IMG/VR virus record: IMGVR_UViG_3300033571_021637
Location: 1 to 63,862 of that record
Source of the DNA: a virus
Direction: 5' to 3' (one strand)
DNA length: 63,862 bases
The notes beneath the pieces are model-generated. The model was not told the origin of the DNA and made no database searches. It was given only the letters and a program-made list of their open reading frames with translations. How positions within the stretch are numbered: position 1 is the first letter of the stretch; each line of letters begins with the position of its first letter. Positions 1-63,862 of the stretch are shown piece after piece. The position numbers and the translations under genes were made by a program.

Positions 1-2
1 GT

Positions 3-10
3 TTATTTAT
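3..10 (-). promoter_or_regulatory. Late-promoter-like element ATAAATAA reading out of the window
   Basis: The minus strand reads ATAAATAA and overlaps the stop codon of the gp15-like gene. The same octamer lies 18-20 nt before the first gene of six minus-strand structural units in this window. By that spacing the next minus-strand gene should start just beyond the left edge. Its role is inferred from similarity to the T4 late promoter TATAAATA. Confidence 0.5.
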
Positions 11-792
11 TCGCTTGGAGGGAAGTCAATGTCTACCCAAGAATCAGAAAGAGCTGAGCCAGTCTGAGCCTGTCCCTGCCTTAGGTTAAATTGGTCTATT
101 CTGTTACCTTTATAGAAGGTAGAATGATCGTCAAAGCTAGGGAAATAGGTCTCAACTGCAAGGGATAAAGAGGTGGTGACTACGTTATTGTCTGCATAGG
201 TAAAGTTGTAACTCTTTTGAAACTGTGCGGTCTCAGGAAAGGTTACTTGCATCGGTATTCTGGTTCCTCTAAACTGAAAGTATCTCACTTGATTCTTGTA
301 ATAGAAATCAAAGATCCTTTCTATTATCTTGAAGGTCTTATTGATGTTATCGCTCTCAATCTTCATAGAATAGGTCAAGCTCATAGGTAAGACGAAAAGC
401 CTTGATGAATATGCCTTGATCTGCTTTTGATCGTTTTCGTCTCTGGTCTCTTGATTGAAACTACCCCTAACGAACTTATTAGTCAGGTCTCCGGTCTTGA
501 TTTGAAAGGAGTCTAGAGTTATCACTCCCCTAGGCATCTGTTCATAATTACCCTCTGCAAAGTTTGGATAGTTACAGTCAGTAGGAAGCTCTAGAAAGAA
601 GTCTTTCATGAACCCTTCATCTCCTCCAAAATTATAGAAGATCGGAACAGAATGCTCTTCTACCTGATCTCCTCTCTTTTGGTAAATCACTATCTCTCGA
701 TTGAGTAGGTCCAATAAGGAAAGGGTTGCATTTCGCAAGAACACGTCTTGAGTGTTGTTGTTTCTTATGTTTTCGTTGTTGCTTCTTTGCAT
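7..792 (-). CDS. gp15: gp15-like tail terminator / sheath stabiliser
   Basis: The 261-residue protein is close in length to T4 gp15 (272), the hexameric protein that caps the tail tube and sheath and joins the neck. It follows the gp15 plan. An N-terminal helix with a short polar stretch (about residues 18-40, LRNATLSLLDLLNREIVIY) leads into a VPIFYNF strand and an FM-containing segment. A central LPMSLTYSMKIES strand is followed by the helix NKTFKIIERIFDFYY, which parallels the T4 PIKMIYELSIFTRYEDDMFQ-type segment. The assignment rests on this remembered pattern rather than on an alignment. The gene begins 8 nt after the stop of the 714-residue structural gene and so probably shares its transcript. 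It is a late virion gene by context. A different neck or connector protein remains possible. Confidence 0.55.
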   Translation of the reverse strand: MQRSNNENIRNNNTQDVFLRNATLSLLDLLNREIVIYQKRGDQVEEHSVPIFYNFGGDEGFMKDFFLELPTDCNYPNFAEGNYEQMPRGVITLDSFQIKTGDLTNKFVRGSFNQETRDENDQKQIKAYSSRLFVLPMSLTYSMKIESDNINKTFKIIERIFDFYYKNQVRYFQFRGTRIPMQVTFPETAQFQKSYNFTYADNNVVTTSLSLAVETYFPSFDDHSTFYKGNRIDQFNLRQGQAQTGSALSDSWVDIDFPPSE

Positions 793-800
793 CTTTATCG

Positions 801-2945
801 TTATCTGTTTTTGGCGATGTACGGTAGGTTCGTTTGAACTCTACAGTTGTCGATTAGGGTCAATAGCGACTCGTCTTTAAGGAACTGTTGGCTTAATATA
901 AAGTCGTGTTCTTCTTCTCTTAACATTGTGTTAAAGACTCTAATGTTGGTGATCCATAGGTTAGAATTAGGTAAGATATAGTTTTGGTCTATGTCAAACT
1001 CTGTCAAGGTGAAAGAAGAAGTGCTTTGTAATATAGGCAAGAAGTCGTTATGGTTTATGATGTCACTAGGATCTTCGACTATCTTATAAACGTATGCACC
1101 ACACTGTAAAAACTCATTGGATATCGAGATCACCATCGCGTGCCATTGTGCGCTAACGAAATTAGCGATCGAATAGTTCTTCACTTGAGAGTTTACTTTG
1201 ACTGATATTGCTAACACGCCTTGAGGCTCAGTGCTTACGTATCGAGTAAAGCTACCAGTTATCTGTATTCCAGACTGGCTTTCGCTATCGAAGCCGTCTA
1301 TGAAGTTGATTGGTCCGCCTGAACTAGGTATGTTAAACAAGCATGTAAAAGTCAGGTTTCTATCTGTAGTGTTATTAAATGTTGGAGTAGCAGTGTAAAC
1401 TATTGCGGGTTCTCTAACCTTAAAGGTAGCAGTAGTCTTTCCAGCAACAGTATCCGTCAATACGTCTCTTTGATCTTTAAAGCTTAGGTCTCTGTATGCT
1501 TCTATCCTGATATATCGGCCTTCGGTAGAAGTACCTTGGTGGTTTTCAATAGGATCAAACGGCCCTCTAACACGACAGTATCTAAAACTAGAAGCCTTAA
1601 CGTTCTTGTCATTGGTCAAGAGACCATTGTTTCTCCAAGTAGCATAGAGCTGACTGTCTTGATAAGCTATTATGACTTCGTTAGGAGGGTTAGTGTGGCT
1701 GTCTAAGTTAGGTAAGGTTTCAATAGATTGAGTCGTTGAAAGAACTGGAGACTCAGAAAGAAGTTCAGCAACTATCTCAGTAGCAGGGACTCCGCCTAAG
1801 TCATAATAGTTTTCAATTAGAGGCGCAAAATTGAATGTGTATTTTAGCGGTCTTTGTATCACGTCAGGATGGATTGCTTTTCTAGAAGAGTCGAATGTTG
1901 TTGTGATCTTCTTGTATTGTTCTGGCATGGTGCTGTCCTTTATGTCCTTTTCTACTTCTGCACCAAAGAGCTGTTCAGCATTAACTATCACGTTGTCTAA
2001 GAAGCTTCTTGAAGCATCGGTAAGAAGCATATCGATGTTTGGACTGAACTTTTTAAGTTGAACCTTCCAAAATATAGGTTCCATCATGAAACCACGACTC
2101 AAATAAGAACCTTGGATCTCATACATACGATTCACTAGAGGAAAGTAGAGAAAGTCTCTTTTTCTTGGCTCAGAACAGGCTCCAAATATGGATTGAAAGT
2201 AACGATGGTCGATGTGAACCTCAAACGGCATCTGAAAGTCTAGACCAAACTCAGTGTATTTTGGAGTGTTTTCAGGAAACTTGTTTTCGGGAACGACTAC
2301 CTTAACACACTTACGATCGACGTTCTTGTATAGGGTCCACTCTTTAAAGACATAGTCGCCGCTATCCGATTCAGGTAGGGTCCTAAAGTATACTACTTGA
2401 TGTCCATATATCTGATTCGTGAAAAACGAAAGATCCTTAAACATGTTGATTGCACTGTCTACTTCGTATGGTCTAAAACTAGGATCGCGATTAGCTATTA
2501 TTGAGTTGTATGTCTCGTTAGAACACTTGACACCAGGCGCAAAAACGTTAACCGTTCCTGGAGCAGCCTTAAACCTTAGCTTTATCTCGTTTACCTGGAT
2601 TATGGTAGGCATCTCATTTGTCGTACCGTCATCGTATTCGTACTTGACCTCAAAGAAGAATGGATCAGTCGCATCAAGTATCATGTTAGCGGCATCGCCT
2701 ATGTTTCCAGGCTCGACCTCATACCAGAGAGACCAATCTAGCTTATTTCTAGAGTAGCGAATCTTTCTAATTAGGTTAGTTAAATCAATCGCGCCAGGGG
2801 ACCCGAAGATGAGATCTTCGATGAATTCAGTAAACTCAACTATTCCCTTTACCGGATCATTGGTAGAAAATATCCTAAAGTTCTTACTAAAGGTCAAGGA
2901 GTTGCTGTTTGGGTCTATTTGAAGCTTTACGGTAGTTTGCACCAT
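801..2945 (-). CDS. Large virion structural protein with LamG/ConA-like C-terminus
   Basis: The 714-residue protein has no close family I can name. The N-terminal two thirds is a mixture of beta-rich segments and Tyr/Phe-rich loops. The C-terminal part (about 515-700) looks like a concanavalin/laminin-G-like jelly roll: alternating strands, a central WHAMVISISN strand, and near the end the LWITNIRVFNTMLREEEHDF block that often closes such domains. LamG domains bind carbohydrate, so a role in tail-surface or host-glycan contact is plausible. It is the first gene of a minus-strand unit. An ATAAATAA element lies 20 nt before the ATG, and the gp15-like gene follows, which makes it a late tail or neck component. 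The function is inferred. Confidence 0.5.
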   Translation of the reverse strand: MVQTTVKLQIDPNSNSLTFSKNFRIFSTNDPVKGIVEFTEFIEDLIFGSPGAIDLTNLIRKIRYSRNKLDWSLWYEVEPGNIGDAANMILDATDPFFFEVKYEYDDGTTNEMPTIIQVNEIKLRFKAAPGTVNVFAPGVKCSNETYNSIIANRDPSFRPYEVDSAINMFKDLSFFTNQIYGHQVVYFRTLPESDSGDYVFKEWTLYKNVDRKCVKVVVPENKFPENTPKYTEFGLDFQMPFEVHIDHRYFQSIFGACSEPRKRDFLYFPLVNRMYEIQGSYLSRGFMMEPIFWKVQLKKFSPNIDMLLTDASRSFLDNVIVNAEQLFGAEVEKDIKDSTMPEQYKKITTTFDSSRKAIHPDVIQRPLKYTFNFAPLIENYYDLGGVPATEIVAELLSESPVLSTTQSIETLPNLDSHTNPPNEVIIAYQDSQLYATWRNNGLLTNDKNVKASSFRYCRVRGPFDPIENHQGTSTEGRYIRIEAYRDLSFKDQRDVLTDTVAGKTTATFKVREPAIVYTATPTFNNTTDRNLTFTCLFNIPSSGGPINFIDGFDSESQSGIQITGSFTRYVSTEPQGVLAISVKVNSQVKNYSIANFVSAQWHAMVISISNEFLQCGAYVYKIVEDPSDIINHNDFLPILQSTSSFTLTEFDIDQNYILPNSNLWITNIRVFNTMLREEEHDFILSQQFLKDESLLTLIDNCRVQTNLPYIAKNR

Positions 2946-2965
2946 TTGCGCTTTAATGCTTTATT

Positions 2966-2973
2966 TTATTTAT
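2966..2973 (-). promoter_or_regulatory. Late promoter element ATAAATAA upstream of the 714-aa structural gene
   Basis: The minus strand reads ATAAATAA, 20 nt before the ATG at 2945. A further element, TTTATCTGTGC (minus strand, 2982-2992), lies exactly 8 nt upstream of it, the same arrangement as before the tail sheath gene. The octamer differs from the T4 late promoter core in one position, and the phage encodes a gp55 homologue. Confidence 0.65.
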
Positions 2974-3015
2974 TTTAGAAAGCACAGATAAACTGATACC
3001 TTTTTCTTAGTACAA

Positions 3016-3023
3016 ATAAATAA
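3016..3023 (+). promoter_or_regulatory. ATAAATAA element before the isolated plus-strand gene
   Basis: The octamer ATAAATAA occurs 9 nt before the ATG at 3033, closer than at the clear late promoters. A TTTTTCTTAGTA block of the other promoter type directly precedes it (3000-3011). The gene may therefore have both early and late starts. Support is weak because only the motif match is seen. Confidence 0.35.
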
Positions 3024-3032
3024 CTATGTAAG

Positions 3033-3839
3033 ATGACTAAAAGAAAAGAAATACTGGATTCCTTATGGTTGGTTAGAGGAGCTCACCTGGACGCTGAATA
3101 CTTCAGTTATGTCCTGTTAGCAGCTGCTCAAAAATACAGAAAGGACTTGGAAGAAGGAACTCTTTCTTACTTTTATGAGGTCTTATTCCATAGCTTAAAC
3201 CTAAACACATTAGCAGTAGAAGGAAACCTTTTTGATTTTAAGATGAATCCTATCTGGAAGGAAGAAAGGATAGTTAAGATCAAGGAAGACCTAAAGAAGA
3301 TCTATGAGGATACTAATTCTGAAACTGTTGAGATCTTTAGAAACGCTAATTTTGTTTTCCTAAGTCTCTTGATTGAATACATGGACTCTCAAATGTTTTT
3401 CTTAGAAAACATGGAGATATTTTTTGTGAATCCTAAGATACACCAACAAAAGGAAGTATTCATAATAATAAACGTACAAGGAACTAACAAATACGTCATT
3501 TGGAAGTTAAAGGAAGACAAGAAAAAGGATTTTGGTTTTTCTTTTAAGAAGATAAAGTCAATAAAGATAAACGTTGCTGAAAACTCTACCCTAAAGGACG
3601 AATTGAGTAAGCAAAACATTGAAGAACTTTCCACCATTAAAGAAAAGGACAATGTGATCTTTGCAGTATTGGATAACAAGGAAGATGAAACTGCATCTGC
3701 AACTGTCTTGAAGGATTTACTCCTTCTTAACAAAGCTATCTCTAAAGAATATCAATTGGATCCCAACCTAATAGAAGAGATACAAGGCTTACTTATTTCT
3801 GAAAGAGTTATGCCGTTTAACTTAAACCAGTGGATTTAG
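3033..3839 (+). CDS. Hypothetical protein, isolated plus-strand gene in the tail cluster
   Basis: I do not recognise this 268-residue protein. It is highly charged and rich in Lys and Glu. The first 140 residues look mostly helical, and a beta-rich centre (about 140-195) contains the strands EVFIIINVQG and KYVIWKLKED. The C-terminal 60 residues are again helical. No signal peptide, membrane segment or catalytic motif is evident. It is the only plus-strand gene between two long minus-strand blocks of virion genes. Its stop codon overlaps that of the next gene on the opposite strand by 4 nt, so there is no space for a terminator. It may be a regulatory or assembly protein, but nothing in the sequence proves this. 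Confidence 0.6.
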   Translation: MTKRKEILDSLWLVRGAHLDAEYFSYVLLAAAQKYRKDLEEGTLSYFYEVLFHSLNLNTLAVEGNLFDFKMNPIWKEERIVKIKEDLKKIYEDTNSETVEIFRNANFVFLSLLIEYMDSQMFFLENMEIFFVNPKIHQQKEVFIIINVQGTNKYVIWKLKEDKKKDFGFSFKKIKSIKINVAENSTLKDELSKQNIEELSTIKEKDNVIFAVLDNKEDETASATVLKDLLLLNKAISKEYQLDPNLIEEIQGLLISERVMPFNLNQWI

Positions 3840-4147
3840 ATCTGATCTAAAACAGTCAAACCGTTTGCTTCTAGCTTTTCTTTGACTTTAGAGTATGCTA
3901 CTGTGTATATGCTATCACTAGTAAGATTCGCAGAAACTTCATCCATTGACAACCCTATTCTAGAATACACTTGACGGCTCTTTACGACGTCATGTACATT
4001 TGCCTGTCTAGCGGCCTCATTCACATACAGGTTTAAAAAGATTGAGAGGCCTCCATCCTTTATCATGTCAACTCTTTGAATGTTTAAGTACGCATTGGAG
4101 GTAGAGCCTCCATCTGTGAATATTTGGTCATTGATGATTAGTGCCAT
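3836..4147 (-). CDS. Small hypothetical protein, last gene of the long tail operon
   Basis: This 103-residue protein has an N-terminal beta-like part and a helical C-terminal half ending in SKVKEKLEANGLTVLDQI. It has no recognisable motif. It starts 18 nt after the stop of the collagen-like fibre gene and is the last member of the minus-strand tail run that begins at 22657. Position suggests a small virion or fibre-associated protein, perhaps an assembly chaperone, but this is only context. The TTAG at its end contains both its own TAA and the TAG of the convergent gene. Confidence 0.55.
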   Translation of the reverse strand: MALIINDQIFTDGGSTSNAYLNIQRVDMIKDGGLSIFLNLYVNEAARQANVHDVVKSRQVYSRIGLSMDEVSANLTSDSIYTVAYSKVKEKLEANGLTVLDQI

Positions 4148-4165
4148 TTTCTAATTTATTTTATT

Positions 4166-7100
4166 TTATTCATATTCTATTACAGTAAACGAAAAAGCAA
4201 CGTCACCAGTAGTCGTAGCGGCATTGATTATTCGATTGAAATAGAAGTTTAAAGAAGTTGTGCTATTTACTTGTGGTGTTATCACATAGTCTGTGCTATC
4301 TGCATACGTTCCATCATATCTAGGTGTGACGTGAACAATAGTTTTATTCAAGTCAATTGAGTCAATGGCCCCGGGCGGCATTGTGATTCTCACAAATCCT
4401 GGAGAAGCTGCTGAGTTATTCATGTCAGTTATCGCACCGTCGTTTGAGAATCCAGCAGGTAGATAAGTCTCATCGATTGACGTGATTCCTGAACCGTTTC
4501 CAGCGTTGGGTGCGCCGATATTATAATTGAACTTAAGAGTTCCGTGCCATTCCTTTTTGACTTTAGTCGAGCCGTTCATTTGAAGAGTCCCTTCAATGTA
4601 GTTTTCTTCTGCACCGGATATGTGAAGACCGTATACTGTGCCTGAACCAGAATTACTTCCTCCAAAGAAGAAGCGATAGCCGTAAAAGTTGGCTGAACCT
4701 GTTAAGTTAACACCATCGCTTAAGACGATGTTTGAACCGTATGAATTACCAGATATATTATCGGTTGCTGAGGAACCTAGGACCGTTCTGAATCCAGTAA
4801 AGCTTGAGAAATTATGAGTTCCTCCGAGTCTAGCTATGTTAAATCCAGTAAAGGAGCTAAACGTGCCACTATCTCTAAGATCTACGTTATCTATTATTAC
4901 TCCATCTGCAAAACTAGAATCTTCTATCTTAGTTCTTCTAACATTTATAGTAGGACTAGTAGATGGAGAAGTTTGAGTTATATCATATATTTGAGTATCG
5001 AAACCTAAGAGAGAACGATCTGTCAAGTCTACAGAATTTAACTTCATATTAAATGCGCCTTCGCCTGAATCAACAACATTGATGGTTGATGTGACAGGTC
5101 CATCTGAGCTTAATCCTCTACCTTGGTCCACATATATACCGCCGCTTCCTACGTTTATTGAATTGCCAACATCTAGTCTTTCGCCTATGTAAACGTTATT
5201 TTTTACTTTTATTTCATTTGACTTTATTGTAGATATTGTTGCACTTGGAGAAACAACTCCATCTATTTCAAATACCGAAAGACCTCCGTCTGTTGTAGAA
5301 AGACCACCGGTTCCTTGAGAACTAGTCGCATAAATCTTGTTTCCAACCAAAGTCATCTTACCTGGTGCAGTTAGAGTAGACCTAGAATCGAATCCAACAA
5401 CGATTGGCGTAGCTATAGTAGAGACGTCTAATGTATAGAGTTCACCAAAGCCAGTTGAACTATTTTCGCCTAATACGTATACATAATTACCATTTACTAT
5501 TATGTCGCTAATCACTAAGTCCGCGTCTACTGTGAATCCGCCTGAGATAAGACTTCCAGAAGACATTGATGAATCATTACTATAATCTGAGCTATATACA
5601 TATAGCTTATTGTTATGACCTATGTAAACTCTAGTACCTTCTGCTTTTATAGGAGTCGGTAATTCAGTTGTGCTAGTAACAACAGTTAATGGACTAGCGC
5701 CTGCGTCTAAGTTATTAGGATCATGTATGTCAATGCGTATTAATAGTATTTGATCAGCTGCATCGTCATATGCTGTAATAAATGCTCTTTCTCCTAAGAC
5801 TGCAAAATCTAAGTAATTATCATCAGATAAAGTAGTTACTTTGTCTAATGTTGTAGGATTCGTAGGATCAGTTATGTCTACTGCATGTAAATAAGAATCA
5901 GATTCAGTCCAGTCAGAAGTTGCCTGTTTCTTAGTTAAAACGTATGCAATATTCCCGATCACTTGAACCTTTTTTGCATAGTACTCATCGCTTGATCCTG
6001 AATCTCCCCAAAAACCTACGTTTCTAATGACATTTCCATTTGAATCAAGTTCAGCAACAAGTAGAGTGCTTCGGTTATAACCGGAACCAATACCAGTAAT
6101 TAGATTTTGAGGTCTTACTCTAGTCGCAAACATGTACTTACCTACGAAATCTATGTGAGTCAAGTTAGTAGTTGGAAACCTTTGATATTCGCCATTACTT
6201 TGATGACCGTGATTATCATAAGTCGGAGATATATTGGGTCCCCCAGGAGGAGTCAAATCAACGAACTCTGAATCGAATGTTGATGATTCAGTGAGAGTCA
6301 AAGTAGACTCCTGATGATATACATTAAGTCTTCCGCTTTCGTCGGGTTCTGCAACCAATACTGAATTTTGACCGGCCCAAGTAGTTATTATTAGCTTACC
6401 GTTTGAAAATACGGAAGAGAGATGCTTGTTTACGTTGCCGTCATATAACCCTCCATTTAAGGTTTTTGACAGGAACCTTGCTTTGTCGCTATGTACTATG
6501 TCAAAGGTTCCATTAGTCTGTACGACCTTGTTGTTTATGAAGATTCCATCAAGACCGTTTGTGTTTATTAGAAGGAAATCGTCATTTGAATAATTAACGT
6601 TAAAATTGTTTCCTAATCCCTTCATTATACCGAAGGAAGCAGCTGTTGTCAAATCAGCTACTACGATTCCGTCGCCTATTTCCTTTTCAGTAAGACCGAC
6701 GTATTCGCTCATACCTTCAGCAGATCCCATCCAAACTCTTATCTCGTCTTGAATAGGAGTTCCTTCGCTATTCCACTTAGGCATAACGAATTCAAATATT
6801 CCATTTTGATCTATTCCAGTAATCGATTCAGGCTCAGGAACGGATAGTGAGAACTGTGCGATATTTACCCAAGTGTTAGTTGAAGGTATGCTAGTTGTTA
6901 GAGTTACTTCGTTCTTTTTAAACTTTCCTTTAAGATTGTGTTTTAAACTAGAAAAAGCAACCTCGGCTGGAGAACTGTTATCTAGATATAGAGATCCCAT
7001 TTCTAGGTGGTATCTACCAGTCACTTCAGACGCACCTTCAGTATGGTTTACGTATACTTTCAACAAGGCGTCAAACGCATCACCAGGTGAGGCTGGAAAG

Positions 7101-7663
7101 TTAGGGAATCCGATAGCGTTTGCTATGGTACTCTCGTTAAAGTTGCTCAAGAACAATACGTCGCTGTCTGCCGTGTTAAAGCTACCTCGTGTAACATCAT
7201 TCTGTGAATTGACATAATCGTTTCCTCTACGATTAAAGGTAATGAATCTGTCGTCTTGTGGAGAGCCTATTCCAAATCCTCTATTAAAAGGTGATGGAGA
7301 AAGAGATATGTAATAGTTTACGATTGAGCTAAAGTTTAAGACTTGTGACCATGTAGTCGTAGTCTCATCATATTGCCAAACCGAAAAGGTTACGGTATCT
7401 AAATATAGATCCTGGTCTAAAAGGTCTACAAAAGTTAATGTGTTAGGATCACCTGCATCAACAAACCAAGTACTACCTCTAAGTCCTTGTGTACCAGAAA
7501 GACCGACCGGTCCTGCTGCACCTTGTGGACCTGATGTACCTTGGTCACCTTGGTCACCGATTCCAAGAGCTAATAGCTTATTGAAGTTAAAGTTTAACTT
7601 GTCAACAGTTATGTCCTGCGAGTCGGATGGAAATATCTCTTTTAAGTTTATTCTAATTGGCAT
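4166..7663 (-). CDS. Tail fibre/adhesin with collagen-like stretch and beta-propeller-like repeats
   Basis: The 1165-residue protein begins with a short attachment-type segment. A collagen-like Gly-x-y run follows at about residues 36-65 (GDQGDQGTSGPQG onward), typical of trimeric phage fibres. Residues of about 400-780 hold repeated blades in which a strand such as YVYVLGENSS or AYVLTKK is followed by a VDITDPTNP-like turn. This pattern matches LVIVD-type beta-propeller repeats. The C-terminal 300 residues are Ser/Thr/Gly-rich beta structure, as in fibre shafts and tips. It starts 1 nt after the stop of the upstream 1736-residue gene and so belongs to the late tail operon. Host-surface binding is the likely role. 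Exact receptor and partner proteins cannot be told. Confidence 0.6.
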   Translation of the reverse strand: MPIRINLKEIFPSDSQDITVDKLNFNFNKLLALGIGDQGDQGTSGPQGAAGPVGLSGTQGLRGSTWFVDAGDPNTLTFVDLLDQDLYLDTVTFSVWQYDETTTTWSQVLNFSSIVNYYISLSPSPFNRGFGIGSPQDDRFITFNRRGNDYVNSQNDVTRGSFNTADSDVLFLSNFNESTIANAIGFPNFPASPGDAFDALLKVYVNHTEGASEVTGRYHLEMGSLYLDNSSPAEVAFSSLKHNLKGKFKKNEVTLTTSIPSTNTWVNIAQFSLSVPEPESITGIDQNGIFEFVMPKWNSEGTPIQDEIRVWMGSAEGMSEYVGLTEKEIGDGIVVADLTTAASFGIMKGLGNNFNVNYSNDDFLLINTNGLDGIFINNKVVQTNGTFDIVHSDKARFLSKTLNGGLYDGNVNKHLSSVFSNGKLIITTWAGQNSVLVAEPDESGRLNVYHQESTLTLTESSTFDSEFVDLTPPGGPNISPTYDNHGHQSNGEYQRFPTTNLTHIDFVGKYMFATRVRPQNLITGIGSGYNRSTLLVAELDSNGNVIRNVGFWGDSGSSDEYYAKKVQVIGNIAYVLTKKQATSDWTESDSYLHAVDITDPTNPTTLDKVTTLSDDNYLDFAVLGERAFITAYDDAADQILLIRIDIHDPNNLDAGASPLTVVTSTTELPTPIKAEGTRVYIGHNNKLYVYSSDYSNDSSMSSGSLISGGFTVDADLVISDIIVNGNYVYVLGENSSTGFGELYTLDVSTIATPIVVGFDSRSTLTAPGKMTLVGNKIYATSSQGTGGLSTTDGGLSVFEIDGVVSPSATISTIKSNEIKVKNNVYIGERLDVGNSINVGSGGIYVDQGRGLSSDGPVTSTINVVDSGEGAFNMKLNSVDLTDRSLLGFDTQIYDITQTSPSTSPTINVRRTKIEDSSFADGVIIDNVDLRDSGTFSSFTGFNIARLGGTHNFSSFTGFRTVLGSSATDNISGNSYGSNIVLSDGVNLTGSANFYGYRFFFGGSNSGSGTVYGLHISGAEENYIEGTLQMNGSTKVKKEWHGTLKFNYNIGAPNAGNGSGITSIDETYLPAGFSNDGAITDMNNSAASPGFVRITMPPGAIDSIDLNKTIVHVTPRYDGTYADSTDYVITPQVNSTTSLNFYFNRIINAATTTGDVAFSFTVIEYE

Positions 7664-7664
7664 C

Positions 7665-10600
7665 TTAAATGAATTTAACTGTTATTTTAGGGCTAATCGC
7701 TAGGCTCGATCCAGGTTTCTTATTAAAACTAAACTTTAGAATCAATCTGCTAGTGTTATTTATTTGTAAAGCGCGGTTTAAGGCGTAGCCTTGTTTAAAG
7801 CGTTCCTGATCGTTTAAAAAATAGAAGGCTATTGTGTTGATATTGGTCGCACCGACTGCTGAAATCAAGTCCTTTACGTTCTTACTAAAGAACTCATTGG
7901 TCGACACGTCATAAAGCTTTAATACGTTTTGTTTTATGTAATCTTCAACGTATTGCTGAATAGTGAGGTAATTTCCTATGTAAGAAGTTGAGTTTATTAA
8001 GAACTCAGAGAACTTTTGAGAAATTCCATCCTCAATAAGGTGTCTAGTCAATACGTTATTAACGTTTATGTAACCTTCGACCATTACTTGACCTTCTTTT
8101 ACTACAAGCTCAATCTGGTCTAAGTCAACGTTCTTGAGTTCTTGTGTCTTGTCTAAGGTAGTAACTTCAAAGTCTTCAAGCTCAATCGTTTCAGGCAAGC
8201 TTATTAGCTTAGCTATGAACGAATCGTCTTCTTCTACTCGAAGAGCTCCAGAAACAGGCGTAAACTCTGACTTGTTTGAATATCTGTAATGGAATCCCCA
8301 ATCCCAGTTTCCTCTAAGTAAGAAATATTCTGCCTGATTTATGGCGACTTCTGAGATAGTTGCATATTTAGCTAAGTACGTTGAGTCTGACTCTAAGTCA
8401 AGTATTCTAGAATCAGCAACCTTTATGTGATTAAAGTTTTTAATGGTTAAGTTGTTGTCGATTTTAGGATTTATCACGATATTAGCTAAAGTCACGTTCT
8501 CAATTTCATTTCTTTTGAATGTGAATCCTGAGTTACATGATAAAACGTTTGTAAATACTGGCTCATATTCTCCCCTATATCTGTTTAGCTCATACTTAAC
8601 GTTTAATCTTGCCTGTTCATAATCGTAACCTATGACTGACTGTCCTGAAAATTGTGTAGGTATCTCAGTAGTAGGCTGATAAATCAACTGATTCATCTTA
8701 GTTATGGAATTCTGATCTATTACTTCAAAATAGAAGCCTGGATCAGAAGCTAAGGTAGATACGTTATTAGTTAAACTGTATGAATAATACTCGACCATTG
8801 GGTCTAGAGTATTGACATACTTTTTAAAGTTAGCAAAGGAAAGTTTTTGGAATATCTTCTCAAAGTAATTTTCTCCTCCAGTCAAGACCTTAAACGCATA
8901 GAACCTTTCGACTATTAGGTTGCTTCCGGCTGGAAGAACGCTATAGAACGAGTAGTATGGAGCAGACGCAGATGTAGTTATTAGACTAAGACCTTGTGTG
9001 TTGTCGTAAGTTAAAAACTCAGTGAATGCGCCTGTGACTGGGTTTTGAATTACTGGAACAAATCCATTGACGCTAGTCATAAAGAAATCAAATCCACTGT
9101 TTGTGTCCTTTATCGTTATGAAGTTTACGTCGTTAAATGAAGTCGCATCATCGTTTAGACCGCTTGAATAGTTAGCGATTGATGGATTTGCAAAGCCTTT
9201 GACTGTGCCTGCAGTAGAGTCTACTCCAGAAGGACCGTTTATTTGGAAAGAAAGATTCTTGTTAAACTTTACAGTCGAAAAGCTATTTAATATGTTGTTG
9301 AATTTCTTGCTTTTAGTTGAATACAGGAAGGTGTGTGTTAAGTTAGACATAGAGTTTCCTGAGAACTGTATGCGATAGTCACCATCGACTGTTTCAAATG
9401 GAAGAAGTCCACTCAATATAGGAGAATAAGTAGGATCTAAGAAGTTAGTAGTGTCAATTTCACTAATAGGTTCAAACGCTTGAACTTCCTTCCAATAGTC
9501 ATCTATTTGGTCGATGCTTCCTATTGCAAGCTCAATGATAACGACTATGAACTTATAGTCTTTGTGTTCTATGACTCTATATTTTACAGGAGCTTGCGAC
9601 TTGTCATGTATGTCTTCTTGTACAACCTTTAGAATAGTTGAGAATCGATAACCGTCAAACCTAGTAGATGACTTGGACTGAGGTTTGCCGTCTTCTCCTA
9701 AAAAGTTAGGGTCAAGATAATCTTTAAAGTTTAACTTAAACCCTTTAAAGAAGGTCTCATATTCGCCAGCTCTATTTCTTATTACGTTTGAATATCTTAT
9801 TTGAGTCGGTCCGAATTCTGTTGATCCATCGCTTGGTGTATATGTAAAGTAATCTATGAAATAATTAGGATCAGAAAGAAGCTTAGCCTCATCCAATGGA
9901 GTTTCAAAATAGTTGTAATTTAACTTTATCGTCTCTGGATCATTTACATAATTGAAGATTGACTCTATGTAAAACCATTCATGAGTAAAATTAAGTGGGT
10001 TTTGAGTCTTATCTTCTTGGTCAGGAGAAAAGTTATTTCTACCAAAAACTATCTCAGTATTCAATCGATATTGGTTATCTCTAGAATCCTTACCTTCAAG
10101 TATTCCCCACTTAGTTATGTAAGGTAAAATCTTGGATCTTACTGCAAAATCCAAAGAATCATTTTCTTTGTAGAAATCATATTCTGTCTGCGTAAGACCG
10201 TTTAAGAACTTAGTCTTTAATTGATATTCTATCGTGGCAGACTGTGGAACTACTTTATTTGGATCTTTAAGGATTGAGAATCCTTGGAAATCCTTTAGTT
10301 CGTTATTTTCATCATTTATTGGAGTGGTCCTGTTTTCGCCTATTGTTGTGTAATCCGTGTAATAGGTCACAAGAGGATTTCCAGAAACTATTGAATACGA
10401 TGCGGTTGGACCTGCCAATATGATTGGAGTTCCTGCAGAATATTGTGTTCCTTCCACCTCAATTACGCCTGCGCCAATGACTTCGTATTTGTAGTCTTGC
10501 GTCATTATTTTCTGACCCTCAGGTATAAAATAATAATTGTAAAGGTCTATCTCTGGAAAATTTGCATAGTCACTAGCATAGAAGTCAAAGTCTAAGTCTT

Positions 10601-12875
10601 TGATTGGGAACATTGAGATTAGTCCAAACGAAGGCTTGAACTTGGGTCTCATTGTGAATTGTGTGTATCTAATCGTCGGAGTCTCGTTTTCCTCCAATAC
10701 GATAGCTATCTTACCTAAATAGTCTCCGAGCGAGTTGTCAACTGAAGAAGGCGTAGCTAAGTTCTTTTCTGTGATAAGATCTATGTACTTAGAAACCTTT
10801 CTGATCTTTGACCAGCTATTTGAAGTCTTAACTAAGATTGAGTCTAAGTTGTCCTGTATCTTTTGTAAGTGACCTGCATCTATGATAAGTCGGTTACCTG
10901 TTTCAGGAGAACCACCTTCGAAATTAAATACTTTGTTTTCAATGTCAACGATCTCATTTATGGTGAATGGTGAATAATTGTTAGACGGTGAGTTAAACGT
11001 AAGTTTATGTAAGCCGTCGAAGTCGCCAGGGATATTTAGCTTAATGAAGACGTATTCTTTGTATACGTATGCAGTAAACTGTGAGTTTCGCATCCCGTTT
11101 ATACAACCAGCTAATGCAGTTGCGACCTCAGTCAAATATCCAGTAGAATTAAAATAGAAAACATCGTTTCCTGCAGTTATGTCAAAGTCGTTGTATACGT
11201 AAAAATCTCCAGAGTCTGGAACCAATGAATAATTTGAAGTTGCGACTATTAACTCATATTTACCGTTTGTATCTTGTCTACTACCCTTAGGGTGGTATAG
11301 CTTTATTTCATCTAGGTTAGAAGGATTGGAAGTTAGCTTTATGGCTAAATGAGAGTGTCCGCCGATCGTTGTAGAAAAACCGTCATCTTGTAAAAATAGG
11401 TTTCTGCTTTGACCAAAGAAGAGTCCCATATCTACGTTTTTGTCAGAAAGCCTAAGTTTTCCGCTCTTCAATTCTATCTTACTTGTTCCGCTAACTGGTG
11501 AACTTGTGACTCCTCCTAAAACTGGATAAGTAAAAGTGTCCTCATCGATCACAGTTATCATAAACTCTCCAGAATAGCTTGAATCTTGGATAGAGTCGAT
11601 CACGGCAATATCTCCAGTAGAATATCCATGGGAGTCTAGAGTAGCGGTTACTTTACCAGTAGATACTGAATAACTTAGATCAGCTAGCCTTTCTTCTGAA
11701 TAATCGACTATGTAGTCTGGCGTAGTTTTAAGTAGATGTAAACCGCCATCCTTGTCTTGTAAGTAGTTAAAATATATTAAAGATGAACTAGTAAAACCTT
11801 CATTGAATTCTGAAAGGTTTGCTATTGAGTTCTTATAAGGCAGTTGTACGCCATCCGTATTCTCTTGAATAATGACTACTTCATCCGTTTCTAAGTATTC
11901 TCTTTTTGGAACTGGTGTGTTTTCCCAAGTAGACCTTTCTAAATAAACTCGTTTTATGTCAAGTTCCAAGCTAGTTACTTCTAATGAGTTTACGTACATT
12001 CCAAAATAACGATTAAAATCGTATTTTTCAGAAGAATCATCATTGAATATGAACTCTAAGTTTAGGATGTTTGGAAATATTACTCCGTTTCTTGAAAATC
12101 CATCTGTCATGTTTTGTTCAAAAAACTTTAAAGGATATGAGTTTTGATAGAACTCATATAAGTATTCTCCTTTGCTTCCTAAGACTCCATCATTCACTAG
12201 TACACCGTTCCATGAAGTAAAATCATCCTCTTCAAAAGAAACTGTCAAGGGACTTATTGGAAAGTTTATGTCTTCGATATAGGTCCTAATGTATTTACCG
12301 ACAGTGGTTTCAGGTCTTAAGTCAAATGTTTTAATTATGGTCGCCTTCTTGAAGAAGTCTAACATGTATTGACCTTTATCGTCTCCTGACTCATAGGCAG
12401 ACTTCACTGCGCTTGCTACGTCATTCAAAGGGTCTTCGATCTTGAATACTACAAAGTAGTTAGGTACTTCTTTTTTTAGGTAAAGAGGAGCAAAATAGCT
12501 CATTCTTTCTTCATACTTATTTGATGCTAAATATTTTGCACCGCTGAAGTAATGAGAAAAATCATATTGGTCCTTAAAGTTCTTTGAGGTTTTAAACAGG
12601 TCAACTTGCTCGTTCAAGTCAAATATGATTTCATTTGGAGTAGATCCACCCTTAAAGAAATAGAATAGGTTTGCTGCATGAGACCTGTTTGGATCCACTG
12701 GAAACTTTGAATAATCGTCATTTGATAATTCTAGGTTTGCTTTGATCGCATTAAGATACATGTCACCTTTTTCATTGACTGCAAGCTTAACGTTACCAGT
12801 AAGCTTAGGATTTGTTCTAACTAGCTGAAAACTAGAATCATTCTTCAAAACCTTGGTATACTGTAATTCGCGCAT
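7665..12875 (-). CDS. Very large virion structural protein, probably baseplate or tail tip
   Basis: At 1736 residues this is the largest gene in the window. It has no domain I can name. It is rich in Asn, Ser, Tyr and Phe, with many short beta segments and aromatic patches such as YFVVFKIEDP and DFDFYASDYANFPEIDLYNYY, as is usual for exposed phage tail proteins. There are no membrane segments or catalytic motifs. It sits in a same-strand run between the 1197-residue FN3-like protein and the collagen-like fibre, separated by 19 and 1 nt, so co-transcription is almost certain. No late-promoter octamer lies in front of it. Size and location suggest a peripheral baseplate or fibre-network component. 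This is an inference from context. Confidence 0.5.
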   Translation of the reverse strand: MRELQYTKVLKNDSSFQLVRTNPKLTGNVKLAVNEKGDMYLNAIKANLELSNDDYSKFPVDPNRSHAANLFYFFKGGSTPNEIIFDLNEQVDLFKTSKNFKDQYDFSHYFSGAKYLASNKYEERMSYFAPLYLKKEVPNYFVVFKIEDPLNDVASAVKSAYESGDDKGQYMLDFFKKATIIKTFDLRPETTVGKYIRTYIEDINFPISPLTVSFEEDDFTSWNGVLVNDGVLGSKGEYLYEFYQNSYPLKFFEQNMTDGFSRNGVIFPNILNLEFIFNDDSSEKYDFNRYFGMYVNSLEVTSLELDIKRVYLERSTWENTPVPKREYLETDEVVIIQENTDGVQLPYKNSIANLSEFNEGFTSSSLIYFNYLQDKDGGLHLLKTTPDYIVDYSEERLADLSYSVSTGKVTATLDSHGYSTGDIAVIDSIQDSSYSGEFMITVIDEDTFTYPVLGGVTSSPVSGTSKIELKSGKLRLSDKNVDMGLFFGQSRNLFLQDDGFSTTIGGHSHLAIKLTSNPSNLDEIKLYHPKGSRQDTNGKYELIVATSNYSLVPDSGDFYVYNDFDITAGNDVFYFNSTGYLTEVATALAGCINGMRNSQFTAYVYKEYVFIKLNIPGDFDGLHKLTFNSPSNNYSPFTINEIVDIENKVFNFEGGSPETGNRLIIDAGHLQKIQDNLDSILVKTSNSWSKIRKVSKYIDLITEKNLATPSSVDNSLGDYLGKIAIVLEENETPTIRYTQFTMRPKFKPSFGLISMFPIKDLDFDFYASDYANFPEIDLYNYYFIPEGQKIMTQDYKYEVIGAGVIEVEGTQYSAGTPIILAGPTASYSIVSGNPLVTYYTDYTTIGENRTTPINDENNELKDFQGFSILKDPNKVVPQSATIEYQLKTKFLNGLTQTEYDFYKENDSLDFAVRSKILPYITKWGILEGKDSRDNQYRLNTEIVFGRNNFSPDQEDKTQNPLNFTHEWFYIESIFNYVNDPETIKLNYNYFETPLDEAKLLSDPNYFIDYFTYTPSDGSTEFGPTQIRYSNVIRNRAGEYETFFKGFKLNFKDYLDPNFLGEDGKPQSKSSTRFDGYRFSTILKVVQEDIHDKSQAPVKYRVIEHKDYKFIVVIIELAIGSIDQIDDYWKEVQAFEPISEIDTTNFLDPTYSPILSGLLPFETVDGDYRIQFSGNSMSNLTHTFLYSTKSKKFNNILNSFSTVKFNKNLSFQINGPSGVDSTAGTVKGFANPSIANYSSGLNDDATSFNDVNFITIKDTNSGFDFFMTSVNGFVPVIQNPVTGAFTEFLTYDNTQGLSLITTSASAPYYSFYSVLPAGSNLIVERFYAFKVLTGGENYFEKIFQKLSFANFKKYVNTLDPMVEYYSYSLTNNVSTLASDPGFYFEVIDQNSITKMNQLIYQPTTEIPTQFSGQSVIGYDYEQARLNVKYELNRYRGEYEPVFTNVLSCNSGFTFKRNEIENVTLANIVINPKIDNNLTIKNFNHIKVADSRILDLESDSTYLAKYATISEVAINQAEYFLLRGNWDWGFHYRYSNKSEFTPVSGALRVEEDDSFIAKLISLPETIELEDFEVTTLDKTQELKNVDLDQIELVVKEGQVMVEGYINVNNVLTRHLIEDGISQKFSEFLINSTSYIGNYLTIQQYVEDYIKQNVLKLYDVSTNEFFSKNVKDLISAVGATNINTIAFYFLNDQERFKQGYALNRALQINNTSRLILKFSFNKKPGSSLAISPKITVKFI

Positions 12876-12894
12876 CGTATCTTATGAAAGTATT

Positions 12895-15800
12895 TTAGAA
12901 TCTAATTATTGTCCCTGTGCTTTGAACCAATGGTGCATCGATTGCAGTCTCCTTAGCGTATTGTGCGCTAACCTGTAGGTCAAAAGAGAAGGGAGTATCA
13001 TCCTTTAAGATGATGTCAACTCCTAGTTTCTTTGTATATTTTATATTGGTTAAAGTTGAAGCGGTTCTAAATCCTCCAACATATCCTAGTGCATCCGAAC
13101 ATCTAAATTGGAATATTACTGGAATGTTTAGTGCATTTTCAGGTCCAAACTTAACAGTCTTAGTTGATCTTGCTGGGAAATTACCTTCAACTGAAACTGA
13201 TTCATAATTAGTTGGGAAAAGGTATAAGTAAGAACCACAAGTATATTTACCTACCAAGAAAGCATCATTTGGATTAAATCCAAGCTTAATCGGATAGTGT
13301 GAATCGTTCCTAGAAGTAGACGTAGTAGGAGTATTCGGCGTAACTCGAGTTGCTTGTTTGTAATATTCTACGCCAAACGCGTTAGTTATTTCAGAAACAG
13401 AAGTCTCCATGTGAAGCGCATGAGCAAAAGGCAAGTATGCTTGTGGAGAATCAGTATCAATAGTAGGAGGCACAGCCATCGTAAAGTTAGGTCTAAACTT
13501 ATCAATGATGTTAGAAATCAAGTAAGACGAGTTGAAGTTATTGCCGTAAGTTCTTAATTCCGGATGGGCAAGGAAGATACAGAATTCAGTAAGATATCCG
13601 CCTCCTACTGGTTTTCCGGTAGAGTTAGTAGTACCGTTCCAAACCTTAGGATTTACGCTGGTTCCAGGGACCGCATAATTTGGATTAAACGGTAAGTAGT
13701 GACCCCAGTTGTATGGAACTAACGTAGTGCCTACGGTTTGACCACGATATGCAGTGGAAGAACCTGTAGCATAAGACGAAGCTAATAGATAGTCACTAGA
13801 CGGTGTGCTAGGTACATAAATCTCCTCAGAAAGTCCATAGTTTCTTATTCTAGAATGAACGAATTGGCTTCTAACTTGAGAAGATTGAGTGCTTGCTATC
13901 TGTTTAATGTTTCCTATCTCAGGAACTGGATTAGAGTTCACTCCGATCGGAACGATATCGTATCTACGGTTTACGTGATAGTCTTGGTCTGGATTTGCGA
14001 CTGGATCAGATGCATTTGCAGACTGATCTAATCCTCCAAATAGTAGAGATATTAGTTCTAAACTAGTGGCTGAGGTATTTTGAATAGATATCGCGTATTG
14101 CTTTGTGACTATCGAACCTTCCTCATAGATGACGGTTCCACCGGTTGTATCCTTTATTAGGTCTCGATAGTATCCTGCAAATAAGTTGATTGTGTCTCCG
14201 TTTGCGACTTCTGTCTGGTTACCATCAGAATCAATGATGCTTACTTTTAGAAGACCGTTATCAGTTGTGATTGATTGTTGTATTGAATCTAAAGCAGACT
14301 GAACTGCTTTTAGTTTCTCATACATATCTATTACGTTACCTTCATTGGTAAAGAAACCACTCGCTATGTCTTCTGCCTTGTGAGAATAGAACCTTCCGTT
14401 TTGAGTGAATTGATTTTCAATGTGAGTATCAACTCCTCTAGCACTTAAAGAGTTTTCAAAGTCGATCTTAGTCTTTTCAGCAAATGCCTTTTGGGAAGTG
14501 ATCGTTCCTTCTTCTTCAGATTGAATGTTTTCCGGAAAAGGTATCTGTACAGGTTCAGACCAGTCTGACTCTACAGGATTAGTCGGCCAACCTGCTTCAG
14601 AAATAGACTTTATTTGAACTTCAACTATCTCTCCCTTTCTTATTGGAATGTCTAATTGGTTAGTGTTTACTGAGTCTGCATCTGTAACGTTTTCTTCAGA
14701 CCACTTATAGAGTCCAGTGTTTTCATCTAGCTCTTTTTTTCTAGGGGAAGTTAACACTTCTGTCCAAGAAGAAAAGGTCGCCTGTTTAGTAGAACCGTCT
14801 ACGTCTAAAAACGTTTGTTGTTGAGAGTTAGGTTGGTTTCCAGAAGCGCTTAAGTATCGATATCTATACTTGAATTGAGCTATTTGTTGTTCTCCATATT
14901 TTCCAGTCTTAGGGATTGGAATCTGCCAAAAACCTCTTACTTTATATTTCTTAGAGGTAACGAACTGTGGAGTTGTTGAAAGCTGTAAGCTAATGTTTGT
15001 GACTAATGTGGATAGAGCAGCCGTTTTTTCGTCTCTTTCTTTTTGAGAATCAGTGAGCTGCTTTTTAAGCCTTTGCGATTCCTTAGGCGTCTTAGAAACT
15101 GCTGTGATGCTAGACTTAACAGAATCGATCTTTTTATTTAGTTCGTCTATCTCCTTTTGAAGACCTGCTTTTTCCTTAATGTTGTTATTTAAGTCTGTGA
15201 CGTTTTTATCGTCCTGTATGTGCTGATCTACTTGAACGACATTAAAGTTCTTTACGTCTAACACTGGTGCGTCTGGGGTGCTACCTAATACTGCAGGAAG
15301 AGTCTTTTCTTTTGCTAAGTTTAATAAGATTAAGCCAAAGTCAGAAACGAAGTTTACATAGTACTGCTCAAGAGTAGTTGTGCTATCGTCCTGTAGTGGA
15401 ATCGTTAACTCGTTAGTGTAGACTGCAACTCCTGCTGAAAACTCATCGATTGTTATGTTTTGAGCTTTGCTTATAGGCTTGATGAAAACTATTTCTCTTT
15501 CGTTAAATCCTACGTTTACTGCTAATTCAGGAACTCGATATGGCGTAGGTTTAAGTCGTAAAATGTCTGCGCCGATCGTTATCGGATCGATTCCAAATAT
15601 TCTTTCTAAGACTACTTCAGATTCAGTTGTGTTTATCGCAGTAACTCTATATTCAGAATCATTAACAGTTATTAAAACATCGCCGACTGATATCGTTTTA
15701 CTATTTGATACGTCAGATAAAACGTCAGTATAACTCAATGAATCTAACTTGTATCTTAACCTAGTAACAGTAACAGTCGTTCCGCTAGTTAATGTTTGAT

Positions 15801-16488
15801 TTATTGTCTCTTCAAGTATGTTAAGAACGTCAAATGAACCCTTATAGCGATTTACTGGTGTTTCTAAGTCAACGATATTATCGTCTTCGAAATAATCGAT
15901 TGAGTTATCATCTAGATCCTTCTTTAATTGAGTAAGATTAATGTTATTAGTTCCTCTATAGTTTAGATCAAAGAAGTCATTTGCTGCATCATCTGCAGAG
16001 TTTACTATGATTCTTTTTACCGCAAAACGATCGATATCATCCGTTAAGATTGATGAGATGTCTAAACTAACGTACAATAAAGGATTTAAAAAAGACTCGA
16101 AGAACCAGTTGTTCTTTACTCTAAAGCTAGTAGGAATGGTTAGGTTTGTGTCTCTTGCGTTTTCAAGTTCAGCGATGAGTTGTGATGTCTTCTTAAGTTC
16201 AAACTTTCTAACGTCGCCGTTTGCTGACTTTAGGCCAACTACATTGCTATTTGCTGAGATTAAAGTATCAAAATTAGTATTGATCTCATCTATCTTTCCC
16301 TTTAAATAACCAAAAGACGGAACGTTAATCGTCTTAGAAGTACCGTCGTCTTTTCTTTGATCGATTGAAACGTTTTCAGATTTAGACTCAAGTATGTCTT
16401 GTAAACTGAATAGAAAAGAGTTCATGTTATCGATATCGACAACAAGTCTTTTTAATACGTCAGATAGTGTGTGTTTAGTCTCAGCCAT
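12895..16488 (-). CDS. Large tail/baseplate protein with coiled coil and FN3-like domain
   Basis: The 1197-residue protein starts with a helical segment. A long coiled coil at about residues 415-505 contains LNNNIKEKAGLQKEIDELNK and RLKKQLTDSQKERDEKTAAL. Next comes a region (about 515-660) with fibronectin-III-like character: FKYRYRYLSASG, a WSEPVQIPFP strand and an EVQIKSISEAGWPTNP block. The C-terminal half is beta-rich. Such a coil plus Ig/FN3 arrangement is typical of trimeric phage tail proteins. It lies in the late tail operon, 7 nt after the stop of the 700-residue gene. I infer a trimeric baseplate or fibre-linking component. The exact T4 counterpart is unclear. Confidence 0.5.
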   Translation of the reverse strand: MAETKHTLSDVLKRLVVDIDNMNSFLFSLQDILESKSENVSIDQRKDDGTSKTINVPSFGYLKGKIDEINTNFDTLISANSNVVGLKSANGDVRKFELKKTSQLIAELENARDTNLTIPTSFRVKNNWFFESFLNPLLYVSLDISSILTDDIDRFAVKRIIVNSADDAANDFFDLNYRGTNNINLTQLKKDLDDNSIDYFEDDNIVDLETPVNRYKGSFDVLNILEETINQTLTSGTTVTVTRLRYKLDSLSYTDVLSDVSNSKTISVGDVLITVNDSEYRVTAINTTESEVVLERIFGIDPITIGADILRLKPTPYRVPELAVNVGFNEREIVFIKPISKAQNITIDEFSAGVAVYTNELTIPLQDDSTTTLEQYYVNFVSDFGLILLNLAKEKTLPAVLGSTPDAPVLDVKNFNVVQVDQHIQDDKNVTDLNNNIKEKAGLQKEIDELNKKIDSVKSSITAVSKTPKESQRLKKQLTDSQKERDEKTAALSTLVTNISLQLSTTPQFVTSKKYKVRGFWQIPIPKTGKYGEQQIAQFKYRYRYLSASGNQPNSQQQTFLDVDGSTKQATFSSWTEVLTSPRKKELDENTGLYKWSEENVTDADSVNTNQLDIPIRKGEIVEVQIKSISEAGWPTNPVESDWSEPVQIPFPENIQSEEEGTITSQKAFAEKTKIDFENSLSARGVDTHIENQFTQNGRFYSHKAEDIASGFFTNEGNVIDMYEKLKAVQSALDSIQQSITTDNGLLKVSIIDSDGNQTEVANGDTINLFAGYYRDLIKDTTGGTVIYEEGSIVTKQYAISIQNTSATSLELISLLFGGLDQSANASDPVANPDQDYHVNRRYDIVPIGVNSNPVPEIGNIKQIASTQSSQVRSQFVHSRIRNYGLSEEIYVPSTPSSDYLLASSYATGSSTAYRGQTVGTTLVPYNWGHYLPFNPNYAVPGTSVNPKVWNGTTNSTGKPVGGGYLTEFCIFLAHPELRTYGNNFNSSYLISNIIDKFRPNFTMAVPPTIDTDSPQAYLPFAHALHMETSVSEITNAFGVEYYKQATRVTPNTPTTSTSRNDSHYPIKLGFNPNDAFLVGKYTCGSYLYLFPTNYESVSVEGNFPARSTKTVKFGPENALNIPVIFQFRCSDALGYVGGFRTASTLTNIKYTKKLGVDIILKDDTPFSFDLQVSAQYAKETAIDAPLVQSTGTIIRF

Positions 16489-16495
16489 CTATTTT

Positions 16496-18598
16496 TTATC
16501 TTATTTTATCTACTTTAAAACTTAGCGTGTTTATGTCTAAACACATTATGTCAAAGATAGGTGTATTGTTAGAAGGAGTAAATTCAATGTCGTTAAACAC
16601 TGCAATCTGTACTCCATATTCTCCAAAGCTCATTAGGTTTGACTTATCAGTATAGAGTTTAATGTCAAATGCTCCAGGAACGATCGGGTCCTCAAAAACA
16701 AGCCTTAGTGTTTGTCCGTTTGCCCAAGCAACCTTAGAATCGTCTATGTAAATAGATAGGTCTTTGCTCAGCAATATAGGAACTGCATTGTTTTGGTGAG
16801 CAACATAGTTAGAAAACTTGTTTAATACAATCACATTCGAACTAAAAACGTTTCTTAGAGAGTCAGTAGCTAAGTTATATGATTGGTTAGCATTATTGAT
16901 TACTACTCGGTTTGGAGTTCTTCTATCTAAGCCGATTCCGTCTCCTCCTCTAACTGCATTTATGTCATATGAAATAGTTACACTAGTCTGTCCATTAATG
17001 ATTGACTCTAACTTAGTATTAGTGTTATCTATCATTTTGACTAGTTCTCCAGTATTGTCAAATATGGCTTGATTTTCAATTAAAGAAGTCTCTAAATTGG
17101 TGACTCTAATATCAAGTTCAGCCTGGTCTTCCGTATTTAGAAGAAGTCCCTTTAAGGTCTCAACGTCTTGAGTAAGTTGTTGTATGGTCAATAGCTGGTC
17201 GGCATACCTAGTCTGTAAATTCTTAAACTCAGTTAAGACATCGGTAAATAGTTCTAATGAAAACGTTGAATAATCATTTATTGACTTCTCAACCTTAGTG
17301 TCTTCAATAGAAGTATCTAGTTTTAGGTTTACTTTAAAAGAGAAAGAGTTACCGTTTACTTTGTTTAATGGGTCAGGCTTATACTTAGAAATGGTTGGAA
17401 TCTTAAATTCAAGACCGTCTTGTTGGATTCTATCTAAGAAAAGAACTCCATATAAGTTTGTTTTGAAATCTACAGGGGATCCAGTCGCATCTAAGTTATT
17501 AGGATCATAAGTATCATAATAAACTAGAACCGCATTAAATTCAAAGTCTCTATTTGCTACATAGTCGTTGAATTGTGAAAATACTTTGATTTGAGGATTC
17601 TCACTAGCTAGCTTATAATTAGCTAGGTCAAAATCGATTGATATACCGTCTAGTGTGTTTCTAACGTATTCAACGTTTAGTAAACCTTTTTGTTTATTTA
17701 TGAATTGGTCAGCAGCAACGTCAAATGCACCAGTTCCTCCATAGTTGTCCGTATAGTAAGAATTGTTTACAGTTTGTGTAAACCAGTTACCGTTGACATA
17801 AGGATCTCCGATGTTGTTTTTTATTTGAGTTAAGACGCTTTGATCATCTAAGTCATAAAACGCTTTTAATGAAAGACCGAATGGGTGAGTCTCATTGTAT
17901 TTTCTACCAGCCAAATAGTCTATGTTAAGAGGATCTGCTCCTAAGTTAGCTACTGTCATGTTAGGAAAGTAGTTGTCGTCAGTAATTGACTTAAATAGAA
18001 CGTATGGTGTGGTTCCTACGTTAGTAGGAACGTGAATGTAAACCTCTGTATATGAGTTTTGGTTAGACTTTAATGAGTTAACAACGTCAATGTCACCAAC
18101 GTATTTAACTACTCTGTTGTATGTTGAATTGACTTCAGGTTTCTCAACGAATCTTTTTTCAGTCCCTAAAACGTTTACGTTTTTTTCTAGAGTGTTTGCG
18201 TCTTGAAAACGAACTGCTCCTAATTCTTTAAGCCACTTAAAGAAGACTCTTTCAGAAACCGTTAACTTTTCGTTTTTCTTGTATTGGCTTCTACTCAATA
18301 ACAATGACTCAAAGTTTAAGGCATAGTTTTGAAAGCTTTCAGCAAGGTTTACGTTGTTGTCTGGATTAAGTCCCTCAATTAGAGGAGTCTCACCAGGAGA
18401 AAGAAACTGTATTTTATTGTCGGTCGCTAAAGTGTTTGGATCGCCTATTTCAGGAATCCTTAATAGAGCAAACTTCGAGAACCTAACAGCATTTTCGCTG
18501 TTACTTAAGGTTATATTAATGTCTTCCAGTGCGCTTTGAAAGCTGTAGAAGATACCCTTCTTGTCTTGTACTGGCTTTATTAAAGGAGTTACTGCCAT
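16496..18598 (-). CDS. Tail/baseplate structural protein with central coiled coil
   Basis: The 700-residue protein has an N-terminal alpha/beta region and a coiled-coil segment at about residues 450-520 (FKNLQTRYADQLLTIQQLTQ, LDIRVTNLETSLIENQ). A beta-rich C-terminal domain of about 150 residues follows. The layout resembles oligomeric fibre or baseplate connector proteins, but I recognise no specific family. It is 19 nt downstream of the 321-residue gene and 7 nt upstream of the 1197-residue gene on the same strand, with no separate late-promoter octamer. It should therefore be read from the promoter at 19603-19610. Confidence 0.5.
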   Translation of the reverse strand: MAVTPLIKPVQDKKGIFYSFQSALEDINITLSNSENAVRFSKFALLRIPEIGDPNTLATDNKIQFLSPGETPLIEGLNPDNNVNLAESFQNYALNFESLLLSRSQYKKNEKLTVSERVFFKWLKELGAVRFQDANTLEKNVNVLGTEKRFVEKPEVNSTYNRVVKYVGDIDVVNSLKSNQNSYTEVYIHVPTNVGTTPYVLFKSITDDNYFPNMTVANLGADPLNIDYLAGRKYNETHPFGLSLKAFYDLDDQSVLTQIKNNIGDPYVNGNWFTQTVNNSYYTDNYGGTGAFDVAADQFINKQKGLLNVEYVRNTLDGISIDFDLANYKLASENPQIKVFSQFNDYVANRDFEFNAVLVYYDTYDPNNLDATGSPVDFKTNLYGVLFLDRIQQDGLEFKIPTISKYKPDPLNKVNGNSFSFKVNLKLDTSIEDTKVEKSINDYSTFSLELFTDVLTEFKNLQTRYADQLLTIQQLTQDVETLKGLLLNTEDQAELDIRVTNLETSLIENQAIFDNTGELVKMIDNTNTKLESIINGQTSVTISYDINAVRGGDGIGLDRRTPNRVVINNANQSYNLATDSLRNVFSSNVIVLNKFSNYVAHQNNAVPILLSKDLSIYIDDSKVAWANGQTLRLVFEDPIVPGAFDIKLYTDKSNLMSFGEYGVQIAVFNDIEFTPSNNTPIFDIMCLDINTLSFKVDKIR

Positions 18599-18617
18599 TT
18601 AGCTTAAAGATTTTTTA

Positions 18618-19583
18618 TTAGAAGAACTCCATTCCGACTAGGCCAGTAACAACTAAGCGGTCATCAGAGTTTTGGTCAACTATGTATAGTAGAGATGCGT
18701 TTTGTCCGTATTGAGAAAGCTGGTTGTGTCCAACCACTGTACTTGCAGGGTTTATTCCAACTGCGTTTACGTTATCATGCATGATGATTGCAACAGACGG
18801 TCCTGCATTTAAGTTAGTTCCTCCATTTATTACTACAGGCAATGCACCTGTAGTGACTGCTGAAATTATTGAAGTAGCTGAGAATTCTTCAGTGACGTCA
18901 ACGATATAGATGGTAAAGCTTGAGTTTGCAGCAGGTGGGTTAGTCGCATCAAAGTCAATGTATAAAGAAAGACCTATGATACCTGCAGTGATTGCAGAAA
19001 TTCCATCGTATACTGGATTCAAGGTAGGTGCAGTCGTTGCCTTAAGAGTAACGAATATGTTTTTCTTAGAAGAACTAGTTAAAGTCAGTCTAGCTGAACC
19101 TTCAGTCGCACTCGTCTTAGTAAGGTCTAAAGTAACAGATTCTTTTGACTCTATGAATTGACCTGCCAAAGTAACGCTTGAATTGAAGGTAGAAGTTCCA
19201 TCAGAAACAAGAGCTGTGTTTACCGTCAAGTCATTAGTTGTTATTTCATCAGAATCGATGGAAAGGTTAGCGTTGATGCGGTCAATGGTGAAGACTGATT
19301 CGTTGCTAACATTTTTTTCGATCTTTGAAATTACTTGAACTGGTGCATTTGTTTGGAAGATGAATCCTGTGCCTTGCGCAATGACTGTTCCAGCCTTTAC
19401 GTAATTGATAGGGTTATCTGTTCCTATTGAGATAGTGTTTAAGTCCATCTCAAATATGTTGATCAAGTCCTCTAGCTTATCTTTGAGAAGCAAGTCATTG
19501 GTGTTACTTATGCTAGCAACATCCGTAACAAAATCACTTAAAAGGATCTCTTGAATTGGTAAAGAAACTGGTGTAAACGCCAT
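18618..19583 (-). CDS. Beta-rich virion structural protein, first gene of a late unit
   Basis: This 321-residue protein is rich in Ser, Thr, Val and Ile and looks almost entirely beta-structured. The middle (about 100-200) has a strand pattern like a fibre shaft (DEITTNDLTVNTALVSDG). The C-terminal 130 residues have a PVVINGGTNLN-type globular domain. No enzyme motif is present. An ATAAATAA element lies 19 nt before the ATG, so this is the head of the transcription unit that continues through the large tail genes to about 3836. Role in the virion is inferred from that position. Confidence 0.55.
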   Translation of the reverse strand: MAFTPVSLPIQEILLSDFVTDVASISNTNDLLLKDKLEDLINIFEMDLNTISIGTDNPINYVKAGTVIAQGTGFIFQTNAPVQVISKIEKNVSNESVFTIDRINANLSIDSDEITTNDLTVNTALVSDGTSTFNSSVTLAGQFIESKESVTLDLTKTSATEGSARLTLTSSSKKNIFVTLKATTAPTLNPVYDGISAITAGIIGLSLYIDFDATNPPAANSSFTIYIVDVTEEFSATSIISAVTTGALPVVINGGTNLNAGPSVAIIMHDNVNAVGINPASTVVGHNQLSQYGQNASLLYIVDQNSDDRLVVTGLVGMEFF

Positions 19584-19602
19584 TGTTTTTTATTATTTTT
19601 AG

Positions 19603-19610
19603 TTATTTAT
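19603..19610 (-). promoter_or_regulatory. Late promoter element before the 321-aa structural gene
   Basis: ATAAATAA on the minus strand, 19 nt before the ATG at 19583. It lies inside a 19-bp stretch (19592-19610) that is identical to the one before the tail tube gene (56972-56990). Confidence 0.65.
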
Positions 19611-19621
19611 TAAATCTTTAG

Positions 19622-22600
19622 TCAGTTATTCATTAACTGGTTTTTCCTTTGGTTTAATCGTGACTCAGTGTAAGAAACATAATCTTCCTTGTCTAGGACT
19701 CTTACTAGATTTTTTACTGAGTTTTCGTAACTAGTTCCATTTGAATCTAGCACTTCGACTGAAAGAGTGTAAGTTCCTATGTCTTTGAATTTCCATGCAA
19801 AGAAAGGAACTGATCTTACTTTGATTATGGTTTCATTATTAGGTTCATCACGTAGGGTCCAAATGAATTCGTTTTTGCCGTCTATATTGTTTATCACAAA
19901 AAAGACAATTCCGTTTTCGGGAATGACGAATGACTCCTTAAATATCTTTACGCTTGTAAAGTTAAAAGCGTTTTGATCTATTACTGTAGGAAGGTGACCT
20001 CTCTGTTTGTCGTTCTCAAAGGTCCAATATTTTTGTTCAACCCAGAATTGAGGGTCCTGAACGTTTCCATTCAATAGATCACTGGTTTTAGCTAATAAGA
20101 ATAGAGTCTCTTCATCAAATATTGGAGAGACTGACTTCAAGAAGTTTACTGCCTTGTTTGAGTGAACTTTTTTTGGTAAAAAGAAAGTGTATTCATCAAC
20201 TCCAGCATTAACTAGTCCTGGTGAAGGGCTAGTCGTTGGGCTTCCTGCACCTGGAGAAAAGAGTATGTGATACATTTCTTTGCTTAGGTACTCTGCTCTA
20301 GCGTGGATCACGTTATTTACCACTGAATAGTTGAATAGTCTAATCCCTGGATGATCACTAGCATTGAGTATCTGGGCTAGCTGTGTAAGATTTTGATATT
20401 GAGGTATAGTATAGTCTGAAAATAACGACATTCTAATTACCTTGCCTGGAGCAGGCTTAGATATGTAGAAACCTGCGTTAAAATCGTCTAAGTAGACTAG
20501 GTCGCTAAGCCTCATCCAATAAAGGCTCTTAAGTTGCATGTCCCGAACATCCTTAAACTTGATTGGGATGTCACCTTCACCTAGTCCCCAATCCCTTTTT
20601 CTAGGATTGGTCTGTAACGGTGATGTGTATGGAACGTAAGTGTCAGTGTCCTCATCATATATCTCAACATCATATAGGTTTTGGCCCATTCCATATCGAT
20701 TCTTATAGAACGCTGCCCATTCCATTAGGTTTTTGTAAATGTTTACTTGAGTAGATATGCCCTCAAAGTCAAGAACGTTTACTCTTGGAAAGTATAAAGG
20801 GTTTGCACCAAAGTCTTGAAGCTGAACGTTAGCTAAGTTACCTATTGAATAGTTGAACTTGTCCTCAAGCCTAGTAAATCCGACTATTTCTGGAGTTAAC
20901 TGTTCAGTAACTGTGACTAGCTTTGAAAAAACGCTGATATTTCCACAAAAATCATAGAGTTCAGCCGTGATTCTGTATTCGCCAGACGTCGGTAGGAAGT
21001 GTGGAAGCGTGTTTATGTCAACTACCTTGCCTCTATATTCAAAATTATAGGGATTTGGGGAAGGTTTTGTGATCTTCCAGTTGATTTCATAATAGTTTCG
21101 GTAATCGATGTTCTCAAGAGTCCAATATGGATCGAGACCAGCAGCAATCGAGTCTAAGTCTTCTAACTTTACTCCCTTAAGATCCATCACTGTGAGTTTA
21201 GCTAGGTCTAGAGAAAGAACGATCGGTGCACCGATTGGCTTTTGAGGATCATCACCATACTCCCAGCTAAATCTTGCATTAAGATCAGGATAACGTTGGT
21301 CCCTAATCTCATCATAAAACTTCTCGATGTATTCGACCATTCCTGGAATTTGAGACTTTGTCCAACGTTGACTGTTTTCATATGGATCTTGGCTAGACTC
21401 ATTGAATCTTACCACTCCAAAATCGATTCCAGCAGCCTCTTTCTTTCGATATAGGGGAGAAAGGTCCCTAACCAATAGATTAGTGTGTTTAGTGTCTGGA
21501 TAGTTTAATACTTTGACTGCCTCGTTTAGAGAATAGTCGTAGATTATGGTAGAATCCGTCCAGTAATTGATTGTTACCTTTTGAAAATATAGGAACTCAC
21601 CGATTATATCCTTGATCTTTACGTTTATCGGTAAAAACTCGTTCTTTAGCTTTTTATTTAGCTTATCTAGCTTGTAAAATATCTCATCTACCGTAAACTG
21701 AGTGGTCTCTTGGGTGATTGGAATACCGTCATCGTCAAAGTCTCCAGTCTCTTGAATGAATTCGTAAACTAGGGCTAAAAATTCGGTCTTTTTAAACTGT
21801 CTACCGCTCTTTAAGGCGCTTCCAGCGTCGACTAGGTCCAAAGAATCGATCTTTCCATCATCCAAGTAGTCTGTGATGTCGACCAGGTTGAGCTTATTGA
21901 AATAAGATGAGTTAGTGTTAACGTTTTGCCAATACTCTTTCACCCTAAGGACGTCCTTATAGCCTAAGATGTTGACAAAGTTGATCAAACCTTTATATGT
22001 ACCGATGTAAGGATATATTTCCTCACGGTTTACTAAAAGTTCCTTACGAATTTGGTTTAAAGCCTCTAAGTTAGGGTTTGCTTCCTTAATGTCGTAGTCT
22101 TTTAGGATATTTGCGTCCTCTCTTAGGAATTTTATCCCAAAGTTTTCCAACCAGACCTTAAATCGTTCTTCTTCGTCCTCACCTTCACCATAAAAGCCTA
22201 TTTTAGCGATTAGGGTGGAGTTATAGTGAATCAAAAGGGTCCTTTCAAACCTTTTTTCATCGTCTGGGTTAAACGCAATGTTGACTTGCATTGGAAACTT
22301 AAGGTCTAGCGCAGAAGTCGACCCAGTGTTAAAGTCTGAGTGAGAGACCGTCTTACTATCGACCTTGTTAATGAAGTTTTCATTGATTTCTAGGTCTTGA
22401 ACGACCTCATAGATGAAAAATTGAGAAGAGTTAAGGTTAGATTCCCATGAAAACTTAAAGAACTCACCGTTACCTAACGTAGGAAACTTATAGTTGGCTC
22501 CAACCTTTTCTAGGATGAATAGGTTTTCGTTTTCAAATACGCTGACTGAGATTTGCTCAAAATAGATGGTCCCAACCCACGCTGATAGCTCATTATCGAA

Positions 22601-22657
22601 CACTAGGTTTAGGTTTTCCCCAAACTTATCAAAAAACTGTAGGTTTTGAACTGTCAT
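19622..22657 (-). CDS. Baseplate wedge-type protein with P2 gpI-like segment and PKD-like domains
   Basis: The 1011-residue protein contains, at about residues 145-240, a segment with the layout of P2 gpI/Mu gp48-type tail proteins: a strand YNSTLIAKIGFYG, a WLENFGIKFLRED helix, an acidic linker, then a helix with REEIYPYIGTYKGLINFVNI. In that family the GT motif precedes a helix that packs the wedge. Two regions look like PKD/Ig-like sandwiches: about 540-600 (SGEYRITAELYDFCGNIS) and about 900-985 (IGTYTLSVEVLDSNG). The gpI-like part suggests a T4 wedge role comparable to gp7 or gp53. That is an inference. It is the first gene of its unit, with an ATAAATAA element 20 nt upstream, and lies just after gp55. 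Confidence 0.5.
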   Translation of the reverse strand: MTVQNLQFFDKFGENLNLVFDNELSAWVGTIYFEQISVSVFENENLFILEKVGANYKFPTLGNGEFFKFSWESNLNSSQFFIYEVVQDLEINENFINKVDSKTVSHSDFNTGSTSALDLKFPMQVNIAFNPDDEKRFERTLLIHYNSTLIAKIGFYGEGEDEEERFKVWLENFGIKFLREDANILKDYDIKEANPNLEALNQIRKELLVNREEIYPYIGTYKGLINFVNILGYKDVLRVKEYWQNVNTNSSYFNKLNLVDITDYLDDGKIDSLDLVDAGSALKSGRQFKKTEFLALVYEFIQETGDFDDDGIPITQETTQFTVDEIFYKLDKLNKKLKNEFLPINVKIKDIIGEFLYFQKVTINYWTDSTIIYDYSLNEAVKVLNYPDTKHTNLLVRDLSPLYRKKEAAGIDFGVVRFNESSQDPYENSQRWTKSQIPGMVEYIEKFYDEIRDQRYPDLNARFSWEYGDDPQKPIGAPIVLSLDLAKLTVMDLKGVKLEDLDSIAAGLDPYWTLENIDYRNYYEINWKITKPSPNPYNFEYRGKVVDINTLPHFLPTSGEYRITAELYDFCGNISVFSKLVTVTEQLTPEIVGFTRLEDKFNYSIGNLANVQLQDFGANPLYFPRVNVLDFEGISTQVNIYKNLMEWAAFYKNRYGMGQNLYDVEIYDEDTDTYVPYTSPLQTNPRKRDWGLGEGDIPIKFKDVRDMQLKSLYWMRLSDLVYLDDFNAGFYISKPAPGKVIRMSLFSDYTIPQYQNLTQLAQILNASDHPGIRLFNYSVVNNVIHARAEYLSKEMYHILFSPGAGSPTTSPSPGLVNAGVDEYTFFLPKKVHSNKAVNFLKSVSPIFDEETLFLLAKTSDLLNGNVQDPQFWVEQKYWTFENDKQRGHLPTVIDQNAFNFTSVKIFKESFVIPENGIVFFVINNIDGKNEFIWTLRDEPNNETIIKVRSVPFFAWKFKDIGTYTLSVEVLDSNGTSYENSVKNLVRVLDKEDYVSYTESRLNQRKNQLMNN

Positions 22658-22677
22658 CTCTTTGTCTTTTCTCTAGA

Positions 22678-22685
22678 TTATTTAT
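22678..22685 (-). promoter_or_regulatory. Late promoter element before the baseplate gene
   Basis: ATAAATAA on the minus strand (context GGATAAATAATC), 20 nt before the ATG at 22657. It lies in the short gap after the gp55 gene. This separates gp55, which has no such element upstream, from the structural genes it should serve. Confidence 0.65.
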
Positions 22686-22698
22686 CCAGCGATAAAAC

Positions 22699-23097
22699 TT
22701 ATATGCTATAGACGGAATTTTCGCCACTCATATTTAGTGATATGAATTCTAACTTATCGCTAGGGTCTAAGCCCGTCTTTTTATGGATCTTTTTCCATTC
22801 CTTAGCATAACCGTTCTTACAGATCTGTGTGAAATAAGAGAAGGCGTTTGGAGTTGAGGTCTTGGTCTCATCAAAGCTTTTCCAATACTTTAAACAGTCG
22901 ATTATCGCAGACTGTATGCAGTCTTCCCTGTCTCTATAGTCTCTAAAATAAAGACGGTCCACTGCCCTATTTGCTAGGCTTATGAAACAAGAGACCGAAT
23001 AATCGGAAAGCTCTCCGTTCTTTTTACAGTCTATGATGTCTTGGGTAAATTCTTTGTTGTTGATGTAATGAGCATCGCCCTTCTTTTTTCTAGCCAT
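22699..23097 (-). CDS. gp55: Late-transcription sigma factor, T4 gp55 family
   Basis: The 132-residue protein is a compact relative of T4 gp55 (185 residues), the divergent sigma factor that directs host RNA polymerase to late promoters. It keeps the gp55 start YINNKEFTQDIIDCKK (about residues 11-26) and the sigma-region-2-like core YRDREDCIQSAIIDCLKYW. It also keeps the characteristic FDETKTSTPNAFSYFTQICK block, which corresponds to T4 FDETKYKNPHAYITQACFN. The basic KEWKKIHKKT segment follows. It is shorter at the C-terminus, so the clamp-binding tail of T4 gp55 is not obvious. It is 9 nt downstream of the RuvC-like gene. No ATAAATAA element stands before it, consistent with expression before the late phase. 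Confidence 0.85.
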   Translation of the reverse strand: MARKKKGDAHYINNKEFTQDIIDCKKNGELSDYSVSCFISLANRAVDRLYFRDYRDREDCIQSAIIDCLKYWKSFDETKTSTPNAFSYFTQICKNGYAKEWKKIHKKTGLDPSDKLEFISLNMSGENSVYSI

Positions 23098-23106
23098 TTT
23101 TATTGG

Positions 23107-23766
23107 TTATTTTGATAGCTGGTAGATTTTTGCAACCCCTAAGTAGGAGTCTACCATGTCTATTATTGGAGAAACTATCTTTTCTCCGTTTTGGATCCAT
23201 TTCTGGGAATTTACTGCCTTAAAGAGGTCTGACTCTTTTACTGATTCTATGACGGGATCAGTCTTAAACTTATTGAAGATGTCTAACTTTCCTGCATTAC
23301 CTTTGGCGCCTATAGCGTTTTTTAACTCGCTAGGACTAAAGACAAACAGCCTTTCGTGCTGGTTCTTTAGGACCTCTTCGATGAGCTTGATCTTTAATAT
23401 TCCAGTAGATTGTGAGATATCGACTAATGCGTTTCCCTTTGATCCATAAGATATTCCTTCTATAGCACAAATGATGTTATCATCGTCGGTCTTCTCTAGG
23501 ATTTCCTTGATGATCAAGTCTATTAGTTCCTGATAATTGATTAGCTTGGTTCTCTCAGTAAGATGATATTCTGCCTCAGTTTTTCTTTTACTACTTGTGT
23601 AGTTTATTGAGAGATTAGGATATAGCTTAGTTAAAGCGTCTAGGTTTTCCTTTTCCTTTTTTGTGATTTTAGTGTTGACTATCGCTGACCACTTAAAATC
23701 CTTAAAGTCCTTTACTATACAGATTCCTGGGTAAAGTATAGAAAAGTCAATGCTGACAATAGTCAT
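23107..23766 (-). CDS. RuvC-like Holliday junction resolvase
   Basis: The 219-residue protein has the RNase-H-fold signature of RuvC. D7 lies in the first strand (VSIDFSILYPG). E103 is in AIEGISYGSKGNALVDISQS, followed by the helix where RuvC contacts DNA. The motif SPSELKNAIGAKGNAGK matches the RuvC P-x-x-x-K..G.G.A.K segment. D203/D206 in the C-terminal IIDMVDSYLGVA complete the acidic set. It should cleave four-way or branched DNA intermediates before packaging, the job of endonuclease VII in T4. It is the first gene of the short minus-strand unit that also holds gp55, and is transcribed away from the repeat-rich control region. Confidence 0.8.
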   Translation of the reverse strand: MTIVSIDFSILYPGICIVKDFKDFKWSAIVNTKITKKEKENLDALTKLYPNLSINYTSSKRKTEAEYHLTERTKLINYQELIDLIIKEILEKTDDDNIICAIEGISYGSKGNALVDISQSTGILKIKLIEEVLKNQHERLFVFSPSELKNAIGAKGNAGKLDIFNKFKTDPVIESVKESDLFKAVNSQKWIQNGEKIVSPIIDMVDSYLGVAKIYQLSK

Positions 23767-23883
23767 TCATCTATTGATGTTTTTTAATTGTAGTTTTGTA
23801 CTGAAATTTTTGGAAAAAGTTTTCTACCTAATCTATATTTATCTAAAACCACCGAAATTTTTCACAGTATAAAGGGATGGCGG

Positions 23884-23974
23884 GCGGGTATACTCTAGTA
23901 GTACTATAATAGTAAATAGTACTCTAATAGCTACTTTAATTTATTACTCTATAAGATACTTTAGTAGTACCCGC
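23884..23974. repeat. Array of 11-bp TACTnTAnTAG repeats framed by a GCGGGTA/TACCCGC inverted repeat
   Basis: Six copies of an 11-bp unit close to TACTnTARTAG start at 23891, 23902, 23920, 23932, 23945 and 23957. Two are the exact forms TACTCTAGTAG and TACTCTAATAG. The unit is close to a palindrome. The array is bounded exactly by GCGGGTA (23884-23890) and its reverse complement TACCCGC (23968-23974), which are GC-rich islands in very AT-rich DNA. It lies between divergent minus-strand (RuvC/gp55) and plus-strand (UV endonuclease) units. Iteron-like protein binding, as in an operator or origin, is inferred. Confidence 0.75.
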
Positions 23975-24007
23975 GCACGGGACGTCGCAATTTTAAAATT
24001 CCCCTAA

Positions 24008-24026
24008 TTCTTAGTATTATAGCCAT
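24008..24026 (+). promoter_or_regulatory. Promoter-like TTCTTAGTATTAT before the UV endonuclease gene
   Basis: A 19-nt block TTCTTAGTATTATAGCCAT ends at the ATG. The same block, with few changes and identical distance to the ATG, stands before the Fpg/Nei gene (58856-58874) and the thymidylate synthase-family gene (53826-53844). If TATTAT acts as a -10 element, transcripts would begin at or next to the start codon. Confidence 0.45.
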
Positions 24027-24980
24027 ATGACAATAAGACTCGGCTACTGCTGTATAAACCTTTCTCTCAAGGATGAGGGAATCACAATCAATCGTGGAAT
24101 GATAAAAAAGACTTGGCAAGAAAAGGGAATTGCCCATGCCAGTGCTCTTGCGCTGGCCAACCTAAATGATCTTCTTAAGATCTTGGAATGGAATCGTCAA
24201 AATGACATCAAAATCTATCGAATGTCTTCTGACATCTTTCCTTGGATGAGCGAGTATTCCCTACAGGAACTTCCTGACTTTTATGAGATCGCCAAGGTTG
24301 CTACCAAGGTAGGTCAGTTCGTTTCCCAAAACGACATGCGAATATCCTTTCATCCTGGTCAGTTTGACGTTCTTGCCTCCCCAAGCGACAGCATAGTCGA
24401 AAAGACCATTTGGGACCTAGACCAGCATTCAAACATAATGAACCTAATGGGTCTACCTAAAGACTATCGTTCCCCCATCAACATCCACATCGGTGGTTCA
24501 TATGGTGACAAGGAATCAGCTCTCACTAGGTTCTGTGAAAACTTCAAGCGCTTGGCCCCCCACACGCAAGCGCGTTTGGTCGTGGAAAACGATGACAAGG
24601 CAAGCCAATACTCAGTCAAGGACCTTTATGATGGTGTCTATAAAGTAGTCGGCTGTCCAATCACGTTCGATCACCTACATCACCGTTTCTGTACCGGTGG
24701 GCTTTCCGCAAGAGACGCTGCTTACCTCGCTGCTTCTACTTGGCATGGCTTCACTCCTTTACAGCACTACTCAAGCTCAAAGGCTCTTTATGAGGACTCA
24801 AGCGTCATCAACCGTTCACATGCCGATTACGTCTATGAAAAGATACCTTCGTATGATTTAACTGTCGATATCGAGGTCGAATCTAAAGCCAAAGATCTAT
24901 CCATCTTACGATATCGTGAAGATAGTGAGCTTAGGGAAGCACCAATCCCTTTTGAGTTTGAAGAGAACTCAATGGCTTAA
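24027..24980 (+). CDS. uvdE: UV DNA damage endonuclease (UvdE/UVDE family)
   Basis: The 317-residue protein is full length for the bacterial UVDE family, which nicks DNA 5' of UV photoproducts and starts alternative excision repair. It has the TIM-barrel metal-binding motifs: LGYCCINLSL at the N-terminus, IYRMSSDIFPW (about 66-76), ISFHPGQFDVL, NIHIGGSYGDKESAL, RLVVENDD and ITFDHLHHRFC. These supply the His, Glu and Asp ligands. It is the first gene after the divergent control region and probably leaderless. Its codons use more G and C than neighbouring genes, with runs such as CTTGGCCCCCCACACG, suggesting separate acquisition. Together with the glycosylase at 58875 it gives the phage its own DNA repair. 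Confidence 0.92.
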   Translation: MTIRLGYCCINLSLKDEGITINRGMIKKTWQEKGIAHASALALANLNDLLKILEWNRQNDIKIYRMSSDIFPWMSEYSLQELPDFYEIAKVATKVGQFVSQNDMRISFHPGQFDVLASPSDSIVEKTIWDLDQHSNIMNLMGLPKDYRSPINIHIGGSYGDKESALTRFCENFKRLAPHTQARLVVENDDKASQYSVKDLYDGVYKVVGCPITFDHLHHRFCTGGLSARDAAYLAASTWHGFTPLQHYSSSKALYEDSSVINRSHADYVYEKIPSYDLTVDIEVESKAKDLSILRYREDSELREAPIPFEFEENSMA

Positions 24981-25015
24981 AACTAGTATAAAAACTAAAA
25001 TTAAAAAATAATAAA

Positions 25016-25747
25016 ATGTACAGTCAATCTGAACTAACAAAAGCAGTATTCTTTGATCTTGAGACTGCAGCTGAACACTTCTCGCTAGACAGATTAGTCA
25101 TGGCCAATCCAAAGAAAGCTGAACTTTGGTCCAAGCGATGCGAATATCTTAGAGCTCGATTCGAGGAAAACAAAGATCTTACCGATGAACAGCTTTATGT
25201 GGAAAAAGCAGCCTTGACTCCTGAGTTTGCAAGAATAGTTTGCGCTAGTTTTGCAAGATTGAGTTGGACTGAAGACGGTCCTGCCTTAATCATGAAGAGC
25301 TATGCAAGCGAAAATGAATCAGAAGTACTTGAAGGAATTCACAAAGTATTTGAAAAGTTCTTCAACCTAAAGTTCATAGGTCACAACATCAAGAGGTTTG
25401 ACGTTCCTATGATGTGTAAGAGGCTTTTAATTAACGAAAATTCCCTACCTAAAGGACTCTTAGTTCACAACCTTAAGCCTTGGGAAATGCCTTTCATCGA
25501 TACGTCTGAGGTTTGGAGCTTTGGTGCATGGCAAGAAGGATTTACATCATTAGATCTTTTAGCCACGTCAATCGGTTTAGACTCCCCAAAGGAAGAGTTA
25601 CAAGGATCAGAAGTCAACACGTACTTTTGGGATGGTCGACTTGATGAGATCACCAAGTATTGTGAGCGTGATGTATTGACAACTGCTAACATTTTATTAA
25701 AACTTTCTGGACTTTCCATAGTAGAAGATTATGCATATCAAGCATAA
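25016..25747 (+). CDS. 3'-5' exonuclease, DnaQ/DEDD fold (PolB-exo-like)
   Basis: The 243-residue protein carries the three exonuclease motifs of the predicted polymerase-B-like 3'-5' exonucleases: FFDLET (Exo I, D-x-E, about 13-18), FIGHNIKRFDVPMM (Exo II, about 120-133) and YCERDVLTT (Exo III). It is a free-standing exonuclease. The phage polymerase N-terminal part at 44261 has its own exonuclease domain, so this enzyme is additional. Its TAA stop is followed, in the same frame and only two codons later, by the TTG start of the next nuclease. That close in-frame arrangement suggests the two nucleases work together, for example in end processing or host DNA degradation. Confidence 0.8.
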   Translation: MYSQSELTKAVFFDLETAAEHFSLDRLVMANPKKAELWSKRCEYLRARFEENKDLTDEQLYVEKAALTPEFARIVCASFARLSWTEDGPALIMKSYASENESEVLEGIHKVFEKFFNLKFIGHNIKRFDVPMMCKRLLINENSLPKGLLVHNLKPWEMPFIDTSEVWSFGAWQEGFTSLDLLATSIGLDSPKEELQGSEVNTYFWDGRLDEITKYCERDVLTTANILLKLSGLSIVEDYAYQA

Positions 25748-25753
25748 TTACTA

Positions 25754-28161
<2,408 letters not shown>

Positions 28162-28220
28162 TGATTTTTTAACTAAAACTTCAGTTAAATACTATTGTAT
28201 AAAGCTTAAAATACACAAAA

Positions 28221-29396
28221 ATGACAGAAGAACGAATTGAGGTGGACGCTGAGGTGTTCAGAAAGACAGGAAAATATAATACCGGTATAAAATTAACGGA
28301 CGAAGACAAGAAATCAGGAGTCAAGATTTATTGCCATGAACCATATGCTCAAGAGCTGTACAACGCTATGAGAAATTGGCAAAAAGGCGAAGACTTTACT
28401 ACAAAGGACTTGATAAATGGAAGCGTTTATCGAGTGATGGCTAAACAAGTCTCATATACCGATAGCGTCATCTATTCTGAAGAATTAAATTCGGGTGCTA
28501 ATGTCATAATACCTTTTAGAGAATATTCAGATAGCATTGAGGACCTAGTTAAGAGCGACGATCCTAGTTTCTACATCATGTTGTACAAAACAAACACCCA
28601 TGGAGAAAACTTTGGTTCTGAGAAGAAAGCCTTAGCCGTTTCTTACAAGTACGAACTGTTTGATCACCAAACAAACAATACTTGGTTTGATGTGACTATC
28701 ATTAAGCTTATAAAAGGTGGATATTTAGCTCTTTACAACAAAGAAGTTGAATGTTTTATTCCTGGTTCACACGCTGCTGCAAACGTAGTTCATAACTTTA
28801 ACGACATGTTAGGTAAGACCCTTACTGTCATGGTTGATAATTATGACCAATCGAACGATCTATTCATCCTATCACATAAAAAATACATCACCCAATCGAT
28901 GCCGGTGATGATTGAAAACCTTCAGTTTAATCAAGTTTATTCTGGAACATTAACCAGTAAGCCTTACGACTTTGGTGTCTTTGTGGAAATTGATGAATAC
29001 TTCACAGGACTAATTCACAGTTCTGAGTTTGAAGATTACGAAAATACCAAATCTACATTTAGACCTGGAGATAAGATTGATGTTTACGTAAAAGACATCA
29101 CTTCTAAGAAAGGACAGTTTAGAATAGTCTTTACTCTTTCTCCAGAAAACACAAATAGCGAGAAGCTAGCTTGGCAAAAGCTAAGAGAAAGAACTGAAAA
29201 CAAGAGCTTTGCATACACTGTAGACTCTAAAAACAATTCGATTGCCATCGAAGTTGACGGTGAAAGCTTTGAAGTGTCTTTAAAGCGAAAGGACTTAGAG
29301 AAAAACATAAATCGTTATCCTTATGTTAGAGTATCTAAGGTAGATCCAATCAACAAAAACCTAAAATTTGAGTTCACTGAGGAATTTGTTCAATAA
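28221..29396 (+). CDS. Ribosomal protein S1-like RNA-binding protein
   Basis: The 391-residue protein has OB-fold S1 repeats. The first, weaker one lies at about 65-130 (NGSVYRVMAKQV). A second is at about 155-220 (WFDVTIIKLIKGGYLALYNK, then FIPGSHAA). The third and clearest is at about 233-300 (YSGTLTSKPYDFGVFVEIDE, GLIHSSEF, FRPGDKIDVYVKDI). Ribosomal S1 unwinds mRNA leaders and docks them on the 30S subunit. This version is shorter than bacterial S1 and could replace or compete with the host protein. That would suit a phage whose leaders are A-rich without Shine-Dalgarno sequences. A 7-bp hairpin TTTAACT/AGTTAAA (28168-28189) stands in the gap after groEL. Effect on translation is inferred. 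Confidence 0.75.
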   Translation: MTEERIEVDAEVFRKTGKYNTGIKLTDEDKKSGVKIYCHEPYAQELYNAMRNWQKGEDFTTKDLINGSVYRVMAKQVSYTDSVIYSEELNSGANVIIPFREYSDSIEDLVKSDDPSFYIMLYKTNTHGENFGSEKKALAVSYKYELFDHQTNNTWFDVTIIKLIKGGYLALYNKEVECFIPGSHAAANVVHNFNDMLGKTLTVMVDNYDQSNDLFILSHKKYITQSMPVMIENLQFNQVYSGTLTSKPYDFGVFVEIDEYFTGLIHSSEFEDYENTKSTFRPGDKIDVYVKDITSKKGQFRIVFTLSPENTNSEKLAWQKLRERTENKSFAYTVDSKNNSIAIEVDGESFEVSLKRKDLEKNINRYPYVRVSKVDPINKNLKFEFTEEFVQ

Positions 29397-29433
29397 TTTT
29401 TTCAAACTTCCATAAGGCTCTGAAATGACTCAG

Positions 29434-29441
29434 ATAAATAA
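29434..29441 (+). promoter_or_regulatory. ATAAATAA element in the nrdB leader region
   Basis: The late-type octamer ATAAATAA is followed at once by an 8-bp inverted repeat CTTGAATC-A-GATTCAAG (29443-29459). A second hairpin lies 40 nt further on. It is about 105 nt before the nrdB ATG, too far for the usual late spacing, so it may drive a small RNA or be fortuitous. Confidence 0.35.
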
Positions 29442-29442
29442 T

Positions 29443-29527
29443 CTTGAATCAGATTCAAGTAACAATCTAAAGAGTAGCTCTAGTAAAAAAATCTAACAAT
29501 TAGCACGGCTGATAGTAAGGCCGTGCT
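29443..29527 (+). promoter_or_regulatory. Two hairpins in the nrdB leader
   Basis: Hairpin one pairs CTTGAATC with GATTCAAG (29443-29459, loop of one base, so a cruciform-like palindrome). Hairpin two pairs AGCACGGC (29502-29509) with GCCGTGCT (29520-29527) around a 10-base loop and is much more GC-rich than its surroundings. Neither is followed by a T run on the plus strand, so neither is a classical terminator. The second ends 19 nt before the nrdB ATG and contains a GTG that should not be taken as the start. Control of nrdB translation or RNA stability is inferred. Confidence 0.5.
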
Positions 29528-29546
29528 GTCTAAAAAAATTAAAAAC

Positions 29547-30554
29547 ATGGCATCGAAACTATTTCAAGAAAGAATAGAATACAAACCCTTTGAATTTCCA
29601 ATCTATTACACCGAAGGTTGGTTAAAACAAGCACAAGCCTTTTGGCTACACACTGAGATCTCAATGCAAGGAGACGTCAAGGATTGGAACGAAAGACTTA
29701 GTCAGTCTGAAAAAAACTTAGTTGGAAACATCTTATTAGGATTTGCACAGACTGAGTGTGCAGTATCAGATTACTGGACAGGTATGGTCACTAAGTGGTT
29801 TCCTAAGCATGAAATCAGACAAATGGCCATGTTGTTTGGTTCTCAGGAAACAATACACGCAACCGCTTATTCTTACTTGAATGAAACTTTAGGCCTAGAA
29901 GACTTTAAAGCCTTCTTACATGAGCCTTCAACAGCAGAAAAGTTCGAGTTTTTGGTAGAGACTACTAACGATTACACTCACGAGGACCTTCAGAACTCAG
30001 CAGATGCCCGTAAGGAGGTAGCAAGATCGTTAGCTATATTTTCCGCATTTGCCGAAGGAGTGTCCCTCTATTCTTCATTCGCGGTGCTTTACTCTTTTCA
30101 AATGAGAAACTTTCTTAAAGGAATAGGTCAACAGATGAAATGGTCAGTTAGAGACGAGTCATTACACTCAAAAATGGGATGTCAACTCTTTAGACACATG
30201 TGCGAAGAATACCCTGAACTAAAAGAATCAGTTAGATCAGAAGTAGAAGAAGCTGCTGGCTTAATGGTTGACATGGAGATCAAATTCATCGATAAGATGT
30301 TTGAAATGGGAGACCTAGAAAACCTTAAGGCTGAGGACCTAAAAAACTTCATCTTTAGAAGAGGCAATGAAAAGCTTGTTGAATTAGGATACGATCCTAT
30401 CTTTTCTTACGACGTAAAATCAGCAGAAGAGCTCAATTGGTTCTATCACCTTACTGGAGGACACACACATACCGACTTCTTTGCAATCAGACCTACTGAT
30501 TACGCAAAGGCTGGTGAAAACGAAGATTGGGACGAAGACTCATTATTTAGCTAA
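29547..30554 (+). CDS. nrdB: Ribonucleotide reductase class I small subunit
   Basis: The protein (335 residues from the ATG at 29547) is the diiron-tyrosyl radical subunit that works with NrdA to make dNDPs. The metal ligands and radical site are visible: E70, E101-x-x-H104 and Y108 in QETIHATAY, the FAEGVSLYSSF glutamate, and DESLH. The first ligand is Glu, where E. coli has Asp84. The tyrosine radical residue is kept. An in-frame GTG at 29523 would add eight residues but lies inside a strong hairpin arm, and the ATG is preceded by an A-rich stretch, so I chose the ATG. nrdA follows after 17 nt. Confidence 0.93.
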   Translation: MASKLFQERIEYKPFEFPIYYTEGWLKQAQAFWLHTEISMQGDVKDWNERLSQSEKNLVGNILLGFAQTECAVSDYWTGMVTKWFPKHEIRQMAMLFGSQETIHATAYSYLNETLGLEDFKAFLHEPSTAEKFEFLVETTNDYTHEDLQNSADARKEVARSLAIFSAFAEGVSLYSSFAVLYSFQMRNFLKGIGQQMKWSVRDESLHSKMGCQLFRHMCEEYPELKESVRSEVEEAAGLMVDMEIKFIDKMFEMGDLENLKAEDLKNFIFRRGNEKLVELGYDPIFSYDVKSAEELNWFYHLTGGHTHTDFFAIRPTDYAKAGENEDWDEDSLFS

Positions 30555-30571
30555 AAATAAAAAATCATAAA

Positions 30572-32377
30572 GTGGAAGAAAAAGAAAAAAATCACGGAGA
30601 AGCATTAGGTTGGGAAGTAGGAGTACATTTCCCAGTTTGGGCAAACACAGAAGTTTACGTAAAGACAGTATCTAGAGGTTACTTATTAGAAGGAGAGACT
30701 CCAAAGGACGCGTATTGGAGAGTAGCAACAACCGTCGCTAAGCGACTTAAAAAACCTGAACTTGCATCAAAGTTCTTTGATTATATGTGGAAAGGCTGGT
30801 TAAATCTAGCCACTCCAGTATTCTCAAACACCGGTACTGAAAGAGGCCTACCTATCTCTTGTTTTGGAATAGACGTCGCTGACTCGATTGCAGACATTGG
30901 AGGTAAGAACCTTGAAATGATGTTATTAGCTAAACACGGAGGTGGAGTAGGAATAGGTGTGAATCAAATCAGACAAGCAGGTTCTATAATTTCTCAAAAC
31001 GGTACATCAGACGGTGTAGTTCCATTCTGTAAGATCTACGATTCTGCGGTTCTTGCTACAAACCAAGGATCAGTCAGAAGAGGAGCAGCCTCAGTAAACA
31101 TAGACATTGAACATGGAGACTTTTGGGACTGGTTAGAGATTAGAGAGCCTAAAGGCGATATTAACCGTCAGTGTCTTAACCTTCACCAATGTGTAGTGAT
31201 CTCCGACGACTTTATGAATAAGGTTGATCAAGGAGACAAGGAGTCACGAAGAAGATGGGCAGCCGTTCTTAAAAAGAGAAAGGCAACCGGTGAACCTTAC
31301 ATAATGTACAAAGGTAACATCAACCGTCAGAATCCAGAAGCATACAAGAAAAACGGACTTAAAGTCTATATGACTAACATCTGTAGTGAAATCACCTTAC
31401 ACACTGATGAAAATCACTCATTCGTATGTTGTCTATCTTCATTGAACTTAGCAAGATATGAGGAATGGAAAGATTCAGACCTAATCTATACTGCCACTTG
31501 GTTCTTAGACGGTGTTCTTGAAGAGTTCATTCAACGTGCTAAATACATGAGAGGCTTTGATAACTCAGTTAGGTCTGCTCAAAAGGGTAGAGCATTGGGT
31601 TTAGGTGTCTTAGGTTGGCACACTTACTTACAAGTTAAAAACATTCCATTCGATTCACTAGCCGCTCAGTTTGAGACCCGTAAGATATTCTCACAGTTAA
31701 AGATAGAAAGCGAAAGAGCTTCTAGAGACATGGCAAGAGAATTAGGAGAGCCGTTATGGTGTTCTGGTACAGGAATGAGAAACACTCACTTACGAGCAAT
31801 CGCACCAACTGTTTCTAATTCAAAGCTTGCAGGTAATGTTTCTGCTGGAATCGAACCTTGGGCAGCTAACGTCTTTACCGAACAGACCGCAAAGGGTACT
31901 TTCATTCGTAAGAATCCTACTTTAGAAAGAGTTCTTGAAAAGATAGGGCACAACAATGAAGACGTTTGGAACCAAATCTTACAAGACGGCGGATCCGTTC
32001 AAGGATTAGACTTTATGGATAATTATTGGGTAAAATTAGGTGAAATATCTAATCCAATAACTACTTCAAAAAGAGCAAAGCTTGATAAGATAGAGCAGGA
32101 CAACTATATCTCTCTAAAGGAAGTTTATTTAACGTTCAAGGAGATAAACCAATTAGAGCTAGTTCGACAGGCTGGAATCAGACAACAATACATAGATCAA
32201 GCAGTTTCATTAAACCTTGCTTTTCCAACTGAGGCTGAACCTAAGTTCATTAATCAGGTACACCTGGAGGCATATAACATGGGAGTTAAGACTTTATACT
32301 ACATGAGAACTGAGTCTGTCCTTAGGGGAGACATTGCAGCTCGTGCTACAGTAGATTGTTTGGCCTGTGATGGATAA
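30572..32377 (+). CDS. nrdA: Ribonucleotide reductase class I large subunit
   Basis: The 601-residue catalytic subunit has all active-site residues: C97 in LPISCFG, the MTNICSEITL triad (Asn, Cys, Glu), the second redox Cys in FVCCLSSLNLA, the YYMRTE tyrosine pair, and the C-terminal shuttle cysteines C596/C599 in CLACDG. It starts with GTG at 30572. It is about 160 residues shorter than E. coli NrdA, and the N-terminal ATP-cone (overall activity site) is missing, so dATP should not switch it off. This is the usual logic for a phage enzyme. The stop codon lies in the 5' part of a hairpin and late-promoter element that serves the next gene. Confidence 0.93.
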   Translation: MEEKEKNHGEALGWEVGVHFPVWANTEVYVKTVSRGYLLEGETPKDAYWRVATTVAKRLKKPELASKFFDYMWKGWLNLATPVFSNTGTERGLPISCFGIDVADSIADIGGKNLEMMLLAKHGGGVGIGVNQIRQAGSIISQNGTSDGVVPFCKIYDSAVLATNQGSVRRGAASVNIDIEHGDFWDWLEIREPKGDINRQCLNLHQCVVISDDFMNKVDQGDKESRRRWAAVLKKRKATGEPYIMYKGNINRQNPEAYKKNGLKVYMTNICSEITLHTDENHSFVCCLSSLNLARYEEWKDSDLIYTATWFLDGVLEEFIQRAKYMRGFDNSVRSAQKGRALGLGVLGWHTYLQVKNIPFDSLAAQFETRKIFSQLKIESERASRDMARELGEPLWCSGTGMRNTHLRAIAPTVSNSKLAGNVSAGIEPWAANVFTEQTAKGTFIRKNPTLERVLEKIGHNNEDVWNQILQDGGSVQGLDFMDNYWVKLGEISNPITTSKRAKLDKIEQDNYISLKEVYLTFKEINQLELVRQAGIRQQYIDQAVSLNLAFPTEAEPKFINQVHLEAYNMGVKTLYYMRTESVLRGDIAARATVDCLACDG

Positions 32378-32398
32378 ATAATAAAAAACAATCCATCA
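32368..32398 (+). promoter_or_regulatory. Hairpin hiding the next start codon, with a late promoter in its 5' arm and loop
   Basis: TGATGGAT (32368-32375) pairs with ATCCATCA (32391-32398) around a 15-base loop. The 3' arm runs into the A of the ATG at 32398, and a further G-U pair extends it over the T. The ATAAATAA octamer (32374-32381) lies at the junction of arm and loop. mRNA reading through from nrdA would fold and hide the start. mRNA begun at the late promoter would lack the 5' arm and be free. T4 uses this design for genes e, soc and 49. Confidence 0.65.
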
Positions 32399-32649
32399 TG
32401 ATTCCTAGTTTTAGTGAGTTTATATTCGAAGATCGAGACCCAGAAGTATTAAAACAATTGGACAAAGAATTCGATAAGTTAAAAGATGGTGATGAGTTTC
32501 TATACCGAACTGTTCGATACAGAGTAATCGATAAAAATGAAGGTGCGATCATAGGTCTTGAAGTTAATTCTAAATACGAAGACGCTAAGCCTAAAATGGT
32601 CAATCGAAACATGTTTAAAAATTACGGCAGTGTTGCCAGCAAGAAATGA
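32398..32649 (+). CDS. Small protein with T4 capsid-targeting-like N-terminus
   Basis: The 83-residue protein begins MIPSFSEFIFE|D. The F-S-E-F-I-F-E block matches the pattern [FY]-x-x-[FY]-I-x-E of the T4 internal proteins IPI-IPIII (MKTYQEFIAE), which targets them into the prohead and is cut after Glu by protease gp21. The remaining 72 residues form a small alpha/beta protein with the strand RTVRYRVIDK and a Lys-rich end. No known domain is seen. It is the first gene of a three-gene unit driven by a late-type promoter with a start-codon hairpin. A packaged and injected protein is inferred. Confidence 0.6.
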   Translation: MIPSFSEFIFEDRDPEVLKQLDKEFDKLKDGDEFLYRTVRYRVIDKNEGAIIGLEVNSKYEDAKPKMVNRNMFKNYGSVASKK

Positions 32650-33137
32650 AGCACTTAAAGGACTATAAACAGTACATAACTGAACAAGCACTTCCTCCGA
32701 TGCCAGGTGATCCTGCAGCGGCTGGAGCAGCACCTGCTCCTCCTAAAGAATATCTTTTTGCTTTTATTGGAGACAAAGAAGATGATGGAATTCGTCGTCG
32801 TAAGTATCCAGACGGTAGCGTAGTCATAGAATATCCAACTTATTCTACTACTGAACCTGAACTTCAAGAGTGGATAAAAAAGAACGTTATTTCTGGTGAA
32901 AAACAGAAGCATACTGACTCTGACCTTGAGGTAAAGCAAAAAAATCTAATGGAAATAGTCAAAGGTAAAAAGACCAACTTGGCTGATACTGACTTGACCT
33001 TTATTGAAAAGCTAAAAAATGCTGTGACAACTAGCGTGTTTGGTAACAAGGAAGCCGTTATGGAAGTAGTCTTTACGCAAGACGGTTCTCCCACTACTAA
33101 TGCAATAAACGTCACTTTCATTAGAATCAAAAAATGA
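32646..33137 (+). CDS. Hypothetical protein with capsid-targeting-like N-terminus
   Basis: The 163-residue protein begins MKHLKDYKQYITE|Q. Y-K-Q-Y-I-T-E again fits the T4 internal-protein leader and ends with a good gp21-type cleavage motif (I-x-E). A Pro/Ala-rich linker follows (about 14-34, ALPPMPGDPAAAGAAPAPP). The body (35-163) is alpha/beta with strands KEYLFAFIGDK and AVMEVVFTQ; I recognise no family. The gene overlaps its neighbours by ATGA on both sides, so the three proteins are made together. The linker suits a protein that is trimmed during capsid maturation. The role is inferred. Confidence 0.6.
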   Translation: MKHLKDYKQYITEQALPPMPGDPAAAGAAPAPPKEYLFAFIGDKEDDGIRRRKYPDGSVVIEYPTYSTTEPELQEWIKKNVISGEKQKHTDSDLEVKQKNLMEIVKGKKTNLADTDLTFIEKLKNAVTTSVFGNKEAVMEVVFTQDGSPTTNAINVTFIRIKK

Positions 33138-33886
33138 AGTTAATGTCGTTCATACAGTTTGTCAATGAAAGCGAAGGCGCAGAATCAAAGTTTATTAAAG
33201 ATACTGTACATAGCCTGATTGAAAAGATAAAGAGCTCACGCTCAATGGACGGTGATGACTATGTAGAGTTTTCTGGAATGGAATTTACGGAACCTTTCAT
33301 GTTTGATTTGATCTTATATGTCAAACGTAGCTCTATTTCAGAAACAAAATCAGACTCTCACTTTAATGACCTTCCTTGGGAGGAAATAAACTTTAAGGAA
33401 AAGGGCTACATGATCGATGCGAACACCAAGATGAACAAAAAAGGAATGCTAATTCCTAGAATCGAGTTTCACATAATCATGAATCCAAAAAAGGAACCTT
33501 CTTGTTATTCTAACCTTTATTACCGACTAGTAGACATATTATCCCATGAAACCAATCACTTAGATCAGGTAGGAATAAACAGAGATCATCCAAACGTAAA
33601 TGTTTCTAGTAACGATGAACGTAAGGCCGCAAAAAAGAGCAACGCTTACTTTCTTTTACCTGAAGAAATAGAATCAATGGTTAAAGGAATGTATTCACGT
33701 TCCATAGAGGAAGGAAAGCCACTAGACGTCATCTTCTATGAATATCTTAGACCTTTTGTAAAAAGCAAGTACATAAGCTTAAAAGAGTTTGAAACAACTA
33801 TGAGAACTTGGATAACTCACGCGATTGAACGTTATCCAGATTCAGAATTTTCACCAAAAGCAGACAAAATAATTAACTCAATCTAA
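33134..33886 (+). CDS. Putative HExxH metallopeptidase with capsid-targeting-like N-terminus
   Basis: The 250-residue protein begins MKLMSFIQFVNE|S, a third [FY]-x-x-[FY]-[IV]-x-E leader in a row. At residues 138-142 it has HETNH in the helix RLVDILSHETNHLDQ, the zinc-binding and catalytic HExxH motif of gluzincin-type peptidases. The third zinc ligand may be the Glu in LLPEEIESM about 40 residues later, as in many HExxH...E families. It has no secretion signal. Context suggests a peptidase packed in the head and delivered with DNA, acting either in capsid maturation or on a host target. Peptidase activity and packaging are both inferences from motifs. Confidence 0.6.
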   Translation: MKLMSFIQFVNESEGAESKFIKDTVHSLIEKIKSSRSMDGDDYVEFSGMEFTEPFMFDLILYVKRSSISETKSDSHFNDLPWEEINFKEKGYMIDANTKMNKKGMLIPRIEFHIIMNPKKEPSCYSNLYYRLVDILSHETNHLDQVGINRDHPNVNVSSNDERKAAKKSNAYFLLPEEIESMVKGMYSRSIEEGKPLDVIFYEYLRPFVKSKYISLKEFETTMRTWITHAIERYPDSEFSPKADKIINSI

Positions 33887-33931
33887 AACCATACATCTTT
33901 TTCTAGTAAAATATAAGAAAAAGAAATTGTT

Positions 33932-34204
33932 ATGAATGATTTTGAAAAATTAAAAGCTGAAATTGCTGCTGCACAGTCTGCTATATTTTCACCGATCCTT
34001 GAGATCCTTGAGTCTGCTGAAGAAGATGCTCAAAAATACTATGGAAAAGGTGTAAGAAGCGCTGGAAACCGTCTTAAAAAGAAAATGCAAGACATTCGTA
34101 AAGCGATTAAGCATCCAGCAGTTAAAGCTGAAATGACAAAAATCCAAGAAGGAGCCAAGAATTTACGTCAGCAATTAGTTGATGCTACAAAGACCCCTGC
34201 CTAA
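33932..34204 (+). CDS. Histone H1/Hc1-like nucleoid protein
   Basis: The 90-residue basic protein matches the short Hc1-like histone H1 proteins found widely in Bacteroidota. The hallmark is the helix ESAEEDAQKYYGKG followed by RSAGNRLKKKMQDIRK, corresponding to the EADAxKFYxKGNKAAGTRxRKxMQDLK block of that family. It should bind DNA without strong sequence preference, either packing phage DNA or reshaping the host nucleoid. It is a single-gene unit: a TTTTTCTAGTAAAATATAAG promoter-like block (33898-33917) stands in front and a strong intrinsic terminator follows. This gene is one of the better host-phylum clues in the window. Confidence 0.75.
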   Translation: MNDFEKLKAEIAAAQSAIFSPILEILESAEEDAQKYYGKGVRSAGNRLKKKMQDIRKAIKHPAVKAEMTKIQEGAKNLRQQLVDATKTPA

Positions 34205-34230
34205 TCTAAAATATCTTAATTTTAGTAAGA

Positions 34231-34257
34231 AATGCCTCTTTTTGAGGCATTTTTTGT
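34231..34257 (+). terminator. Intrinsic terminator after the Hc1-like gene
   Basis: AATGCCTC pairs perfectly with GAGGCATT around a five-T loop and is followed by a run of T. This is a textbook rho-independent terminator. It isolates the Hc1-like gene from the gp32 unit. Confidence 0.9.
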
Positions 34258-34325
34258 CTTTAATGTAAAACTATTAACGTTGTTTAAGTACAATAATAAA
34301 AATAAAAAAAATAAAAAAATTTACT

Positions 34326-35360
34326 ATGACAGATTTCTTTGATTTACCAGAGGACACTTTCTCAAAGCAGAAACAGTCTTCGAACAGTAGAAAAGTAGAT
34401 GAGAATGTTTATGACCCAGATCCGAACGCACACAATGGTTCGTATAAGTCAGTTTTCAGATTCGTACCTTACATCTTTGACAAAACAAAAAGCAAGTACA
34501 CAAAGTACACAGCTAAGTTTTGGAACCCATTAACCAAGGAGTCAGTGATTGTAGATTGTCCATCAAACGTAGGCAATCCTTCAATCCTGTGGACTATTGA
34601 ATCAGTTCTAAGATCCTTGAAAAAAGAAGAACCGGATCTAGTTAAAGACATCGAATCTCGTTTTTCTAGATGGTACACTCACCACTCAGTTGTTTACATC
34701 AAAAAAGATCCACAAAGACCTGATCTAGAAGGACACCTTAAAGTGTTTAAGTTTAGAAATCAGATCGACCAGTTGATCGACCAGATGGTAAACCCTGAAG
34801 AAGTTGACGGAATGTCACTATCTAGAAAGATAAACCCATATCACCTATTAGAAGGAAAAGACTTCCTTTGTGTAGTAGGTAAAAAGACCAAGGAATTCAG
34901 AGATTGGAGCAAATGTAAGTTCATGGACGACGTTACTCCTCTAGTATTCAAGATTGGTGACACTCAAGTAGTTGTTGAAAACAGCGAAAAGTCAGTCAAA
35001 CTCGTAAACGAATTCTTGACTAAGAACACCCCTAAGTTTGATGACTATTTACATCAAGATTGGAAAGAAGAAGATTTCGAAAGAGTTGCAGAAGCAATCC
35101 TTGCTGCGATTCCACAAAGAGAAATCATCAATATGGTCTTAGATAGAAGCAAAGACACAAGAATGAACGAATTACTAAGAGCTAGAATGTCAGGTTCTAG
35201 ATCAACAGGTTCTTCTGCACCTTCTTCTAATCCAATGAAAGATTCTTCTGAAGACCTAGTTTTTTCAAGCGAGCCTTCAGCTAAAAAAGAAGAATCCGTA
35301 TTTGAAGACTCTTCTGACTCTAGCGATGATGAATACGATTCATTATTCAAAAATCTATAA
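34326..35360 (+). CDS. gp32: Single-stranded DNA-binding protein, T4 gp32 family
   Basis: The 344-residue protein has the gp32 plan. A basic N-terminal region leads into the OB-fold core with aromatic strands (SVFRFVPYIFD, YTAKFWNPLTKESVIVDCPS). The VVYIKKDPQRPDLEGHLKVFKF block parallels T4 [20 protein letters not shown]. A Ser/acidic tail ending DDEYDSLFKNL would recruit replication partners. The His/Cys zinc ligands that T4 gp32 carries before this block are not visible, so the core seems to fold without zinc. The leader from 34291 to 34325 is almost only A with a few T, as in the unstructured operator by which T4 gp32 represses its own mRNA. The gene lies between a terminator and the RNase H region. 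Confidence 0.85.
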   Translation: MTDFFDLPEDTFSKQKQSSNSRKVDENVYDPDPNAHNGSYKSVFRFVPYIFDKTKSKYTKYTAKFWNPLTKESVIVDCPSNVGNPSILWTIESVLRSLKKEEPDLVKDIESRFSRWYTHHSVVYIKKDPQRPDLEGHLKVFKFRNQIDQLIDQMVNPEEVDGMSLSRKINPYHLLEGKDFLCVVGKKTKEFRDWSKCKFMDDVTPLVFKIGDTQVVVENSEKSVKLVNEFLTKNTPKFDDYLHQDWKEEDFERVAEAILAAIPQREIINMVLDRSKDTRMNELLRARMSGSRSTGSSAPSSNPMKDSSEDLVFSSEPSAKKEESVFEDSSDSSDDEYDSLFKNL

Positions 35361-35366
35361 GAACCC

Positions 35367-35657
35367 ATGGAAGAAGCACAAACTGAAGTACAAAAAACAG
35401 AAGAGGCTAATGCTGAGCAACAGTCTCAAGTCGATCCAAACAACGTTCTATTTGGGATAATTGGATATAAGGATGACGAGGCGTATGAGAACTTCATACG
35501 TAATCTTACTCCAGATCAGGCTGTATACATACTTGTAGCATCTGCCAATTTTGCTCAAAAGAAAGGAGCGTATGGGCTTCTTGAAGCTGAGACACTAGCC
35601 GCTGCCATTCGAGTATTAAGAAAAGTTTCACCAGAACAACCAAAAGAAGAAAACTAA
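35367..35657 (+). CDS. Small acidic hypothetical protein downstream of gp32
   Basis: The 96-residue protein has a disordered, Glu/Gln-rich first 24 residues and then a compact helical domain (NVLFGIIGYKDDEAYENFIR, TPDQAVYILVASANFAQKKG). No known motif is found. It starts 6 nt after the gp32 stop and ends 1 nt before the RNase H gene, so it belongs to the replication unit. A small adaptor for gp32 or a replisome protein is possible, but nothing in the sequence proves it. Confidence 0.6.
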   Translation: MEEAQTEVQKTEEANAEQQSQVDPNNVLFGIIGYKDDEAYENFIRNLTPDQAVYILVASANFAQKKGAYGLLEAETLAAAIRVLRKVSPEQPKEEN

Positions 35658-35658
35658 G

Positions 35659-36795
35659 ATGCACCTAGTAATAGACGGAAATGCCTTTATCAATGTTGCG
35701 ATTAGCGTGACCAAATCAGTCACGTCTAGGGACAAGTCGATTGGTGAAGTGTACTATGTCGAAGATCTATTCAACGATGGTTTTCGTCTAAAGGACGCAG
35801 TTAGGATTTCTTATAGAAACTTCTGTTTTACTTATCTAAATTCCCTGATCGCTTCAATGTCGTCTACTCCAAGCAAGATTCACATCGTGTTTGATTCAAA
35901 CAGTTGGAGAAAAGATTACACAAACGACTTCTTTAAGGACTCAGATTTTAAATCGTCTGCTGCTCCTCAAGAGTTTAAGTATAAGGGAACTAGAAGGTAT
36001 GACGAGTTTCAATACTTGTTCTTTGATTACTTTCAACAAACGATAATGCCGCATCTCGTTGAGAAATGCGGCATCAATCAATATAGGTTTAAAGGAACTG
36101 AGGGCGACGACATAATCGCTCATCTTTGTGAGATATTAAATGACGACGTCTTGATATACTCAGTTGACCAAGACCTTAAGCAACTCACAGGTACACCTAA
36201 TAAGAACGTTTTACTCATTGTTCCTAAGCAGATGGCCAAACACAAAAGACTGTTTGTTCCGGTTAGTTTAGTTCCTCTTCAAGCTGAGGAAGAAGAAGAA
36301 AATTTCTTTTCTTTAAACATGGATCACATAAGCGGTTCCAGCATAGAGAAAGTCATTTCTACTCTTAAGAATAAGGAATATGTTGAACACAAAGTAGATT
36401 TCATAAATGAAGTCCTAACTAAAGTGTTTTTAGGAGACAAATCAGACAACATCCCAAAGATAACTAATTTGACTCCATCTAGGTCTCAAAAGCTAATAAT
36501 AAACATATCTGAACAATTCGGTGAAAGTTTAATGAAGAGCTTAGACTCACTAGATTCAGTGTTTATCAATGAAGTTGCTACACAAATCCAAACTGTTACT
36601 AAGGCTAAGGACACAGGTAATTTAGATGAAATCAGGGAACACTTACTATTTAATATTAAGCTAACTCGTCTTTCAACTAAAGTATTCCCTGAAGAAATTA
36701 GAGATACACTAGAGCAGTTCTTTAAATCGTATTCACCTACTTCCTTTAATCAAAAGGAGTTTATGAACCTAAAAAATAATCTATCATCTATATGA
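35659..36795 (+). CDS. rnh: RNase H / 5'-3' exonuclease (T4 Rnh, FEN-1 family)
   Basis: The 378-residue protein is the flap/5' nuclease type of T4 RNase H (305 residues) and removes primers on the lagging strand. Visible acidic motifs are LVIDGNAF at the N-terminus, FKGTEGDDIIAHL, VLIYSVDQDLKQLTG and FLGDKSDNIPKI. The last contains the helix-hairpin-helix-side Asp pair that binds the second metal. A roughly 70-residue acidic insertion (about 208-250, LQAEEEEENFF) separates the third and fourth motifs. The GroES gene starts 4 nt before its stop. Confidence 0.85.
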   Translation: MHLVIDGNAFINVAISVTKSVTSRDKSIGEVYYVEDLFNDGFRLKDAVRISYRNFCFTYLNSLIASMSSTPSKIHIVFDSNSWRKDYTNDFFKDSDFKSSAAPQEFKYKGTRRYDEFQYLFFDYFQQTIMPHLVEKCGINQYRFKGTEGDDIIAHLCEILNDDVLIYSVDQDLKQLTGTPNKNVLLIVPKQMAKHKRLFVPVSLVPLQAEEEEENFFSLNMDHISGSSIEKVISTLKNKEYVEHKVDFINEVLTKVFLGDKSDNIPKITNLTPSRSQKLIINISEQFGESLMKSLDSLDSVFINEVATQIQTVTKAKDTGNLDEIREHLLFNIKLTRLSTKVFPEEIRDTLEQFFKSYSPTSFNQKEFMNLKNNLSSI

Positions 36796-37091
36796 AACCC
36801 TTATACGAAAGAGTTTTAGTAAAACCTAAAGAAAAAGAGACACGTACTTCTCAAGGAATCCTTCTTCCTGAAAAGGCAGTAAAGAAACCAAACATAGGTA
36901 CAGTCGTTTCTTGTGGAGACGGATCCGTAAGTAATCCGATGTTAGTTAAGTCTGGCGACCTTATTCTATTTAACAGATATGCAGGCGCTGAACTTTACTA
37001 TAAAGGCGAGAAACACTATGTGATAATGTCTAATGAGATCATTGGGATACTTGATGACCCTGAAGATATTTCTTTGGACGAGTTTGAATAG
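36792..37091 (+). CDS. groES: GroES-type cochaperonin
   Basis: The 99-residue protein is a standard GroES: KPLYERVLVKP opens the barrel, and the mobile loop TRTSQGILLPEKA holds the hydrophobic ILL that docks on GroEL. IGTVVSCGDG and VKSGDLILFNRYAG complete the fold, and VIMSNEIIGIL closes it. It is nearer to bacterial GroES than to the divergent T4 gp31. With GroEL at 26512 the pair is complete, though the two genes lie 9 kb apart and outside any common operon. The C-terminal extension is acidic. The start overlaps the RNase H stop by 4 nt, and a bidirectional terminator follows. Confidence 0.92.
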   Translation: MKPLYERVLVKPKEKETRTSQGILLPEKAVKKPNIGTVVSCGDGSVSNPMLVKSGDLILFNRYAGAELYYKGEKHYVIMSNEIIGILDDPEDISLDEFE

Positions 37092-37113
37092 CCTAAAAAT
37101 CAAACTAAAAAAG

Positions 37114-37138
37114 AAAAGGGAGCAATTAGCTCCCTTTT
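37114..37138. terminator. Bidirectional terminator between groES and the signalling cassette
   Basis: AAAAGGGAGC pairs with GCTCCCTTTT around the loop AATTA. The T run continues on the plus side and the A run supplies one on the minus side, so it can end both the plus-strand replication unit and the minus-strand sheath-lysin-kinase unit. Confidence 0.88.
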
Positions 37139-37156
37139 TTATTTTAAGTAACAATA

Positions 37157-37747
37157 TTAATTTTTTTCTGATGCATATTTAACACCCATAATAGTTCCAA
37201 CTATTGAAAATGCATTAGTTAATAATATTCCAAACATATTTGCCCAAGTTGAACCTATAATTTGTGTATCTTTGTCATTTATTAAAGCGAACATATACAT
37301 TAATGTAGTAACAGAACCAACTCCAATGATAACATATAGGGCTACCTTAACGATAGTTCCTATTAGCTCAGTTTGAGTTTTCTTTTGTAAAACATCTAAA
37401 TCGTTTAATGCAATTTCTTTTGCGTCTTCGGCTTTTTTCGCAGATTCCATAGCTTCAACTTTCGAGTTTTCAGCTAATATTAAAGCAACTTTAAGATCTT
37501 CCATTAACTTTTGATTTTCCTCTTGTGAAGATAAAAGATCTTTATTTTGATTCTGTACTTGTTTTGTAATTTCTAATCTTCTCCTTCTAGAGGACTTATC
37601 TTTATCTATAGCATTTTTAAGATATTCGTTAAATTCTACATCTTCAGGATCTTCATCGATAATCTTTAAGATGTTTCCTTCTAACAATATCTTATTCTCT
37701 TTAAATGCCTTGATTATAAAGTCTCTAGTGGATTTGTCGGCTTTCAT
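37157..37747 (-). CDS. Membrane protein with N-terminal coiled coil, end of the signalling cassette
   Basis: The 196-residue protein has a charged helical N-terminal part and a coiled coil at about residues 58-125 (QNQNKDLLSSQEENQKLMED, KVEAMESAKKAEDAKEIAL). Two membrane helices follow: about 128-152 (ELIGTIVKVALYVIIGVGSV) and about 165-188. There is no signal peptide, so the coil should face the cytoplasm. The start codon overlaps the receiver gene's stop by one base (TAATG). It could be the output partner of the receiver or, given the endolysin upstream in the same unit, a holin-like or lysis-control protein. Neither idea can be proved here. Base composition is visibly lower in GC than the surrounding phage genes. 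Confidence 0.55.
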   Translation of the reverse strand: MKADKSTRDFIIKAFKENKILLEGNILKIIDEDPEDVEFNEYLKNAIDKDKSSRRRRLEITKQVQNQNKDLLSSQEENQKLMEDLKVALILAENSKVEAMESAKKAEDAKEIALNDLDVLQKKTQTELIGTIVKVALYVIIGVGSVTTLMYMFALINDKDTQIIGSTWANMFGILLTNAFSIVGTIMGVKYASEKN

Positions 37748-38184
37748 TACTTATAAATTTTAAAAGGAGCTCTTTTACTTCTATATCCTTCGTAATCTTT
37801 TTTGAATTCTTCTAATCTAGGTTCAATTTCATCTGATTTGATAATCCAGAATTGTGCACCGACTGCTTTAGCTTTGTCGATCTCTTGTATATCGGATGAA
37901 GATGATATAATACCAATCACACAACCATTACCATATTCATGATTGATTTTACGAATCATTTCAATTCCATCAAACGATGAACCAACAATATTAAGGTCTA
38001 CGAAAACACAATCAGGTTTTTCATGATTAGGATCGTCCGGAAACCATTTCTTGAAAAGTTTATCTGCCTCATCAGAAGAAGAAAGAGCTTCAAAAGAAAG
38101 TGATATATCTAGAAGACTGCAAGCGTCTTCGAAAACAAGATGAAAAAGATTTTCATCGTCTATTAGCATTATTGAATTAATCAT
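37747..38184 (-). CDS. Response regulator, single receiver domain
   Basis: The 145-residue protein is one receiver domain of the CheY type. The acidic pair D9/D10 (MLIDDEN), phosphoacceptor D63 (CVFVDLN), the Ser at about 94-97 (GIISSSSD) and conserved K116 (WIIKSDE) are all in place. No DNA-binding or other output domain follows; only about 25 extra residues remain. Output must therefore be by protein contact, as in CheY or Spo0F. Its ATG overlaps the kinase stop (ATGA), so the kinase is its obvious partner. Finding a complete acceptor site makes a decayed gene unlikely. Confidence 0.88.
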   Translation of the reverse strand: MINSIMLIDDENLFHLVFEDACSLLDISLSFEALSSSDEADKLFKKWFPDDPNHEKPDCVFVDLNIVGSSFDGIEMIRKINHEYGNGCVIGIISSSSDIQEIDKAKAVGAQFWIIKSDEIEPRLEEFKKDYEGYRSKRAPFKIYK

Positions 38185-39065
38185 TTTATCTTAATTTTTA
38201 TTTGTGTGCCTTGGGCTATTTTTTCAGCGGTAACATCAAAATTATGTTCCTTTATTATTGCTATACAAATTCCAAGTCCAAGTCCACTGCCTTCTTCTTT
38301 TTGATTTTCTCTTCTCTTATTTTGTCTTGAGTATTCAATTAACTCTTCATTAGATAAACCTCTACCGTTATCTTGTACGATTAAGGTTTCGTTATCTAAC
38401 ATATAGATGATTACCAACTTATTTTCGGAATCATTATATTTAAGACCATTTCTAATTAGATTATCCACAGCTGTACAAAACAAAGATTCATTAATTCTTG
38501 CAGTTGGTAAAACATCAATAATAACCTGATCTTTGTATGAAGTAGTTTCCAAGTATTTTCTTAAGCATTCATCAAGTTTAACTTCTTTAAACTCCAGAGA
38601 TTTTCCTTGTTTTACTAGGTTAGTAAATTCATAAACTCCTTTATAAACTTTTTGAGTATGTATAAGTCCTTCTCTAAGTAGTTTTAGAGGAGATGCTAGA
38701 TTATATTGCTCGATTACTTCGGTGGGTATTCTTCTTTCTAAAGAACTTATTCCTCTTGGTATGTAAACGTTAATTCCTGAATGCATATCATGTCGAAGAA
38801 TCTTAGCTGCATGTTCTAAGTATGTATTCTTATATTGTAGCTGATCTACCGTCAATTGATGTATTCTTTCCTTCTCTCGTAAGAAGTCTCGAACAAACAA
38901 ATATGCCGGAGGACAGAATGCGATAAAACATCCATACTCAATCCAATTAGTTGCCCAGCATTGTTCAAATATACCCAATAGAGTAAAAGACTTAACAATA
39001 AAGAATATAAGCATACATAAGCCAGCTATCCCTAATGTTACTTTACTTCTAGTTGATATTATCAC
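38181..39065 (-). CDS. Membrane sensor histidine kinase
   Basis: The 294-residue protein has two membrane helices (about 9-33 and 43-58) with a very short outer loop (FEQCWATNWIE). A cytoplasmic coil follows (60-88), then the H-box ILRHDMHSGIN with phosphoacceptor H92. The HATPase core has the N-box (AVDNLIRNGLKYND), G1 (VQDNGRGL, D232) and G2 (GSGLGLGICIAIIKEH, 259-274). All catalytic boxes are intact. With almost no extracellular domain, the signal is probably sensed within the membrane or through a partner. It overlaps the YceI-like gene by 17 nt and the receiver gene by 4 nt. Two-component pairs are rare in phages. Confidence 0.88.
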   Translation of the reverse strand: MIISTRSKVTLGIAGLCMLIFFIVKSFTLLGIFEQCWATNWIEYGCFIAFCPPAYLFVRDFLREKERIHQLTVDQLQYKNTYLEHAAKILRHDMHSGINVYIPRGISSLERRIPTEVIEQYNLASPLKLLREGLIHTQKVYKGVYEFTNLVKQGKSLEFKEVKLDECLRKYLETTSYKDQVIIDVLPTARINESLFCTAVDNLIRNGLKYNDSENKLVIIYMLDNETLIVQDNGRGLSNEELIEYSRQNKRRENQKEEGSGLGLGICIAIIKEHNFDVTAEKIAQGTQIKIKIK

Positions 39066-39585
39066 ATGATTCCATCATTTGTATATTAACCATAAGCTTA
39101 ACTTCATCACCAATCAAAAGTGAACCTTTACCACCTTCTAGGTTGAATGTTAAACCCCAGTCTTTTCGGTTTATAGATCCATTAAGTTCGAATCCATATT
39201 TGGTTTGCCCGTACGCATCTACATCATTTCCGTTATAATTTCCAGATAGGGTTACTTCTCTAGAAACTCCTTTGATTGTTAAATTTCCTACGATTACGTA
39301 TTCATCGTCTTTCTTTTCTACTTTAGAGGATTCGAAAGTTAAATGAGGGAAATTATCAACATCAAAAAAGTCAGGTCCTTTTAAATGATTATCACGATCA
39401 GTGATGTTAGTTGATATCGTGTTAACTTTTGCCTGAAACCAAATTTTAGCATCGGAAAAATCTTCAGTATTAGATTCCATAGTTGCATCAAATTCTCCGA
39501 AAAATCCGTTAACATTAGATATCATTAGATGTTTAATTCTAAATGATACATCCGAATGCAATGGATCAATTTTGTAATTTTTCAT
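39049..39585 (-). CDS. YceI-like lipid-binding lipocalin-fold protein
   Basis: The 178-residue protein is a full YceI domain: YKIDPLHSDVSFRIKHLMIS at the start, VNGFFGEFDATM, HLKGPDFFDVDNFPHLTFES, IVGNLTIKGVSREVTLSGNY and FELNGSINRKDWGL. YceI proteins form a beta-barrel that binds isoprenoid-type lipids. Most bacterial forms are secreted, but this one has no signal peptide and should stay in the cytoplasm. It lies between endolysin (9 nt upstream) and the kinase (17-nt overlap), so a lipid-sensing role for the cassette is tempting. That link is an inference. Confidence 0.88.
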   Translation of the reverse strand: MKNYKIDPLHSDVSFRIKHLMISNVNGFFGEFDATMESNTEDFSDAKIWFQAKVNTISTNITDRDNHLKGPDFFDVDNFPHLTFESSKVEKKDDEYVIVGNLTIKGVSREVTLSGNYNGNDVDAYGQTKYGFELNGSINRKDWGLTFNLEGGKGSLLIGDEVKLMVNIQMMESCDNIN

Positions 39586-39594
39586 AAATAAGTT

Positions 39595-40440
39595 TTATTT
39601 TAAAAGAGCATAATACTCTTTGAAGTGTTTAATACGATCGGCAAGACCAATAGTACCACCATTTACTCTTTTAGTTACTGATGTTACGGTTGCGTCGTCT
39701 GATCCTTTATCACAAATAGACCAAAGTTTATTTGAATCAAAGAAGAAAGCTGCAGAAGCAAGAGGATATTTAGTAGCGACTAAGTCCGGATTTGCTACTG
39801 TGTCTTCACCTATAAACTTAGCAAAGTTAGTGTAGTTAGACTTTCCAGTCAATTGGATGTATCCTCTACCTCTAAACTTAAATCCTTCTTTAGTAGACTC
39901 ATCTCCATTACCCATTCTTCCTCCATAAACTCTAGAAGCAATCATTTCAGGTTTTCTTTCATACTGTGTAGCTGTTGCTGAATTAAAGTATTTAGGGAAT
40001 GTACCTAATAGACCTTTTGCGCTATAATTTAAGTTTTCAGAAACTGCTTTAAATCCTCCAGACTCATGACCGCATTGTGCTAAGAAATGAGCTAGTCTAA
40101 GAGGAGTGTTACAGTTAAACTTCTCAATTATTTCTGGGATCTGAGATAAGACTGCGTCTGGAACGTGTCCCTTAAGTCTGTTTAAATCAATCTTTCCAGA
40201 AGAAACTGGAGCGGCTGCTGGTGCAGCTGGTGCAGCTACTGATTCAGTAACTCCTCCAAATAGTTTAGACCAAGTAGCATCGCCTACTATACCGTCGTCA
40301 TTTAAACCATTTGCCTTTTGCCAAGCCTTAACTGCAGCTTCGGTTTTAGGTCCAAAGTTACCTACTGGATCTACTCCAAGTTTTTGTTGTAGCTTAACAA
40401 CGTCGTCTCCTTTACTTCCAAGTTTTAACAACATCTTCAA
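39595..40440 (-). CDS. Endolysin: peptidoglycan-binding domain plus GH19 lysozyme/chitinase-like domain
   Basis: The 281-residue protein has an N-terminal peptidoglycan-binding domain (about 1-62, SKGDDVVKLQQKLGVDPVGN and GIVGDATWSKL) and an Ala/Pro linker (66-80). A GH19 catalytic domain follows. Likely catalytic glutamates are E126 in AQCGHESGGF and E135 in AVSENLNYS. FRGRGYIQLTGKSNY is the family's substrate-groove block. It lacks a signal peptide, so it needs a holin or similar for release. It sits 12 nt after the tail sheath stop and so is in the late unit that begins at 43452. Confidence 0.92.
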   Translation of the reverse strand: MKMLLKLGSKGDDVVKLQQKLGVDPVGNFGPKTEAAVKAWQKANGLNDDGIVGDATWSKLFGGVTESVAAPAAPAAAPVSSGKIDLNRLKGHVPDAVLSQIPEIIEKFNCNTPLRLAHFLAQCGHESGGFKAVSENLNYSAKGLLGTFPKYFNSATATQYERKPEMIASRVYGGRMGNGDESTKEGFKFRGRGYIQLTGKSNYTNFAKFIGEDTVANPDLVATKYPLASAAFFFDSNKLWSICDKGSDDATVTSVTKRVNGGTIGLADRIKHFKEYYALLK

Positions 40441-40452
40441 TTTATTTTTTTA

Positions 40453-43452
40453 TTAGAAGCTAGGGATAAATCCTGTAGCGTCTGAACTTAAAGTTCCTCC
40501 TACTCTAGTGATAGTGATTCGGTTGATGAACTTTTGAATTCCTCTTGGGAAATCTACTCTAATGTCCAATACCGCAGCATTAGCTGATATCACTTCGCCA
40601 GTGTTGTTTGAAGTATCAAAGATAACTTCATAAGAACTAATACCTCTAGCATTAACTACTGCATCTAAGTAATTTTCAACGATTGTTCTAACTCTAAGTC
40701 TTGTGATCTCATCATTGAAATCAAACAAGAAGTTGAATAAGATTCGTTCGATATCTCTTTCGATAGTAGATAAGTTATCTCTAACATGAGCATTGTTAAG
40801 AGCTGAATTGATTCTTTGGTATGCAGTATTGTTTGAGAACAAGATAGTTCCAAATCCTCTTCTTCTAACGATAAGGTTGAATCCTGCAGGCTCTAAGAAA
40901 TCTCTATCTGCATCCGTTAAGTCGTATTCTAATCCTACTAATTCAGGATCTGTGATTGCTCCACGTTTTCCACCAGCTACGATCAAGAATGGTGTTCCGT
41001 TCTTGAATTTTCTAACGTATAAGTTAGAGATGTATGCTGCAGGCGGAACTGAGATGTTTCTAGATCCGCTTCTAACGATAACGTTAGGGAAAGTGTAGTT
41101 GGCATAAGAAGACAATGGAACTCCATTAACGTCTTCTTCAGCAAACTTAAACGTGAACTCTGGGTTAAGAGACAAGTTACCACCAGTTGAAATATACTCA
41201 GAAGAAACTAATTTGCTAACTGGGTTGATAAAGCTTGGTGTAACTGATTTCTCAAACTGTCTTATTGACGGAGCATTAAGTAAAGCCATAGCTTGTCCGT
41301 GCATTGCTGCAATCTTCGCCAAGTAATATTTAGAGTTGCTTGAGATCTCACCTTCATAAGAGTCAACTACATATCTAAAGTCAACCAATTCACCATTAGC
41401 TAACGCTTCTGGTATTGAAGTGTAATTAAATAAGTAGCTTAAGATGTTGGCTTGACGATCTGCAGTTCCGTTAGGAAGAGAAGCATCTCTTAGTCTGAAA
41501 GAACCTAAGTTTTGACCTTTTAATTCAGTCACGAAGTTATAGATTCCTTTGTAAACTTTCAATTCGCTACCGTCTACATCAAGTCCAATGATATCGTCAA
41601 CACTAGGAGCCATAGTCGTAACTGTGTAAGTCAAAGCATATGGACTAAGCTCTTCAGCAGAAGATACTGAAATTATCTTTAATAATCTAGGTCTAACTGA
41701 TCCAGCAACCTTAGCTTTAATGAAGTTGTTTACTTTAATAAACTCGTCGATCTTAGCTTTGTTTGCAGTGTTAGTAGTATTGATTCCTAATACGATCTTG
41801 TTAGGTTGTTGAGCATCGTAACTTGTAAAGAATGTAGTATCAGTCAAGTCAAACGTATGTTTAAACTCAGCACCATTATCTAATACTACTTTGATATAGT
41901 CTTCTGAATCTGGTCCAGTGTAATAGTTAGTGTTTACTTGGTTTAATAACGTTATGTCTTGGTATGTAGCAATCTTAACATAGTTAAATCCACCGCTAAT
42001 CAAGTTGTCAGTAGTCTTAATGTAGTATGTGTTTGTGCCATCAATCATAGTGTCTCCGTTTCTCAAGAAACCTTTAGCGTATGCTTGATAAAGTTTACTA
42101 CCTTCCATTGCTGCAAGATACTCATCTCCTGATGCAGGAACTACTAAGTATGTGTCTCCTAAAGCAACTGGTGTTGCTCCTGGAGTATCATTGTATCCAG
42201 CTAAGAAATCAACTTCATCTAACGTGTTTACGCTAGGGTTATTGCTGATTAAGAAGATCAAGTTAGAGTCTGCCGGTCTAGTGTAGCTCAATAAGTCAAT
42301 CAATGGAGTTGCGTCAGCTGTATCTAAAGGAGAACCTGTAACATCGTATCCACCGTCATCTGCAGTGTATGTGTCTTGAGAATCAAGTTCGTCAAAACCA
42401 TGACCAATCAAGTCAATTCGGTGAGTCTCCATGTCGTTATCTACGAATCCGGTAGTATCTAAGTTAACTAAGTCAAGTTTTTCAGCATCGATCGCACAAA
42501 GAACTCCAGTGCTAGCAAAAACTCTATTTACTAAGGCATCTACTGATACTGTGTTTCCAGACTGATCTCTAAATCCAGGGATCAAACTTCCGATTGTTCT
42601 GTTAATCACTTTAATCTCTCTTAATGCAAAGAAATCAGTAGATTTTTCTGCTCTTAATCCAGCTGGAGTAAAGAACTGACTGTAAACAGGGTCTTTTGCT
42701 AATTTTAAGTAGTTAGACCAGTCACCATTAATAACGATAACTTCAACGAAATAATCAGAGATGAAATCGTCTGGGTGAACGAATGAAGGGAATTCAATAG
42801 CATTTCCTCCACCGATCGTTGAATACCATTCCTTAGCAGTAACGTCGTATCCTGTGATGCTTGCTCTTCTTACCCAAATCGTCAAGTTAGAATTTCCTAA
42901 GTTAACAAATGATAATACTTTATTTGAAGTTGAAGTAGTGTTTCCAAATCCTCCAGGGTTGTTAATATAATCGTCACCAAGTGCAAGGTTTTTTGACTTG
43001 TTCAACTCATCGTCGCTAGCAAACCAAAGTCTTCTTCTGTTGAAGAACTCTACTGCTGGCCATTGGTCAGGTAAAGATTGATTATTGTTTGAAGTTGATT
43101 CAGTATTGAATGTAGTGAAGTATGCCTGATCTAAGTTAAGAGCAGGATCGTCTTCCGTGTCTAACGGCATAACGTTTAATGCAAAAACAGGACCTTCTCT
43201 CAAAGCAACCTCGATTGTTCTGTGGAAGTAGCTTCCTGCTTTTTCTAGTTTAGGGTCAATTTCACCGAATACTGCTCTAAGAGTTCTAACGTCATTGATT
43301 AACACAACTGTGTTGAAAGGCCCTACCTTACTCGATCCAACCACAAGTCTTCCTGTGGTAAGAGGTAAAACTACGTTCTCGCTAGCGTCTATTTCAATGG
43401 TATAGACACCACTAGACTTGAAGTTATTTAAGTTTACTCTTGGTTCTGCCAT
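40453..43452 (-). CDS. gp18: Tail sheath protein, T4 gp18 family
   Basis: The 999-residue protein is longer than T4 gp18 (659), the extra length lying in the middle domains exposed on the surface. The N-terminal segment has the sheath opening VNLNNFKSSGVYTIEID, then GRLVVGSSKVGPFNTVVLIN. The conserved C-terminal domain includes GFNLIVRRRGFGTILFSNNT, NVRDNLSTIERDIERILFNF-like helices and the final beta strand exchanged between subunits (IQKFINRITITRVGG). Sheath contraction drives the tube through the envelope. The first gene of its late unit, with ATAAATAA 20 nt before the ATG, it is followed by the endolysin. Confidence 0.9.
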   Translation of the reverse strand: MAEPRVNLNNFKSSGVYTIEIDASENVVLPLTTGRLVVGSSKVGPFNTVVLINDVRTLRAVFGEIDPKLEKAGSYFHRTIEVALREGPVFALNVMPLDTEDDPALNLDQAYFTTFNTESTSNNNQSLPDQWPAVEFFNRRRLWFASDDELNKSKNLALGDDYINNPGGFGNTTSTSNKVLSFVNLGNSNLTIWVRRASITGYDVTAKEWYSTIGGGNAIEFPSFVHPDDFISDYFVEVIVINGDWSNYLKLAKDPVYSQFFTPAGLRAEKSTDFFALREIKVINRTIGSLIPGFRDQSGNTVSVDALVNRVFASTGVLCAIDAEKLDLVNLDTTGFVDNDMETHRIDLIGHGFDELDSQDTYTADDGGYDVTGSPLDTADATPLIDLLSYTRPADSNLIFLISNNPSVNTLDEVDFLAGYNDTPGATPVALGDTYLVVPASGDEYLAAMEGSKLYQAYAKGFLRNGDTMIDGTNTYYIKTTDNLISGGFNYVKIATYQDITLLNQVNTNYYTGPDSEDYIKVVLDNGAEFKHTFDLTDTTFFTSYDAQQPNKIVLGINTTNTANKAKIDEFIKVNNFIKAKVAGSVRPRLLKIISVSSAEELSPYALTYTVTTMAPSVDDIIGLDVDGSELKVYKGIYNFVTELKGQNLGSFRLRDASLPNGTADRQANILSYLFNYTSIPEALANGELVDFRYVVDSYEGEISSNSKYYLAKIAAMHGQAMALLNAPSIRQFEKSVTPSFINPVSKLVSSEYISTGGNLSLNPEFTFKFAEEDVNGVPLSSYANYTFPNVIVRSGSRNISVPPAAYISNLYVRKFKNGTPFLIVAGGKRGAITDPELVGLEYDLTDADRDFLEPAGFNLIVRRRGFGTILFSNNTAYQRINSALNNAHVRDNLSTIERDIERILFNFLFDFNDEITRLRVRTIVENYLDAVVNARGISSYEVIFDTSNNTGEVISANAAVLDIRVDFPRGIQKFINRITITRVGGTLSSDATGFIPSF

Positions 43453-43472
43453 TTCTTCTAAAATATTTTTAA

Positions 43473-43480
43473 TTATTTAT
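43473..43480 (-). promoter_or_regulatory. Late promoter element before the tail sheath gene
   Basis: ATAAATAA on the minus strand, 20 nt before the ATG at 43452. TTTATCTGTGC (43489-43499, minus strand) stands exactly 8 nt upstream, the same arrangement as at 2966-2992. Confidence 0.68.
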
Positions 43481-43537
43481 CTATTCAGGCACAGATAAAT
43501 TCTAAAAAGGGTAAAAATTACTAGATCCTTAATCGAT

Positions 43538-43552
43538 TTAGTAGTATAATAG
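43538..43552 (+). promoter_or_regulatory. Promoter-like TTAGTAGTATAATAG before the dUTPase gene
   Basis: The block contains TATAAT and resembles both the TTAGTATTAT elements before other plus-strand genes and the 11-bp units of the array at 23891-23967. It lies 15 nt before the ATG at 43568 and heads the long plus-strand replication unit. Promoter function is inferred. Confidence 0.45.
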
Positions 43553-43567
43553 ATCAAATAGGATAGA

Positions 43568-44035
43568 ATGGCAAATACTGATAACCAATGTGCTGGTCTT
43601 GAGATAGAAGACCTTTATAGCCAAAGTAATGACACTTTAGGCGACATAATGATCCTTCAGAAGGACACCCAACTGACCGTTTATGGGTACGATTTTTCCA
43701 AAATGTCTCTTCGCGAGATCATGTTTTTTTGGCATGCAAACACTCATGCGCTAGTCGATGAAATCCACGAAGCAACTGATGCTTTGGGAGGAATCAAAGA
43801 CGGTAGCGGAAACGCGATCTGGAAGTATTGGAAAAAGGATTACTCAAAGTATTCTGAAATTAAGTTTTCAGATCTTTCTGAAAGCGATCAGCTTGAAGCA
43901 AAATTTGAAATCATTGACATCTTACACTTCTTCATGAACATGGCAATCTCAATAGGCATGACTCCAGAAGAGATGTACAACATGTACATGGCAAAAAACA
44001 AAGAAAATCGAGACCGCCAAGAACGCGGTTACTAA
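43568..44035 (+). CDS. dUTPase/dCTPase, all-alpha NTP pyrophosphatase (T4 gp56-like)
   Basis: The 155-residue protein belongs to the all-alpha MazG/dimeric dUTPase superfamily. The metal-binding E-x-x-E is in LVDEIHEATDALGG and the second acidic pair (E-x-x-D) in KFEIIDILHFFMNMAI. These enzymes hydrolyse dUTP, and T4 gp56 also dCTP, to the monophosphate and PPi, supplying substrate for thymidylate synthesis and keeping uracil or cytosine out of DNA. Which nucleotide is preferred cannot be told. It leads the replication unit that also holds the TS-family enzyme and dCMP deaminase. Confidence 0.75.
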   Translation: MANTDNQCAGLEIEDLYSQSNDTLGDIMILQKDTQLTVYGYDFSKMSLREIMFFWHANTHALVDEIHEATDALGGIKDGSGNAIWKYWKKDYSKYSEIKFSDLSESDQLEAKFEIIDILHFFMNMAISIGMTPEEMYNMYMAKNKENRDRQERGY

Positions 44036-44051
44036 AAAAAGTAAAATAATA

Positions 44052-44264
44052 ATGGAACAACAACCCCAACTAAACATCAATCTTTCTGAGATCCCTTATC
44101 TTGAGTGTGAGGCTTGCCAAAACACTACGTTTGAGGAAAAGATGATGATTAAAAAGGTCTCAAAGTTCATGACCGGCTCCAATCAGGACTCAATAGTCCC
44201 AATTCCTGTCATGGCTTGCTCAAAATGTGGAAATATTAACGAACTGTTTAAACCGAAAGTATGA
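44052..44264 (+). CDS. Small zinc-ribbon protein
   Basis: The 70-residue protein has two Cys pairs, ECEACQN near residue 18 and ACSKCGN near residue 55, spaced as in a zinc ribbon. Between them is the conserved VSKFMTGSNQDSIVPIPVMA strand region seen in small T4-like phage proteins of unknown function. Its position directly before the polymerase gene, with an ATGA overlap, suggests a replication role, which is unproved. Confidence 0.7.
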   Translation: MEQQPQLNINLSEIPYLECEACQNTTFEEKMMIKKVSKFMTGSNQDSIVPIPVMACSKCGNINELFKPKV

Positions 44265-45691
44265 TAGTAGGCTCTGAAGTAACTCACGACAATCAATTAA
44301 TGATCTCTTATTACAATGATAAGGGAAAGGTCGACTTTATTAGAAAAAGACTAGTCGATCATGAAGTATTTAATTGGGTCGAATCAACATCTGCGACTAC
44401 TACTAAAAACTGGAATGGCAAGTTCACTAAAAAGAGCTCAACCCAAGGCCAATGGGTAAACCAATTCAGAATACAAGAATTGATTAGAGAAAAGCTCACT
44501 ACTGAAGAACAGGAACTAATCTACAACTTCGATAACTTTCCAAAGAAGACATATCTCGATATTGAGATCAAGCTAATTGATGACTCTTTCCCTGAGCCAG
44601 ACAAAGCTAGAATGCCAGTCGGCCTTATCTCTTTCTGTAACGAAGATAACGTCACCTACATTCTTTCTATCTTAAACACAGAAGAACAACCAGAAGGTCT
44701 TGCTCCTGAAGAGATAGTTAAGATGGAGAAAGAAGTTAATGAATACTTTAGAAAGACTGTTCCTCTTCGACCAGAAGACGCTAAGCTCTTTCAACAAGAA
44801 TTTAAGATCAAGTACAAGTTCTTTGAAACAGAAGAAGCAATGATGGAATTTTACTTTCATAAAGTAATGCCCCACTTTTCATTCGTTACTGGTTGGAACG
44901 TTACTGAATTCGACTGGAAGTACTTGATGAATCGCGCTAAGAACATCAAGATCGATCCTGTTCAAACCATGCCGACTAAGACTACTGTTTCTAAGATAAA
45001 GATTCCAACTCACTTAGGAATACTTGATTACATGCAAGTCTTTGAGAAATTAAAACCGTTTAAGGTCGTAGAAAACTATAAGCTTGACTATATTTCAGAA
45101 CTAGTTTTAGGTACAGCTAAGCTTAAGCACGACTACGACTCCTTTATGGAATTTCAAAAGGACACTTACCTCTTTACCATGTATAACGTGATTGACGTTA
45201 TCTTAGTCAAGCTTATTGAGGACAAGTTATCGATATTGGATGTTGCCTTTTCAATGGCAAACGTCGCACAAGTAGAGATCAACAAAGTATTTAGTCCAGT
45301 TTACATCGCAGAGATCTTAATGTGCCGTGAATTCCTCAATAAAAACCTAAAGATGATGAAGCTTCCTTGGGGGGAATCAAACGACATGGATGCAACGTAT
45401 GAAGGTGCCTACGTAAAGGATCCAGTTCCAGGTTATTATGGAGCCGTTGCTTGTTATGACTTTTCATCAATGTATCCTAACATACAGATTCAATTCAACA
45501 TTTCTCCAGATACGTATCTAGGTAAGCTAGATGAAATAAAGAGAACAGGAAAAGAGATTCATACTAAGAACAATACCGCATTCTCAAGTGGCTCAGATTC
45601 AGTCGCTAGAACGATTCTTACTAGACTCTATGATGAACGTATCAAGACTCAAGGAGAAATTAAACAAATCAAAAACTCAAAAAACAAATAA
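44261..45691 (+). CDS. gp43: Family B DNA polymerase, N-terminal part only (gp43A-like)
   Basis: The 476-residue protein matches the first half of T4 gp43 (898 residues). The 3'-5' exonuclease motifs are intact: D100/E102 in TYLDIE, D218 in TGWNVTEFDWKYLMNRA, and D312 in YNVIDVILVKL. EGAYVKDPVPGYYGAVACYDFSSMYPNIQI holds polymerase motif A with D400. The reading frame then stops about 75 residues later, before the fingers (motif B) and the motif C DTDS. No second half is in the window, so the catalytic palm is incomplete unless another gene supplies it. Split gp43A/gp43B polymerases are known in several T4-like phages. No frameshift is obvious at the end. Confidence 0.88.
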   Translation: MIVGSEVTHDNQLMISYYNDKGKVDFIRKRLVDHEVFNWVESTSATTTKNWNGKFTKKSSTQGQWVNQFRIQELIREKLTTEEQELIYNFDNFPKKTYLDIEIKLIDDSFPEPDKARMPVGLISFCNEDNVTYILSILNTEEQPEGLAPEEIVKMEKEVNEYFRKTVPLRPEDAKLFQQEFKIKYKFFETEEAMMEFYFHKVMPHFSFVTGWNVTEFDWKYLMNRAKNIKIDPVQTMPTKTTVSKIKIPTHLGILDYMQVFEKLKPFKVVENYKLDYISELVLGTAKLKHDYDSFMEFQKDTYLFTMYNVIDVILVKLIEDKLSILDVAFSMANVAQVEINKVFSPVYIAEILMCREFLNKNLKMMKLPWGESNDMDATYEGAYVKDPVPGYYGAVACYDFSSMYPNIQIQFNISPDTYLGKLDEIKRTGKEIHTKNNTAFSSGSDSVARTILTRLYDERIKTQGEIKQIKNSKNK

Positions 45692-45693
45692 TC

Positions 45694-45996
45694 ATGAATT
45701 CACACGAAAGATTCACAAATTGGTTGGAAGGTTTATTAGATGCTTGTAAAAACAAGCCAACCGCTCAACACGTAAAAGACATTAGAAAAAAGCTGGAAAG
45801 CTTAAAAAGCGAGGAGCGAGCTGCTGAGATCCTAAGGAGCCAAGACGCACCGCTACCTCCCGTTCAAGCCATGACGACGTTCGGCCTAACTACTGTTCCT
45901 AATGGATCACCAGAAAAATTCCTAGAAGATGACTTTCAAGCAGCTATTGAGAAAAGTAAAAACGCTTCTACCATGGAAGAACTTTTCGGAGAATAA
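45694..45996 (+). CDS. Hypothetical protein after the polymerase fragment
   Basis: The 100-residue protein is helical and charged in its first 50 residues (HERFTNWLEGLLDACKNKP, VKDIRKKLESLKSEER), then Pro-rich, and ends in an acidic helix (MEELFGE). It shows no polymerase motif, so it is not the missing gp43 half. It begins 2 nt after the polymerase stop and is probably co-translated. Similar short acidic C-terminal ends in T4-like replication proteins are used for partner binding, but no such function is shown. Confidence 0.6.
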   Translation: MNSHERFTNWLEGLLDACKNKPTAQHVKDIRKKLESLKSEERAAEILRSQDAPLPPVQAMTTFGLTTVPNGSPEKFLEDDFQAAIEKSKNASTMEELFGE

Positions 45997-46012
45997 AAAA
46001 AACAAAATCAAA

Positions 46013-46639
46013 ATGGTAAACGAAGAAAGACTCATCCAATTAATGGAGAATTTCAAAGGTCAAAACTTTCAATGGATAAAGACGAATCGACCTGAACTAT
46101 TGGGAAAGACTGTAAAATGTCGATCCATTGAACCTAGAGGAAACAAGTTCATCGTATTGTTCGATGACGGTTCATCAGTTGATTCTGATCAGCTCAATAG
46201 CGCATTGTTCATGATAACTGAAGACATGCAACCTTTATCTAAAGCTGAAGTAGAAGCAATCGCTGGACCTTCTAGAGTTCAACCAAAACCTAGGGTTCAA
46301 CCTGTAAACTCTCAGATAACTGATTCAGTCACTCAATCTATGCCTGGACACAGCAACACGCCTCCACCCACTCAACCAGTTTCAAGCATGTTTGAAATGT
46401 TTGACTCAAATGATAGAGACATTCAGTTAGGTATCACAGTTAAGCTTCCTGATCAAGACTTCCTTGGGATGCTTTACTCTAATGCAAAGGATAAGGACAA
46501 GTTCATGGATGAATTGACTGATTTCGTGTTTAGAGTGATAAATAAAAAAGTAGTCAAAGAGTCTATCACTAAGATGTTTGACGTTCCTCAGCCTGCCAAA
46601 AAATCAGGTGAAATAAACTTTACTGAGATTCATGAATAA
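46013..46639 (+). CDS. Hypothetical protein with SH3-like N-terminal domain
   Basis: From the ATG at 46013 the protein has 208 residues. The N-terminal 60 contain a small barrel-like pattern (LLGKTVKCRSIEPRGNKFIV, LFDDGSSVDSDQL). A Pro/Gln/Ser-rich linker (about 88-125) and a C-terminal alpha/beta domain follow. An in-frame upstream ATG at 45929 would overlap the previous gene by 68 nt, and the ATG at 46013 has the usual A-rich leader, so I prefer the shorter form. No family is recognised. It is in the replication unit, with an 8-nt overlap into the next gene. Confidence 0.6.
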   Translation: MVNEERLIQLMENFKGQNFQWIKTNRPELLGKTVKCRSIEPRGNKFIVLFDDGSSVDSDQLNSALFMITEDMQPLSKAEVEAIAGPSRVQPKPRVQPVNSQITDSVTQSMPGHSNTPPPTQPVSSMFEMFDSNDRDIQLGITVKLPDQDFLGMLYSNAKDKDKFMDELTDFVFRVINKKVVKESITKMFDVPQPAKKSGEINFTEIHE

Positions 46640-47180
46640 AGAACACGTCATAGAAAAAGAAGAATACTTAGATGGTAAGTATAAGGTAATCAGCGTTAAA
46701 GGAGAAAAAGGCGACTTTAAACGTGCAATTGCATTAAACGATTCAATCTGTATTCTTCCTTTTGATATGAACGAAAACGGTCAAATTAAGAACGTGTATT
46801 TACATGGATTTCACGATCATGTTCTAAACCGACCTAACAAAAAGTGTATAACTAGAACGCTTCACCCAGACGATTTTGATACTTATCACGATTCATTAAT
46901 AAGCTGCATCAGCGATGAATTAGGAGTAGAAAAAGTCGATCCAAACGACATCTACTACTTAGGAAATGTTCAACATGGAGCGCCATTTCACAAGACATAT
47001 AAGACCTATGCCATTAATTTAAACCAGTATTCCGATGAGCCTACTGGTTTTTCTTACTCTAATCCTAATGCTAAGCACGCCTTAGATAAAGTTAGGCTGA
47101 GCAGAGTAGTAAACGGCGAGGTCTCAGATTCACTAGTCCTATCTTGTACTCTTTTACTTCTTTCTTATATCTCAGAATAG
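46632..47180 (+). CDS. Degenerate Nudix-like protein
   Basis: The 182-residue protein resembles a Nudix fold: a strand YKVISVKGEKGDFKRAIALN, then a loop, a helix with ISCISDELGV (compare the Nudix box end RELxEELGL), and strands around IYYLGNVQHGAPFHKTYKTYAINL. The Nudix box lacks the usual G(5x)E and R-E residues, so metal-dependent hydrolysis is doubtful. It could bind a nucleotide or act as a regulator. It sits just before uvsX with a gap of 44 nt. This is a fold guess from pattern only. Confidence 0.45.
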   Translation: MNKEHVIEKEEYLDGKYKVISVKGEKGDFKRAIALNDSICILPFDMNENGQIKNVYLHGFHDHVLNRPNKKCITRTLHPDDFDTYHDSLISCISDELGVEKVDPNDIYYLGNVQHGAPFHKTYKTYAINLNQYSDEPTGFSYSNPNAKHALDKVRLSRVVNGEVSDSLVLSCTLLLLSYISE

Positions 47181-47224
47181 AACTTTTTTAGAATTTTTTG
47201 TAAAAGAAAATAAAACAATATCTT

Positions 47225-48424
47225 ATGTCAAGCTCAAAAGATGCAATTTCAGCATTTAATAAATTCAACGACCTTCTTGAGAAAAAAGTAAAATCAAAGG
47301 TCACTCTAATGGGATTTTCTGACATTGATGAGTATATTCCTACTGGAAACTACTTATTGAATGCACAGTTATCTGGTTCCCTCTTTGGAGGATATCCAAA
47401 CACTAGAAGCATTGGGATCGCTGGAGATTCTGGTGCAGGTAAGACTTTCCTATGTTTAAACGCTGTTCGTGAGCTACAAAAGAAAGACTATTTTGTATTT
47501 TACATCGATACTGAGGGAGCGATAGACCGTTCAGACTATGAAAAGTTTGGAGTCGACCTAGACAAGTTGAAATACCTTCGTATGGGTCTAATCAGTGACG
47601 TTAAGTTCTTCATCAATGACTTTATTGACACCATGAAGGAAACCACCGGTCTGAAGGCAGCAATCTTCGTAGATTCAGTAGGTATGTTAGATACCGACAA
47701 GAGTAAAAGAGACATGGATGCAGGTAAGAACGCAGCCGATATGGGTCTTAGATCTAAAGAACTAAGAGCGATGTTTAAGTCGTTTACTCTCGATCTATCT
47801 AACCTAAAGGTTCCTTTCATTTTTACTAATCACACATATGCCTCAATGGATCAATACACTCCAAAGGGTATGTCTGGCGGCGGAGGTCCTGAGTTTTCAG
47901 CTTCAATCATCTTGATGTTGAGCAAAGGTACTCTAAGAGACGAGGCAAAGACTACAACAGGAATCATAGTTAGATCCAAGACTAGAAAGAATCGTTTAGC
48001 TAAACCGATTGACATAGAATTTCACATATCCTTCCATAAAGGTATGAACAAGTTCGTTGGACTAGAGCAATTCGTAAATTGGGAAAACTGTGGAGCGGGT
48101 AGAGGAAATAAGCTAACTGAAAAGGAGTTTTCTAAGTTAAAAGCAGACGAACAGTCGCTATGCTCTGAGTTTGAAGTAGGAGGAGAAAAGTTTTACTTCT
48201 TACCTAAGAAACTAGGAAAGAGCTACGTGATTCGTCACAGTGGAGACTTGGTCCCAGTTAAAGACTTCTTTACTTCTAAGCTATTTACCGATGACGTCCT
48301 AAAGGAACTTGATGAAAAAGTAATCAAACCAACTTTTAAATTCCCTGAAACTCAAGAAGAAATCGATCTTTTAGAGAATGATGAGTTATCAAATCTTAAC
48401 GATGACGATGACACTCTTAATTAA
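47225..48424 (+). CDS. uvsX: UvsX, RecA-family recombinase
   Basis: The 399-residue protein is close to T4 UvsX (391). The Walker A motif GDSGAGKT is at residues 67-74, the catalytic Glu is in YFVFYIDTEGAIDRSDYEKF, Walker B is in KAAIFVDSVGML, and the DNA-binding loop lies near PKGMSGGGGPEF. It forms filaments on single-stranded DNA with gp32 and helps strand invasion and recombination-dependent replication. The C-terminal 40 residues are acidic (DDDDTLN), as in UvsX. It opens the uvsX-gp41 stretch with a short A-rich leader. Confidence 0.93.
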   Translation: MSSSKDAISAFNKFNDLLEKKVKSKVTLMGFSDIDEYIPTGNYLLNAQLSGSLFGGYPNTRSIGIAGDSGAGKTFLCLNAVRELQKKDYFVFYIDTEGAIDRSDYEKFGVDLDKLKYLRMGLISDVKFFINDFIDTMKETTGLKAAIFVDSVGMLDTDKSKRDMDAGKNAADMGLRSKELRAMFKSFTLDLSNLKVPFIFTNHTYASMDQYTPKGMSGGGGPEFSASIILMLSKGTLRDEAKTTTGIIVRSKTRKNRLAKPIDIEFHISFHKGMNKFVGLEQFVNWENCGAGRGNKLTEKEFSKLKADEQSLCSEFEVGGEKFYFLPKKLGKSYVIRHSGDLVPVKDFFTSKLFTDDVLKELDEKVIKPTFKFPETQEEIDLLENDELSNLNDDDDTLN

Positions 48425-48746
48425 GGAAGACCTTCCCATAAAATACTATCTTGGTTTACATGGAGAGGAATCAGTGCGAGATACATTCTATCCCCTATTT
48501 GAAATTTCGCAATATCTGATTAAAGTACATAACGCCAAGACAAAGGAGCTCGAAATGAGCTCCTTTAAATTTTCTTCGAAGTCTCTAAAATATGTTTTTG
48601 GAGATAAGTTAAAAGATGAAACCTTTAAGGAAGAGATAGTTCAATCTTTAAAGGAACTACTAAAGGAAGACTACCTTGTTTCAAAAGGCGAGTCGATCCT
48701 GTTTACAAAAAAAGCATTAACACATTTTTATCAGATAAATGATTGA
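48378..48746 (+). CDS. Small hypothetical protein between uvsX and gp41
   Basis: The 122-residue reading frame overlaps uvsX by 47 nt in another frame. In-frame ATGs at 48402 or 48408 give a smaller overlap and may be the true start; the conserved-looking part begins at KEDLPIKYYLGLHGEESVRD. The protein is alpha-helical with a pattern (EEIVQSLKELLKEDYLVSKG, ILFTKKALTHFYQ) that could be a winged helix. Its place between uvsX and the helicase suggests a replisome adaptor, perhaps a loader, but there is no clear resemblance to gp59. It overlaps gp41 by 8 nt. Confidence 0.6.
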   Translation: MMSYQILTMTMTLLIKEDLPIKYYLGLHGEESVRDTFYPLFEISQYLIKVHNAKTKELEMSSFKFSSKSLKYVFGDKLKDETFKEEIVQSLKELLKEDYLVSKGESILFTKKALTHFYQIND

Positions 48747-50226
48747 TTTCACGGAAAATATTGACTCTTTAGAGAAAATGGTTTGGAACTTTTTGCTTAA
48801 CACCAGAAATGATGTTAACGACATTAAGCCGAGCAACCATGACTCTTTAAGAAAAGAAGAACTTATCACCATGGTTAAGCCGAGTTATTTTAACGATGAC
48901 CTTCGACAAGAATCATTTAAGGTGGCTCTTAAGTTCTTTAAAGAGTACGAGAAGATTCCGAATCCAAAAGAATTAAGAAACTATCTAGAACTACTTAACT
49001 GTTCAGTAACTGATGAAGAGTTTGAAGACCTCTATGCTTTTTCATTAAGCGAATACAATTATGATTACCTTTACAAATACGTAAGGTCATTCATTCTTCT
49101 TAGAAACCTAAACCTAACTGTTGCCGATCTTTTTACCTATCTAAAGACTACTGCAATCGATCCTGAAAACATCGATCAAATCTCACAAAAGGTAAGAAAT
49201 GACATAAGTAACAAGCTTGCCATAAACTTCTCAAGCGGAGACAGTGGACTTAACTTCTTTAATCCTGAATCCCACATTCAGATTTCTAAAACAGGTAGCC
49301 CTACCGGTTTTCCTTTTTTGGATAAGGTTCAAGGTGGAGGTTGGAACTCCAAATCCCTAGTCGTATTTCAAGGTCGACCTAAGGTCGGTAAGTCAATGGT
49401 ACTTGGAAATATCGCAGCTAGATCATTCTTAGCAGGTAATGTCACTGGACTAGTTACTGTGGAACTCGCTGATCGTGCTTATATGAAACGTATAGGTTCA
49501 AACATCTTAAGCATTAAATCAGACGATTATGCTCGAATAACAGATGAAACTGCTTCTAAGCTTATTAGAGACAAGATAGACGAACTAAAGGCTAGCGGAA
49601 GGCCAGTCGGTGAACTTATAGTCAAAGAGTTTCCAACCGGTGGAGCAACCGCAATCGACATTGAGAACTACTTCTTACGACTAGAACAGAAAATGAACAA
49701 AAAGTTCAAGATAATAGTCGTTGACTACTTAAATCTTCTTAGACCTATCAAGGATCAAAACGGTCTATATGAAAAGATCAAGATGATTTCTGAGGAGCTT
49801 AGAGGGATCGCAATGAGAAATGAATGGTGTATAGTTAGTGCAACTCAAATCCGTAGAGAAGACGTTGATAACTTTGACTTAGGGATGGACGCAGTTGCTG
49901 AATCGTTTGGTTTGATCCACACAGTCGATGCTTTATTTGGTCTGATGCGAAGCCCATTAGAAAGCCGAATGAAGATTAAAGTTATTGCAAATCGTGATAA
50001 TGGTTATGAGGAAAGTTACAAGTTCTATTCCATGCACAAGGACTTCTTTAGGTTAGCTGAGGAAGTCGGCTCAAACAGCGAGTTCTATAGTGATGACGAA
50101 GAAGTAAATAGAATGGCAGACGAGCTTCGCGAGGAATATCAAGAAATAGATAAAAAAATAGAAGAACAAAAGAGTTCTCCGGTAAAGACAGATGAAGATT
50201 ATGATTCCCTCTTTGCCTCAATATAA
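48739..50226 (+). CDS. gp41: Replicative DNA helicase, T4 gp41 / DnaB family
   Basis: The 495-residue protein matches T4 gp41 (475). Walker A is QGRPKVGKSMVLG at about 205-217, the Walker B aspartate is in KIIVVDYLNLLRP, and the sensor region NEWCIVSATQIRR follows, with QIRRED. It forms the hexameric ring that unwinds the fork and stimulates the primase. The first 160 residues form the helical collar. The acidic end DEDYDSLFASI resembles the gp32 tail ending in YDSLF, which may be a shared partner-binding peptide. The primase gene is not in the window. Confidence 0.93.
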   Translation: MIDFTENIDSLEKMVWNFLLNTRNDVNDIKPSNHDSLRKEELITMVKPSYFNDDLRQESFKVALKFFKEYEKIPNPKELRNYLELLNCSVTDEEFEDLYAFSLSEYNYDYLYKYVRSFILLRNLNLTVADLFTYLKTTAIDPENIDQISQKVRNDISNKLAINFSSGDSGLNFFNPESHIQISKTGSPTGFPFLDKVQGGGWNSKSLVVFQGRPKVGKSMVLGNIAARSFLAGNVTGLVTVELADRAYMKRIGSNILSIKSDDYARITDETASKLIRDKIDELKASGRPVGELIVKEFPTGGATAIDIENYFLRLEQKMNKKFKIIVVDYLNLLRPIKDQNGLYEKIKMISEELRGIAMRNEWCIVSATQIRREDVDNFDLGMDAVAESFGLIHTVDALFGLMRSPLESRMKIKVIANRDNGYEESYKFYSMHKDFFRLAEEVGSNSEFYSDDEEVNRMADELREEYQEIDKKIEEQKSSPVKTDEDYDSLFASI

Positions 50227-50240
50227 AATAATTAAATCTA

Positions 50241-50798
50241 ATGTCAAAAGATGATTATGAAAACGATGAAAACCTAAACGGATCAGAAGAATTCGTACAC
50301 AAAGAAGATAAGATCTTCAACAACCGATACAATACTGGAGAAGGGTTACGCGACACTGGCGAGTATGAGTTCTCAAAAAAGATATCAGTATCGTCTGACT
50401 ATTCAGACTCATACCTAAAGGATGTTTATGAATACGAAGAAAACCTAGAGACACAGTTTATCATGGATGGAATATTTGATACCATCAAAAAGGATGACTC
50501 ACTAAATAAAATGGTCTTTCATTCAATCGACAACTCTCTAGTATTTAAGAATAAATTTGCTAAGGATGAAATAAACGTCATCTTTAATAAGATACACACT
50601 TCATTGGACGAAGTAGGTCAAAACACCACCTTTTACAGTCCAATTTATGTTTTAGAAGCAATATCTTCTTTTTCTGGTTTCGACTATAAAAAGATATTTG
50701 ATGCCCTAGACACAGACGCTCAAGAGCTACTATTAGTTGAACTTGACAAGAAATATAACTTCCTAGACGGAAAAATGCATAAAAAAAGAATACACTAA
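50241..50798 (+). CDS. Acidic hypothetical protein after gp41
   Basis: The 185-residue protein has a very acidic, probably disordered N-terminal third (KDDYENDENLNGSEEFVHKE) and a helical C-terminal domain (about 75-185). Its helices include LNKMVFHSIDNSLVFKNKFA and IYVLEAISSFSGFDYKKIFD. No catalytic motif is found. It is in the replication unit, overlapping the next gene by one base. A late-transcription coactivator or recombination accessory factor could have this character, but the sequence gives no proof. Confidence 0.6.
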   Translation: MSKDDYENDENLNGSEEFVHKEDKIFNNRYNTGEGLRDTGEYEFSKKISVSSDYSDSYLKDVYEYEENLETQFIMDGIFDTIKKDDSLNKMVFHSIDNSLVFKNKFAKDEINVIFNKIHTSLDEVGQNTTFYSPIYVLEAISSFSGFDYKKIFDALDTDAQELLLVELDKKYNFLDGKMHKKRIH

Positions 50799-51025
50799 TG
50801 ACTTTTATCAAGCTAACACATTTATCAGGTTCAGTGTATTTGAACCTAGACCAAGTAGTAAGCATCGAAGAGACTTCTACAGTTGACTTAACTATTTCTG
50901 ATAATACGAATGCCTCACCTACTGTTTATTCTTTTTCAAGCGCAAGCGATAGGGCAGAAGTCGTCGCTAAACTTGAAAGCATAGTTAGAGTAATAGACAT
51001 AGACACGTTAGCTGCACAACAATGA
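50798..51025 (+). CDS. Small protein resembling FlbD-type folds
   Basis: The 75-residue protein has the pattern FIKLTHLSGSVYLNLDQVVSIEET, which resembles the short FlbD-like proteins (I-x-L-T-x-L-(N/S)-G ... LN ... I-x-S-I-E-E). The rest is a beta hairpin and a C-terminal helix. Its function is not known. It is translationally coupled on both sides, by a one-base and an ATGA overlap, to the gp47 gene. Confidence 0.55.
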   Translation: MTFIKLTHLSGSVYLNLDQVVSIEETSTVDLTISDNTNASPTVYSFSSASDRAEVVAKLESIVRVIDIDTLAAQQ

Positions 51026-52134
51026 TATTAGAAAACATTAGAAAGATATTCGTTCTAGGCGATCTGCACCTTGGTGTGAGAAATAATTCGCTAGAATGGT
51101 CAGAAATACAATACGACTATTTAGTCAATTTCTTTTTAAAGAAGGTTGATGAAGAAGGATTTGACCCAAAAACAGACATACTCGTACAAGTAGGGGATTG
51201 GAATCACGTAAGAGAATCGACTAATACTCGAATCTATAAGCTCTCAATAAAGATAGCTGAAGCCTTCACTAAGAAGTTTACTAGAGGAGTCTATGTGATA
51301 CTTGGAAACCATGACGTTTACTACAAAGATCGAACAGACACCCATTCTTTAGAAGGTTTTGATAAGATATTCAAGAACTTTCACATATTTGAGAAGCCTG
51401 AACAGTTAAAGATAAACTCTCACAAGTTCTTAATGCTTCCTTGGATAGAAAACCTAGAAAACCTAAAGTCGGAGATCAAGAAGAACTCTTCAGCCACTCA
51501 CGTATTCTGCCATACTGATTTTAAAGGATTTAACCTAAATAAGGTCACAAAGCTTGAACATGGACTAGAAGCTTCAGACATAATTGATTTTAAACGAATA
51601 TTTTCAGGACACATACACATCCGCCAAGAAAAAGGAAACGTTCTTTATGTTGGAACTCCTTATGAGATGGACAGGGGAGATAGGGGAAACGAGAAAGGGT
51701 TTTATGTACTAGATGTCAGCGAATCCGAAGTGACTGAGAAGTTTGTTTCAAATACTCTATCTCCAAAACACCTAAAGTTTGAGGCAACTGACCTATTAGA
51801 CTTTAACTTAGCAGAATTAAAGAACATTTTTCACAATAACTTCGTAGACGTTTCAATCGAGTCTAACTTTTCACAAAGGTTCTCAATTGCAAGGTTTACT
51901 GATCTAGTTAAAGACTTAGGCCATCGTCGATTGGAATTTTCGTCATATTCTCTAGAACAAATAAAGTCTAGAAGCGAAGTTGAACTAGATTCGACCTATG
52001 AGTATAACATATTCACGATACTTGATGAGAAGTTATTGGAACTAAACCTACCGAACTATCAATCTATTCAGATAAGTGATAAATTCAAAGAAATATACGA
52101 TTCGCTTAGAAACACAAAACACTACGATCAATGA
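51022..52134 (+). CDS. gp47: Recombination endonuclease subunit, Mre11/SbcD-like (T4 gp47)
   Basis: The 370-residue protein has all the calcineurin-type phosphodiesterase motifs: GDLHLG at about 13-18, VGDWNHVRE, LGNHDVYY, FCHTDF and FSGHIHIRQ. Mre11-type nucleases bind two Mn ions here and process DNA ends with the Rad50-like partner, encoded directly downstream with a 4-nt overlap. T4 gp47 is 339 residues. It is required for recombination-dependent replication and host DNA breakdown. Confidence 0.92.
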   Translation: MILENIRKIFVLGDLHLGVRNNSLEWSEIQYDYLVNFFLKKVDEEGFDPKTDILVQVGDWNHVRESTNTRIYKLSIKIAEAFTKKFTRGVYVILGNHDVYYKDRTDTHSLEGFDKIFKNFHIFEKPEQLKINSHKFLMLPWIENLENLKSEIKKNSSATHVFCHTDFKGFNLNKVTKLEHGLEASDIIDFKRIFSGHIHIRQEKGNVLYVGTPYEMDRGDRGNEKGFYVLDVSESEVTEKFVSNTLSPKHLKFEATDLLDFNLAELKNIFHNNFVDVSIESNFSQRFSIARFTDLVKDLGHRRLEFSSYSLEQIKSRSEVELDSTYEYNIFTILDEKLLELNLPNYQSIQISDKFKEIYDSLRNTKHYDQ

Positions 52135-53801
52135 AGCTTTTAGAGTTCTCCTATAAGAACATACTTTCATATGGAAATAAGTTACAGACCTTCAAGTTTG
52201 ATGATGGTCCTAAGCTTATATTAGTAGAGGGCGAAAATGGTGCAGGAAAGTCTTCAATCAAAGAAGCTCTGACTGTTTCGATATATGGAAGGTCTGCGAT
52301 TCGTAAGATGAAAGACATTCCTAATTGGATAAACAAGAACGCATATACTCAAGTCAAGTTTGAGACTACTTCAGGTGAAACTATTGAGTTAGATCGAGGA
52401 ATAGACCCTAATTTTAGCAACATAAAGATAAACGATAACGTCTTTAACTTACCCGATAAGAGAAAGGTTGATGAGTTTATTGAAGAAGAGCTATCTAAGA
52501 TTCCATTTAGCGTGTTTTGCAACACGATAAGCCTTTCTTTTGACGATTTCAAGTCATTCGTCAACCTAAGCAAAGACGATAAGAGAAAGATAGTCGATAG
52601 GATATTTGGAATAGACATTCTTTCTGACATGCGAGCTAAAGTAAAAGAGTCGTTACGAGAAATAAAGAGCGAGTCTGATTTACTGGAGTCCTCAATATCT
52701 AGAAACCAAAGAAACTTAGAAACCTACTCAGAGCAGCTCTCTTCGCTAAAGGAAAAGCTAACAGTTAAGAAACAAAAGATAGAGGGTGAGTTGATTGCTG
52801 CGATCGCAGAGAAGCAAGCAGAATTAGACCAAAACACCACGGCTCTTTCTAATCTAAAGACTCAAATGGATTCGGTGAATTCCCTATTAAAGTCTTCTGA
52901 AGAAGAGGTTAATAAGATCAAGAATGGAATACGCGACCTAAACTCTAAATTAGAAGTTTATTCTAAGAATCGATGCCCTCATTGCTTGAATGACCTTCAT
53001 TCTGACTCTTCTCTAGAAGTAAAGAGTAAGATCGAAGAGAAATTAGAAGAGCTAAAGGTTTCTCTACCTGAAAAACAAAAAGCCTATTCTGATCTAAACT
53101 CAAAACAGACCTCTTTTTTATCTGAAAAGACTGATTTAGACTCTTCGAAGTATTCAATTTCTGCAGACTTAAACTCACTCAAGAAATCACTTGCTGAATC
53201 TCAAAAAAAGGATGAATCAGACGACTCGTCAGAATCACTAGTACAGATAATAGAATCAGTCAAGACTCAAATAGAAGAAGATAAGACGACACTAGCCTCC
53301 TTTACTGAGAAAAAGGTGATATATTTAAGCTTAGACGACCTGCTATCTGATTCTGGAATAAAGAAATCAATGATTGATAAGATAATTCCTACTCTAAATG
53401 CTAGGATTCAAGAGATATCTGAAAAGTTAGAATTTAAGTTTGCTTTTGAGTTTGATAACGAATTCGATCCTCACATAACATACTTAGGGCTAGACATATC
53501 ACCGGAAAGTCTTTCCAGCGGACAACGTAAAAAGATGAATTTAATAGTCTTATTAGCATTCATTGAGATAATCAAGATGAAACATAGCCAGATGAACGTG
53601 ATGTTCTTGGACGAGATCTTTAGTTCATTAGACAAGAACAACGTTTATAAGTCGATCGCGATCCTAAAGGAATACGCTAAGAAGTATAACATGACAATAT
53701 TCGTGGTCTCACACGAAGCCTTACCTGAAGAATTCTTCGATTATCGAATAATAGTAAACCAAGTAGATCACTTTTCAGACATGGAAATAGTAAAGATCTA
53801 A
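52131..53801 (+). CDS. gp46: Recombination endonuclease subunit, Rad50/SbcC-like (T4 gp46)
   Basis: The 556-residue protein has Walker A GENGAGKSS (34-42), a long coiled coil (about 175-400) broken by a zinc-hook CPHC near residue 281, the ABC signature LSSGQRKK and Walker B VMFLDEIFSSLD, then the H-loop VVSHEALP. It is the ATPase clamp for gp47. The coil is short compared with cellular Rad50, as in T4 gp46 (560). It closes the coupled block running from 48739. Confidence 0.93.
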   Translation: MKLLEFSYKNILSYGNKLQTFKFDDGPKLILVEGENGAGKSSIKEALTVSIYGRSAIRKMKDIPNWINKNAYTQVKFETTSGETIELDRGIDPNFSNIKINDNVFNLPDKRKVDEFIEEELSKIPFSVFCNTISLSFDDFKSFVNLSKDDKRKIVDRIFGIDILSDMRAKVKESLREIKSESDLLESSISRNQRNLETYSEQLSSLKEKLTVKKQKIEGELIAAIAEKQAELDQNTTALSNLKTQMDSVNSLLKSSEEEVNKIKNGIRDLNSKLEVYSKNRCPHCLNDLHSDSSLEVKSKIEEKLEELKVSLPEKQKAYSDLNSKQTSFLSEKTDLDSSKYSISADLNSLKKSLAESQKKDESDDSSESLVQIIESVKTQIEEDKTTLASFTEKKVIYLSLDDLLSDSGIKKSMIDKIIPTLNARIQEISEKLEFKFAFEFDNEFDPHITYLGLDISPESLSSGQRKKMNLIVLLAFIEIIKMKHSQMNVMFLDEIFSSLDKNNVYKSIAILKEYAKKYNMTIFVVSHEALPEEFFDYRIIVNQVDHFSDMEIVKI

Positions 53802-53825
53802 CTTTATTTGAAACCTTTTTACTCT

Positions 53826-53844
53826 TTCTTAATATAATACTTAT
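53826..53844 (+). promoter_or_regulatory. Promoter-like TTCTTAATATAAT before the TS-family gene
   Basis: This 19-nt block ends at the ATG and is aligned base for base with the blocks before the UV endonuclease and Fpg/Nei genes. TATAAT would be the -10 element and would give an mRNA with nearly no leader. A 43-nt gap isolates it from gp46. Confidence 0.45.
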
Positions 53845-54723
53845 ATGTTAACTTACAGATCTGAAACATTTGCTGGGGCCTATCAAAAAAGCCTTATTGA
53901 TTTATTTACTTTTCCTGAGTATGTCACTCGACCTAGGGATATGGAGATTAAGGAGAATTGTGACGTTGCTCTAATCATAGAAGATCCTCTTTCGTGTCTT
54001 TACGAAAACCCGGTTCGTTCTTCTCAATTCAAATACATTTCGGCTGAACTCTTATGGTATTTCATGGGAAGAAACGATGTTGAATACATTTCAAAGTTTG
54101 CTAAGTTTTGGGAATCGATTCAAAACGAGGATGGCACAGTCAATTCAGCATATGGTCATCTCCTGTTTTCTACGCCAAACGAACATGGATTTACTCAATA
54201 TCATTGGGCATTTGAATCCTTAAGAAAAGATAAAGATAGCAGACAAGCAGTGATGCACTTCAATCTACCTATCCATCAAAGGGTTGGAAACAAAGATTTT
54301 GTGTGCACGATGTATGGAATCTTCCAGATACGAGACAACAAGCTTAACCTAACGGTTAGCATGAGAAGCAATGATGTGATCCTAGGATTACCTACAGATA
54401 TCGCATTCTTTGCTACTTTACAATCCCAAATGTTATTTCACTTAGTGACGCACGGTGGAGAAGAATTTAAGGAGTTGGAACTAGGTACATACACTCACAT
54501 TGCAAATTCTTTTCACGTTTACGAAAGACATTTCGATCTAGTTGAAAGAATGATTAAAGAAGAGTTTGAACCACTCAAGATTCCTCAAGTTAGAGAAGAA
54601 CTGGTTTCAGTAGAAGGTAAGCCTTCTCCTCTATTTAATAGACTGTTCTCTACTCAAAACGATGCTTCTTCAACCACAGGAGATGAATTGATGACTTGGA
54701 TAAAAAATAACCTAAACTCATGA
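53845..54723 (+). CDS. Thymidylate synthase-family enzyme, possibly dCMP-directed
   Basis: The 292-residue protein is a thymidylate synthase-family enzyme of the phage type. R133 (DSRQAVMHF), catalytic C154 (DFVCTMYGIF), R174 in SMRSND and H224-x-Y226 (SFHVYERH) match the phosphate and nucleotide site. The spacing C154-R174-D185 is the same as E. coli C146-R166-N177. The Asn that fixes dUMP specificity is therefore replaced by Asp (GLPTDIA), as in T4 dCMP hydroxymethylase (C148, D179). It could make dTMP, methyl-dCMP or hydroxymethyl-dCMP. The downstream dCMP deaminase favours the dTMP route and the dCTPase-like enzyme the other. I am sure of the family, not the product. Confidence 0.8.
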   Translation: MLTYRSETFAGAYQKSLIDLFTFPEYVTRPRDMEIKENCDVALIIEDPLSCLYENPVRSSQFKYISAELLWYFMGRNDVEYISKFAKFWESIQNEDGTVNSAYGHLLFSTPNEHGFTQYHWAFESLRKDKDSRQAVMHFNLPIHQRVGNKDFVCTMYGIFQIRDNKLNLTVSMRSNDVILGLPTDIAFFATLQSQMLFHLVTHGGEEFKELELGTYTHIANSFHVYERHFDLVERMIKEEFEPLKIPQVREELVSVEGKPSPLFNRLFSTQNDASSTTGDELMTWIKNNLNS

Positions 54724-54947
54724 GACAGTTTCTAATAAGCATAGCGACTTTTTTCCTAACTGCACTTATCTGTCAGTATGTTTACATTTGGACAGGACTA
54801 AAGAGCATATTTGGAGTCGAACCCAACTATATGCAGTGGATTTCAATAGAGCTAATAATCAACATTTTAGTAGTTGGACCATTAAATAAAACACCAAAAG
54901 AAAAGAATGACTCAAAAGGATCTAAAATATCACTTGACTTACCTTAA
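54720..54947 (+). CDS. Small two-helix membrane protein
   Basis: The 75-residue protein has two membrane helices (about 3-24 and 41-57, SIELIINILVVGPL) and a polar, Lys-rich cytoplasmic tail. It overlaps the TS-family gene by 4 nt and the dCMP deaminase gene by 41 nt. The overlap of 41 nt is long for this genome, but the ATG and the hydrophobic pattern both support a real gene. It could act as an inner-membrane effector or holin-type protein; there is no direct evidence. Confidence 0.55.
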   Translation: MRQFLISIATFFLTALICQYVYIWTGLKSIFGVEPNYMQWISIELIINILVVGPLNKTPKEKNDSKGSKISLDLP

Positions 54948-55326
54948 GATGGCCACTGAGTGGTCCGCTCTTTCTTGTTGTAAACGCAAGAAGGTCGGCG
55001 CACTGATAGTAAAGGACGGAACCATAATTTCTGATGGGTTTAATGGAACGCCTAAGGGTTTTCCAAACGATTGTGAAGACGCTAACGGTGACACTCACTG
55101 GTACGTTCTTCATGCAGAAGCCAATGCGATGTTAAAGGTAGCTAGGTCTACTCAAAACACAGATGGAGCTACGTTATACGTCACATATTCTCCTTGTAAA
55201 GACTGCTCTAAAATGATAATCCAGGCTGGAATAAAGAGAGTCATATATCGAGAAGAATATAGAGACATTTCTGGAGTAAAAATACTTAGAGAGGCTGGCA
55301 TAGAAGTCATCCACTTGGACATATAG
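54907..55326 (+). CDS. dCMP deaminase
   Basis: The 139-residue protein has the zinc-dependent cytidine deaminase motif: HAEANAM with catalytic Glu and SPCKDCSKMI with the two Cys ligands. The N-terminal KKVGALIVKDGTIISDGFNG and the WYVLHAEA segment fit the dCMP/deoxycytidylate branch. It makes dUMP for thymidylate synthesis, in line with the TS-family and dUTPase genes of this unit. T4 Cd is longer (193), so the allosteric insertion may be reduced. Confidence 0.88.
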   Translation: MTQKDLKYHLTYLKMATEWSALSCCKRKKVGALIVKDGTIISDGFNGTPKGFPNDCEDANGDTHWYVLHAEANAMLKVARSTQNTDGATLYVTYSPCKDCSKMIIQAGIKRVIYREEYRDISGVKILREAGIEVIHLDI

Positions 55327-55327
55327 G

Positions 55328-55741
55328 ATGGAGAAGAGAAAGATAGAAGTCGTTTTTGTTAGAGAATACAAAAGCTTTATAGGAGCCTTTTCTAAAAAGA
55401 GCAAGACTGACTATATTCTCAATGTTACTAAGATCGTAAAAGACAAGTTTAACACCAGATTCATCGTACCGAATAAAGTACAATCCTTTTTGCTAAACTA
55501 TGAAGTAAAAAAGCTTTTAGACAAGGCAATCAAGGTAAAGAATAAGAAATATACAAGAATCATTTACTTGAATGCTAACCTATCGATTAGCACAATATTG
55601 AATTCTATAGATTTCATTAACGAGGAATACCAGGAAATAGAATTTGATTATCTAATGATTCCATCAAAAGACTTAGAAGAAGATGAAGAGATAATCTCTC
55701 ATCCTAAGATAGCGATCTTGAACTTAATAAAAGAAGATTAG
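55328..55741 (+). CDS. Hypothetical protein, end of the replication unit
   Basis: The 137-residue Lys/Ile-rich alpha/beta protein has an alternating strand-helix pattern (KIEVVFVREY, RIIYLNANLSISTILNSIDFI, FDYLMIPSKDLEED). It resembles a Rossmann-like or P-loop remnant but shows no Walker A motif or other catalytic residues. It begins 1 nt after the deaminase gene. Its stop shares TTAG with the convergent structural gene, leaving no terminator between them. Confidence 0.6.
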   Translation: MEKRKIEVVFVREYKSFIGAFSKKSKTDYILNVTKIVKDKFNTRFIVPNKVQSFLLNYEVKKLLDKAIKVKNKKYTRIIYLNANLSISTILNSIDFINEEYQEIEFDYLMIPSKDLEEDEEIISHPKIAILNLIKED

Positions 55742-56382
55742 CGATTCAGTTCAGCTAAAAACTTATCCATTTCTTCTTTAGTTAATCCTAGTGGATTTTC
55801 AGCATCAGTTGGATTTAGGCCATACTCATCAGACTCTTCAGATCCTGTTCTACCAGAACCTTCATATCCTCTTAATCTAGCTTCAATTTCCTTAATATCA
55901 GATGTAGCTAAAGGTAATCCTTTATCATCGTATGGGGTAGGATAATCAGTTTCATCCGTTCCTTCCGGATAAGTGTCTTCTGGATAGTCTTCAGGCATGA
56001 ATCCTTCTTCTGGTTCATCGTTTTCGTTTACAAAACGACTAAAAGAAACAACGTTCGTGTTTTCGTCTATTTCTCCAACCTCAACCGTTGGATATGCAGT
56101 CAAGTATGGATCAGGATAAGTAAAAGGTTTTTTACCTTCTTGTTTGTACACCAAGTCATGAGTCATTGCCTTATATGTAGAGTCCCATACTTTATGTGAG
56201 AATGCAGGATCGCGTTCAACAGTTCTGCGATATTGAGCAAGCTTAGGGCTCTTATCTATTGACTTACCCTTAGCATCTCTTGAAGGAATAGCTGATTTAG
56301 GTCCTCCGAAGCCAGGCTTCTTAAGGTCCATGTAATCTTCAAATCCCAATAAGTCTCTTCTGTGTGTGTTGAACATTTCCAT
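55738..56382 (-). CDS. Acidic virion-associated protein with an internal capsid-targeting-like motif
   Basis: The 214-residue protein follows the tail tube gene by 4 nt. Its N-terminal half is basic and Tyr-rich. The C-terminal half is very acidic (EEGFMPEDYPEDTYPEGTDE). At residues 112-120 stands VSFSRFVNE, the same [FY]-x-x-[FY]-[IV]-x-E pattern as the leaders at 32398-33886, but in the centre. If a gp21-type protease cuts there, it would divide the protein in two. T4 has core proteins gp67 and gp68 after the tube and portal genes. A prohead core role is a reasonable guess, not a demonstrated homology. Confidence 0.5.
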   Translation of the reverse strand: MEMFNTHRRDLLGFEDYMDLKKPGFGGPKSAIPSRDAKGKSIDKSPKLAQYRRTVERDPAFSHKVWDSTYKAMTHDLVYKQEGKKPFTYPDPYLTAYPTVEVGEIDENTNVVSFSRFVNENDEPEEGFMPEDYPEDTYPEGTDETDYPTPYDDKGLPLATSDIKEIEARLRGYEGSGRTGSEESDEYGLNPTDAENPLGLTKEEMDKFLAELNR

Positions 56383-56386
56383 ATTC

Positions 56387-56962
56387 TTATACGTTTATTT
56401 GTCCGATTCTAGTTTCGATCCAGTAATCGGCTCTATACTTCATACTAAGTTCATATATTCCAGTCGCTGTGTAGTCCAGCTCCATTGACTTAAGTCCACC
56501 GTTTGGAATGATTGATGGAAACTTAAACTCTCTAAAGATCTCACCAGCCTTGTTAAAGATAACTACTGCACATTCACCTACGTAATTTCTTTTAAGACCT
56601 TGGGCACCGCTTTGTGGATTGTAAACTATATCGTTCCAAGCTCTTAAGATGTTGTAAACGTATGCGTCATTCTCCTCATTCAAGTTGACAGTAAAGCTAA
56701 TGTCAATGTCCGCTGTAGTAGTGTCTGGAACCGATGCAGCAAAGCTACGCTTTGCGAACTTGTACTCTTGATCAACTAACTGACCTGCCGAATTAACATC
56801 AGGTAGACCCGATATCTTAGTTACGTGTTCAACGAGTAAAGCAACGTTTGGTCCACTGACTACCGGTGGAGGCGTAAGAATTACTTCAAATTGGTTTTGG
56901 TAGATCGGTTCATAGTAATTAACCGCTGCCGTCGAGTTTGTCCAATACGGTAAACCTGCCAT
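56387..56962 (-). CDS. gp19: Tail tube protein, T4 gp19 family
   Basis: The 191-residue protein is the tube monomer of contractile tails. The N-terminal YYEPIYQNQFEVILTPP strand, the ISGLP segment, the KFAKRSFAAS loop and the DIDISFTVNLNEENDAYVYN strand-helix follow the gp19 pattern. The final RADYWIETRIG strand fits the ring-stacking edge. It is a little longer than T4 gp19 (163). It has its own late-type promoter with the 19-bp sequence identical to that before the 321-residue structural gene. Confidence 0.88.
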   Translation of the reverse strand: MAGLPYWTNSTAAVNYYEPIYQNQFEVILTPPPVVSGPNVALLVEHVTKISGLPDVNSAGQLVDQEYKFAKRSFAASVPDTTTADIDISFTVNLNEENDAYVYNILRAWNDIVYNPQSGAQGLKRNYVGECAVVIFNKAGEIFREFKFPSIIPNGGLKSMELDYTATGIYELSMKYRADYWIETRIGQINV

Positions 56963-56982
56963 TTTGTGTAGATTATTTTTAG

Positions 56983-56990
56983 TTATTTAT
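56983..56990 (-). promoter_or_regulatory. Late promoter element before the tail tube gene
   Basis: ATAAATAA on the minus strand, 20 nt before the ATG at 56962. The 19 bases at 56972-56990 are identical to those at 19592-19610. Confidence 0.68.
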
Positions 56991-57006
56991 TTTTCTTTCC
57001 AGTGAA

Positions 57007-58284
57007 TTATCCACCTTTTGTTTTTTCGCTAGGAGGAATTGCTTTTGCAATTTCAGTAGAAGTCTCTTCGTCTGATTCAGCTTCACCGCTTTCCTCTTCT
57101 CCTTCTTCTGGTTCAATTACAGGAGTCGATCCTTTTTCCTTGAATATTTCGTCAAAATCAATTTCTGTTTTAAATCCTACTTGCGCTGATCTGTTATTGT
57201 AAGTATCGATCTTTGCAGAGTCTCCTGAGAATTCAAGATAAAGAGAAGGTAATAATGTTCTAAATATCAAGTCATTTGCGTTATCGATAGGATCATACAT
57301 CATTGCCTTCGAGATAGGTGGAACAGTTTCGTTGTCTATCGCCATTCCATCAAACGGAGCACCGCTTGCATAGATCTTAAATCCATTCCAAGAATTTATG
57401 GGCTGTCCGTCTAAAGTATCTACCATTCCAGTAGAAAGCTTTAAGGTACACGTAGGTCTTCCTGAGTCTACACTACTTGTTGATATCTCCCTAAGAACGA
57501 CTCTTTTTGCTTCGAATCGTATCTGTATAGTAGTTCCTTTAAAGTATTTGTCGTTTATCGCCTTTCTTTCTTCTGAAGTAGGTGGAACGTTAACTGGCTC
57601 TGGATTAGGATTCTCCTGTACTACAGGCGGTTTTTCTTCCTCTTCTGCAGTTTCTTCAGTGTTTTGGGATTCTCCATCAGTCGTCATTAGTTGTTGAGAA
57701 CCTCCAGTGGTCGTTAGTTGTTGAGAACCTCCAGTAGTCGCCGGTAGGTTTGAAGAGTCAGCTTCATTCTTGGCTCCAGGTAAAGCTATCTGTTTTTGTC
57801 CTTGGCCAATTTCACCAGCCACTGTTGAATCTTCGCTCGGCTTGTTCTTGTTCTTTGCTTCTTCAGCCTTTCTTAAAGCTTCAGTAAAATCGATGTTAGC
57901 TAGTTCATCTTCTTCTGGTGGAACTATGTCAGGAATTCCGCCTCCGATAGGGTCTTTTTGAGTAGACGCTATTCCGTTTATCTCATCAGCGTAGCCCTTA
58001 GAAAAAGCCATCTTAATGTATTCAGTAGCAAGATCTAACTTTCTCTTGAATAGATTGACTTCACTAAGTACTACGTAATTTAGGGTAGCATAACCCTCCA
58101 TGAATTTTAGGTCTGGATAAACGTCTACTTGATGTAGCTTTCCTTCTACCCAACGTTGATCATATTTAGCTTCGCCGTCAACTATTGACCATCTCATGTC
58201 ATAACTTAAGATCGCTTGAAAAACAAAGCCGCCGTCTTTTATTTCTGAGGCGTCGTCATAAGAATTTTCAAATAGCTTATGCAT
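57007..58284 (-). CDS. Structural protein with acidic, repeat-containing linker
   Basis: The 425-residue protein has an N-terminal domain (1-105) beginning MHKLFENSYDDASE and containing paired aromatic strands (FVFQAILSYDMRWSIVDGEA). A long disordered acidic, Ser/Thr/Gln-rich linker (about 115-235) follows, with two copies of the nine-residue unit TTGGSQQLT encoded by a 27-bp tandem repeat. A beta-rich C-terminal domain (235-390) leads to a final Glu-rich tail. No family is recognised. It lies between small structural genes and the tail tube, and its start overlaps the preceding gene by 8 nt. It may be a head-neck or tail completion protein. Confidence 0.5.
   Translation of the reverse strand: MHKLFENSYDDASEIKDGGFVFQAILSYDMRWSIVDGEAKYDQRWVEGKLHQVDVYPDLKFMEGYATLNYVVLSEVNLFKRKLDLATEYIKMAFSKGYADEINGIASTQKDPIGGGIPDIVPPEEDELANIDFTEALRKAEEAKNKNKPSEDSTVAGEIGQGQKQIALPGAKNEADSSNLPATTGGSQQLTTTGGSQQLMTTDGESQNTEETAEEEEKPPVVQENPNPEPVNVPPTSEERKAINDKYFKGTTIQIRFEAKRVVLREISTSSVDSGRPTCTLKLSTGMVDTLDGQPINSWNGFKIYASGAPFDGMAIDNETVPPISKAMMYDPIDNANDLIFRTLLPSLYLEFSGDSAKIDTYNNRSAQVGFKTEIDFDEIFKEKGSTPVIEPEEGEEESGEAESDEETSTEIAKAIPPSEKTKGG
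57687..57740. repeat. Tandem 27-bp direct repeat in the structural gene
   Basis: Two adjacent 27-bp copies (57687-57713 and 57714-57740) differ at one base. They encode the repeated TTGGSQQLT unit of the linker, and a third, diverged copy follows on the coding strand. Slippage in this tract is likely to change linker length. Confidence 0.8.
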
Positions 58285-58540
58285 TTCGTTCTTTTCTGTC
58301 TCGGGTTCTTCTATAATTCTTCCAGATCTCGTTATAGATGTTACACGAAGCTCCTAAGAAGTTAATGATTCCGACGTATTTTTTCTTGTCTTCACCATCC
58401 ATGTTAGCAATCTTAACACCCAATCGCTTGGCGTCGTTCACCGTCAACTCTTCGTCTTCGTCTTTTCCGACTAGCTTTTTGAGATCGCCCTTCTTTTCAA
58501 ATAGAGCGTATTGTTCAAATCTTTCGATTGCTCTTTTCAT
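58277..58540 (-). CDS. Small basic protein with capsid-targeting-like leader
   Basis: The 87-residue protein begins MKRAIERFEQYALFE|K. The F-E-Q-Y and L-F-E parts fit the [FY]-x-x-[FY] ... [IL]-x-E leader of T4 internal proteins, here with one extra residue between. The rest is a small charged helical domain (VNDAKRLGVKIANMDGEDKK, INFLGASCNIYNEIWKNYRR) with a basic end. It is in the structural unit led by the 75-residue gene. An internal or core head protein is inferred. Confidence 0.5.
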   Translation of the reverse strand: MKRAIERFEQYALFEKKGDLKKLVGKDEDEELTVNDAKRLGVKIANMDGEDKKKYVGIINFLGASCNIYNEIWKNYRRTRDRKERNA

Positions 58541-58551
58541 TTAAGGTTAAA

Positions 58552-58779
58552 TTATTTACCTACGATATTCTTCTTCTTAGCAGTTGCCATGTAAGATTTA
58601 GTGTACTTATCGATGTGAGGAGTACCTTTTCCTTTTACAGGACCTTCAACTAAACCTTGATTAAGTTTTGCAGAACCGTTTTTGTCATGAGCTGCAACGT
58701 TAGCTTTACCTCTATAACCAGACTCTGCTCTTTTGAAAGCTGCCATGAACTGATTGTAATTCATAACTGGATTTGCCAT
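58552..58779 (-). CDS. Small basic hypothetical protein, first gene of the tube unit
   Basis: The 75-residue Lys/Gly-rich protein (NYNQFMAAFKRAESGYRGKA at the start, YMATAKKKNIVGK at the end) has no recognisable domain. A late-type promoter stands 18 nt before its ATG, so it leads the minus-strand unit with the 87-residue, 425-residue and tail tube genes. Its basic nature would suit DNA contact inside the head. Confidence 0.6.
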   Translation of the reverse strand: MANPVMNYNQFMAAFKRAESGYRGKANVAAHDKNGSAKLNQGLVEGPVKGKGTPHIDKYTKSYMATAKKKNIVGK

Positions 58780-58797
58780 TGTATCTTAATTTTTTTA

Positions 58798-58805
58798 TTA
58801 TTTAT
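58798..58805 (-). promoter_or_regulatory. Late promoter element before the 75-aa gene
   Basis: ATAAATAA on the minus strand (context AGATAAATAATAA), 18 nt before the ATG at 58779. It heads the 58779-55738 structural unit, from which the tube has a second, internal promoter. Confidence 0.65.
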
Positions 58806-58855
58806 CTTTTAATCTAAGCTTTTTTCCTGTAATTAAAAGTTTAAGTGTTAAAGAA

Positions 58856-58874
58856 TTTTTAGTATTCTTATGTT
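58856..58874 (+). promoter_or_regulatory. Promoter-like TTTTTAGTATTCT before the glycosylase gene
   Basis: The 19 bases TTTTTAGTATTCTTATGTT end at the ATG and align with those before the UV endonuclease and TS-family genes without a gap. Near-leaderless transcripts would result. Confidence 0.42.
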
Positions 58875-59684
58875 ATGCCGGAATTAGCAGAAATACGAAT
58901 AATGTCAGACTATATAAATGATGTCTGCGATAACAAAGACTTTACTAGCATTTCTTTTTCTGAAAGTGCAGTTGCTAGGAAGCTAGGAATAGTTCAACCT
59001 TCAGACCTTCAGGTATTTCGAATATCTGCGGAAGCCAGAGGAAAAGAACTGCTTCTTTCCATCATTCAAGGAGAAATCTTTATGAAGATGAGCTTCTCTA
59101 TGGGAATGTCAGGTCACTGGAAGTGGATTAATGCGGGTGAAGAGCCTCCAAAACACACGCACGTTAAGTTTAATGCAATTGGATTCTCATCGTTGTGTCT
59201 AGTCGATGTACGTAGATTCGCAAAATGGAAGGTAGTTGAAAGTTGGTCTCAAAACAGAGGGCCTTGTCCTGTAGAAGAGCATGATTCTTTTTTAGAGAAC
59301 ATTAGTGATAACTTGAAAAGATCCGCATTTTCAAAACCAATATGTGAAGTGTTACTAGACCAAAGATATTTCAATGGAATAGGCAACTATCTTAGGGCAG
59401 AGATACTATATCGTGCCTCTCAAGATCCATTTGAGGAAGCTAGAAAGGCCTTAACTAAAAATCCATTGATCACCGAATTATGTAAAAGACTTCCTCTAGA
59501 AGCCTATCAATTAGGTGGAGGCCAGTTAAAGGATTGGGAGAGTCCATTTAAGATTCCAAGGTTTAGTTTTGGGCAGTGGATCCAATGTTATGGAAAGTCT
59601 CAAAAAAAGATAGATGGGACTGGGCGAGCCATTTGGTATCACGATAGCCAATTAAAACCAAAAGCCGATCTCTTAGTTCTATAG
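58875..59684 (+). CDS. Fpg/Nei-family DNA glycosylase
   Basis: The 269-residue protein begins MPELAE, giving after Met removal the catalytic N-terminal Pro and Glu of the family. Lys in ARGKELLLS matches the Fpg Lys57 segment, and the helix-two-turn-helix is VLLDQRYFNGIGNYLRAEIL. The C-terminal zinc-finger region keeps YGKSQKKIDGTGRAIWYH but has lost the four Cys, so it is a zincless finger as in NEIL1. The Arg that contacts DNA in the finger (GRAIW) is kept. It should remove oxidised bases and nick DNA. With the UV endonuclease it makes a repair set. Confidence 0.88.
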   Translation: MPELAEIRIMSDYINDVCDNKDFTSISFSESAVARKLGIVQPSDLQVFRISAEARGKELLLSIIQGEIFMKMSFSMGMSGHWKWINAGEEPPKHTHVKFNAIGFSSLCLVDVRRFAKWKVVESWSQNRGPCPVEEHDSFLENISDNLKRSAFSKPICEVLLDQRYFNGIGNYLRAEILYRASQDPFEEARKALTKNPLITELCKRLPLEAYQLGGGQLKDWESPFKIPRFSFGQWIQCYGKSQKKIDGTGRAIWYHDSQLKPKADLLVL

Positions 59685-59704
59685 AAAGAATTAAATTAAA
59701 CAAG

Positions 59705-59875
59705 ATGCGATTTAGATTTCTAAAACCAAAGTTTAGTAAGAGGGAAGAGGAGATAGTGAAAGTATGTTGTGAAACGACTTTAAAGTCAATACTAAAAAGA
59801 CAAAAAGAGGGAAAGACTCAACCCATTGAAGATGAAGTTGCAGTTGATCTTAAAACGATCATAGAAAAGATATAG
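59705..59875 (+). CDS. Small basic hypothetical protein (56 aa)
   Basis: The 56-residue reading frame begins ATG at 59705 and ends TAG directly before the ATG of the helicase gene (TAGATG), so it is likely translated together with it. The protein is basic at the start (MRFRFLKPKFSKREEEIVKV) with a helix and a Cys pair, then an acidic end. No known family. Position and coupling, not homology, support it. Confidence 0.5.
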   Translation: MRFRFLKPKFSKREEEIVKVCCETTLKSILKRQKEGKTQPIEDEVAVDLKTIIEKI

Positions 59876-61477
59876 ATGGCAAATAGCGCAGAGATTGAAC
59901 TTGAGTTTGAACCTAGAGAACAACAGGCTCAAATACTGGAATTCGTAAAAAACGAAATAGATTCCGGTAAGAAGTTCATAATGATCGATGCACCGACTGG
60001 TGTAGGTAAATCATACGCAGCTGTCATGATCTCTGAATGGTATCGTAATGGGTTTGCTAAAAAGGCAAAGATCGATATCTTAACAAACACGAAATTACTG
60101 CAAGAACAATACATAAGAGACTTTCCGTTTGCAGCTAACCTTAAAGGCAAAAGTAATTATTGGTGTAGGACACACAGCATGAATTGTGGAGAAGCAACAG
60201 TATTGAATCAAGCAGCCAAATCAAGCTGCACCGCTTGTCCATATAAGGTAGCTCAAGGTAGATTCTTACGTAGCCCACTTAGCATCACAAACTTTCACCT
60301 GATCACGGCATATTCAATGTATTCGCCAGACATGTTGGCTGAACGTAAGTCTAGGCTCTTGATAATAGATGAGGCTCACTCTTTTGAAGAGACCTTTTGT
60401 GATTTCATCTCATCAGTATACTCAGAACGTTCTTTAAAGCTTCTTGAGATATGGAGAGACTGGATGGAGAAAGACCTAGAAAACATAACTTCTCTTAACG
60501 AGTTATCTGAGTATGTCGCTGATGTCCTAATTCCTTTGTTGGGAGATAGGGCTGAGGAACTCATAACTGAGGCAAAGGAGATAAGAAACAAAAAGAAGAA
60601 GCTTGAACTACTAAGAAAGGCAGACCATGCCGATAAGGCTCTTTGTAAGTTCGGCAGATTCGTAAAAGATAAAGAAAACTACGAGAGCAATTGGATCTTT
60701 GAAAAGGATCTCGATCAGTTTGGTAAAATAAGGATCCTAGCGGAACCTATTTGGGGAAACATATATCTAAATGATCTATTTTGGAGAGAGTATGATCACG
60801 TGATTATGATGTCCGGTACCATTCTTGATCGGGACCTTTTCTCTTTTATTATGGGAATAGAAGGCGAAGACGTTAGTTATCTAAGCCTTCCTTGCCCTTT
60901 TAAACCTGAGAAAAGACCAGTCATCTATGCAAAATTCGGCAAGATGTCTTATTACAATAAGAAGGACACCTTCAGTAGAGCAGTTCCAATCATAGACGTG
61001 ATTCTTAAGAAAAATTATCAGGTGAAAGGAATAATACACACGTCTACCTATGAATTCAGTAACTGGATAAAGTCCTCAATTGAAGATGCTAGGTTGATAT
61101 TCCACGATTCTTCCACTAGGGAAGCTTCTTTAGAAAAACACCTAAAGTCTGAAAAAAGCACAGTGCTGGTCTCACCGTCTATGATTAATGGAATAGACTT
61201 AAAGGACGATTTTTCTAGGTTCCAAGTGATTCTTAAGGTTCCTTTTCCGAACCTCATGAGTAAAAAGATAAAAAAGAGGCTTGAAACTCGTCCAGAATGG
61301 TACAATTGGAAGGCCCTGATCGACATTTTACAGGCTTATGGTAGATCAATAAGAAACGAGGAAGATTGGGCAGAGACCTACATTCTTGACGAATGTTTTG
61401 ATCAGATCCTACAGACCACTGACGTTCCTACCTATTTTAAAGAGGCACTAAAGATAAAAAAATTAGCGAAAAAGTAA
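59876..61477 (+). CDS. XPD/DinG-like Fe-S superfamily 2 helicase
   Basis: The 533-residue protein has Walker A APTGVGKSYA (39-48), DEAH at 165-168 (LLIIDEAHSF), motif III-like MMSGTILDRD and a motif VI-like AYGRSIRNEEDWA. Four Cys (C97, C104, C118, C121; WCRTHSMNC, SCTACPY) lie between Walker A and DEAH, the place where XPD and DinG carry a 4Fe-4S cluster. It should unwind DNA 5'-3', at repair or recombination structures. It is shorter than DinG (716), with reduced accessory domains. It overlaps the topoisomerase gene by one base. Confidence 0.85.
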   Translation: MANSAEIELEFEPREQQAQILEFVKNEIDSGKKFIMIDAPTGVGKSYAAVMISEWYRNGFAKKAKIDILTNTKLLQEQYIRDFPFAANLKGKSNYWCRTHSMNCGEATVLNQAAKSSCTACPYKVAQGRFLRSPLSITNFHLITAYSMYSPDMLAERKSRLLIIDEAHSFEETFCDFISSVYSERSLKLLEIWRDWMEKDLENITSLNELSEYVADVLIPLLGDRAEELITEAKEIRNKKKKLELLRKADHADKALCKFGRFVKDKENYESNWIFEKDLDQFGKIRILAEPIWGNIYLNDLFWREYDHVIMMSGTILDRDLFSFIMGIEGEDVSYLSLPCPFKPEKRPVIYAKFGKMSYYNKKDTFSRAVPIIDVILKKNYQVKGIIHTSTYEFSNWIKSSIEDARLIFHDSSTREASLEKHLKSEKSTVLVSPSMINGIDLKDDFSRFQVILKVPFPNLMSKKIKKRLETRPEWYNWKALIDILQAYGRSIRNEEDWAETYILDECFDQILQTTDVPTYFKEALKIKKLAKK

Positions 61478-63348
61478 TGGCTAAAAAATCAATAGAAAGC
61501 AAGTATCAAAAACTAACAGACACAGAACACGTTCTTCTTAGACCGTCCATGTATATTGGATCTGTTGCGATTCATACTGGTGATCAATACCTATATGATG
61601 GCGAAAAGGTGACGATTGAAGAAGTTCACTACAATCCAGGATTCATTAAGATCTTTGATGAGATCGTTTCAAACTCAGTGGATGAACACAGAAGAAATCC
61701 CAAGTTAAACGAGATCAGAGTCACAATAAACCTAGACACAAATGGAATAATCGTTTGGGACAATGGTGGTATCCCAGTAGAGAAGCACCCAGTCCACAAA
61801 GAATGGATTCCAGAAATGATTTTCTCTAACCTAAAGGCCGGTTCAAACTTCGATGACACTGAGCAACGAACGGTTGCTGGAACAAACGGTGTCGGTTCCA
61901 CATTAACTAACATATTTAGCAAGACTTTCTCAATATCTACCTGTGACGGCACCAATCGATTTGAACAGACCTTCACAAATAACATGAGCAAACGGTCTAC
62001 TGCTAAGATCAATCCTGCAAAAAGAGGATTTACTGAAATCGAGTTCTTTCCAGACCTAGAAAGATTCAAGATGAAGAAAATCGATGAAAAATCGTTTCAA
62101 ATACTCTTTAAGAGATGCTTAGACCTAGTCGCATGTAACAATAGACTTACCTTAAAGCTGACCAAGATAAAAGACGGTCAAAAAAAGGACTTTGTGCTTA
62201 AGTTTAAGAGCTTTGATGAATACATCAAGCTTTATGCAGATGAGTACTTCTTTGAAGAGACTAAAAACTGGAAGATAGGTTTTGCTAAGTCAGAAAATGG
62301 CTTTCAAAACGTAAGTTTCGTCAATTCTGTTCACACTAAAGATGGCGGAACTCACGTAGAATACATCACAAATCAACTCATAGCTCAGCTAAGAGAGATG
62401 ATTAAGAAAAAGCACAGAGTTGAGGTAAAACCTAGCGATATTCGTAACCATCTCTATGTCTTTATCGATTCTACCATCATAAATTCCTTCTTTAGCTCAC
62501 AGACAAAAGAAAAACTGATAACTGAAGTAAAAGATTTCGGCACTAGACATGAGGTTACTGATAAGTTAGCCAAACTTGTGTTCAAGTCCGAAATAATTCA
62601 GTCAGTCTTAGACTGGGTTGAGAAAAAAGCCCTAGCCCAAGAACGAGCTGAGCTTAGAAAGCTAAATAGTAACCTAGACAAGACCAAGATTCCCAAACTA
62701 ATCGATGCCCAACGAAAGGGCGATCGCGGAGTCTGTGTTTTAGGAATATATGAAGGTCTTTCTGCTCTTTCTGCAGTTCGTAAGTTTAGAGACACACAAA
62801 CGGTTGGTGCTTTTCCACTAAAGGGTAAGTTTATCAACGTTAGTGAGATGAAAAGCTCCGAAATCATCAAAAACGATGAGGCCGTTCAGTTAATGGCTTC
62901 ACTAGGCTTGAAACTAGGCGAAGAACCAAACAGTTTACGATATGGAAGGATCTATATCTACACAGATGCTGATCCAGACGGTAATTCGATCGCTTCTCTT
63001 CTCATAAACTTCTTCGATAGGTATTGGCCTGAGCTCTTTGATCAGGGTAGAGTCTATAAGGTGATGACTCCGTTAGTTGTTGCCAAAAAAGGCACGAAGG
63101 CACTTAATTTTTACACAAACGATGAGTTTGAAAAGTGGAGTAAAAAGAACCAAGTAAGCTCTTGGGAAATAGAATACAAAAAGGGACTTGCTGCGTTAGA
63201 GGATAGCGAATACGAAGAGATAATCAAGAATCCATACTTAGTACAGCTAAAGAACGACAAAGACTATAAAGAATCACTACAGGCCTGGTTCGGAGGAGAT
63301 TCTAAACCTAGAAAGGAGAGGATCTTAGCAAATAATGAAGATGAATGA
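61477..63348 (+). CDS. gp39: DNA topoisomerase II large subunit (GyrB-like ATPase, T4 gp39/gp60)
   Basis: The 623-residue protein has the GHKL ATPase domain: IFDEIVSNSVDEH, IIVWDNGGIPVEKHP and TVAGTNGVGSTLTNIF. The transducer and TOPRIM follow, with EGLSALSAV (catalytic Glu) and YTDADPDGNSIASLL (D-x-D). T4 divides this function into gp39 and gp60. Here the TOPRIM part is joined to the ATPase in one frame, without the T4-type split. It relaxes DNA with the gp52 subunit, whose probable start lies at the window end. Confidence 0.92.
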   Translation: MAKKSIESKYQKLTDTEHVLLRPSMYIGSVAIHTGDQYLYDGEKVTIEEVHYNPGFIKIFDEIVSNSVDEHRRNPKLNEIRVTINLDTNGIIVWDNGGIPVEKHPVHKEWIPEMIFSNLKAGSNFDDTEQRTVAGTNGVGSTLTNIFSKTFSISTCDGTNRFEQTFTNNMSKRSTAKINPAKRGFTEIEFFPDLERFKMKKIDEKSFQILFKRCLDLVACNNRLTLKLTKIKDGQKKDFVLKFKSFDEYIKLYADEYFFEETKNWKIGFAKSENGFQNVSFVNSVHTKDGGTHVEYITNQLIAQLREMIKKKHRVEVKPSDIRNHLYVFIDSTIINSFFSSQTKEKLITEVKDFGTRHEVTDKLAKLVFKSEIIQSVLDWVEKKALAQERAELRKLNSNLDKTKIPKLIDAQRKGDRGVCVLGIYEGLSALSAVRKFRDTQTVGAFPLKGKFINVSEMKSSEIIKNDEAVQLMASLGLKLGEEPNSLRYGRIYIYTDADPDGNSIASLLINFFDRYWPELFDQGRVYKVMTPLVVAKKGTKALNFYTNDEFEKWSKKNQVSSWEIEYKKGLAALEDSEYEEIIKNPYLVQLKNDKDYKESLQAWFGGDSKPRKERILANNEDE

Positions 63349-63455
63349 AGTATTACAACGAACACCAACGTGCTCCAAAGTTTATAGCGATTTGGCTGAT
63401 CGGAATAATAGGCATCGTTTCCATAGTTTGGTGGTTAGTTAGAACTTTTTTATGA
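63345..63455 (+). CDS. 36-residue membrane protein
   Basis: This reading frame is coupled to the topoisomerase stop by ATGA. It encodes a short polar head (MKYYNEHQRAPK) and one membrane helix (FIAIWLIGIIGIVSIVWWLV) with Arg after it. A single-pass small protein of this form could be an inner-membrane effector. Its size keeps the confidence moderate. Confidence 0.5.
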   Translation: MKYYNEHQRAPKFIAIWLIGIIGIVSIVWWLVRTFL

Positions 63456-63489
63456 TTTCAGAGTAGAACATAAAAAATAACCTAAATTT

Positions 63490-63825
63490 ATGATTCTTTC
63501 AGACTTCAAAAAACTAATTGAGCTGTCGGTGATGCGCTCCAAAAAAATCGACGCTGCGTTCGAAGTCGGAATAGACCTACTAGACTTTACTGATACTGGT
63601 AACGAGATTTCCAACCTTTTATTATCACAAATACTTACTACTGATGGCCTAGATTGGTATAATTGGTTTATGTATGAAAAAGGGGCAATCAATGATGGAA
63701 TCGGTAGAGAAGACATAAAGGCCTATTCTACAACTGATGAGGAAGAGGTAGAAATAATAGCAAACGTTGACGAGCTCTTCGATTACTTAAAAACTAACAA
63801 ATATTTTAAATGCGACCAGAAGTAA
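63490..63825 (+). CDS. Hypothetical protein between topoisomerase genes
   Basis: The 111-residue acidic protein is helical at the start (ILSDFKKLIELSVMRSKKID) and has an aromatic patch (LDWYNWFMYEKG) followed by an acidic C-terminal half. No family is recognised. It overlaps the start of the next reading frame by 16 nt. Confidence 0.6.
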   Translation: MILSDFKKLIELSVMRSKKIDAAFEVGIDLLDFTDTGNEISNLLLSQILTTDGLDWYNWFMYEKGAINDGIGREDIKAYSTTDEEEVEIIANVDELFDYLKTNKYFKCDQK

Positions 63826-63862
63826 AGACTATAACTCAATACTTAGATACTGACTATAAAGA
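63810..63862 (+). CDS. Probable topoisomerase II medium subunit (gp52-like), partial
   Basis: The ATG at 63810 opens a frame (MRPEVKTITQYLDTDYK) that runs off the window. The start is consistent with the opening of gp52/GyrA-type subunits, which usually come to an I-x-x-Y-L ... DYA pattern before NRAIP, and the large subunit lies just upstream. Only 17 residues are visible, so the call depends mainly on context. Confidence 0.4.
   Translation, partial: MRPEVKTITQYLDTDYK

Follow-up and report, generated by a model that had tools for sequence, protein, structure and literature searches.

To our knowledge, the signals read by phages before lysis have been worked out in very few cases, one being T4-type lysis inhibition. 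In phage T4, a periplasmic antiholin with a cleavable signal peptide binds a one-helix holin with a periplasmic domain (PMC11413866). Holin activity that depends on a signal, and with it the time of lysis, as in the T4 T/RI system (PMC11413866), is also the outcome proposed for the locus described here, but the components would be a kinase, a receiver and a two-helix protein with a cytoplasmic stalk, with no sequence relation to T/RI. The AlphaFold2 model of the two-helix protein (MEM) departs from the T/RI pattern, as its large domain is N-terminal to a short-loop hairpin and a signal peptide is absent. Like class II phage holins, MEM carries a C-terminal two-helix hairpin whose loop is short, lacks a signal peptide and is encoded beside an endolysin gene; unlike them, it has a large N-terminal module and a stalk, and it matches no holin family above cut-off.

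The signaling components have a second set of relatives. As in CheY/Spo0F-type systems, a histidine kinase (HK) with H, N, G1 and G2 boxes and a single-domain receiver (RR) are encoded side by side, but here the pair is phage-borne and the third partner is a coiled-coil membrane hairpin instead of a DNA-binding domain or motor. In 224 jumbo phages surveyed, cREC is reported as a divergent receiver that never occurs with histidine kinases and goes with NAD/ADPr systems (PMC7824862). Both cREC and RR are phage proteins with a receiver fold, but RR goes with its own kinase and cREC does not (PMC7824862). The literature searched holds no report of a phage two-component system tied to lysis; this is weak evidence of novelty, because coverage of subscription journals was partial.

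Organization of the Cassette

The window, meaning the whole stretch of DNA analyzed, is a virus record of 63,862 bases. It contains genes for a sheath, a UvsX-like recombinase, a DnaB-like helicase, ribonucleotide reductase, topoisomerase II and GroEL/GroES, and by its gene content belongs to a large contractile-tailed phage. The features of the region are as follows.

37112..37140, between the groES-like gene (plus strand) and the cassette (minus strand): bidirectional intrinsic terminator (scan of both strands, 10-12 pairs)
37157..37747, minus strand: MEM, N-terminal module, long coiled-coil stalk and two-helix membrane hairpin (AlphaFold2, heptad stalk indels, synteny); probable output of the phosphorelay, holin-like or holin-regulating
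37747..38184, minus strand: RR, stand-alone receiver with D9, D10, D63 and K116 (PF00072, Response_reg, 5.7e-8)
38181..39065, minus strand: HK, membrane histidine kinase with a GTG start (HATPase_c 5.3e-12)
39049..39585, minus strand: YceI-family polyisoprenoid-binding-like protein without a signal peptide (PF04264 1.7e-44, residues 4-169)
39595..40440, minus strand: endolysin (PG_binding_1 5e-14 and GH19 9e-9; phrog_181 endolysin 4.5e-68)
40453..43452, minus strand: tail sheath protein, first in the minus-strand gene run (phrog_34521 tail sheath 1.2e-91)

Read along the minus strand, the order is tail sheath, GH19/PG-binding endolysin, YceI, HK, RR, MEM and the terminator, beyond which lies the opposing groES-like gene. 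A gap of 9 nt separates the endolysin from YceI, which shares 17 nt with HK; the stop of HK and the start of RR overlap as ATGA, and RR and MEM overlap by 1 nt. Because the junctions are this tight, the cassette is very probably a single translationally coupled unit. The open reading frames, their overlaps, the 9-nt gap and the terminator at the cassette end had all been proposed in the original prediction, and each was found in place; its further claim of an intact two-component pair joined in one tight unit to a lysis gene is likewise supported.

The closest DNA matches to the window lysin are in uncultured huge phages and then in Flavobacterium phage immuto. Given these matches and the bacterial relatives of the triad (see below), phages carrying the triad are probably phages of Bacteroidota. 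The window encodes its own GroEL and GroES (26512-28161 and 36792-37091), and immuto likewise encodes both, a few kb away from its lysin. In a near-identical contig of a different sample, sheath and lysin are about 0.5 kb further apart, and the additional DNA (L013:6630-7145) holds a 152-aa ORF; the corresponding site in the window is 40440-40453.

Distribution and Conservation of the Triad

HK, YceI, RR and MEM were used as queries to scan IMG/VR, which gave at least 547 confirmed relatives of RR and at least 522 of MEM; the best 80 of each were taken for analysis. Among the matches listed, well over 100 IMG/VR loci have HK, RR and MEM as a fixed triad, on contigs that range from 4 to 430 kb. 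HK lies upstream and MEM downstream in 149 of 159 complete RR genes among the loci listed, with some contigs counted repeatedly. Nine of the ten exceptions are at contig ends (seven without a complete MEM, two without HK), and the tenth is a bacterial chromosome (L171). In all listed phage loci that reach that far, MEM is directly 3' of RR or within about 1.1 kb, with one or two additional genes in between in some lineages. This co-conservation, for which the original prediction had proposed a survey, extends to HK, RR and MEM and not to YceI. The same prediction treated the coiled-coil membrane protein as an extra, but the comparison makes it a near-obligate third component of the triad and the probable output.

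A few loci depart from the usual form. MEM genes occur without a detectable RR in records of 74.5 and 177.5 kb (L108:3150-3806 and L120:5574-6230), and in L006:2953-3394 MEM is split into two overlapping ORFs with neighbors that match L003, owing to either a frameshift or an assembly error. In one marine lineage, a 166-167-aa membrane/coiled-coil protein of no known family lies between RR and MEM (L068:8435-8935, L125:6905-7408). A rhodopsin gene also occurs between RR and MEM in two records (L125:7412-7990 and L173:6529-7107; IMG/VR 3300025671_009869 and 3300034375_009050), in the operon order amidase-HK-RR-167aa-rhodopsin-MEM. Its product matches Bac_rhodopsin (3.8e-12), has proteorhodopsin and viral OLPVRII as nearest solved relatives and seven predicted helices, and contains the Schiff-base Lys (DIAAK) and an RYxDW motif. 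Viral rhodopsins in the literature found are described from giant eukaryotic viruses only.

Outside uncultured viral contigs the triad is scarce, and none of its phage relatives comes from a cultured isolate. Among 50,697 records of named phages, RR and MEM have no match and HK has weak matches only; RR was found neither in immuto nor in the two huge phages with the nearest lysins. The view that complete two-component pairs are rare in phages therefore holds for named phages, for which no RR match was found, and fails for uncultured viral contigs, where the triad is common. A genome collection of 84,980 species yielded RR or MEM matches in three records only: L169, a contig with phage-like genes, and L170 and L171, Bacteroidetes MAG contigs with housekeeping neighbors. 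MEM matched 2 of 396 genomes sampled from the phylum of L170, one being that of L170 itself. Because it is abundant in viral contigs and nearly absent from bacterial genomes, the triad is, as far as these collections indicate, essentially a phage property.

Purifying selection is seen in the comparison of the window with L003, in which dN/dS is 0.035 for RR, 0.069 for HK, 0.060 for YceI and 0.295 for MEM, with synonymous sites near saturation. Distances for RR, MEM and the HK core are correlated (Mantel r 0.40-0.45, p 0.001), consistent with joint descent of the three genes. Gene order kept in distant contigs, together with low dN/dS, places the cassette beyond chance as judged from these comparisons.

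Kinase, Receiver and Sensor Regions

The residues needed for phosphotransfer chemistry are retained. The window HK has H92 (in RHDMHSGIN), N box residues N202/N206, the G1 box DNGRG at 232-236 and G2 box residues G261/G263; RR has, besides the four residues listed above, S94 and W113, which we place by analogy to CheY. Among the distinct HKs listed, the His box and the G1 box are present in 115/115, the N box in 113/115 and the G2 box in 114/115. Every distinct RR listed (112/112) has the motifs for DD, phospho-Asp, Ser/Thr and Lys; since the pattern used to search for RR required the DD region, only the other motifs are independent evidence. Decay or loss of kinase and receiver in most relatives, which the original prediction had named as grounds for abandoning it, was looked for and not seen in the loci listed. 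The claim that both proteins are intact is borne out by the window residues, the homologues and the HATPase_c and Response_reg matches, and by sequence both would be functional.

The sensor part varies. The window HK has no PAS or GAF domain, and its H-box RHDMHSGIN has no match to Pfam HisKA. The matches listed comprise 52 non-redundant loci (RR clusters below 90% identity). Of 52 HKs, 27 match PAS_9 and 6 match GAF. Many HKs have an N-terminal membrane segment alone as sensor part, and some cassettes have two HKs.

MEM and Its Stalk

MEM has hydrophobic segments at 128-146 and 171-189 and is the only protein of the window with two strong ones. The AlphaFold2 model, built with 70 homologues (pLDDT 87, pTM 0.38), has helices at 5-18 and 26-29, an unbroken helix from 37 to 156 that runs into the membrane and a second membrane helix at 162-195. 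The N-terminal module is short, with invariant residues E23, G24, Y42, D50, R54 and R57, and is followed by variable coil. The second helix of the hairpin is nearly invariant (ILLTN.FSI.GTIMGVKY). A fold search found no significant solved fold in the PDB, and the one match in BFVD is an uncharacterized homologue from an uncultured phage, 53% identical.

The stalk changes length in a restricted way. In 110 of 114 distinct proteins, the distance from the N-terminal anchor R..RL to the pre-membrane anchor L..LQKK is 49, 56, 63, 70, 77, 84 or 91 residues; in the remaining four it is 102, or 91 plus 11, and one further protein is outside the anchor pattern. Parsimony gives 30 stalk length changes among 66 MEMs below 80% identity, a rough count because the tree alignment includes the stalk. 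Since the changes are of heptads or of a single 11-residue step, module and membrane stay in phase, which would be expected of a coiled coil that relays a signal or has to remain continuous.

A bacterial relative suggests what the N-terminal module does. The Bacteroidetes MAG RH-18aug17-329 (L170:5709-9090) has HK, RR and a third gene in the same order as in phages, and its RR is 77% identical to that of phage locus L016. (In the RR tree spanning bacteria and phages, the root was set by choice.) The third gene begins with the MEM N-terminal module and coil but continues with HisKA and HATPase_c in place of the hairpin. No lysis gene family was found within 5 kb. Because the shared module is encoded directly downstream of a close relative of the phage receiver, with the effector exchanged, this module swap argues that the MEM module reads RR and that the rest of the protein is the output.

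Linkage to Lysis Genes

MEM is a membrane hairpin encoded close to an endolysin, as is typical of holins, and several known families were considered. The best Pfam holin match of MEM is Phage_holin_9 at 17.1 bits against a cut-off of 27; with E up to 0.1 allowed, 6 of 70 homologues match, much as they do to unrelated families. PHROGs holins likewise fall below cut-off, and phrog_1544 matches many MEMs weakly but also matches in control genomes. Homology between the MEM hairpin and the 67-aa immuto26A_82 is suggestive only, at 14.8 bits, a score reached by none of 2000 shuffles (best 14.7). Immuto26A_82 (L177:4310-4513, minus strand) is a two-helix protein in the immuto lysis region.

Several unrelated lysin families recur near the 52 RR clusters: GH19 at 11 loci, PG-binding amidase at 6, M15 peptidase at 7 and GH24 lysozyme at 4. 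For some flavophages, published work argues that the endolysin is a GH19 protein whose gene lies near holin-like genes (PMC8776804). Membrane proteins around the same clusters include an 82-aa holin-like protein without a known family at 19 loci and a Phage_holin_4-like gene at at least 11, so that MEM is not always the sole holin candidate. MEM itself could plausibly be the holin where no other exists, as in the window, and could modulate a separate holin where a Phage_holin_4-like gene coexists. Close upstream of HK, 16 of the 52 loci (L023:4340-4528 and 15 similar loci) encode a YgaP-like membrane protein of 62 aa; it has two helices and a CPSKW motif, and its YgaP-like match (E 1.9e-4) is below cut-off. 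Just upstream of the lysin operon in L173 are four related genes in tandem (L173:156-2855), in which LQSVGG..L motifs recur.

The proximity of lysin and receiver exceeds that of random placement. Twenty distinct records carry RR together with one or more PG_binding_1, M15_3 or phage lysozyme domains; such a domain is within 4.5 kb of RR in 16 of them, against a mean of 3.2 and a maximum of 11 in 20,000 random placements, trials that are not fully independent because some records are related. The lysin is far from RR in the other four. None of these three domains was found in 13 of 33 RR records, which may have other lysins, be fragments or reflect looser coupling. In immuto, which has no RR, an annotated holin is directly beside the homologous lysin; in the window, the cassette occupies that place. 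Lysis timing, one of two purposes offered in the original prediction, gains support from this link to lysins and holins, which is statistical and spans many relatives.

Proposed Mechanism and Alternatives

The best supported of the readings considered is a phage-borne phosphorelay that sets lysis time with MEM as output, to which we assign a probability of roughly 0.55. HK would sense a membrane or cytoplasmic signal, through a sensor part that differs between phages, and would phosphorylate the stand-alone RR. By protein contact rather than DNA binding, RR would act on the N-terminal module of MEM, which it may bind or release, as the L170 swap and RR-MEM adjacency suggest. The change would then travel along the register-locked coiled-coil stalk to the hairpin, a step that conservation of register supports. 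The hairpin, as a gated holin or the regulator of a separate one, would decide when the neighboring endolysin is released. We infer this effect on lysis from the linkage described above, and phosphorylation could have either sign, delaying or triggering it.

An improbable alternative is that the cassette guards the membrane against superinfection: the kinase would sense a second phage or membrane stress, and RR would make MEM alter the membrane so as to block DNA entry, with the position near lysis genes reflecting a region tolerant of such cargo. That MEM is a membrane protein, that many loci also have a separate holin-like gene and that some cassettes are distant from any detected lysin would all fit. 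Against such a guard stand the close linkage to several unrelated lysin types and the absence from the window of another two-helix holin candidate. Somewhat less probable is a diversion of host signaling, in which the phage HK and RR would feed or divert host phosphorelays while MEM anchors the receiver at the membrane. The same HK-RR pair does occur in two Bacteroidota chromosomes, in one of which the MEM module is fused to a kinase, but such bacterial relatives are very few in collections, RR hardly ever occurs apart from its own MEM, and the linkage to lysis genes would be left unexplained.

Sensing of membrane or lipid state was part of one hypothesis in the original prediction, and the comparison does not support such sensing through YceI as the core idea. 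As a reading of the cassette, it would have YceI bind a polyisoprenoid and present it to HK, which would report on membrane lipid or quinone state. The YceI-like domain covers the whole protein: PF04264 (1.7e-44) spans residues 4-169, and the closest solved structures are polyisoprenoid-binding proteins. The window protein has no hydrophobic stretch, which makes the proposed cytoplasmic location plausible. YceI overlaps HK in the window and adjoins the triad in L003, L016, L017, L018 and L019. However, among the matches listed YceI is in the neighborhood of 4 of the 52 non-redundant loci only, which excludes it as a general input, and the sensor part differs between phages. YceI is by this count an accessory to the triad, and lipid sensing, which applies to a minority of loci at most, is unlikely as the overall explanation. 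Hitchhiking of host genes without a role in the phage is very improbable, since, although HK and RR are members of abundant bacterial families, the triad is conserved, its catalytic residues are intact, its dN/dS is low and bacterial genomes nearly lack it.

Implications for Phage Biology

The window cassette is, on comparative grounds, one member of a widespread phage sensor module, so that the original prediction was right but understated. A lysis-timing phosphorelay of this kind would be a two-component system with a membrane-hairpin output driven through a coiled coil. As a tentative generalization that falls short of an even chance, Bacteroidota phages may commonly run lysis from a His-Asp phosphorelay with interchangeable sensors, one conserved receiver and a stalked holin or holin regulator of a new class, with a register-locked coil. 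The sensors would include a membrane segment, PAS, GAF, coupling to YceI and, in one lineage, a microbial rhodopsin. The module is recognizable by sequence and joins standard kinase and receiver biochemistry to a membrane output, which makes the question of lysis signals directly testable, and it offers a handle on uncultured phages whose genes are without functional annotation. If the generalization is true, these phages would adjust the moment of lysis to the state of the environment or host, and possibly to light.
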